Made by a program: the position numbers and the translations under genes. Shown piece after piece: positions 1-33,293 of a DNA stretch of 33,293 bases (positions are counted from its first letter, which is position 1; each line of letters begins with the position of its first letter). Below the pieces are notes generated by a model. The model was given only the letters and a program-made list of their open reading frames with translations, was not told the origin of the DNA and did no database searches. Source of the DNA: an uncultured Pirellula sp. (GTDB lineage Bacteria > Planctomycetota > Planctomycetia > Pirellulales > Pirellulaceae); contig CAIYZV010000351.1 in NCBI GenBank assembly GCA_903930765.1, forward strand, positions 1-33,293, in the 5' to 3' direction.

Positions 1-301
1 AGAGGCTCGCTCCACGTTCTCGGCGCTCCTTCGCTGTGCCCAAATCCTCAAGCACCAATAGACCGGTATTGCGTCGAGACTCGGATTACGAAAAATTCCA
101 CCGTGCTACCCTCGTACAGAGTCCGCTCGAGGACAGTACTCGTTCTCGTCATCGTACTCGCTGCTCCTGCTAAATCTCGAGGATGATTACCACACTCCTC
201 ACCATCGACGATTGCTACTACCGTCTAAAGCAATCGAGAAAACCGAGAACAGCCGTCGAGTTCGAGTCCCGCTGTTCTGAGTACGAGTACGTTAAAAACC
301 G
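1..301. other. Non-coding left flank downstream of pyrF
   Basis: I see no convincing gene here. A 119-codon frame from 183 runs into the antisense strand of pyrF and has no family resemblance. The stretch is rich in GAGTACG/CGTACTC-like words: CGTACTCG at 153-160 and GAGTACGAGTACG at 279-291 lie in opposite orientations about 120 bp apart. It also holds the hairpin at 246-278 listed separately. Nothing indicates an RNA gene. Confidence 0.5.
246..278 (-). terminator. Candidate terminator of pyrF
   Basis: A perfect 8-bp inverted repeat, AGAACAGC (246-253) and GCTGTTCT (271-278), encloses a 17-nt loop. Read on the minus strand it begins 24 nt after the pyrF stop codon, and the stem is followed by CGGTTTTC, a short T-rich run. 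The loop is long and the T tract interrupted, so this is a weak intrinsic terminator candidate. Confidence 0.35.
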
Positions 302-1288
302 TTACGAAGTCAGCGCTTCGATCATGTCGAGGGTCGCATTTCGCACCGAATCGGTCCACTCCGCACCGCGGTATTTCGGAATGTCGTGGGCAAAGATAAT
401 ACCGCGTGAACTATTGACGATCGCACCGAGTCCGCGTGCATCCATCCCATGCTTAACATCGGACGCCGATCCACCTTGGGCACCGTACCCCGGAACGAGG
501 ATCCACGCACTGGGCATGCGCTCGCGCATCGCGGCGAGTTGATGCGGATACGTAGCACCGACGACGGCGCCGATCGAACCGTAGCCATCGGTTCCGCGTG
601 AATCCGCTGCGAGTGATTCCACATGCGATGCGAGTTTCTCCGACAGCGAAACGGCCGATGTGGATTGCTGGCGTCCATCGACAACGTCTTGTAAAAATCC
701 ACTTCCTGGATTCGACGTTTTCACCAGAACAAAAAGTCCAGAGCCGCTCGCATGGCAGCGCTGCGTGAATGGCTCCAGAGTATCGATCCCTAAAAATGGG
801 TTCACAGTCAACGCATCCGCTCCCCAAGGGCTAAACGCGGCGGTACCTTCGGGTCCCGAACCGAGGAACGCATTCGCGTAGGCGGTCGCGGTCGTACCGA
901 TATCACCGCGTTTCGCATCCATCACCACCAGCACTCCACGCTTGGTGGCGTATCGAACAACCTGAGCTAAAGCGTCCATGCCATACGCACCGAGCTCTTC
1001 AAAGAACGCGGCTTGGGGTTTGACGATAGGTACCAATTCGTGAACCGTGTCGATGATCTCGAAACAGAAGACTCGAAATGCATCCGCTTGTTCTTTCAAC
1101 GATGCCCCCGCACTAGGTCGAATCGACTCAGGAAGAGAACTTGCTCGAGGATCCAATCCGACGCATACGGGATTTTTTTTGGTGAGCACCGCATCGACCA
1201 ATCGCTGTCCGAAAGGGACCAATGGAGCATTGGTGGATTGAGTCGATCTATTTGGATTTGAAAGGGATGCGTTAGAATCGGATGTCAC
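302..1288 (-). CDS. pyrF: Orotidine 5'-phosphate decarboxylase (type 2)
   Basis: Decarboxylates orotidine monophosphate to UMP, the last step of de novo pyrimidine synthesis, in the cytosol. At 328 residues it fits the longer type 2 subfamily. Visible motifs are VGLDPR around D46, K90 in IVKPQ, the catalytic charged network DAKRGD at 124-129 (D124, K126, D129), the phosphate-binding VPGYGAQGG at 265-273 and NSSRGI at 292-297. All key residues are present, so it should be active. The start is GTG without an obvious SD site. The first ~22 residues are a Ser/Asn/Thr-rich extension outside the barrel, so the true start could be slightly downstream. It is not in a pyrimidine operon. The other pyrimidine-family gene in the window (10430-11728) lies 9 kb away and looks inactive. 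Confidence 0.95.
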   Translation of the reverse strand: MTSDSNASLSNPNRSTQSTNAPLVPFGQRLVDAVLTKKNPVCVGLDPRASSLPESIRPSAGASLKEQADAFRVFCFEIIDTVHELVPIVKPQAAFFEELGAYGMDALAQVVRYATKRGVLVVMDAKRGDIGTTATAYANAFLGSGPEGTAAFSPWGADALTVNPFLGIDTLEPFTQRCHASGSGLFVLVKTSNPGSGFLQDVVDGRQQSTSAVSLSEKLASHVESLAADSRGTDGYGSIGAVVGATYPHQLAAMRERMPSAWILVPGYGAQGGSASDVKHGMDARGLGAIVNSSRGIIFAHDIPKYRGAEWTDSVRNATLDMIEALTS

Positions 1289-1359
1289 GGTATTTGGAAC
1301 GTTTTTGGGGTCGGAGGGGTGATGGGTTTTGAACGATAGTGGGGAATGAACGCAAATAA

Positions 1360-1377
1360 GGTCCCGGAGCGAGGACC
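1360..1377 (-). terminator. Weak terminator candidate after the YdjY gene
   Basis: Read on the minus strand, GGTCCT...GGGACC forms a 6-bp stem (one G-U pair) followed directly by TTATTT, 67 nt past the stop of the YdjY-domain gene and upstream of pyrF. The stem is short. If real, it would separate pyrF transcription from the upstream gene. Confidence 0.3.
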
Positions 1378-1443
1378 AAACGCTGCGTGAACCGGCATCG
1401 CTGAATGGTGGAGCAAACTACATGTTGCCACTCCCGGTTCGAA

Positions 1444-2424
1444 TTACTGGGGGTTGCGAGCCGGTAAGAACTTCAGGATTCTCTCCGGTACGGGATCGGT
1501 GAGGTGCTTGGGCACGGGCCCGCCGGTATCCTTGCTGTCGCTTTTATCGGGATCGCTTTTATCCCCTCCACCCTTTGTTTCTTCGCGTGTTGCATCGTTT
1601 TCCGCACCTGCGTAAGGAACTTCGTCGCTTAGAACGAGCGCCAATCGAACGGGAGTCTCACGCTTTGGGATACGATCGGAGAAAGCGTCGAACACGAGTC
1701 CCGAGTTTGCCGCATCGCTTTTTACCGCGACATCGAGGGTCGACGTCATGAAATTGGCCACGCAGACGAGCTCTCCTCCGTCCCCGAGATAATTCTCTTT
1801 TCCGGTATCAGGATCTTTGTAGATTTTGCTGCCGGCAAAGACCCAGTCCCACTCCATCGCTTTGTTCTTTCCTGTTTGTCGCACCCAGTTTTGCGCGAGT
1901 GTACCCTTCGTCTTGCCATCGTCGTCGTGCCATAGCACGTAGATTCGAACCGTTGTTCCCGAAGCGGGAATAAATTTCGGTTCGAAAGCAACAGGTTTTC
2001 CAGGTACCCCACCAACGGCGAGAAGAGCGGCATGGACGAAACGGGATCGTGCAAAGACAGCTACGATGGATTCATGCTCTTTAGTTCCCGTCGGACATGC
2101 GAACATTTCGAGGGGCGCATTGCGTTGGCAGATATATCCATCCACGAGGACAGCTTGTTCGTCACGATGGATCCAGATACGACCATCCGCAAGCATTTTC
2201 TTGCAATCGGGAGGATCAAGTAACGCCTTTTCCACAATCGTCTTGATATCGGGCTTTTCAGGCGGCTCTTCGTCTTGTGCAAAGATTGTTGAGAAACTTG
2301 ATAGAGCAGCGAGCATCCACAACATAGCCATGATCGGCGGTGCCATGATCGGCGGTGTCATGATCGGCGGTGTCATGATCGGCGTGCCAAGGGCCTCGTT
2401 CGAGGTCCATCGAAAATTTGTCAT
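1444..2424 (-). CDS. Secreted YdjY-domain protein
   Basis: A predicted exported protein of unknown biochemical role. Its body, roughly residues 60-270, resembles the YdjY domain: CPTGTKEHES, followed by HAALLAVGG and PVAFEPKF, is the family's characteristic block. A hydrophobic signal segment (MLWMLAALSSFSTIFA) lies at residues 34-49, unusually far from the first ATG. The 33 residues before it include PPIM pentapeptide repeats made by a 15-bp tandem array. In-frame ATGs occur at codons 1, 17, 22, 27, 32 and 34, none with a good SD site. The longest frame is given, but a start at codon 32 or 34 (2331 or 2325) would give a normal signal peptide. The C-terminal ~45 residues are acidic/Lys-rich (GGGDKSDPDKSD), probably disordered. 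It lies upstream of pyrF on the same strand and is divergent from the next gene. Confidence 0.75.
   Translation of the reverse strand: MTNFRWTSNEALGTPIMTPPIMTPPIMAPPIMAMLWMLAALSSFSTIFAQDEEPPEKPDIKTIVEKALLDPPDCKKMLADGRIWIHRDEQAVLVDGYICQRNAPLEMFACPTGTKEHESIVAVFARSRFVHAALLAVGGVPGKPVAFEPKFIPASGTTVRIYVLWHDDDGKTKGTLAQNWVRQTGKNKAMEWDWVFAGSKIYKDPDTGKENYLGDGGELVCVANFMTSTLDVAVKSDAANSGLVFDAFSDRIPKRETPVRLALVLSDEVPYAGAENDATREETKGGGDKSDPDKSDSKDTGGPVPKHLTDPVPERILKFLPARNPQ
2327..2384. repeat. 15-bp tandem repeat at the YdjY gene start
   Basis: Three full and one nearly complete copy of a 15-bp unit, GCCATGATCGGCGGT or GTCATGATCGGCGGT on plus. On minus each unit encodes PPIM plus one variable residue (T or A) and supplies one in-frame ATG. 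The copies differ at a single position, so the array is young or under conversion. Confidence 0.95.
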
Positions 2425-2688
2425 AAATCAAGTCCAAAAAACAGTTTTCAAGTTTCGCCGAGAACATCCTTGCATCTTGAGATCCAGCAACAACAATTGG
2501 CGTTGCCTTCCGGACGTGTTCGATTGTTAAAATCGATTCGAACGATCAAGGCGAAGTGCACGCATGTGCTTTGCAAAACGCGAATGCAGTGCAAATGTTA
2601 TGCTGTGCGAATGGTGTGCTGTACGAGCGCAAGTGAGCTAGCAGCACTGGGTATCCTAACACTTTTCCATCACCTGGACGAGAGACCT
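2425..2688. promoter_or_regulatory. Divergent intergenic region
   Basis: This 264-bp gap separates the minus-strand YdjY gene from the plus-strand 661-residue gene, so both promoters should lie here. The plus strand has an extended -10-like TGTTATGCT around 2596-2604, but I find no well-spaced -35 partner. The frame of the downstream gene stays open through part of this region (from 2470), but that stretch is Cys/Met-rich and unlike the protein body. Confidence 0.35.
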
Positions 2689-4674
2689 ATGGACTGGGTA
2701 AAGCCCAAACATCGAGCGCGCCGACTGAAATCGGCGGAGAGTGCCGAGGCAGAAAACCAAACCGCCATGCAATGGTTGGAGCGACTCTGCGAGGAGAACG
2801 TCACCCTGCTGCAGTCCTCACTTCCGGTTGGAAACTCTGCGAGCAAGGTGAAATTGAGCGATCTGCCGATCGATCGCTACTTGAATGCCATGCTCTGGGG
2901 TACCGGGGACTGGGAAGTCGCCAAGCCGAGCCATCGCGAGTTCCTGAACGACTTAGTCGAAGCCTTTGGATCCCAGCCTTTCAGCAATTCGACCAATCCG
3001 ACCAACTCGCGTCGCAAGAAAAAATCGCCTGCGGTAAGTCCTGAGATCCGATCGCAGCAAGTGGCTCACGCGACGAAGATTGGCAAATGGATCACTCAGC
3101 AGTTGCCCAAGTCCAGTTATGATCCTTATGTCGCGTTGACATGTGCGGGCTGGTTACACGCATTACCCGAAGTCGGTCGCGATATTCCTCCCGCGCTCTG
3201 GTTGGAAGTGCTCCAATCGACGTTGACCCAAGTCGACCGGGCGTGGGCGAATGGGAACGAAGACGGTCTCTTTCCATGGGTGATTTGGGCCTGCGAAGTC
3301 CCCCTCGCTCTCGCCAAGCAACTGTCGCACCTGGGAGGTAAAGACCGCATCGTCAGTGAGACGCTCAACCGCATCGCTCTGATCCTGGAACAATCCGCAG
3401 AGAGCCATGAAACCCTTCTGTCCTTTGGAGCCCAAGATTTACGAGCCGTCGTTGCCAGCCTCGTTCGGAGTCGCTGGGCAGCCAACAGCGTTGGAGCTCG
3501 CAAGTGGTATCCGCCACAGCGCAAGGCGCTCTCGAAACTGCTTACCACCATGCTGCATCTAACCGATGCCGAGGGGAAAGCCATGCTGACCGAGGCGCAG
3601 AACACACGCCATGATGCTGAGCTATGGACGGCGGTCATGGATCTGTGCGGCGCGAACAAGAAAGCTCTTCTGGCCGCCGCGGTTGCATTGCCCGATGATG
3701 TCGGTACTGCTGCTGGTTTCAAGCCTTCCAAGATCCGCAAAGACAAATCGAACGACGCGCGGCTTCCAAAGCCAAGTGTTTACTGGGAGAAGAGCAATGT
3801 CGTATCGATGCGACGGTCATGGCGCGATGTCGGATGCCGCGTCGTCGCGGACTTTTCAAGCGACGTGATTTGGCTCGATATTACCGACGAACGAGGCCAA
3901 CGTGTTTTCTCCGGTGATTGGGATGTCGAACTGACTCGCAATAGCAAACCCGTGAACATCGATGTCGCATGGCAAGAGGTATGCTGGTTCTCGGACGATG
4001 ATGTCGACTACCTAGAATTGGAATGCGATCTCGAAGGGACCTGCAAGATCCAACGTCAACTGATGTTGATGCGCGAAGAAGGGATCGTCTTCATGGCGGA
4101 TGCTGTGATCGCTTATCCCGCTGCTTCACGTTCGCATTGGCAACTTCGGTCCTCCTGGAAACTCGACGATCGTGTTGCGTTTGAGGGAGAAGCGAAGACC
4201 ACCGAAGGCCGACTGATTCGGATCAAAGGCTCCGATGATGCCGATGGCTCGGAATCCCACTCCCACACACCGTCGGCGTCGGCTCTCGTCATGCCGATCG
4301 GATTCCCCGAGTGGAAACGCGGATTGAAGTCCGGGGGATTGTCCACCAAAGGTCAAACACTCCTGATGGAGACTCCTTCTGACAAGGATCGTTTCTACGC
4401 ACCCTTGGTGGTGGCGCTCAAGGGAGCCCCAAAAACACCGGTTTACACATGGCGCCAATTGACCCTCGCCCAAGACCTGAAAATTGAAGGTGCTGATGCG
4501 GCTCAGGGCTTCCGCGTGCAAATCGGCAAAGATCAATGGGTCATCTATCGCTCATTGACCCCGTGCATTCGCCGAACCTTGATGGGACTGCATCTCAACA
4601 CCGAGTTTTATGCAGCTCGCTTCCAAGCCAAAGACGGTTCGTACGAGCCGATGATCGAGGTCAATCCGGAGTAG
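2689..4674 (+). CDS. Conserved-looking protein of unknown function, two-part architecture
   Basis: I do not recognise this family. From the ATG at 2689 (MDWVKPKHRARR) the product is 661 residues with no signal peptide. Residues ~15-330 look mostly alpha-helical. The rest looks beta-rich, with many Trp and acidic residues (WLDITDERG, SGDWDVEL), somewhat like the beta-sandwich half of polysaccharide-lyase/heparinase-like proteins, but I see none of their catalytic motifs. A basic/Ser-rich linker (NSRRKKKSP) is near residue 105, and a Ser/Asp/His-rich loop (DDADGSESHSH) lies in the second half. The frame opens at 2470, but those upstream codons are atypical. No strong SD precedes 2689. The SRAP gene follows 25 bp downstream, so they may be co-transcribed. 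Confidence 0.8.
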   Translation: MDWVKPKHRARRLKSAESAEAENQTAMQWLERLCEENVTLLQSSLPVGNSASKVKLSDLPIDRYLNAMLWGTGDWEVAKPSHREFLNDLVEAFGSQPFSNSTNPTNSRRKKKSPAVSPEIRSQQVAHATKIGKWITQQLPKSSYDPYVALTCAGWLHALPEVGRDIPPALWLEVLQSTLTQVDRAWANGNEDGLFPWVIWACEVPLALAKQLSHLGGKDRIVSETLNRIALILEQSAESHETLLSFGAQDLRAVVASLVRSRWAANSVGARKWYPPQRKALSKLLTTMLHLTDAEGKAMLTEAQNTRHDAELWTAVMDLCGANKKALLAAAVALPDDVGTAAGFKPSKIRKDKSNDARLPKPSVYWEKSNVVSMRRSWRDVGCRVVADFSSDVIWLDITDERGQRVFSGDWDVELTRNSKPVNIDVAWQEVCWFSDDDVDYLELECDLEGTCKIQRQLMLMREEGIVFMADAVIAYPAASRSHWQLRSSWKLDDRVAFEGEAKTTEGRLIRIKGSDDADGSESHSHTPSASALVMPIGFPEWKRGLKSGGLSTKGQTLLMETPSDKDRFYAPLVVALKGAPKTPVYTWRQLTLAQDLKIEGADAAQGFRVQIGKDQWVIYRSLTPCIRRTLMGLHLNTEFYAARFQAKDGSYEPMIEVNPE

Positions 4675-4699
4675 TCCCACCGGGGAACTTCACCAAGCG

Positions 4700-5434
4700 A
4701 TGTGTGGCCGATTTACACTCAAAACACCAGTGCTCGATTGGTTGATCAGTTTTCTTCCAGAGCATTCGAAGCATTGGGAACGCTTGGTCACTGAGTTTCA
4801 GGCAAGGCATCCCGAGTTGCTTGTACCCAGGTACAACATCGCCCCCAGCCAAACGATCGTTGTGCTCACACAAAGTCCGCATGGTGAACCGCCACAACTG
4901 GCCAGCATGCGATGGGGATTGATCCCGAGCTGGTCGGATTCTCCCAATATCGCCTTCAAAATGATCAACGCCAGAAGTGAGACTCTAGGGGAGAAACCGA
5001 GCTTTCGAGGTCTGTTGCGATCCCATCGCTGTGTCGTGGTTGCCGATGGTTACTACGAATGGCAACGTATCCCGGTGGCAGGATCGCAGCGAGAACAAAA
5101 ACACCCACACTGGATCCATCGCCCCGATGGTGGTCCTTTGGCAATGGCTGGACTGTGGACCACCAACCGAAAAATCCATAGAGCCGAGGAAATTCGGAGC
5201 GTTACGGTCATCACCGCAGACGCGAACGAAGAACTGCAACCTATCCACGACCGAATGCCATCCTTCCTACGGGAACCGGTCGCATTGCAGCAGTGGCTCG
5301 ATTTGGACTTTCTCAGCGATGAGATTCCATCGTTGCTCGGCACCAGTCCAACGGGATCGCTAGCCGCTGTCCCGGTCGGAAGTGAGGTAAACTCCCCGCG
5401 GAACGATGGGCCACAATTGCTGGTCCAGGTTTAG
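4700..5434 (+). CDS. yedK: SRAP-domain protein (YedK/HMCES family)
   Basis: A sensor and shield of abasic sites in single-stranded DNA. In the known family Cys2, exposed after Met removal, forms a thiazolidine crosslink with the abasic sugar. The sequence starts MCGRFTL with C2 in place. Other conserved residues are N46 in RYNIAPSQ, N90 and R92 in NARSET, E120 in DGYYEWQ and H183 in HDRMP, so the active site is complete. The 244-residue length is normal, with a short C-terminal tail after the domain. It sits 25 bp after an unrecognised gene in the same direction. The start is fixed by the need for Cys2. No SOS-type operator is obvious. Confidence 0.95.
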   Translation: MCGRFTLKTPVLDWLISFLPEHSKHWERLVTEFQARHPELLVPRYNIAPSQTIVVLTQSPHGEPPQLASMRWGLIPSWSDSPNIAFKMINARSETLGEKPSFRGLLRSHRCVVVADGYYEWQRIPVAGSQREQKHPHWIHRPDGGPLAMAGLWTTNRKIHRAEEIRSVTVITADANEELQPIHDRMPSFLREPVALQQWLDLDFLSDEIPSLLGTSPTGSLAAVPVGSEVNSPRNDGPQLLVQV

Positions 5435-5453
5435 AAGCCGATTAGGCGAACAG

Positions 5454-5756
5454 CTAGGCAGCCCTGCGAATCCGCTGATACGCGAGAAGAACGTCGTGTA
5501 GATCTTTGGTAATCGCGATCGGATCGTCGCGGAAATCTTCGATCCATGCCAAGTTCCTACCGGCGGACTGAGCGAGCGAGGAAAGTACATCGCCGACACG
5601 CACGGTCACCATGGTATGGCATTCCACGGTTGGGATCGCAATTACCGGTTTTTGAGCTTGGATGGGTACGGCTTGGGTCGCGGTCAGCGAATCGCCGTAA
5701 CAATCATCGCACGTGGAGTCGGTAAGCCCAAAAATGCGGAGGTTCGGTGTCGTCAT
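5454..5756 (-). CDS. Small hypothetical protein with a CxxC motif
   Basis: A 100-residue protein of unknown function. It has an N-terminal CDDC (residues 16-19) and a second half of well-formed helix-like sequence (VRVGDVLSSL, LHDVLLAYQR). There is no signal peptide or membrane segment. The two cysteines, with C47 in VECHTM, could bind a metal or form a disulphide, but this is inference. A weak AGG lies 4 nt before the ATG. It converges on the SRAP gene with 19 bp between the stops and is divergent from the Tex-like gene. Protein-like composition and a clean frame make it more likely real than a chance frame. Confidence 0.6.
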   Translation of the reverse strand: MTTPNLRIFGLTDSTCDDCYGDSLTATQAVPIQAQKPVIAIPTVECHTMVTVRVGDVLSSLAQSAGRNLAWIEDFRDDPIAITKDLHDVLLAYQRIRRAA

Positions 5757-5946
5757 ATTGCCTTGGAAAGGTACGAGAGCGAGATCTACGTAACACTACG
5801 GACGGATCGTTCCGAGTGCTAGATGCATCGACTGGGAAGACTTTGCGGCTTGAGAAAAATTTTCTAAATCCTGCCCCGACCGGTCCCGTCCATTCGCCAG
5901 CCCCCCTAACTTCACCATCCGCCGCCCCCTTCTCCCTTGAGAATGC

Positions 5947-5975
5947 TTGACAATACGTGGGTTCTCCCCTAGATT
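5947..5975 (+). promoter_or_regulatory. Sigma70-type promoter of the Tex-like gene
   Basis: TTGACA at 5947-5952, a perfect -35 box, is followed after exactly 17 bp by TAGATT at 5970-5975 (4 of 6 matches to TATAAT). The predicted transcription start is near 5982, about 70 nt before the TTG and 174 nt before the preferred ATG of the Tex-like gene. This is the clearest promoter in the window. The rest of 5757-6050 holds no gene that I can see. Confidence 0.7.
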
Positions 5976-6155
5976 CCCAAGCTTGATTGTTTTGCGCGGC
6001 CCGTGAAAAATCGCGTTTAAAAGCCCCCGTACACACCTCTTCTTAGGACCTTGATTCGATATCTGCGACGCTCGCGTCGGTTCGGTTCAACGAAACCGAC
6101 TGCATGCAACTCTCCGTTGGTCGAAGGATCCGACGGACGCCGCCGAAGTGAATCC

Positions 6156-9100
6156 ATGCAATCCCTTATGAAAGATCTACCTGCGATCGCGCGTTACATG
6201 CGCCTTCCGGAAGAACAACTCCGGTTCCCTGTCGAATTGCTCAATCAAGGTTACGAGCCCAATTACTTGGCTACGTACCGCCCTGATGAGCTAGGGGGGA
6301 TCGACGTGCAAACATTGGCACGTCTCAAGCGGTCCGTCGCCTACGAAGGAAAACTCGCGGCGCACAAAGAACGCGTGCACCAAGCCCTCGAACGGGATCA
6401 GCACTGGTCGGATGCGGTGGCCAAAGTGATCGATGAGTGCACATCGGTCTCCCAAGTCGACTCGATCGCGCGTTACCTTCGCAGCAAGAAAAGCGCGAAG
6501 ACTTTTTCCGAGAACAATCCCAACGTCGAGAAACTCGGTCAAGCGATCTTGATGTTGCAAGTGGAACCGCCCAAGGACCTGCATGCATGGGTTGTTGAAC
6601 AAACCGGTGTCGCTCCTGAGTCCGCAGAAGAACTGTTGAACCAAACCAAACGATGGCTTCAGTTGCTCATGTGCGAAGATGCCAAACTAATTCTTACGCT
6701 GCAACGTGCCGTGCTGCGCAACGCAAACGTTTCGCTCAACATCCTTCCAGAGCCAGCCAAGGTCGCCGATACGGATTCCGATGACAAAACCACTGCGGAT
6801 CTCCCCAGTACCGGCGCTGACACCCCAACCGCAGACGCTCCACTCGCAGGTGCCTCGGCACCAACTCAGGACTCGAGCGACGAGATTGTAGCCCCCCTTT
6901 CAATCGAAACAGCCGCAATCGAAACAGCCGCAATCGAGACAGCCGCAATCGAAACCCAGACTCTGGAAGCCACCGATGGTGGCGCATCCGATGGTGGAGC
7001 ATCCGACGGTAACGCATCCGATGGTGGAGCACCCATAGGTGTTGCCAGTGAAACCTCTACATTGCAGGCACCGGAGTCGGATGCTGGCCCAACAGAGGGT
7101 TCCAAAGAATCCACCGTTGCACCGTTGATCGAACAGTTTCATAAAGGTCGCAAGCAGCCCAAGGGAATCAAGACGAAGAGTTTGTCGGACAAGCAACTCT
7201 CACCTCGTCAACGACGACGCCGCTGGTTGCGGAGCATCGTTGAGTCCTATGCGAAATTGCGCAAGCCGCTTCGTGCACTGACGCCCTACCAAGTTCTCAT
7301 GTTCTCGCGAGGTATCCGCTCGCAGATCATGACATTGCAATTCCAGCAGGACATGCGCCCACTGGTCCAAGCCTGTCGCGATTCGCTATGCGAAGGCAGG
7401 CATCCCCTCCACCCATTGCTGATGGAAGTCGCCGAAATCGGACTCCGCGAAGTTCTTCTGCCGAGACTCCAACAAGACGCACTGATCATTTTGGAAGAGG
7501 ATTCCAATCAGGAATTGATCGAGTCGTCGGTGCTCCATTTACAAGCCTCCTTGCTGCAACGGCCCGTTCATGGGCATCGCATCTTGTTGATCGATGCCGT
7601 CGGCCAGAAAATGGCTGCGGTGGCGATGATCGATGCCGATGGGAGGTTGCTAGGCACCGGTGAACTACCGTGCAACACGAGCAAGGCAGATGTTGTCGCT
7701 CAAAATGTGGCAACGCTAGGCCAATGGGTTCATGAACATCAAATCACGTTGGTGGTTCTTTCCAATGGTGTTGCTAGACGTTACTTGATCCACTCCATCG
7801 CGGAGTTGATGAAGCAGTCGAGCGAAGGTTCGCTGTACTGGACACTGGTCGATCGAGCGGGCTGTGATGCGTATTGCATGTCGCGGACGTCGCTGGTGGA
7901 GCTGCCAAAGATCTCGCGCCGGCATCGCGCTTCGGTGTGGTTGGCTTGGCGCCTCCAAGATCCATTGCGTCAGATCCTTAAGATCGACCCAGCCCGATTG
8001 CGACTCGGCTCCTACCAACGCGAACTGCCGCAACAAGAACTTGAGGAAGCTCTTCACGAATCGATTTCGGCTGCCATCACCAAAGCGGGCGTCGATGTAT
8101 TCCATGCCGACGTCGAGGTGCTGAAACGAATACCGGGAATGAACGAAGAGGCTGCCAAGCAGATCGCTGCAGACCGACAACAAGGGAAAATCACGAACCG
8201 CGAGACGCTCATGCAGTGCCTCCGTTCGAGCTTGACCGAAATGCAAGCCCGTCAAGCGATCGGTTTCTTGCGAGTATACGGCAGCGAGAACACGCTCGAT
8301 GGAACCATCATCCATCCCGATGATTACCGCTTGGCGGAACGACTGATCGCTCATGCTGAGTTGCCAACCCCTCCAGCAACGCCCGAAGGATGGTCCAAAC
8401 CCGACTACGAGAAACTCGCCGCAGCACACGCTGCGGTCGCATCGCTCGCTATCGAATCTACCCTTGCCGATGAAACATCGTCCTATGGGTTCGATGGTGC
8501 GACCAACGAAATCAATCCTAACTTCGGCGTGATCGACGAAGGAACCGAAGGCGAATCGTCGCCTAGCGTCGACGAGACCTCAGAAACCACCGCGGACGGG
8601 GTAGCAACGGAAATAGCCGCTACAGAATCCGCCGTAGCAGAGTCCGCCGTAGCAGAGCCAACATCGGACAACGCGGAGCCAACAGCCCATCTCGAAGAAG
8701 CTGCTGCCTCCCCGAGCGATACTCCAGAATCGATTGACGATGCGGCGGCAACCGCTGAAACAGCAACCAACGCCGCTGGTGAAGAACGCACCAACAGTCG
8801 TATGCCCGAGATCCCAGATTCCCCAATGGCCCGTCCAGCCCTCAGCGTCGATGCGGAAAAACTTGCTAGGAGCTGGCAAGTAGGCCGAGCGAAGTTGATG
8901 TCGGCTTCGTCCTCCCTGCAATTCCCGTTTGCGGACACGCGGGATTTCCAATACCCCGTACCTATCCGCAGCCAAGTTCCACGCTTGGACCAACTGCCGA
9001 CCGGAACGATGCTTTCGGCGTTGGTAATCGGAGTTGCAGATTTTGGTGTGTTCGTAGAACTGGGCCCCGATTGCAGTGGGTTGGTCCACATCAGCCGGCT

Positions 9101-9818
9101 AGCCGATGAATTTGTCGAGGACCCACATCAGTTCGTTCAGGTCGGAGACGTCATCCCCGTGTGGGTCTTGAGCGTGGACGAAAAACGTAAACGCGTCGGA
9201 CTCACCGCGATTTCACCCGCCGCGGAAGAAAAACGCCGCGAAGCACAACGGGCTGAAAAACGAAGCGAACAAGAATCAAGGGGCGATCAACGGCCTAACC
9301 GAAACGATCGCGGGCCGCGTTCGAATGCCCCTGCTAACGCTTCCAATGCCGGTGGGGAACGAACAAGCAACACAACCGGTGGTGATCGTCGTCCTGCTGG
9401 GGCTGGACGAGGCGGCCCGGGTGGCAACCAAGGCGGCGGCCAAGGCCGCGGCGGGCAGGGTCGTGGTGGCGACGGTGGACGTGCAGGCGGTCGCAATCAA
9501 GGTGGCCGAGGCCGGGACGATCGCGGTCGAGATCGACGAGACCGAAATGAAGGAACCGATTCGGACTCCGCACCACGCCGTTCAGTGAAGATCGAGCGAG
9601 CTCAACCGGAGAAGCCAATCACCGAGGCGATGCAGCAAGGCAAAGAACCGCTCCGATCCTTCTCGGATTTGATGCAGTTCATGAAGCAACCAAAACCAGC
9701 AGCCGAATCCCCGGAGACACCAAAGCCAACGACTCCGGTCGAGAACGCTCCGTCCTCGGATTCTAGTTCGCCGTCCGATAACCAAGGGCAAGACTCAGAC
9801 GCCAACACCACCGCCTGA
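6156..9818 (+). CDS. Tex-like S1 RNA-binding protein with RGG tail
   Basis: A probable nucleic-acid-binding factor related to the transcription accessory protein Tex. Counting from the alternative TTG at 6051 (1255 residues), the order is: Tex N-terminal helices (~36-235, with ATYRPDELGGID), an acidic low-complexity linker (~237-360), further helices, a YqgF/RNase H-like domain (~508-640, ILLIDAVG; the usual Asp-Pro-Gly is gone), the hallmark block RLQDPLRQILKIDP and helix-hairpin-helix repeats (~650-765), a second Ala/Glu/Ser linker (~820-930), an S1 domain (~985-1052, GVADFGVFVELGP), and an RGG/Gly-Arg-rich tail (~1080-1180). Typical Tex is about 750-780 residues, so this is much enlarged by disordered segments. 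The ATG at 6156 (1220 residues) is preferred because the upstream codons are basic and unlike the family. A strong promoter lies at 5947. A small gene follows 21 bp later. Confidence 0.9.
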   Translation: MQSLMKDLPAIARYMRLPEEQLRFPVELLNQGYEPNYLATYRPDELGGIDVQTLARLKRSVAYEGKLAAHKERVHQALERDQHWSDAVAKVIDECTSVSQVDSIARYLRSKKSAKTFSENNPNVEKLGQAILMLQVEPPKDLHAWVVEQTGVAPESAEELLNQTKRWLQLLMCEDAKLILTLQRAVLRNANVSLNILPEPAKVADTDSDDKTTADLPSTGADTPTADAPLAGASAPTQDSSDEIVAPLSIETAAIETAAIETAAIETQTLEATDGGASDGGASDGNASDGGAPIGVASETSTLQAPESDAGPTEGSKESTVAPLIEQFHKGRKQPKGIKTKSLSDKQLSPRQRRRRWLRSIVESYAKLRKPLRALTPYQVLMFSRGIRSQIMTLQFQQDMRPLVQACRDSLCEGRHPLHPLLMEVAEIGLREVLLPRLQQDALIILEEDSNQELIESSVLHLQASLLQRPVHGHRILLIDAVGQKMAAVAMIDADGRLLGTGELPCNTSKADVVAQNVATLGQWVHEHQITLVVLSNGVARRYLIHSIAELMKQSSEGSLYWTLVDRAGCDAYCMSRTSLVELPKISRRHRASVWLAWRLQDPLRQILKIDPARLRLGSYQRELPQQELEEALHESISAAITKAGVDVFHADVEVLKRIPGMNEEAAKQIAADRQQGKITNRETLMQCLRSSLTEMQARQAIGFLRVYGSENTLDGTIIHPDDYRLAERLIAHAELPTPPATPEGWSKPDYEKLAAAHAAVASLAIESTLADETSSYGFDGATNEINPNFGVIDEGTEGESSPSVDETSETTADGVATEIAATESAVAESAVAEPTSDNAEPTAHLEEAAASPSDTPESIDDAAATAETATNAAGEERTNSRMPEIPDSPMARPALSVDAEKLARSWQVGRAKLMSASSSLQFPFADTRDFQYPVPIRSQVPRLDQLPTGTMLSALVIGVADFGVFVELGPDCSGLVHISRLADEFVEDPHQFVQVGDVIPVWVLSVDEKRKRVGLTAISPAAEEKRREAQRAEKRSEQESRGDQRPNRNDRGPRSNAPANASNAGGERTSNTTGGDRRPAGAGRGGPGGNQGGGQGRGGQGRGGDGGRAGGRNQGGRGRDDRGRDRRDRNEGTDSDSAPRRSVKIERAQPEKPITEAMQQGKEPLRSFSDLMQFMKQPKPAAESPETPKPTTPVENAPSSDSSSPSDNQGQDSDANTTA
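6901..6955 (+). repeat. 15-bp tandem repeat inside the Tex-like gene (ETAAI array)
   Basis: Three consecutive 15-bp units (GAAACAGCCGCAATC, one with a single change) at 6906-6950, flanked by partial units, encode ETAAI repeats in the acidic linker. Confidence 0.95.
6975..7034 (+). repeat. 15-bp tandem repeat inside the Tex-like gene (DGGAS array)
   Basis: Four 15-bp units of the form GATGGTGGMGCATCC encode DGGAS-type pentapeptides. The array starts 20 bp after the ETAAI array but has a different sequence, so the two arose independently in the same linker. Confidence 0.95.
8616..8660 (+). repeat. 15-bp tandem repeat inside the Tex-like gene (ESAVA array)
   Basis: Three 15-bp units (GCCGCTACAGAATCC, GCCGTAGCAGAGTCC, GCCGTAGCAGAGCCA) encode ESAVA-like pentapeptides in the second disordered linker. 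The first copy has diverged. Confidence 0.85.
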
Positions 9819-9839
9819 TCCTTCGTTGAAATCCCTCTT

Positions 9840-10328
9840 ATGTCAGAATTTGAAGATCGATTGAAGAATGCGATCTCCCGAGGTGCGAACCGCGCGGAGT
9901 CGCTCTATTCCGAAGCCGAACGCAAACGGTTAGAAGCTGAAGAGCTTAAAAAGGCCCACAGCAAGTATCGGCTGGAACTCTCCGACAGAATTGAAATCGT
10001 CGTCAAAAAATTGATCGACATGTTTCCGGGCTTTCGCTACCAATCTGTTTTCAACGATTCCGGATGGGGCAGCGCGTGCGTACGAGATGACTTGGTCATC
10101 GAAAAAGGTTCTCGAACCAACAAGTACAGCCGGTTCGAAATCGTCGTGCGCCCAGTCAACGAGTTCAACGTCCTCGATATCCAAGCCAAGGGAACGATCG
10201 CCGATAAAGAGCTGATGACTCGAAGTTTGTATCAGCAGATAGGCCAAGTCGAAGTCGAGAAGTTTTTAAAGGCGATCGATGACTGGGCCGTTTCTTACGC
10301 CGAGTTGTACGCGACGAAACGCGGATAG
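9840..10328 (+). CDS. Small protein of unknown function downstream of the Tex-like gene
   Basis: A 162-residue protein that I do not recognise. The N-terminal ~55 residues are highly charged and helical, probably coiled coil (SEAERKRLEAEELKK). The rest looks alpha/beta, with GFRYQSVF and RFEIVVRPVNEF. There is no signal peptide, so it is probably cytosolic. It starts 21 bp after the Tex-like stop and should share its transcript, which suggests but does not prove a linked role. No SD is apparent. The next gene converges from the right, with 101 bp between stops and no strong terminator in between. Confidence 0.8.
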   Translation: MSEFEDRLKNAISRGANRAESLYSEAERKRLEAEELKKAHSKYRLELSDRIEIVVKKLIDMFPGFRYQSVFNDSGWGSACVRDDLVIEKGSRTNKYSRFEIVVRPVNEFNVLDIQAKGTIADKELMTRSLYQQIGQVEVEKFLKAIDDWAVSYAELYATKRG

Positions 10329-10429
10329 CCAGCGCCATCACTTCGAGCATACTAGCCAGACTCGATGCGACTTACTGTTAGCGTCCATTTCGTGAACAAA
10401 ATGCTTTTGCAAACGCGAAAACACGCTGC

Positions 10430-11728
10430 TCAAAACGCTGCAGTGTAGAGTTTACGACCGGCGACCAAACTGCACCGGACCAAGCCGTAGAGTTCCGCTC
10501 CCTCAAGGGGCGTGTTGTACGATTTGCTTTGGAACAACGCCGCTTCAACAGTCCATTTCCGATCGGCATCGATCACCACCAAATCGGCAGGGGAACCGAT
10601 CGCGAGCGAACCACCGGGTTGCTTGAGGAGCCTCGCGGGGTTCAAACTCAATTTCTGAAGTGCCGTCACCCAATCGATGATACCCGGTCGAATCAAGAAG
10701 GTAATCACTTGGGCCAATGCCGTTTCCAACGCGATCATGCCAAACGGCGCCGCGTCGATTTCCAACATCTTCTTCTCCAACGAGCATGGCCTGTGCCCTG
10801 AGCTGATGATGTCGATCGTTCCGTCTTGAATACCCTCCAAACATGCCTCAAGGTGATCTGCCGATCGGAGAGGCGGCTTGACTTTCCGATTGGTATCGAA
10901 GGACCGCATCGAATCGTCCGTCATGTGAAGATTGGCCGCATGGATGCCGACCGAGAACGGAAGAGAGCGATGCTTTGCCCTCCGGCACAATTCGACACTG
11001 CCAGAGGTGCTGATGCTGGTCAAGTGGAGTTTGCCGCCAGTCGCTTCCACCAATCGCAGGTCACGCGACGTCGCCAAATCCTCGGCTTCTGCGGGGATCG
11101 GGGATAGCCCTAATTTCAACTGCTCGAGCCCCTCGTGCATGACTCCACCGCGCGAGAGCGAGCCGATCTCCGGATGATCGAATACGTAGCGATCAAACAT
11201 GCTGCAATATTCCAACGCCCGACGCATCAACCCCGTGTTTTCAAGGGCTGACGGCGTATCGCTCAGCGCCACGGCCCCCGCCTCGACCAGCGATCCGATT
11301 TCCGCAAGACTCTCTCCTTTGCGTTCCTTGCTTACGCAACCGATCGGCAGCAGTCGACATCGATCCGCCCGCAGCCCCTTCGAGTAGATAAACTCGACGC
11401 TGGCCGCAGTATCGATGGGTGGATCAGTGTTGGGGGACAGTGCTACCGAGGTGTATCCACCCGCAAGGGCCGCAGCCGTCCCGGTCGCTATCGTCTCGTC
11501 TTCCTCACGCCCAGGCTCCCCAAATTCCGTAGCTAGGTCAAACAAACCTGGTCCTACGATGCACCCGCGGGCGTCGATCCGCTCAATGCCCCTCGGCACA
11601 TCTCCATCGGTCGGATCCAACGCGGCAATTTTGCCATCAATTACCAAGAGTCGCCCCTCGCGGTCCATCCGCGAGGCTGGGTCGATCAACCGGCCATTTT
11701 CAATCAACCAAGTATTCGTGTCGCTCAA
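10430..11728 (-). CDS. Dihydroorotase-like protein lacking active-site residues (pseudo-dihydroorotase)
   Basis: A 432-residue member of the class I dihydroorotase family by overall sequence: LSPNTDPPIDT, GAVALSD, GGVMHEG and the C-terminal GSPADLVVIDAD are all in place. The catalytic set is largely lost. The metal-binding HxH expected in DLHVHLREPG reads DLATEFGEPG (A66, E68; Arg also lost at G70). The second His of HxxH is S238. The catalytic Asp and following His of TDHAPH are G311 and C315. D157 and H185 remain. It should therefore not hydrolyse dihydroorotate. In known cases (PyrC' of Pseudomonas) such proteins support aspartate transcarbamoylase assembly, and a similar role is inferred. 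No pyrB is adjacent. The start is TTG (LSDTNTW) because the family begins right there and the next ATG is codon 21. Confidence 0.9.
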   Translation of the reverse strand: MSDTNTWLIENGRLIDPASRMDREGRLLVIDGKIAALDPTDGDVPRGIERIDARGCIVGPGLFDLATEFGEPGREEDETIATGTAAALAGGYTSVALSPNTDPPIDTAASVEFIYSKGLRADRCRLLPIGCVSKERKGESLAEIGSLVEAGAVALSDTPSALENTGLMRRALEYCSMFDRYVFDHPEIGSLSRGGVMHEGLEQLKLGLSPIPAEAEDLATSRDLRLVEATGGKLHLTSISTSGSVELCRRAKHRSLPFSVGIHAANLHMTDDSMRSFDTNRKVKPPLRSADHLEACLEGIQDGTIDIISSGHRPCSLEKKMLEIDAAPFGMIALETALAQVITFLIRPGIIDWVTALQKLSLNPARLLKQPGGSLAIGSPADLVVIDADRKWTVEAALFQSKSYNTPLEGAELYGLVRCSLVAGRKLYTAAF

Positions 11729-12263
11729 GATGGGGGTTCCAAGTCACGTGAAATTCCAAGGCACGGGAAACAGTGATTACAATAACACGGACGACACGAT
11801 CGCGAAACAAGAGTCCGACGGCGATGATTTGGTCGCGTAAAGAATCCACGCAAGTCCTGGGTTTGGGGTGGGAGCCTAGCGGAAGTTTGAAGTTCGAATG
11901 TTGAAGTCTGAACTAGGAAGCCGAACGATTCGGCTCCTTCTATTATCAAAGATACAGCCGCAATCTCCGAACAATTCCGCCCCACAATGTGGAACGACGG
12001 CGGAGCGTCGTACCACGTTGTTCTCCGCTGCCAGACCCGCTTCCAAAACCTCGCCTCCCACTTCTAAAGTGCGACCGTTCCGGAATCCCGGTCCGATGCA
12101 TTGACGGTCTGCAACGATCTCCCTTAGAAGGCTCGGTGATCAAACGCTAGCATTAACCGATTCGATCGAGGATATGCCAGCGAGCATCGCCAGCGAAGAT
12201 ACGCAGCAATCCGGCAGAGCAACGGCGATACCATCCAATTCGAACCGGCTCGACCGAGGGCAA
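11729..12263. other. Gene-free gap upstream of the pseudo-dihydroorotase gene
   Basis: These 535 bp between ybeY and the dihydroorotase-like gene (both minus) show no supported coding frame and no tRNA-like fold. A hairpin, AGGAAGCCGAA-CGA-TTCGGCTCCT, spans about 11915-11937 with one bulged A. It lacks a T tract on either strand, so I do not call it a terminator. The GAAGTTTGAAGTTCGAATGTTGAAG stretch before it is low complexity with a loose 7-bp period. The promoter of the minus-strand gene should lie in the part nearest 11729, but no clear boxes stand out. Confidence 0.45.
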
Positions 12264-12722
12264 TCAACCGCCCACATGAGAATCCCCGACTAATTTCTCC
12301 ATATAAAACCGCTCGGCCTCGCGCATCGCCCGAATGTCCTTGGGGGATTTATCCCGCAGACCAATGATATGCAGCATTCCATGGACAATGTAGAGCAACA
12401 GCTCGTGGTTGGGATTCCACCCGTGCTCCTCGGCGACCCGTCTGGCCGTATCGATGCTAACCACGATTTCACCTTCCAGGAATTCCTCCGATTCTGTCGT
12501 ATCAAAGCTGATCACATCGGTCGGGTAATCGTGGTTGAGGAACTGCCGATTGACTCGATGGATTTCCGGGTCGTCCACGATTGCAATCGATATCTGGCCA
12601 TCGTCCCAACCATAATCTTCTGCGATCGTTTCTACGGCTTGGATCAGGAGCGAGCGAGGAATGCGACCAGTAGAAGTGCCACGGTTAGAAGTACCACAGT
12701 GGATTTGAATTGAGATAGTCAT
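12264..12722 (-). CDS. ybeY: Endoribonuclease YbeY, rRNA maturation factor
   Basis: A metal-dependent single-strand RNase acting in 16S rRNA 3' processing and 70S quality control. 152 residues, normal length. The family motif NHDYPTDVISF is at 63-73 and the metal site HGMLHIIGLRD at 114-124. H114 and H118 match the usual ligands, while the third position is D124 rather than His. The same Lys/Arg-Asp-Lys form occurs, as I recall, in other bacterial YbeY proteins, so it is probably active. Residues 10-20 (GTSNRGTSTGR) contain a five-residue near-duplication made by a 15-bp repeat. The ATG start fits the family. The usual neighbours (phoH, cdaA-type or era genes) are absent here. Confidence 0.93.
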   Translation of the reverse strand: MTISIQIHCGTSNRGTSTGRIPRSLLIQAVETIAEDYGWDDGQISIAIVDDPEIHRVNRQFLNHDYPTDVISFDTTESEEFLEGEIVVSIDTARRVAEEHGWNPNHELLLYIVHGMLHIIGLRDKSPKDIRAMREAERFYMEKLVGDSHVGG

Positions 12723-13110
12723 GGCGAAATGGGAAGACTACGGAAGGATTACGGGTAACGAAAACTAGTGCTGTCCGCGAACCTTTTTGTTCTACGCAAA
12801 CTCGCCAGCTCCTCGAAGGGGGCTTACGTTAGGAATCCTCGCGAAGAGCGTCAAAATTGGTAAAAACCTTTCGTTTCGGTGCCGGTTATGCCGAAACATA
12901 CGGTTGTATTCGCAAACCAGCACGTCTGGTCGAGTGTGGGGGGCCGCGTTCGTTGAATACAGGGTTTCGGCATCTTGCCCAATCCCCTGTGAAAACGTGG
13001 GTATCGCCTTCCATCCAAGTCCGGAAAAGAGAGTTTGCAGGTGCCGAGGTTCTGAGTGAATGGCTCCAAAGCGCCGTAGTTCCCGCAAAACATACCGTAG
13101 GAGGATATCC
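12723..13110. promoter_or_regulatory. Long divergent leader between ybeY and the BON gene, with competing hairpins
   Basis: A 388-bp region without a supported gene. It contains GTTTCGG (12873-12879), then ATGCCGAAAC (12888-12897), then GTTTCGGCAT (12964-12973). The middle element can pair with the first (7 bp, 11-nt loop) or with the last (10 bp perfect, 66-nt loop), so the two stems exclude each other. No T tract follows either. A strong SD for the BON gene closes the region. Confidence 0.5.
13099..13104 (+). promoter_or_regulatory. Strong ribosome binding site of the BON gene
   Basis: GTAGGAGGATATCC precedes the ATG at 13111. The AGGAGG is a perfect anti-SD match with about 6-nt spacing. 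It decides the start in favour of 13111 over an in-frame ATG at 13060 that would put a basic extension before the signal peptide. Confidence 0.85.
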
Positions 13111-14139
13111 ATGCGACGATTCTTTTTGGGCATGGCGATTGCCTCGCTGACCGCCGGTGCTCCTTTGACGGCGTTTGGTGGAGATCGCGAGATCGCTGAT
13201 GCCATCATTTCGACCGTCAAGCAAACTCAAATCAGTTTGAAGGGGCTGGAAGTTGACCTGACCGTTAAAGACGGAAACGTGGTCATCTCCGGTACCGCAG
13301 CCAGCCAAGCACAATTGGACCGCGTTTTGGCAGCCGCACGTGACACCGACGGAGTGAAATCCGTCGACAATCAAGCGAAAGTCAATGTTGCTGAAACAAC
13401 AGCAACAGAAACCAAGACTGCACCATCGACCAGCGACGTTGTCCCCGCTTCTGCTAGTGAGCCGCCAGCACTTCTCAGCGAAGCAACCACCGTTGTCGAC
13501 GAAGAGTCGAGCGCTGATGCAGCGATCACCTCGGATCTTCTCGGAAAGCTCGGCTCCGCCCAAAAGGCTGGACAGCTGAAGAATTTCGATCTCGATGTAT
13601 CGACCGTTAATGGCGATGTATGGGTTCGGGGTTACGTGGCAACCGCTCAGCAAAAAGCGATGGTCCTCGGAACCGCTCAACGCATCCCTGGCGTTCAACG
13701 AGTGATTGACGAAGTCAGTGTCACCGGTGTGCGTCAAGCAAGCACAGCAGTTGTTCCACAACAATCTGCAATGCCAACCGTAGGTGGCGGTGTACCGCGT
13801 CCTTTCGCACCAAGCAACTTGGCAAATGCTCAAGTCGGTGTGGTTGAGGGTGTGGTTGGTGGAGTTCAAGCTCCCCAAGCTCCAGTGCCAATGCAAGGTG
13901 GCCCATCCTACGGTGGCGGTGTACCTCGCTACGACCAACCGTACATGCCAAACTACGCATGGCCTAGCTATGCAGCGTATCCAAACTCTGCTGCTGTGAC
14001 CTATCCAAAGCAATACAGCGCTTCGGCGTGGCCATACATCGGTCCATTCTATCCATACCCACAAGTCCCATTGGGATGGCGACGAGTCTCCCTCGAATGG
14101 GATGACGGACTGTGGTACCTCGATTTCACCCACAAATAG
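13111..14139 (+). CDS. Exported protein with two BON domains and Pro/Tyr-rich tail
   Basis: A 342-residue exported protein. The signal peptide (MRRFFLGMAIASL..., cleavage near AFGG, residue ~23) is followed by BON domain 1 (~25-95, with VKDGNVVISGTA and GVKSVDNQAKV), a Thr/Ser/Ala linker (~95-135) and BON domain 2 (~138-207, with VNGDVWVRGYV and GVQRVIDEVSV). A low-complexity Gly/Pro/Tyr tail ends in a Trp-rich segment (GWRRVSLEWDDGLWYLDF). BON domains are known from osmotically induced periplasmic proteins and bind phospholipid or surface structures. A periplasmic or cell-envelope role is inferred. The perfect SD and long leader suggest high, possibly regulated expression. It ends at the terminator at 14169 that it shares with the convergent operon. 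Confidence 0.9.
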   Translation: MRRFFLGMAIASLTAGAPLTAFGGDREIADAIISTVKQTQISLKGLEVDLTVKDGNVVISGTAASQAQLDRVLAAARDTDGVKSVDNQAKVNVAETTATETKTAPSTSDVVPASASEPPALLSEATTVVDEESSADAAITSDLLGKLGSAQKAGQLKNFDLDVSTVNGDVWVRGYVATAQQKAMVLGTAQRIPGVQRVIDEVSVTGVRQASTAVVPQQSAMPTVGGGVPRPFAPSNLANAQVGVVEGVVGGVQAPQAPVPMQGGPSYGGGVPRYDQPYMPNYAWPSYAAYPNSAAVTYPKQYSASAWPYIGPFYPYPQVPLGWRRVSLEWDDGLWYLDFTHK

Positions 14140-14168
14140 TGAGTGAGACGAAGGTCATACTTCACAAT

Positions 14169-14201
14169 AAAAAGCTCCAGTCGCAAGACCGGAGCTTTTT
14201 T
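14169..14201. terminator. Bidirectional intrinsic terminator
   Basis: AAAAGCTCCAGTC-GCAA-GACCGGAGCTTTTTT forms a 13-bp stem with one mismatch and a GCAA tetraloop. A T6 run follows on plus, and on minus the stem is followed by CTTTTTATT. It sits between the convergent stops of the BON gene (14139) and the PVC dehydrogenase gene (14275) and should serve both. Confidence 0.93.
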
Positions 14202-14274
14202 CGTTGAACGGTTGACGCAGTTGTTCCCTGGACTCATTGAAGCCATTCCGGGAATCCATTCCGGCAGCCGCCGG

Positions 14275-17200
14275 CTATTCCTTGCGAGATCGCAGGTAAC
14301 TGATGATGTCCGCAATCTCATCGGTCGACATGAGTTGTTCAAAGCCTTCGGGCATGAGCGACTGCTGGGACTCTCGCAGTTCCGAAATCTGCGACTTGAG
14401 CAACCGATCGATCCGTCCAGCATTGTTGACCCACTCGATCGCATCGGAATCCTCCCGAAGTCTCAGACCGGTGACCAACTCTCCGTCCTCGGTACGCGCT
14501 TGGAACACCCAGTACTTCTCTTCGACAGAGCGGTTGGGATCCAGAATAGCGGTCACCCACGCCTCATTGGTCCATTGGACCAACCCCAAAAGATTAGGCC
14601 CTACACTTGGGTCCGTTTGATCTCCGTGGACGCGAGGCTCGTGGCAAACCACACAATGCTTCCTATAAGCCCGTTCGCCGCGAACGAGATCTACTCCAAC
14701 CTGCGACTCATCCCCTCGGGCTTCTTTCGCTCGAACGGGCCATTGGCCCAACGCATTTCGAACAATCGCTGGTCGGTCCGCCCCGGGTGCGGGCCCAAAC
14801 AATGCGAGAACTCGTTTCTCTTCGGCACCTTTCGCGAACTGCCGCAACTTCTGAAGTGTCGCCGCGTCAACTTCGTTCATGGGGATCACACCGGCTTCGA
14901 CGGCATCCAGCAATCGCCCCATGGTCTCCGCGTTGCGAGACAACTCGGTCAAAAGCACAGTACGGCTGGTCTGTGACAACGAAGACCACTTGGAGAGCAA
15001 CCTAGCCGATGACTCGCCTCCAGTGCGCAATAAACCTCGTGTCAACTCCGCATCCAATGGGTCTCGACTTCCCATCGATATTGTTTCTAAAAACAAATCG
15101 TGGTGCCGATTCCAAACGGAACCCATCTGCGAAAGGACGAGTTCCATCGCGGCGAATCGCGTTGCGATCGAGGCATCGCTCGAAACCATCTCCTTGCGGG
15201 CTGCTTCCATCAAACGATCGACCGCCTCCGACTCCAAGCCCTTGGAATCGCTTCCCGCAGAAAATTGGCGGGCGAGCAGATAGTGCCATGCAGGATGCTG
15301 ATCGGTCGCTGTGGCGACTTTCGCCAACAATCGATTGCGAAGTCCCTCCGAGGATTTGGGGATCAGTTTCTCCACCAAGTGATTCACACCCGTGGCGTAA
15401 TCGATCGATCCCTCATTCAACGACTCCAGGAGTGATTCAATAACGCCATCGACCGCGTTGGGAGCGATGAATATCGCGCAGTCCACCACCCATGGATCCT
15501 GTCCGTGCATCGCGAGTGCCGATGCGATCGCGCGTGAGTCTGGCGAATCGGAAATACTTGATTCGATCGCCAGCCGGAGCGCTAGCGAGGCGGAATGAAC
15601 GACCAATTGAGGATCGACGCTATCCCAAAGCATGGATCGCATCCCTGACGGTTGTTGCGTGCGGTCGATTTGCTTCACGAGCGCTTCGACCCACGAGGCT
15701 TGTTCGTCCATCGCTCCGTTTGAAACCTCGCCAGACAAAACCGTGCGTTCGGATAGATTGCGACACGCGAAGAGCATCTTCTGGTAATCCTTGTCCGTAC
15801 ACTTGCCCATCGCAAAAAGCGTATGCAACGCGCGCACACGCGCTCGATAACTTTCGAAATTCAACGCAGTATCTCGAATCCGTTCAATCGTGGCTGCACC
15901 TACTTTTGACTCCGAAGCGCGATCGATAAGGATTTGCTGAGCCAGATCGGCCCGAGCTGCATCGCTTCCCATAAGCTCCACCAGCAACTGCGATTCCGAG
16001 GCACGCGTATAATCGACGATTGGACGAGGGGTGTAGTCGGTGCGGCGGACGCGGTAGATCCGTCCGCGATCCTCGCCTGCGCGAACATTGATGCGTCGTT
16101 GCCACTCCTCAGGAATCCACTCGGGGTGTTCGATCACATAGCGGTACATATCCACGATCCAAAGGGTTCCGTCAGGAGCATTTTCGATGCGCACGGGACG
16201 GAACCACGGATCGCTGCTTCTGACAAACTCGGACTTGGCATCCTCCTCCGCGCGGATCGCCGACCATGTTGCCCCGTTCCTCTTGAGTTGGAGCCGAGAA
16301 ACCAAGTTATGCACGGGCTCGCATACCAATGCATAATCGCGCATCTGGTCGCCTTGGCCATCACCGCGATTGACGATGGTGCTGCACGCCGAGGTGAAGC
16401 GGTTGATTGCGTACAGATCATTAAAGCGGTCTGCTTGCTGGCTGATTGGGAAAACCGGTGGAATACTCGGAGGATTGGTGATCAATTGATAACGGCGGCG
16501 AGGCGATGCCCCCGATCGCTTGATCCATGCTGGGTCGACGACGTAATGAAACATCGGAAGACTGTTCTCGTTCCCGAACCAGTTCCCCCAATCGTCGGTG
16601 GCGCGAATGTATTGGGTTACGCCTGTCTCCAAGCGCATCTCCCCTGAGTTTGGATCGAGGCTGATATCGTACCCCGCGACTCGAAAATCCTGCGGTGGAC
16701 TGGTGCGACGAACCCCTTTGCCCACCGCGGTAATCTGTTCGGCTCCCCCGCCAGGCCCAAAATACAAACGATGATCGAGCCCGTAGGTAAATCCGTGGAC
16801 ACGGTGCTGCGGATTACCTTCGGGGAAACCGGTCAGTAGCGTTATGCGTTCATCGCATTTTCCATCGCCATCGGTATCGCGTGCGAAAAAAATCTCTGGA
16901 GCGCAAGCGATCACCACACCATCTCCCCAAGCATAGACGCCAGCCGGATAGTGAAGACCATCCAGGAACATTGTGCTCGCATCCATGCGACCGTCTCCAT
17001 CGGTATCCTGCAGCGTCTTCACGCAACCGGTCTTGCCACCACCCAACGGATAATCCCCCATCTCCACGACCCATACCTTGCCATCCGCACCGAACGCGAT
17101 ACCAACGGGATCGGTGATGAGCGGTTCACAAGCCACGAGTTCAATCGTCCAACCATTGGGGACTTCGATCGTAGCGAGAGAATCCTCGGGCGATCGAGGC

Positions 17201-18666
17201 ATGTCCGCCAACTGCTTTTGTCGGGTCATTTGCAGAACACGATCAACGATCTTCTCTTCGGTCAGAGACTCCCATCGACCGGGTTGACCGTAGTACAGCA
17301 TCGAGCCATCGACTTCGTAACCACCCTCGCCCCGAACACGTTCGCTCGCGACATAGGCAAACACATCATCCACGTAACCAGCAACCCAAACATTCGCGAA
17401 CTGACTCAACTCGCGTTCGAGTCGGATTTGGTAATCCACGACCACTTCGCCGCCCATGAACACCCAAGCGAGCTCGTTGCCGAACGACCAGTAATGAACT
17501 GGGGCCGGATACGTTTCGGGGATCCGATCCTTGCGCTGGAGGAGCTCCAGCCAAGTATTCGCAAAGTTACGCTCATGGCCCGAGGCACTGTTTTGCATCT
17601 CCTCCAGTCGAGCTTTGTTCGGCCGCTCGGAGGCCAAGGCAACAAGGGTAAAGGCTGCTTGGGTGGGAAACGGTAACGCCTTGAGAGGCTTGGCAACAAC
17701 AGCGAGAACACTCGTCGCTAACTCATCCCCGTGGGCTCGGGCATTCTCGATCGAGCCGCGAGGATTCGGATTGGCATCTGCCCCGCAGCCGATAATAGGC
17801 AACGCGACACAACCCGGAAGCTCCGATTCGATCTTGGTAGCACTGATCCCAGCCCAATCCGCACTGATCTTATTCGCGTCGGGTGAGATAGAAGTACAGT
17901 GGCATCCGTACTGGTACGCAACGGCGATCGGTTTACCGCTCGCATCCGAAGCCTTGATCACGCGCACATTCCGATCGACAGGCCCATCATCCACGGTCCC
18001 GATCGCAACCCATTCCTTGTTCTTCAACATCCGTCGATTGATCGCAAACTCGGCTCGGCCCAGTCCGTATTCGACGGTACCATCTTGCAGATTGCCAGCC
18101 GCTCGCTGCACCGTATCGACGATGGAATCCAGCAACTGACGGCTGTATTTCTTGGTCGATTCCAGATGCGTCCCATCCAGTGGAGCAGCGAACAAGTTCG
18201 GAATCACTCCATCGAGATGGGGAGCCGTATGAGAATGCGTTGTGCAAATAACAATACGAGACCGCGGAATCATGAGCAACGGCGTTACTCGTTCGAGAAT
18301 CTCCTCGGTCATGACCGCCGAGATACCGATCGCATCCACCGAGACGATGACTAGCGGTTCCGAAGCCGAATCACGGACGGGTGCTAGGACGAGCGCCCTC
18401 GCGAAAAGCCGGTCCTCGACCTCTTGAGCAGGCTCGGTTCGCGATGCGTAGCCACTCAAGCGGACCGGCTCTGCAGGAGTGATGTCGGTTTTGGCAACGC
18501 CGATCCTCCACGCATCGGCGGCGAAGGCGATCGTCGGATTCGTCAACGACAGCATCGTCACCACAGCCCAAAGCCAAAGAACGCAGCGTCGCTGAGGCAA
18601 CCGTGTCCAGTGGTGAGCGCGATACGAACCAAGGAGACAACCGTGGGGGATTTCAAGCAGAGACAT
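14275..18666 (-). CDS. Ceramidase-like / PVC-type haem-binding dehydrogenase / cytochrome c fusion
   Basis: A 1463-residue exported multidomain enzyme. A signal peptide is at ~26-50. Residues ~53-430 resemble neutral/alkaline ceramidase: GVAKTDITPAEPVRLSGYAS, the metal-site-like THSHTAPH, and YGCHCTSISPDA with ISADWAG. From ~500 to ~880 comes a PVC-type beta-propeller dehydrogenase (IAFGADGKVWVVEMGDYP, DTDGDGKCDE calcium-like loops). Helical HEAT-like repeats run to ~1310. A cytochrome c domain carries CVVCH at 1338-1342 and a possible Met ligand in SLMPEG. The role is inferred: periplasmic cleavage of an amide-linked lipid or related substrate, joined to oxidation with electron transfer to haem. 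AGGAGT five nt before the ATG fixes the start. It is the last gene of a three-gene minus-strand operon, 45 bp after its upstream neighbour. Confidence 0.9.
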   Translation of the reverse strand: MSLLEIPHGCLLGSYRAHHWTRLPQRRCVLWLWAVVTMLSLTNPTIAFAADAWRIGVAKTDITPAEPVRLSGYASRTEPAQEVEDRLFARALVLAPVRDSASEPLVIVSVDAIGISAVMTEEILERVTPLLMIPRSRIVICTTHSHTAPHLDGVIPNLFAAPLDGTHLESTKKYSRQLLDSIVDTVQRAAGNLQDGTVEYGLGRAEFAINRRMLKNKEWVAIGTVDDGPVDRNVRVIKASDASGKPIAVAYQYGCHCTSISPDANKISADWAGISATKIESELPGCVALPIIGCGADANPNPRGSIENARAHGDELATSVLAVVAKPLKALPFPTQAAFTLVALASERPNKARLEEMQNSASGHERNFANTWLELLQRKDRIPETYPAPVHYWSFGNELAWVFMGGEVVVDYQIRLERELSQFANVWVAGYVDDVFAYVASERVRGEGGYEVDGSMLYYGQPGRWESLTEEKIVDRVLQMTRQKQLADMPRSPEDSLATIEVPNGWTIELVACEPLITDPVGIAFGADGKVWVVEMGDYPLGGGKTGCVKTLQDTDGDGRMDASTMFLDGLHYPAGVYAWGDGVVIACAPEIFFARDTDGDGKCDERITLLTGFPEGNPQHRVHGFTYGLDHRLYFGPGGGAEQITAVGKGVRRTSPPQDFRVAGYDISLDPNSGEMRLETGVTQYIRATDDWGNWFGNENSLPMFHYVVDPAWIKRSGASPRRRYQLITNPPSIPPVFPISQQADRFNDLYAINRFTSACSTIVNRGDGQGDQMRDYALVCEPVHNLVSRLQLKRNGATWSAIRAEEDAKSEFVRSSDPWFRPVRIENAPDGTLWIVDMYRYVIEHPEWIPEEWQRRINVRAGEDRGRIYRVRRTDYTPRPIVDYTRASESQLLVELMGSDAARADLAQQILIDRASESKVGAATIERIRDTALNFESYRARVRALHTLFAMGKCTDKDYQKMLFACRNLSERTVLSGEVSNGAMDEQASWVEALVKQIDRTQQPSGMRSMLWDSVDPQLVVHSASLALRLAIESSISDSPDSRAIASALAMHGQDPWVVDCAIFIAPNAVDGVIESLLESLNEGSIDYATGVNHLVEKLIPKSSEGLRNRLLAKVATATDQHPAWHYLLARQFSAGSDSKGLESEAVDRLMEAARKEMVSSDASIATRFAAMELVLSQMGSVWNRHHDLFLETISMGSRDPLDAELTRGLLRTGGESSARLLSKWSSLSQTSRTVLLTELSRNAETMGRLLDAVEAGVIPMNEVDAATLQKLRQFAKGAEEKRVLALFGPAPGADRPAIVRNALGQWPVRAKEARGDESQVGVDLVRGERAYRKHCVVCHEPRVHGDQTDPSVGPNLLGLVQWTNEAWVTAILDPNRSVEEKYWVFQARTEDGELVTGLRLREDSDAIEWVNNAGRIDRLLKSQISELRESQQSLMPEGFEQLMSTDEIADIISYLRSRKE

Positions 18667-18671
18667 GTTCG

Positions 18672-18686
18672 ACTCCTGAGTCAGGA
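18672..18686. promoter_or_regulatory. SD site of the fusion gene overlapping a palindrome
   Basis: The minus-strand SD AGGAGT (18672-18677) lies inside the 13-nt palindrome TCCTGA-G-TCAGGA (18674-18686). A one-base centre makes a poor hairpin, so a protein-binding site, or chance, is as likely as an RNA structure. Confidence 0.4.
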
Positions 18687-18711
18687 AAGGATCGAACTCA
18701 GTATAGCGTCC

Positions 18712-19713
18712 TTACGGCAAGATTGCGTGATTCGCGTTCCCGCGAGCCCAAAGCTGCCAAGAGACCAAAATCCCCGCAAAATCCGCGGGCCTAGGAATTA
18801 AGGCGTCGACGCCGAGCTGTAGTAACGACTCCCAACGCCCCCAGGCCGGGAACGGGTCCGCAAGGACCAGAAACGCATCCGGGTACATACCGCGGGCATG
18901 AATGACTACATCCCGCATGGATGGAGAAATCTGTTCCGACGGAGGATCGTCGCGAGCCGAACAGTCGATCACAATGAGATCCGGGGTTGCCCAAAACTGC
19001 CCATCGCCCGGCCGGCTAGAGACGGTTCGAACGCCATAGCTCACGAGTGTTTCTTGCCATGCCATCCGGTGCTCGCGATGATCGCTAACAATCCATGCAA
19101 GTTGATTCTGGGTTGCGAGAGGCTCTATTGTTTTTTCGTACCAACCATAATGCTCTAGCAGTCGGGCAACGCGGGGGTTGGTCCCACCGCTGCCAGTCCC
19201 ACCGATGCCAATCGCGAGCTTCGATTTCCGAAGCGAAGCCGCGGGCTGTTCGGATTGGCTAGTGCGCAAAACCCAAGGGATAATCCGATCGAAGAGTTGG
19301 AACCAGTAAAACGATTCCGTAGTATCCGGAAGAGGTAAGGTCCGGCGATGCCCTTGCCAATCGCTACCCAAAACCGTGGCGATACGTGATGAAGAGGTCG
19401 GAAACTCGGCGAACGCGGAGTGCCAAACGTTGAGCCGCGGATCGTTACGATGCTCGAAGGCCGCGATCAGCAATGCTTCGCGAGAGTCATTGGGCGCTTT
19501 GGTTTTCGAAGCAGCGTTCCTCGCTGCCCCTTTTTTCGCAACGGTTGTTGACGACCATTCCGATTGCTGCTCGAGCCATCCGCGAACCTCGACCGAAGAG
19601 AGTTGAGAGACGCGTTCAAAATGCTGAAGCAACCATGCCCAACATCCATCGGTCGGTCCGAACCATGCCAACTCGACGTTCCGGCCTTTTGAGTCTCCTT
19701 GGCCCAATTGCAT
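18712..19713 (-). CDS. Unknown protein with receiver-like C terminus
   Basis: A 333-residue protein that I cannot assign to a named family. Residues ~1-150 hold several Trp-rich segments (WFGPTDGCWAWLL, VLGSDWQGHRRTLPLP). Residues ~180-320 run as alternating strands and helices: IGIGGTGSG, LAWIVSDHREHRMAW, PDLIVIDCSARDD, DAFLVLADPFPAWG, GVDALIPRPADF. The last part resembles a response-regulator receiver fold (Asp at the end of a central strand, LGVDALI near the end), but a canonical phosphorylation set with the conserved Lys is not obvious. There is no signal peptide. GAGGG lies just before the ATG. It is the middle gene of the minus-strand operon, 31 bp after the HTH-EIIA gene and 45 bp before the fusion dehydrogenase. 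A regulatory role is inferred from that position. Confidence 0.75.
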   Translation of the reverse strand: MQLGQGDSKGRNVELAWFGPTDGCWAWLLQHFERVSQLSSVEVRGWLEQQSEWSSTTVAKKGAARNAASKTKAPNDSREALLIAAFEHRNDPRLNVWHSAFAEFPTSSSRIATVLGSDWQGHRRTLPLPDTTESFYWFQLFDRIIPWVLRTSQSEQPAASLRKSKLAIGIGGTGSGGTNPRVARLLEHYGWYEKTIEPLATQNQLAWIVSDHREHRMAWQETLVSYGVRTVSSRPGDGQFWATPDLIVIDCSARDDPPSEQISPSMRDVVIHARGMYPDAFLVLADPFPAWGRWESLLQLGVDALIPRPADFAGILVSWQLWARGNANHAILP

Positions 19714-19744
19714 CCCTCAATCCGTTTCTAGTTCGCTTGAATGT

Positions 19745-20464
19745 CTAGTTCGCTTGAATGAGTTCCAGTTCCGTGGTGCGGATAATCTCAAGCGCTTCTG
19801 CAGGCGATTGCGCAGAGCGCAGCATCGTCAGGAGAACTTCGTCCCCTACCAGTCTAGCCAATCGGGCGAGAATCCTCAGGTGGACTTGATCGTCCGTCGA
19901 GCAAATCAAAAAGAAAATATCCGTCCTATGCCCCGAGGTGTTGCCGAAGGGGATCGGCTGATGCGAGATGCCGAGAGCTACGAAGGAATCGGCGAGGATC
20001 GATGTTTGAGGGCGGCGGGGGTGAAGCAAAGCCACGCCATTTTCTAAGGCCGTAGGATGCAGAGACTCGCGAATTTGGACTGCCTCTGCCATGACCTCGG
20101 GATCCCAAAGAAGGCCTGTCGAAGCCGCCAATTTGCACATCTCCCGAATGACTGACCCGCGGGTTCTTGCATCCAACGGAACCGCGATGGCTTCCAAAAT
20201 CATGAAGTCCGAGAGCATGGTTCGGTCATCGATGGTGGTATCCCAGTTTTTCTCGAGGATCCGTTCGACCTTCTCAAGCTCTTCAGCGTCGCCGACGCCG
20301 ATTTGTTCTTCGAGCCAATGGTGGATTTCCGACTCCGAAAATCGCCATTGCCCATTGACCTTCCGTCCGGGAATTTTCCCCCGGCTGGCCATTTTCATCA
20401 CTTGGCCCGGCGTCACGTGGAGGTAAGCCGCTAGCTGGTCGATATCAAAGTCTTTGCTGGCCAT
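19745..20464 (-). CDS. HTH (excisionase-type) protein fused to a PTS EIIA(Ntr)-like domain
   Basis: A probable cytosolic regulator of 239 residues. Counting from the alternative GTG at 20479, residues ~10-60 form an excisionase/MerR-type winged HTH (LAAYLHVTPGQVMKMA, IPGRKVNGQWRFS). Residues ~85-235 match the PtsN/EIIA(Ntr) fold, with VQIRESLHPTALENGVALLH; H153 aligns with the phosphoryl-acceptor His. In PtsN systems this His takes phosphate from NPr and reports nitrogen or carbon state. Here it may control DNA binding by the attached HTH. No EI or NPr gene is nearby. I prefer the ATG at 20464; neither start has a clear SD. The 5' flank contains a 15-bp duplication. It heads the operon that leads into the unknown receiver-like gene and the ceramidase/dehydrogenase fusion. 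Confidence 0.88.
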   Translation of the reverse strand: MASKDFDIDQLAAYLHVTPGQVMKMASRGKIPGRKVNGQWRFSESEIHHWLEEQIGVGDAEELEKVERILEKNWDTTIDDRTMLSDFMILEAIAVPLDARTRGSVIREMCKLAASTGLLWDPEVMAEAVQIRESLHPTALENGVALLHPRRPQTSILADSFVALGISHQPIPFGNTSGHRTDIFFLICSTDDQVHLRILARLARLVGDEVLLTMLRSAQSPAEALEIIRTTELELIQAN

Positions 20465-20485
20465 GGGCTTAACGATCACAACCTA

Positions 20486-20514
20486 AAAATTGAAAACCTG
20501 AAAATTGAAAACCT
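20486..20514. repeat. 15-bp duplication in the leader of the HTH-EIIA gene
   Basis: AAAATTGAAAACCT occurs at 20486-20499 and again at 20501-20514, a period of exactly 15 bp, in the AT-rich divergent gap (20480-20646). Farther right in the gap, CTCCC (20524-20528) and TTCCCC (20551-20556) can each pair with GGGGAG (20541-20546), a minor set of alternative stems before the epimerase gene. Confidence 0.85.
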
Positions 20515-20646
20515 AAACGGCGGCTCCCGGATTTGCTCTCGGGGAGTCAATTCCCCTTGGAAATAGAGTAGGATCTTAAGGCAAGCTGCTTGAAGTGTAC
20601 TTGCGGCGACCCCTGGGGCAATCCCGATTTCCTTCCTTCTGCCGAG

Positions 20647-21540
20647 ATGTTTCCAATGTTTGCACAGAGTTCCCAATCCAACTCGTCCCGTCGAGGGAGT
20701 TCGCGACGCGATTTCTTAGCCGGAGCTGCAGCGACCGCCTGCGCCGCCGGACTAAGCATGAGTCCGATCGCGCGATTGATAGCACAAGAAGCCAAAGCAG
20801 CCGGGCTGAAACTCGGTCTGCAGATCTATTCGCTGCGAGGCTTTCCGGTCGATGTCGCCTTGGATCACACCAAGAACCTCGGATTCGATCAAGTCGAGTT
20901 CTTCAGTGGTATGTTTCCGCTCGATGCAAGCGACGATGACATCAAGAAGATGGTCGCCAAGGTCAAGGGACTCGGATTGTCGATCTCCGCACACGGCGTG
21001 AATGGTTTCACCAAAGACGCCGCGGCCAATCGACGTGTGTTCGAGTTCGCGAAGAAAGCGGGAATCAAGAATATTTCCGCCGCACCAACACCCGATTCGA
21101 TGGACTCTCTGGAGGAACTCGTCAAGGAGTACGATATCCGTATCGCCATCCATAACCATGGTCCTTCCGACCGATTCAACAAAGTAGTCGATCTATTGCG
21201 TGCTGTAGAAGGCCGCGACGTTCGCATCGGCGCGTGCGCGGACCTGGGGCATTACATCCGATCGGGAGAGAAACCGGTCGATGTCATTCGCTCGCTAGCC
21301 GGTCGCTTGTACGGTATCCACTTGAAAGATTTCGCCGAGATGAAGGAAAACACGCGAGGCGTGTTGCTCGGCCAAGGCCACCTCAACTGCGAAGCGGTCT
21401 TCGATGCAATGATCCAAGCCAAATTCCCGGCCGATGGAGCACTTTCACTCGAGTATGAAGAAAATCCGCAGGACCCAACCGAGGATATTCGCAAGTGCGT
21501 CGCCACCGCGCGAGCCGCACTCGCCAAAGTCCGTGCCTAA
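20647..21540 (+). CDS. Tat-exported sugar phosphate isomerase/epimerase (xylose isomerase-like TIM barrel)
   Basis: A 297-residue protein of the sugar phosphate isomerase/epimerase superfamily, acting outside the cytoplasm. The Tat signal has the twin arginine at SRRDFLAGAA (residues ~19-28) and a hydrophobic stretch to about residue 45. The barrel follows: LKLGLQIYSLRG (~54-65), VEFFSG with a probable metal-ligand Glu, IAIHNHGPSD with His, CADLGHYIRSG with Asp and His, YGIHLKDF and ALSLEYEENP with the final Glu. The divalent-metal site therefore looks complete. The substrate is unknown. The reading frame is open from a TTG at 20590, but the ATG at 20647 puts the Tat motif at the expected distance. 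Divergent from the HTH-EIIA gene; ends before the terminator at 21647. Confidence 0.9.
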   Translation: MFPMFAQSSQSNSSRRGSSRRDFLAGAAATACAAGLSMSPIARLIAQEAKAAGLKLGLQIYSLRGFPVDVALDHTKNLGFDQVEFFSGMFPLDASDDDIKKMVAKVKGLGLSISAHGVNGFTKDAAANRRVFEFAKKAGIKNISAAPTPDSMDSLEELVKEYDIRIAIHNHGPSDRFNKVVDLLRAVEGRDVRIGACADLGHYIRSGEKPVDVIRSLAGRLYGIHLKDFAEMKENTRGVLLGQGHLNCEAVFDAMIQAKFPADGALSLEYEENPQDPTEDIRKCVATARAALAKVRA

Positions 21541-21591
21541 CTCACCCCCTCGGTCAGGGGCTCGGTCATAGCGGCTGAAATGCTTGTGTTC

Positions 21592-21642
21592 GACCGACTC
21601 GTAAAAACGACCGACTCGTAAGTATGACCGACTCGTAAAAAG
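21592..21642. repeat. Three 17-bp iterons between the epimerase gene and recA
   Basis: GACCGACTCGTAA begins at 21592, 21609 and 21626, giving three head-to-tail 17-bp units that differ only in the last four bases (AAAC, GTAT, AAAG). The array lies just before the terminator, so it would be in the 3' end of the epimerase transcript. The preceding bases contain CTCGGTCA twice, 12 bp apart. Confidence 0.95.
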
Positions 21643-21646
21643 ACGA

Positions 21647-21682
21647 GCCATCTTTCCCGTGCTGGGAGAGGTGGCTTTTTTT
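21647..21682 (+). terminator. Strong intrinsic terminator after the epimerase gene
   Basis: GCCATCTTTCCC (21647-21658), loop GTGCT and GGGAGAGGTGGC (21664-21675) form a 12-bp stem with two G-U pairs, followed by seven Ts and further T-rich sequence. It separates the epimerase transcript from the recA promoter region. Confidence 0.95.
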
Positions 21683-21706
21683 GTATCTTTTTTCTTTTCC
21701 CTTAGG

Positions 21707-21780
21707 GCGTGACCAAACGTGTCACGCGGCTGGGCGAAACTCTATCCTAGGTTGTTGACGTGCCAGCAGCGCGTTAGCAT
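21707..21780 (+). promoter_or_regulatory. recA promoter region with a perfect inverted repeat
   Basis: GCGTGAC (21707-21713) and GTCACGC (21721-21727) form a perfect 7-bp inverted repeat with a 7-bp spacer. Downstream, TTGTTG (21752-21757) and TAGCAT (21775-21780) are 17 bp apart, a weak promoter match 51 bp before the recA start. No classical LexA box (CTGT-N8-ACAG or GAAC-N4-GTTC type) is visible, so the inverted repeat is the best operator candidate. Confidence 0.4.
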
Positions 21781-21830
21781 GAACGATTCAACGGGATGGG
21801 AATAGGCAATACAAAACGAGGAGAGACGCC

Positions 21831-22961
21831 GTGGCTGCATCAACTGGCAAGGGATCGAATAGCAAGAAAAAGGGTGACAAGGGAGCTCCGGCGGAACCGA
21901 TCACCGGCTTGGAGGGAATCCTCAAGCGAGAGCCAGGGCTGAAAACCACTCTGCAACAAATTGAAAAGCAGTTTGGCGAAGGATCGATCATGCCGCTCGG
22001 CGGCGAAGCGCTTCTGAAGGTGGAGTGCATCAGTACAGGATCTCTGTCGCTGGATCTTGCACTCGGCGGAATGGGCTTGCCACGCGGTCGAATCATCGAA
22101 ATCTTTGGCCCGGAATCGAGCGGTAAAACCACGATTGCCTTGCATGTGTGTGCCGAAGCCCAGAAGGCGGGGGGCATCGCAGCGATCGTCGACGCCGAAC
22201 ACGCATTCGACCCGAGCTGGGGAAAGAAGCTAGGTGTGGATCTCGGGTCGTTGCTCGTCAGCCAACCCAGCAGCGGTGAAGAAGCCATGCAGATCACCGA
22301 ACTGTTGGTCAAGAGCAACTCTGTCGACGTCGTCGTCATCGACTCGGTTGCTGCCTTGGTCCCGCGCCAGGAGCTCGAAGGTGAAATCGGGGATGCCCAC
22401 GTGGGTCTTCAAGCTCGATTGATGAGCCAATCGATGCGTAAACTGACCGGGGCGATCGCGCGCAGTAAAACCTCGGTGATCTTCATCAACCAAATCCGCG
22501 AAAAGATTGGTGGCATGAGCTACGGGTCGCCCGAAACCACCCCCGGTGGTCGCGCCCTCAAGTTCTATGCGTCCTGCCGAGTCGATGTACGACGTATCGG
22601 GCAACTGAAGGATGGCGAGGAAGTCGTCGGTCAACGCGTGAAGACGAAGATCGTCAAGAACAAGGTAGCTCCTCCGTTCCGCGTCGCCGAGTTCGACATG
22701 ATGCACACCACCGGCATCAGCTACGAAGGGGACTTGATCGACATGGGATTGGCTCACAAAATCCTCAGCAAGAGTGGGGCTTGGTTCAAGTACGGAGAAA
22801 CGTACATCGGCCAAGGGAAAGAAAAGTCCCGAAACTTCCTCATCGAGAACAAGGAAGTGGCTCAAGAGATCCGCGATGCGATTGTCGCCGCAGGTGGCTA
22901 TGCCGGCCCCGAAGGCCCCGCCGCCGCGGAAGAAGTCGAAACAGAAACCGCAGACTCCTAA
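21831..22961 (+). CDS. recA: Recombinase RecA
   Basis: ATP-dependent strand-exchange protein of homologous recombination and, where a LexA system exists, the SOS co-protease. 376 residues. A Lys/Ser/Gly-rich N-terminal extension (~1-20) precedes the core. Walker A is GPESSGKT (93-100), Walker B is [10 protein letters not shown], and the L2-region block reads [19 protein letters not shown]. The C terminus is Ala/Glu-rich and acidic ([10 protein letters not shown]), as is usual for RecA. The start is GTG, with the SD GAGGAGAG at 21818-21825 and 5-nt spacing. No recX, lexA or alaS follows; the downstream gene is convergent. A strong palindrome begins 17 bp after the stop. Confidence 0.98.
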
Positions 22962-22977
22962 CGAATTGCAACGGATT

Positions 22978-23003
22978 GGTCTGGGCCCAGCAGGGCCCAG
23001 ACC
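22978..23003. terminator. GC-rich palindrome after recA
   Basis: GGTCTGGGCCC-AGCA-GGGCCCAGACC is a perfect 11-bp stem with a 4-nt loop, starting 17 nt past the recA stop. No T tract follows on either strand, so termination is plausible but not the classical intrinsic form. It could also protect the 3' end of the transcript. Confidence 0.6.
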
Positions 23004-23094
23004 CAAGCCAATGTTGAAAGCGCATAAAAAAGCCGATTTACTAAGGATAATGCGGATAACGCCGATGCTTGATGGTGCAACACCAAGCCCTCTC

Positions 23095-23142
23095 TATCCG
23101 TGCCATCTGTTATCCGTGCCATCTGTTATCCGTGCCATCTGT
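23095..23142. repeat. Three perfect 16-bp tandem copies
   Basis: TATCCGTGCCATCTGT occurs three times head to tail at 23095-23110, 23111-23126 and 23127-23142 without a mismatch, followed by the related GTCATCCGTGG. There are no spacers, so this is not a CRISPR array. Confidence 0.97.
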
Positions 23143-23295
23143 GTCATCCGTGGTTCAAACCGTAACCATCATTCGATTTGAACGATAGCAGATTTACAAC
23201 GGATAGCACAGAGTTTTCATGGAGTAACACCGAGACCTCTGCATACGGCACATCAGTCCTATATGGCCCATCTGCGTCAACCGTAGTTCGGACCG
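23135..23295. repeat. Two diverged copies of a 28-nt motif
   Basis: A 28-nt word at 23135-23162 (beginning CCATCTGTGTCATCCGTGG) recurs in the same orientation at 23268-23295 (beginning CCATCTGCGTCAACCGTAG), matching at 23 of 28 positions. The first copy shares its left end with the 16-bp array. The motif resembles intergenic words that I associate with planctomycete genomes, from memory only. Confidence 0.7.
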
Positions 23296-23321
23296 AGAAC
23301 CTGATCCCGGGGTTGCCCAAT

Positions 23322-24506
23322 TCAGGTTTCGATGAACCTGATAGGAATCTCGCTGTGCGGGTCGTCCAGCACAATCGCTAACTTGCCATCGAGCAAATCG
23401 TCCAACTCTCGACCCACGATATCTGCACGCCACCCCCTAAGCAAACTCGGTGGATGGTCGGGATCACTCTCGTTGGATAATCGGTACTGCACAAAATCTC
23501 GAAGGTCGTCGGAGGTCGCTACCAGCATCGGTGCCATGTGTTTCTGATGACAAATGAAAGCCATCGCCGCCGACAAAAACTGCGTCAACATGCTCGCAGG
23601 TTGGCCTTTGCCATACCGATGCTTGCGAGGCCACGCCGGCGGTGGATGCTTGATCGAATCCTCGATCACATTCGATAACTCCGGGATCAACTGACGCGTA
23701 TTTCGATATTCCATTCCTCGCAGCGCAGAAACCCGCCGAGGATCCGCGGAACCACGGCGTGCAAGCTCGATGATCAAATCATCTCGAAGGATCTTTCGCG
23801 GTGGCAAGTTCCGTTCGCGGGCTCGATTGTCTCGCCAATTCCAAAGCCCTCTCGCAATGCTCAACGACTGACCGGAGAGCGCAGATATACCGCTGAGGCG
23901 ATGCCAGTTCTCGCTCGATTCCAGCTCCGACAGCTCTTCCTGACGCAGATGGGTTTCTTCCGCCAACCACGTCAATCGGCCATGCTTGCGAAGCTTCTCC
24001 GAGAGGTACTTGTAAATCCCTATCAAGTCACGGACGTCTTGGGCGGCGTACTCCAGCTGCTGGCTCGAAAGAGGACGATGCCTCCAATCCGATCGCGTCT
24101 CCTCCTTATCGAGGGTCTTGCCAACGATCCGTTGCACCAGCTTTCCGTAGGAGGCTGGGTACTCAAACCCATTGAACCCCGCTGCGACTTGAATGTCGAA
24201 CAAATTCGGAATTCGTTTGCCCGTCGCTCGGTAGCAAAACAAAATCTCCTCGCGCCCGGCATGCACAATCACCGTGCGTTCTGGGTCGACTAGCAAATTC
24301 CAAAACACGCTCAAATCGTCGATCTCCAGCGGATCGATGATCGCAATGTGGTTTTCCGTGGCAACCTGCAATAAACACAGAAGCGGGCGGTAGGAATCTT
24401 CCGCAACAAATTCCGTATCGAACGATATCAACGACTCCTTCTCCAACTGTTCGCACAATTGCTGGAGGGATTCTTGAGATCTGATATAAAGAAAATCGGT
24501 GTCCAA
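23322..24506 (-). CDS. rnd: Ribonuclease D (3'-5' exoribonuclease with HRDC domain)
   Basis: Trims tRNA and other stable RNA 3' ends. From the TTG at 24506 the product is 394 residues. The exonuclease domain (~5-180) shows Exo I SFDTEF (D30, E32), Exo II VHAGREEI (82-88) and Exo III YAAQDV; an HRDC-like region follows at about 205-275 (IARGLWNWRDNRARE). Exo II has Glu (E87) where E. coli RNase D has Asp, a conservative change of a metal-site residue. The frame is open back to 24692, but that would overlap the divergent mfnB start. The TTG is preceded by AGGTAGG at 7-nt spacing (24514-24520) and starts MDTDFLYIRS just where RNase D proteins begin. Convergent with recA. Confidence 0.92.
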   Translation of the reverse strand: MDTDFLYIRSQESLQQLCEQLEKESLISFDTEFVAEDSYRPLLCLLQVATENHIAIIDPLEIDDLSVFWNLLVDPERTVIVHAGREEILFCYRATGKRIPNLFDIQVAAGFNGFEYPASYGKLVQRIVGKTLDKEETRSDWRHRPLSSQQLEYAAQDVRDLIGIYKYLSEKLRKHGRLTWLAEETHLRQEELSELESSENWHRLSGISALSGQSLSIARGLWNWRDNRARERNLPPRKILRDDLIIELARRGSADPRRVSALRGMEYRNTRQLIPELSNVIEDSIKHPPPAWPRKHRYGKGQPASMLTQFLSAAMAFICHQKHMAPMLVATSDDLRDFVQYRLSNESDPDHPPSLLRGWRADIVGRELDDLLDGKLAIVLDDPHSEIPIRFIET

Positions 24507-24569
24507 ACTCGAACCTACCTGATTCGAAACGTGAAAATATTGCAAAACGCCAATGTTGTACCCGCAACC
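24507..24569. promoter_or_regulatory. Compact divergent promoter gap, rnd / mfnB
   Basis: Only 63 bp separate the preferred starts of the two divergent genes. The gap holds the rnd SD (AGGTAGG, minus, 24514-24520) and an AT-rich core, GTGAAAATATTGCAAAAC. Both promoters must overlap here or extend into the opposing coding sequences. Confidence 0.45.
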
Positions 24570-25502
24570 ATGGCCATCGACAACGAGAGCCAACCCAATC
24601 CGGTGGATAAACACGCACAATCCAATACTTTCGCCTCGAGCGAGACTCCGCCTGCGATTCAAGCGGCAATCGGCACTGATTTCCTGAGCCAACGCATCGC
24701 GTGCCCTTCGTTGCTCATCAGTGTTCGGTCGCCCGAGGAAATCGAGTTGGTCTGCTCCCGATCAGTCAACTGGATCGACTTGAAAGATCCAGACCTCGGC
24801 CCACTCGGACGGCCGAGTCTGAACTCGCTCCATGCCTTTCGGAACAAACTATCGCAACACCAAGGACAGTGTTCGTCTTCCGAAACCTCAAGCCGTTTTT
24901 CCACCCCAGCAACATCCGCATCGAACTCGCAGCAACGCCACTGGAGCATCGCCGGCGGCGAACTGAAAGACTGGGACATCGATGCAGACCAGCCGTACCT
25001 CGAAGCCCTCGGAGATTCCGGGGCCATCAAATGGGCTCTCGCCCATTGCGACGCCGATCCGAATTGGCAAACGAAGGCGAACATGCTGGCGCGTCGATTG
25101 CCACGTCGCGATCAAGCCATCCTCGTGCATTACGCGGACCATGCGGCGGTCAACGCTCCAAACTGGCACGCTACGCTGCAAGCCACGCGACAACTGAACT
25201 TGAAATACCTATTGATCGACACGGCGATCAAAGATGGCCGTACACTGATCGATTACTACTCGCTACCAGGACTGACCGACATGATAGCCGGTGCCTCAAA
25301 GTGGGGGATCGATGTTGCGATCGCAGGCTCCATCCCATTGGACTCCATCCCATCGCTTGCCAATGTAGGTGCCGCATGGATCGGAGTTCGAGGCGCAGTC
25401 TGTTCTGGGAAATCACGATCCTCAACGATATCTCCAGAAAAGCTCGATCGCGCTGTCGCTTTAGTCCATGCCTCTGGTACAACAACGGGATCGAACCGAT
25501 AG
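24570..25502 (+). CDS. mfnB: (5-formylfuran-3-yl)methyl phosphate synthase (MfnB, DUF556)
   Basis: In methanogens MfnB condenses two glyceraldehyde 3-phosphate molecules into the furan precursor of methanofuran. In planctomycetes homologues accompany tetrahydromethanopterin-linked C1 transfer. 310 residues. LLISVRSPEEIELV starts the barrel near residue 48; WIDLKDPDLGPLG holds the Schiff-base Lys (K72) with D70. Later come IDTAIKDG (D217, K221), VAIAGSIPLDSIP and WIGVRGAVCSG, all family signatures. Typical MfnB is about 235 residues. The excess is a ~45-residue polar N terminus and a Ser-rich insertion at ~95-135. The ATG at 24570 (MAIDNES) is preferred over one at 24459 that lies inside rnd. 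A small unknown gene follows at 63 bp. Confidence 0.92.
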   Translation: MAIDNESQPNPVDKHAQSNTFASSETPPAIQAAIGTDFLSQRIACPSLLISVRSPEEIELVCSRSVNWIDLKDPDLGPLGRPSLNSLHAFRNKLSQHQGQCSSSETSSRFSTPATSASNSQQRHWSIAGGELKDWDIDADQPYLEALGDSGAIKWALAHCDADPNWQTKANMLARRLPRRDQAILVHYADHAAVNAPNWHATLQATRQLNLKYLLIDTAIKDGRTLIDYYSLPGLTDMIAGASKWGIDVAIAGSIPLDSIPSLANVGAAWIGVRGAVCSGKSRSSTISPEKLDRAVALVHASGTTTGSNR

Positions 25503-25565
25503 CGTACTTGAAACGGGGATAACCAATTCGGTCGCGGTCGATCTTTTCATCGAAGGGATGCGAAC

Positions 25566-26084
25566 ATGTCTTCCGGCAGCCAACGCGAACAACCGACAGG
25601 GGTGATACGCCAAGGGAATCGGGTCGTCGGTTGCATCGTGATGCCAGAAGCAGACGACGTTTTCATTCGCGAGTTCAACCATTGCTATGGTCAATTGAGA
25701 TTATCTGTTGCCAGCACCCCAAACCCTGCTCCAAAAACGATCGACCCCAACACGTTCCAATTGCCCACTTGGTTTCGGCACGTGTGGCATTCGGTGCACC
25801 CTGAATCAACTGAGAAACCTTCAACTGAGAAGCCTTCAACCGAACTAAATTCACCCGTTGGCAGCCCACCCGTTGGCATTCCACCCGTTGGCATTCCACC
25901 CGTTGGCATTCCAACCGACAAGAACAGCACCGATCCTCAAACACCCCCCAATCCACTTCCTGCCCCGACTGCGAAACCATCCAAGTCTTCGAGGAACATA
26001 GATTCGAAGCGTGATGCGGGCGAAATATCGAAGCCTACAAGGCGGGAGCCCTCTGGACCTCCCCCGCAGAACGAAGACAACTGA
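25566..26084 (+). CDS. Unknown protein with Pro-rich pentapeptide repeats
   Basis: A 172-residue protein that I do not recognise. Residues ~10-80 look folded (GNRVVGCIVMPEADDVFIREF, LPTWFRHVWHSV). From ~80 on it is low complexity: EKPST twice, then PPVGI three times, then a Ser/Lys/Pro/Arg-rich tail ending PPPQNEDN. Both repeat sets come from 15-bp DNA units. There is no signal peptide. GAAGGGA lies 7 nt before the ATG, a usable SD, and supports a real gene. It follows mfnB by 63 bp and may share its transcript. A DNA- or partner-tethering role is possible, but nothing in the sequence proves it. Confidence 0.65.
   Translation: MSSGSQREQPTGVIRQGNRVVGCIVMPEADDVFIREFNHCYGQLRLSVASTPNPAPKTIDPNTFQLPTWFRHVWHSVHPESTEKPSTEKPSTELNSPVGSPPVGIPPVGIPPVGIPTDKNSTDPQTPPNPLPAPTAKPSKSSRNIDSKRDAGEISKPTRREPSGPPPQNEDN
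25807..25910 (+). repeat. Two 15-bp tandem arrays in one gene
   Basis: CAACTGAGAAACCTT/CAACTGAGAAGCCTT (25807-25836, with a diverged third unit to 25851) encode STEKP repeats. CCACCCGTTGGCATT repeats perfectly three times at 25866-25910 and encodes PPVGI repeats. Confidence 0.95.
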
Positions 26085-26279
26085 TCAGCGATCGCCCAGT
26101 CTAGATATCAGGAAACTCGACGCGACCCGCAAGGTCTACCTCGCCGCGATCGATTCTCCAATCGGCACGACCCGAAACATGGGTGTTGCTATGCTCCCGC
26201 CACTCTCCTGCGGTCGAGTTCTAAACCGTCGAGTCGTCATCAACACGCTACGTCCAAGTTCCGCGAACGAAACGGATGC

Positions 26280-26492
26280 ATGCAAATGGAGAATGAGCCA
26301 GAAAACTATTCGTCGCTTAAAATCGACGAAGCCGACCAAATCGACGAATTGGTAGGTCGCTACGACGAACTTCTCCTGGAAATCGAGGACTTGGGTAAGG
26401 AAATCGAAGCGATTCTCGGCCAAGTCACCGCGATCCAGAAGGCAAACCCGGAGGTCCTGGTTGACTTGAGCGCCCCCGCTAGCCATAACTAA
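26280..26492 (+). CDS. Small acidic coiled-coil protein, unknown
   Basis: A 70-residue acidic protein, almost entirely helix-forming with a heptad-like pattern (IDELVGRYDELLLEIEDLGKEIEAIL). No family is recognised. It resembles exonuclease VII small subunits only in length and charge, and I see no motif to support that. The start could be codon 1 or codon 3 (MENEPENY), and no SD is clear. It lies in the gap before the DUF1549 gene, same strand, 204 bp upstream. Confidence rests on protein-like composition alone. Confidence 0.5.
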   Translation: MQMENEPENYSSLKIDEADQIDELVGRYDELLLEIEDLGKEIEAILGQVTAIQKANPEVLVDLSAPASHN

Positions 26493-26696
26493 ATGAAGCG
26501 AGCGGCCGCCGACAAGGTTGCCAATGCTCGCCCAGTCGCCGGAATCAATCACGGTTGGAACGGTCCGCCCCCAACCGCCCGCCCTAACGCAACCTAACTC
26601 CCCAACGCAAACTACCTTCCCGTCCGACCTCACATTCGATCGGCAGTCCACGCCGCGTCGTCAGGTTGGATCCCACCTCCAAACGGTAGCTACAAC

Positions 26697-29678
26697 ATGC
26701 ACTCTCGTGCCACTGCAAGGTCGGCTCGTTTCCGAGAACGGGCATTTGCTGCCCGTGTTTCCCAAACGCTGGCGCAGGTCGTCGTGATGTTGCTCGTCGC
26801 TCTCCCATCCCAAGGGCTGGGACAACTCGCGACCTTGCACGAACAGATCGACCAGTCCCTCTCCAAATCCCCGGTGTGGCTTCAAGCTTCCCAGCAACCG
26901 GATAGCTTGAGCCTGCGACGGCTCTCTTTAGATCTCCGAAACATTATCCCAACCCAAGAGGAACTCGATGCCTTTGCCAGCGAGCCGTTGGAGGGTCGTT
27001 GGGAACGATGGATCGATCGATTCCTTGGTGATCCCCTCCATCGGGAACGCATGGTCGATTGGTTCGATAAAGGCATGATGCAACGCAGACCGTTCCAAAA
27101 CGTCGATCGCCCGACGTGGATCCGGTATCTTCGCGATTCGGTGGATGCCAATTTGGCGCTCGATCAGATGATGAGGGAAATGATCCAGAGCACATGGTGG
27201 GACAAAAGCCAACGCGCTCAGCAACGCTTCTACTTGGACCGAGGTGGCGATTCCCACGCCATCGCGCGAGACCTGGGCCGCGTCTTGTTCGGTCGGGACA
27301 TGCAATGCGCTCAATGCCATGATCATCCCCAAATTGATGACTACCTACAAATCGATTACCACGGGCTCCTAGCGTTCGTCTCCGCCGGTTCGATGGTGGA
27401 AGGCAAAACAACGGATGACAAAGGTGCCGAACAGAAACTTCAAATGTACATCGAGCGCGCAGCAGGAGACGCACCGTTTGAATCGGTATTCAACAAAGGG
27501 GTTTCATTCCGAACCGCAAGCCGCATGCTGGAGAATCCGGAGAAACTCGAACCGTACCTAGCACCGGACGCACGTTATCAACCTGCTGCCATGCCCGGCA
27601 CCTTCGCCGGTGTGCCGGCGCCACCCGTCTCAAGTCGCCGCGCACTCCTCGCAGCTCAACTGACCAGCGAGAACCGCGCGTTCGCGACCAACTGGGCCAA
27701 TCGTCTTTGGGCGATCATGTTCGGACGGGGCTTGATCCATCCCCTAGACATGCATCATTTCGACAATCCTGCTAGCCATCCGGAATTGCTCAAGCAACTT
27801 ACCTCGGCACTCGTCGAATCTAAATTCGACATCAAGCCGGTGCTGCGTCAAATCGCACGCAGCCAAACATACCGTCGGGGACGTTCAACACCGCTCCATC
27901 AAACCCTCGACACCGATTCGGTAATCGCTGCTAACCCCGATCTGCTCAAGCAGTGGTACGATCAGGTGCAAGCCGAGCTCGCATCTTGCAAGAGCCGCAT
28001 CGAACAAGCCGATGGAATCGTTAACACGCACCACTCGACGATGGAAACCGCATCGAACACGTGGCGGGATGTCCAAAAGGAACGAGTGACGCTACGCCTG
28101 GAACTCGATGGGGCTGAGGCCAAATTCCAAGATGCGAATAAGAAGTGGAACGATGCCGTAGCCGCCGCCGACAAAGCCAAAGGGGCCCATACCGCACTGA
28201 CTCAGAAAATCCAATTGATCGATGAAGCAGCCCAGAAGCTGGAACAAGCCAAATCGATTGGCGATGATCCTGAAATCCAAGCGGTGATCGCGACGACGAA
28301 GGCCAAGGCCGAAGCGCTGCGACCACAATTAGTCCCGCTCGAACAAGCTTCCACGGCAGCAGCGACAGCTCGCGATACCGCTGCACAGGTCAAAGAAGGT
28401 GAACGCGCTGCATGGCAAGCTGTCGTCACCAAATTGCAACCGGTCGAAGAACGGCTTTTGCAAGCAGACGTTGCCATGGTCAAAGCGAGAACGGAATACC
28501 AAACCGCCCGCGGCAATGCTGCGTGGCTCCGCGAGGACCAGAACCGCTGGGAACGACTGGCTGAATGGTTCTCGATATCCGCCAAAGTACGAGACGCGGA
28601 ATCCCAACTGCTGCAGATCGCCGAAAGCCAGCGAACTACCGGCGAGAAGATAAAAGTGTTAGAGGATTCGATACGCTCCGCGGAACAGTCGCTCTCCACC
28701 CTCCAAAAAGAACACCAAGAGTACGGTGTGCAAGTCGCTTCGAAAATGTCATCGATGACCGAGGTTGTCTCGCAACGCGATCGCTTAACGGTTGCCGCGA
28801 AAGCATTAGCAGACGCGAGTGGACTGGTCACCAACGGTGGTAACGTCGAGCCCGCCAAGCAAGAACTCGAAGCAGCCATCGCCGCCCGAACCACGCAACT
28901 AGCTTCGCTCGAAACAGAACTTGTTTCGATGAAAACCCAAGCCACCGCATTGGAATCCAAAGTCAATGCAGCAGCACAGGTGGTTGGAAAATCGAAGGAG
29001 GATGCCCAAGCCGCCCAACTCGAACTACAAACTATCACCACAAAGAACGCCGAAGCAAAAACGCAGCGAAAAACATTGCGAGAACAATGCGGTGTGATGC
29101 GAGCCGAGGTCGAGTCGGATTTGCAAGCCTTATGTTCGATCGCTGCAGAAAGGGCATTGAGCCCTGAGCAATTCGGCTGGTCGATTCTGGTCGCAACCAA
29201 CGTCTTCGCAGGCTACCTCCAGAACGAGAAGAATGAGCTCGACAAGAATGCTCCACTTCCTCAGGATGCCCCACCTGAACAAAAGGTGGCGAGGGAACTA
29301 CAAATCACTCGAGGTGCGATCGACAAGCTGCAGTCGAGCGTCGACAACTTTTCTCGACTATATGCATCGGGTGTCGGCCAAACTGCAGACGAGTTCTTCG
29401 CGTCTCCGGATCAAGCCCTCTATGTTGCGAATGGCGGGGCAGTACACAGCTGGGCTGCCCCCAGCGGAAGCAATCTTTCTGCCAAATTGGTGCAAGCCAC
29501 GGACGTTCAGCAAGCGGCTAAACTATTGGTTTGGGGTTTGCTCTCGCGCGAGCCCCAGCCTGAAGAATTGCGTTTGATTTCCGAATTGATCGCCACGAGC
29601 GGGGATAAAAAACCTGCTGTTGTGCAAGAGTTGGTATGGAGTATTCTCGCAGGAGTCGAGTTTCGCTTATACCCGTAG
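26697..29678 (+). CDS. DUF1549/DUF1553 protein with long coiled-coil insertion
   Basis: A 993-residue exported planctomycete protein. The signal region ends near GLGQ (residue ~43). The DUF1549 part (~45-260) has LRRLSLDLRNIIPTQEEL, and a c-type haem-like CAQCH is at 204-208 in QCAQCHDHPQ. The DUF1553 start (~315-410) has NRLWAIMFGRGLIHP and LRQIARSQTYRR. Residues ~415-820 then form a long Ala/Glu/Lys/Gln-rich coiled coil with no counterpart in ordinary family members. The DUF1553 end resumes at ~823 with EQFGWSILVATNVFAGY and closes with LLSREPQPEEL. Family members pair with DUF1501 proteins, as here: DUF1501 follows after 74 bp. The function is unproven; envelope-located redox or binding work is inferred. 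The ATG at 26697 lacks a clear SD. Confidence 0.92.
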   Translation: MHSRATARSARFRERAFAARVSQTLAQVVVMLLVALPSQGLGQLATLHEQIDQSLSKSPVWLQASQQPDSLSLRRLSLDLRNIIPTQEELDAFASEPLEGRWERWIDRFLGDPLHRERMVDWFDKGMMQRRPFQNVDRPTWIRYLRDSVDANLALDQMMREMIQSTWWDKSQRAQQRFYLDRGGDSHAIARDLGRVLFGRDMQCAQCHDHPQIDDYLQIDYHGLLAFVSAGSMVEGKTTDDKGAEQKLQMYIERAAGDAPFESVFNKGVSFRTASRMLENPEKLEPYLAPDARYQPAAMPGTFAGVPAPPVSSRRALLAAQLTSENRAFATNWANRLWAIMFGRGLIHPLDMHHFDNPASHPELLKQLTSALVESKFDIKPVLRQIARSQTYRRGRSTPLHQTLDTDSVIAANPDLLKQWYDQVQAELASCKSRIEQADGIVNTHHSTMETASNTWRDVQKERVTLRLELDGAEAKFQDANKKWNDAVAAADKAKGAHTALTQKIQLIDEAAQKLEQAKSIGDDPEIQAVIATTKAKAEALRPQLVPLEQASTAAATARDTAAQVKEGERAAWQAVVTKLQPVEERLLQADVAMVKARTEYQTARGNAAWLREDQNRWERLAEWFSISAKVRDAESQLLQIAESQRTTGEKIKVLEDSIRSAEQSLSTLQKEHQEYGVQVASKMSSMTEVVSQRDRLTVAAKALADASGLVTNGGNVEPAKQELEAAIAARTTQLASLETELVSMKTQATALESKVNAAAQVVGKSKEDAQAAQLELQTITTKNAEAKTQRKTLREQCGVMRAEVESDLQALCSIAAERALSPEQFGWSILVATNVFAGYLQNEKNELDKNAPLPQDAPPEQKVARELQITRGAIDKLQSSVDNFSRLYASGVGQTADEFFASPDQALYVANGGAVHSWAAPSGSNLSAKLVQATDVQQAAKLLVWGLLSREPQPEELRLISELIATSGDKKPAVVQELVWSILAGVEFRLYP

Positions 29679-29740
29679 ACGAAATATATGGTCCATGCCA
29701 ACATCGCGATGAAGGCGGGACACACGTCATTATAAGTACT

Positions 29741-29745
29741 AGGAG
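29741..29745 (+). promoter_or_regulatory. Ribosome binding site that sets the DUF1501 start
   Basis: AGGAG at 29741-29745 is 7 nt before the ATG at 29753, which puts the Tat signal at the very N terminus. An in-frame ATG at 29636 would overlap the preceding gene and add 39 atypical residues. Confidence 0.85.
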
Positions 29746-29752
29746 CATCGCT

Positions 29753-31054
29753 ATGAAGATTGCAAAATACGCTTGTGGTTCGATGGATCACATCGTCAAT
29801 CGACGCAGGTTTCTTTCGGGTGTCGCAGGAAGCGTCGCAACAACCGGCGCGGTCGTGGGTGGCCTCGGGACGCTTACGCAGGGAATCGCTGCCGCCGAAA
29901 TCCAGCGCCGGGACATGCGTGTGGTGGTCTTCAACATGCACGGCGGGTTGAGCCAACTGGAGAGCTGGGATCCCAAACCTCTCACGCGGACCGGCGGACC
30001 ATTCCGAGCTATCCCAACCAGCGTACCCGGAATCCATATCAGCGAATTGCTTCCGATGACGGCAAAGCAAATGCACCATCTCTGCTTGCTGCGCGGTGTG
30101 AATACTTCTGAAGATGATCACGGCAAAGGGGCTTACATGATGCTGACCGGCCGACGACAAACGCCCTCGGCAGAGTTCCCGCAAATCGGCTCGGTCGCTG
30201 CAAAGATGCTGCATGATGACCAAACTGGTTTACCTGGACACATCGTCGTGACTCCGGGCGGAGGTGGGGGTCGCGGTAATGAGGCCGCTTATCTGGGCCC
30301 CAAGTTCTCCAGCATTCAACTCGGCGGAGACAAACCACCTCAGAACTCGAACAAACCGGATGCGGTCTCCGATGAAGCCGAAAAGCGGCGGCATGAGATT
30401 CGCCGCAAGATCAACGAACAGTTCCTCAACCAACGCCGCAGCGCGATCACGGACGCATACACGCATTCCTACGAGCAAGCCCTAAAGCTCATGGAACGCC
30501 GCGAAGTGTTTGATGTCTCCAAGGAACCCGACAGCGCCAAGCAACGCTATGGCAGTTCCGACCTCGGACGCCAATGCTTAATGGCGCGTCGATTGCTCGA
30601 AAATGGCGTGTCGTTCGTTCAAGTCACCCACTCCAACTACGACACCCATAACGACAACTTCAATTTCCATATCGAACAAGTCGGTGAGTTCGATCAAGCC
30701 TTCGCAACCTTCATCGACGATCTCGCGCAGCGTGGCATGCTGGAGAAGACCTTGGTCGTGGTGCTGAGCGAGTTTGGACGCACTCCGAACATAAACCTCT
30801 ACTACGGCCGCGATCACTGGTCCAAAGCGTGGTCGATCGCCATGGCGGGAGCAGGTGTGCAACACGGGGCAGCGTTTGGCAAGACCAACGAGGAGGGGAC
30901 CGAAGTTATCGACGGCCAATGCGATCACGGAGATATCTTCCATACGATCTTGCGAGCCGTCGGAGTCGACTCCAGCCAATCCCTCATCGTCGATGGACGC
31001 GAGGTTCCGATCGCCGATCCGGCAGCAGAGCCGATCTGGAAGGTTTTGGCATGA
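29753..31054 (+). CDS. DUF1501 protein, Tat-exported
   Basis: A 433-residue member of the DUF1501 (alkaline-phosphatase/sulfatase-fold-related) family. The Tat signal NRRRFLSGVAGSVATTGAV spans ~16-34. The mature part shows VVVFNMHGGLSQLESWDPKP, LRGVNTSEDDHGKGAYMM, HIVVTPGGGGG, SNYDTHNDNFN, VVVLSEFGRTPNIN and GRDHWSKAW, the family's conserved blocks with possible metal ligands (the Asp/His of YDTH, DHW and CDHGDIFH). The substrate is unknown. The Tat route implies folding, probably with cofactor, before export. It follows DUF1549/1553 by 74 bp and overlaps the WD40 start by 4 bases (ATGA), which implies translational coupling. The three genes form one operon. Confidence 0.93.
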   Translation: MKIAKYACGSMDHIVNRRRFLSGVAGSVATTGAVVGGLGTLTQGIAAAEIQRRDMRVVVFNMHGGLSQLESWDPKPLTRTGGPFRAIPTSVPGIHISELLPMTAKQMHHLCLLRGVNTSEDDHGKGAYMMLTGRRQTPSAEFPQIGSVAAKMLHDDQTGLPGHIVVTPGGGGGRGNEAAYLGPKFSSIQLGGDKPPQNSNKPDAVSDEAEKRRHEIRRKINEQFLNQRRSAITDAYTHSYEQALKLMERREVFDVSKEPDSAKQRYGSSDLGRQCLMARRLLENGVSFVQVTHSNYDTHNDNFNFHIEQVGEFDQAFATFIDDLAQRGMLEKTLVVVLSEFGRTPNINLYYGRDHWSKAWSIAMAGAGVQHGAAFGKTNEEGTEVIDGQCDHGDIFHTILRAVGVDSSQSLIVDGREVPIADPAAEPIWKVLA

Positions 31055-32040
31055 TCGATTTGGACATCCAAAAGTCGCACGTCATCCATCAATGGAAAGC
31101 CGACTCGCCGTTGATTGCGTGCCGGATTTCCCCGCGCGGTGATCAGTGCGTCAGCGCCGCTCAAGACTCAACGCTCCAGCGTTGGAATATCCCGGGTGGT
31201 GAAAAGGTCGTGCTCAAGGGTCACGAGAGCTGGGCACATGCGTTGACGTACAACACGACCGGGGATTTGCTGATATCGGGTGGTTGTGAAGGTCGATTGA
31301 TTTGGTGGTCGATCGCAGACGCTGAACCTAAAGCGATCCGCACCATCGATGCACACCAAGGCTGGATTCGAGGGGTGGAGCGATCGCCGGACGGACAGAC
31401 GTTGGTTTCCGTAGGGAACGATCGAACCATCCGATTGTGGAAGACAGATAGCGGTGAAAAATTAGCTGAATGGTCAGCCCACGACCGACACATCTACAGC
31501 GCGGCATTCCATCCCGATGGAGTCCATTTGTTGACCGGTGACTTGATGGGCAAGATCCACGTGTGGAAGCTAGCCGATCGCACGTTGGTGAGGACACTCG
31601 ATGGGAGCACGCTCTATGGCCCCAACCCAGGCCAAGCCGCCGAGTTCGGGGGAGTGCGGTCTTTAGCGATCTCCCCCAATGGCACTGAGGTCTTTGCGGC
31701 AGGGACGCATAAGGGGAGCAATCCGTTCGGCGCGGTGCACGAACCGCTGTTGCTACGCTTCCAATGGACCGATGGTGCACTCACGAAATCGCATGTGTGC
31801 GATGGGATCCCAGGCGGGTTGCTGTTCCGCGCGTGCTCGCTCAACGATGCCACGGTGGTGAGTGTCTCCGGTGGATCGACTGGGGGTATTTTGTTGTTCT
31901 TCAACGCGACACAAGAGAAAGAAGTGCATCGCGCGATGCTGCCGAACATCGCCCGCGACATGGACTTCCATGCCGCGACAGGATTGGTCGCGAGCGCCCA
32001 CCACGATTCCCACCTCCGAATCAGTGGACTCTTTGCATAG
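31051..32040 (+). CDS. WD40-repeat protein
   Basis: A 329-residue beta-propeller. At least four WD40 blades end in LQRW (~42-45), LIWW (~83-86), IRLW (~127-130) and IHVW (~169-172), with GH/AH dipeptides such as LKGHESWAHAL and WSAHDRHIYSAAF. A less regular part from ~185 to the end should close the propeller (VRSLAISPNGTEVFAAGTH, MDFHAATGLVASAHH). There is no signal peptide, so it is predicted to be cytosolic. The start ATG overlaps the DUF1501 stop as ATGA; the frame is open further upstream within DUF1501, but the overlap and the WD40 onset favour 31051. WD40 proteins act as docking scaffolds; the partner is unknown. Confidence 0.92.
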   Translation: MIDLDIQKSHVIHQWKADSPLIACRISPRGDQCVSAAQDSTLQRWNIPGGEKVVLKGHESWAHALTYNTTGDLLISGGCEGRLIWWSIADAEPKAIRTIDAHQGWIRGVERSPDGQTLVSVGNDRTIRLWKTDSGEKLAEWSAHDRHIYSAAFHPDGVHLLTGDLMGKIHVWKLADRTLVRTLDGSTLYGPNPGQAAEFGGVRSLAISPNGTEVFAAGTHKGSNPFGAVHEPLLLRFQWTDGALTKSHVCDGIPGGLLFRACSLNDATVVSVSGGSTGGILLFFNATQEKEVHRAMLPNIARDMDFHAATGLVASAHHDSHLRISGLFA

Positions 32041-32214
32041 ATCTTTGTCGGTGAATTGCCGTCGCATTTTGGGGCATCGCTACCATTAGATAACACGACC
32101 CATGAATGGAGGTACGTTGGGCGACGGCATCAACCATAACCGCAACCAACGCAACCAAGCATCGGTGGTATTGCAATTGGCATCATGTCTCACACTCCAG
32201 ACAGAGCGATCGCA

Positions 32215-32253
32215 CGACTCATCCCTCCGACTCATCCCCCCGACTCATCCCTC
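32215..32253. repeat. Three 13-bp tandem copies
   Basis: CGACTCATCCCTC, CGACTCATCCCCC and CGACTCATCCCTC lie head to tail, with one mismatch, in the 281-bp gap between the WD40 gene and the esterase-like gene. The rest of the gap shows no gene or clear terminator. Confidence 0.95.
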
Positions 32254-32321
32254 CGTCGCTCCTCCCTCGCTAAAATGCAACCCCGGATTTCGACCCTATG
32301 CCTCCCCATTTCGAGGATCAC

Positions 32322-33293
32322 ATGAAACCATGGCCACTTCACCTCGCATTGATTCTCCTAGGCTGCCATGGAACGTTTGGCATGGCACAGTCCAAAGCCG
32401 AACCAGCCCATATCGAAGTCGTTCAACCGCTACGACACCAGGTCTTCCAACGACGCTTTGATGTCCCACAGCTGAGCCATCCTCATCATCCCGGAGGGCC
32501 TGCGAAAGGTTTTGCCGAAGTCGATTGCGTATTGATGCTGGAACACAATAGCGAACACAACATCCAGTTCCGGATTCGACAGTCGCTCGACGAGCCCCTC
32601 AATGAGATCCCTTGGAAACAAGCGTTCGCGTTGCCCTCGTCCGTTGACGGATCGAAGAGTATGAAAACGCGAACCACGATCGCTGTGCCGGCGGGTGGTT
32701 GGTACACCGTCGAGTTTCGTGTGATGCTCGATGGAGAGCTCGCCGGCCAAGCGACCACCGAACCGTTCGGTGTCGGCGAGGTTTTCCTCGTCGCGGGCCA
32801 GAGCTATGCGACCAACTGCAATGATGAGAGGATGCAGGTTCAGGACCCGAAAGCTCGCGTGGTCGCCTATGATCCCGCCCCAAAAGATATCAACCCAAAA
32901 GCATGGATAACTGCGAACGATCCTCAACCCACCGGAGACCAGAGCGATGGAGGATCGATTTGGCCTGTGCTCGGCGATCTGCTGGTCAACTGCTACGACG
33001 TTCCGATCGGCTTGGTGAATGTAGCGGTCGGAGCGACCTCCACCAGCCAATGGAAAACCGACGGTCAACTCTTTCAGCGGCTGATCGAGGCTGGCCGACA
33101 GATCAAGGATTTTCGCGCCGTGCTCTGGCAACAAGGGGAATCCGACGTTCTGGAGAAAACGTCGACGGCGACGTATGTCGAGCGGCTCGTCGAGATGCGG
33201 TCGCAGGCGAACCGAGCATGGGACGCGCAGCGGCCGTGGATGCTCGCGAAATCGACGCTGCATCCCACTGTCTACAACGATCCGATCGGCGAA
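32322..33293 (+). CDS. Secreted SGNH / sialate O-acetylesterase-like protein, partial
   Basis: An open frame of 324 codons runs to the window end without a stop, so the 3' part is missing. The N terminus MKPWPLHLALILLGCHG is a signal peptide; cleavage near GMA-Q is likely, although LLGC could be a poor lipobox. After a ~140-residue beta-rich part come SGNH-hydrolase (SASA/DUF303-like) blocks: FLVAGQSYATN with the candidate nucleophile Ser in GQS, VAVGATSTSQW, and LWQQGESD. Carbohydrate O-acetyl ester cleavage outside the cytoplasm is the usual family role; the substrate here is unknown. The ATG at 32322 follows GAGG (32313-32316) at 5-nt spacing. A 277-codon minus-strand frame over the same bases has no recognisable features and is rejected. 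Confidence 0.88.
   Translation, partial: MKPWPLHLALILLGCHGTFGMAQSKAEPAHIEVVQPLRHQVFQRRFDVPQLSHPHHPGGPAKGFAEVDCVLMLEHNSEHNIQFRIRQSLDEPLNEIPWKQAFALPSSVDGSKSMKTRTTIAVPAGGWYTVEFRVMLDGELAGQATTEPFGVGEVFLVAGQSYATNCNDERMQVQDPKARVVAYDPAPKDINPKAWITANDPQPTGDQSDGGSIWPVLGDLLVNCYDVPIGLVNVAVGATSTSQWKTDGQLFQRLIEAGRQIKDFRAVLWQQGESDVLEKTSTATYVERLVEMRSQANRAWDAQRPWMLAKSTLHPTVYNDPIGE

Follow-up and report, generated by a model that had tools for sequence, protein, structure and literature searches.

Why would a bacterium keep, as an open and full-length frame, a dihydroorotase (DHO) homologue whose catalytic residues seem to have been taken apart? The question is raised by a gene, designated here as pyrC', in the window (the whole stretch of DNA analyzed here, comprising 33,293 nucleotides from an uncultured Pirellula sp., contig CAIYZV010000351.1). 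Its coding part occupies positions 11728 down to 10433 of the minus strand, an orientation that the first-pass annotation had left unstated, and plus-strand frame 1 over the same stretch shows several stops; the positions of the gene, its diagnostic codons, and related pathway genes are collected in Table 1. Among the window ORFs that were scanned, pyrF was the sole other pyrimidine gene recognized, and scans for promoters, terminators, tRNAs, and Rfam families returned nothing useful.

Table 1. Positions of pyrC', its diagnostic codons, and related pathway genes (window coordinates unless a contig handle is given).
Feature	Position	Strand	Remark
pyrC' (pseudo-dihydroorotase, 432 aa)	10430..11728	minus	TTG start at 11728; stop codon = 10430-10432
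Codons 64-73, DLATEFGEPG	11510..11539	minus	Place of alpha-zinc HxH and substrate Arg (Aquifex DIHVHLRDPG), by alignment
Codon 157 (Asp)	11258..11260	minus	Does not vary among the planctomycete copies compared, dismantled or intact
Codon 185 (His)	11174..11176	minus	Beta-site position; Arg in 23/29 family members
Codon 238 (Ser)	11015..11017	minus	Place of second beta-site His, by alignment
Codons 311-315, GHRPC	10784..10798	minus	Place of catalytic DHAPH, by alignment
pyrF (OMP decarboxylase)	302..1288	minus	PF00215, 110.9 bits; not adjacent to pyrC'
Type II PyrC	L013 463-1479	minus	E. coli-type

A dismantled active site on a predicted dihydroorotase fold

The window protein scores 307 bits against NCBIfam TIGR00857 (cut-off 279), can be aligned with Aquifex DHO over residues 8-428, i.e., over nearly its full length, and reaches 360.9 bits with the best DHO profile vs. 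141.9 bits with that of allantoinase. Its AlphaFold model (built from an alignment of 53 sequences; mean pLDDT 90.9, pTM 0.92) has two entries of ATCase-bound Aquifex DHO (3d6n and 4bjh) as its best PDB matches, with Z of 60.0 and 59.4, an rmsd of 1.4-1.5, a Foldseek TM of 0.95, and 35% identity, followed by the Bacillus, Thermus, and Staphylococcus DHOs (Z 55.3-56.7); type I DHO chains top the fold ranking, with the 3hm7 allantoinase at Z 49.4. The protein is predicted by this model to have kept the DHO fold, and its identity as an allantoinase, hydantoinase, or CRMP was rejected, as both the profile score and the fold rank favor type I DHO.

What the first-pass annotation had described as a DHO homologue with a dismantled site is indeed that, and of type I: in alignments with Aquifex DHO and relatives, A66, E68, and G70 fall on Aquifex His61, His63, and the substrate Arg, and S238, G311, and C315 on His232, Asp305, and the next His, meaning that the alpha-zinc His, the substrate Arg, and the catalytic Asp are gone from a protein that scores above the TIGR00857 cut-off. 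Near these motifs the alignments contain no gap or shift that would supply replacements, which rules out ligands being provided from shifted positions. D157 and H185 correspond to Aquifex Asp153 and His180. According to the part of the source available (PMC3880350), the zinc ligands of Aquifex DHO are His61, His63, and Asp153, and the His180/His232 replacements by Ala leave catalysis unaffected, which makes residues 185 and 238 uninformative; it is at 66, 68, 70, and 311 that the losses, judging from the aligned residues, should end catalysis. The further claim that D157 and H185 survive, making the loss a selective one, stood for D157, which is invariant across 29 dismantled members of the window’s family and 102 intact copies, but not for H185, replaced by Arg in most of those family members.

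Selection on the dismantled copy

The earlier suggestion that the gene is intact and maintained was borne out by its open 432-codon frame and by the comparison of the window’s genome (G000) with its congener G133, the two pyrC' copies being 98% identical and differing by 7 non-synonymous and 79 synonymous changes over 432 codons, for a dN/dS of 0.025 (or 0.035 when five extra 5' codons are included). For the same pair of genomes, dN/dS was 0.020 for PyrB, 0.101 for type II PyrC, 0.095 for YbeY, and 0.068 for the neighbor at 9840-10328. In six more dismantled pairs for which dS was usable, the ratio ranged from 0.055 to 0.135 (for the pair involving L256, dS is 2.1; four further pairs were saturated), and it was 0.016 in one pair of second DHOs. 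The dismantled copy is under strongly purifying selection.

The rest of the pathway and the second dihydroorotase

A search of the window’s genome, as proposed in the first-pass annotation, recovered one other recognized dihydroorotase, a complete type II (E. coli-type) PyrC (443.6 bits, cut-off 292.95) whose HxH, Lys, His, and DSAPH motifs are intact, together with an intact PyrB, the one over the cut-off (306.3 bits, cut-off 237), which has its motifs in place and is encoded on a different contig from pyrC'. A weaker transcarbamylase match (146 bits) is also present, and no TIGR00857 match over the cut-off besides the window protein was found in this genome, which is 96% complete. Going by this gene content, dihydroorotate chemistry is most likely left to the separate, intact type II PyrC.

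Type II PyrC was seen in 3 of the 196 genomes of the order (G000, G133, and G125). Among the best 80 of 287 matches in GTDB contigs, the top four were Planctomycetota MAGs (L171-L174; 95, 90, 88, and 68% identity), and the rest, at 56-65%, bore proteobacterial names, mostly beta and gamma, with L216 (Flavobacteriales) and L241 (Planctomycetota) as exceptions. Its occurrence in G133, G125, and the MAGs L171-L174 makes contamination an unlikely source of the gene; L172’s genome, however, seems to be the same as G125 (same contig places), and therefore not all of these occurrences are independent. G000 and G133 match across 1545 bases that take in type II PyrC and flanking sequence of a few hundred bases.

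Most members of the window’s family with a dismantled PyrC' have another presumed active DHO, one of the PRK07575 type (NF005751), which differs from the window protein and was found in 79 of the 196 genomes of the order and in 33 of the 35 of the window’s family (the L148 protein, for instance, reaches 649 bits against a DHO cut-off of 529). Its activity in these bacteria is presumed from the name of the protein family. The core states of this type read QHRTHHD in 13 rows, with Gln for the first His of HxH, and HHRTHHD in 8; the Gln rows include L144-L148, L150-L152, and L155-L157, and the motif DDQVHFREPG occurs in L257 and L261. This Gln-for-His caveat leaves G000 untouched, because its type II PyrC has canonical motifs.

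G000 and G133 have no PRK07575-type DHO and carry type II PyrC instead; G125 and L173’s genome combine type II PyrC with a PRK07575-like DHO and a tandem pyrC', and in L171’s genome the dismantled copy is the sole TIGR00857 match. The simplest reading of these gene contents is that type II PyrC was likely gained laterally and the older spare DHO was then lost.

A probable non-catalytic partner of aspartate transcarbamoylase

The explanation favored here, with a probability of about 0.78, is that the window gene encodes a catalytically dead type I DHO kept as a non-catalytic subunit of ATCase, like the PyrC' of Pseudomonas. The first-pass annotation had pointed to that Pseudomonas arrangement, and the present data support the comparison. 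By analogy, PyrB would require PyrC' to form or stabilize its active trimer inside a PyrB6-PyrC'6 dodecamer, and dihydroorotate would be formed by a separate enzyme, here type II PyrC. The precedent for such a partner is the ATCase of P. aeruginosa (PMC7053772, as far as the available part of that source goes). The support comprises the loss of ligands, the predicted fold, purifying selection, the second DHO gene, co-occurrence with PyrB, the tandem arrangement in relatives, and a clade separate from the proteobacterial one; the contact between PyrC' and PyrB, the need of PyrB for PyrC', the absence of activity, and the premise that dead sites are not regained are what we infer.

The likeness to class A2 ATCase of Pseudomonas, in a comparison that drew on nine proteobacterial pseudo-DHOs and no Pseudomonas sequence itself, lies in a ligand-less type I DHO that occurs beside an intact PyrB and a separate intact DHO, and in the pyrB-pyrC' tandem that is usual in planctomycete relatives, although the two genes are unlinked in the species of the window. 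Unlike the planctomycete proteins, those nine keep R70 (9/9) and mostly D311 (7/9) and have lost D157 (to Q, N, or E). The class A1 ATCase-DHO of Aquifex (3d6n, 4bjh) is the closest solved fold, but its active site is intact whereas that of the window protein is dismantled, the HxH, substrate Arg, and catalytic Asp of an active class A1 enzyme all being absent; intact planctomycete pyrB-pyrC pairs of other families do look like class A1. A CAD-like (Ura2 type) pseudo-DHO of fungi, known here by description from the part of PMC7053772 available, is likewise dead beside ATCase, but it is a fused domain, whereas planctomycete pyrC' encodes a separate chain. A class B ATCase (PyrB plus PyrI) was ruled out, as PyrI was found in none of the 196 genomes of the order scanned, including G000 (96% complete), with 7 of 14 control genomes positive.

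The alternative that survives best, although we consider it unlikely, is that of a dead enzyme with a role unrelated to PyrB, e.g., a binding or regulatory protein, for which the linkage to pyrB would be a relic of an old operon. It would accommodate the fact that both G000 and G133 carry pyrB on a contig other than that of pyrC', i.e., the tandem is not seen in this species, and yet the dN/dS of pyrC' is low, and it would also accommodate the residues that have become common in the old site across the family: among the 29 dismantled family members, E or Q is found at 68 in 29, G311 in 28, R315 in 25, and R185 in 23, which suggests a repacked pocket. What speaks against it is how closely the gene follows PyrB. 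Presence or absence of a strong pyrC/pyrC' copy agrees with that of a PyrB over the cut-off in 191 of 196 genomes (both in 147, neither in 44, discordant in 5, with unlisted rows set by elimination) and in 35 of 35 genomes of the window’s family (31 with both; 4 with neither, namely G109, G129, G172, and G184; 0 discordant); many of the 44 genomes with neither belong to family f7 and are therefore not independent, and 40 of the 46 genomes without pyrC/pyrC' carry a PRK07575-type DHO. The tandem, with pyrB less than 500 bases upstream on the same strand, is kept in 46 of 54 dismantled loci, and is likewise seen in 35 of the 43 intact loci and in all 9 proteobacterial ones, but in none of the 25 that belong to other DHO-like types, the misses including two short-flank loci and two intact loci with pyrB 582 and 889 bases off. 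L256, from L171’s genome, has no pyrB within 1.4 kb upstream. An AlphaFold read-through of PyrB and pyrC' (L266 locus, 22 in-frame rows, no control) had a pTM of 0.58 and placed the domains with low confidence.

Less probable still is that the protein remains an enzyme, acting on carbamoyl aspartate or a related compound through another metal site (E68, D157, H185, and C315) or without a metal. In favor of such an enzyme, the 53-row alignment shows no variation at D157 and H312, and the model predicts an intact barrel, but among the 13 rows of the window protein’s own clade the candidate ligands already vary (H, R, or M at 185; C, K, R, or S at 315), so that none of them makes up a conserved alternative metal site. 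The alpha-site His, the Arg, and the Asp are, moreover, all gone, and an intact DHO gene is present elsewhere in the genome. The 29 dismantled family members were also compared column by column with the 102 intact copies: of 120 columns near-invariant in the latter, 91 were kept and 29 changed in the former, the changed ones including 66, 68, 100, 185, 238, 311, and 315 and excluding 70 and 157. The loss of the G70 type is restricted to the window’s close clade and a few others, R70 being kept in 26 of the 29. In most members, judging from the residues found at these columns, a salt bridge of E/Q68 with R185/R315 may have replaced the zinc; the window protein itself carries H185 and C315, not Arg. 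That the gene is an intact-looking pseudogene or a product of sequence error, for which the loss of catalytic residues is the sole point, can be dismissed, given that the 432-codon frame is open in two species, between which 79 differences are synonymous and 7 non-synonymous, and that the full-length survey copies of the family are likewise dismantled.

Intact and dismantled copies across the order

To return to the dead ATCase subunit as the preferred reading, its distribution was surveyed with the window protein as the query against the 196 genomes of the order, 170 of which have a match at E 1e-20 and 150 at E 1e-60 or better. The ligand sites could be read in 148 of these 150 strong copies, the seven core sites being intact in 102, dismantled in 42, and gapped in 4, which leaves 144 copies read at all core sites. 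Every full-length copy of the window’s family read in the survey alignments is dismantled, and dismantled copies also occur, to differing extents, in families f3, f6, f10, and f15. An intact exception in the window’s family, coming from a wider draw of which a part was read, is L114 of G232, a pyrC behind pyrB. L114 is nearly identical to f3 copies and groups with L025 and L026 in the tree, and the contamination of G232 stands at 5%; by sequence, it may be foreign to that genome.

A second DHO (of the PRK07575 type or type II) accompanies 37 of the 42 dismantled copies vs. 2 of the 102 intact ones (Fisher p 2e-26, kinship ignored; the association is clumped phylogenetically, and a pair test on the tree had 3 to 4 independent contrasts to draw on, too few for significance). 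The two intact copies with a second DHO are those of G039 and G008, the latter already without His at 315 and Asn at 100. For five dismantled copies no second DHO was detected. Four of them come from G031, G057, and G074, which are 83, 70, and 65% complete, and from G060, which is 93% complete, and congeners of these four genomes do have a spare DHO; the fifth is that of G061. In the G061 copy (L334), unusual residues cluster in a short stretch around HxH while the remainder of the sequence is intact, and this oddity looks like a sequence error.

Descent and possible repeated loss

In a 115-protein tree built with the ligand columns removed and with no Pseudomonas sequence in it, the nine beta- and gammaproteobacterial pseudo-DHOs group together (99% SH-aLRT), as do the planctomycete pyrB-type copies (99% SH-aLRT), whose clade holds 43 intact and 54 dismantled rows; the two clades being separate in this tree, descent shared with the proteobacterial pseudo-DHOs was not found. 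The dismantled label changes 3 times in the 115-protein tree (all forced by starred branches) and 4 times in a second tree of 85 rows (3 forced), counts that are silent on gain vs. loss and come from quick trees with long branches. The root of the planctomycete clade differs between the two trees, with intact rows within dismantled ones in the 115-protein tree vs. dismantled within intact in the 85-row tree; the case for independence therefore depends on the assumption that a metal site, once lost, is not rebuilt. If dead sites are indeed not regained, the dead state most likely arose inside planctomycetes, as a convergence with proteobacteria.

A bolder proposal, which we put forward tentatively and rate at slightly below even odds, is that this one order displays a graded and repeated conversion of class A1 into class A2, whose stages would lead from intact pairs through early losses (G008 and the G002/G074 group) to full dismantling. 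Each dismantled group would have its spare DHO; in the window’s lineage, a type II PyrC gained laterally would have taken the place of the spare, and the partner gene would have left the vicinity of pyrB while remaining under selection, with the metal site perhaps turned into the E/Q68 salt bridge in most members.

Implications for annotation and function

In the open-licence literature searched, as far as the available parts of these sources go, pseudo-DHOs are named for Pseudomonas and for fungi, and none for planctomycetes; the gene beside pyrB in Rhodopirellula baltica is called PyrC/DHOase (PMC4016543, available in part and cited here for that printed name alone). Pairing ATCase with a dead DHO is a design reported for Pseudomonas and for fungi; the present data suggest that it occurs also in planctomycetes and arose there independently. 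The living intermediates within a single order would allow a direct test of why a dead DHO is kept (i.e., of its part in ATCase trimer assembly), and also of whether the spare enzyme must come first. Automatic annotation labels such proteins dihydroorotase, as the passing of the TIGR00857 cut-off by the window protein illustrates.

Other genes of the window

Three other features of the window were noted. At 6051-9818 on the plus strand lies a 1255-aa Tex-like protein with YqgF-like, HHH, and S1 domains, a length that exceeds that usual for Tex proteins. A 1463-aa frame at 14275-18666 on the minus strand joins a ceramidase-like domain, DUF7133, and cytochrome c (PF04734, PF23500, and PF00034, respectively). 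Finally, 26697-31054 on the plus strand holds a gene for a PSCyt2/PSD1 protein followed by one for a DUF1501 protein, a pair typical of planctomycetes.
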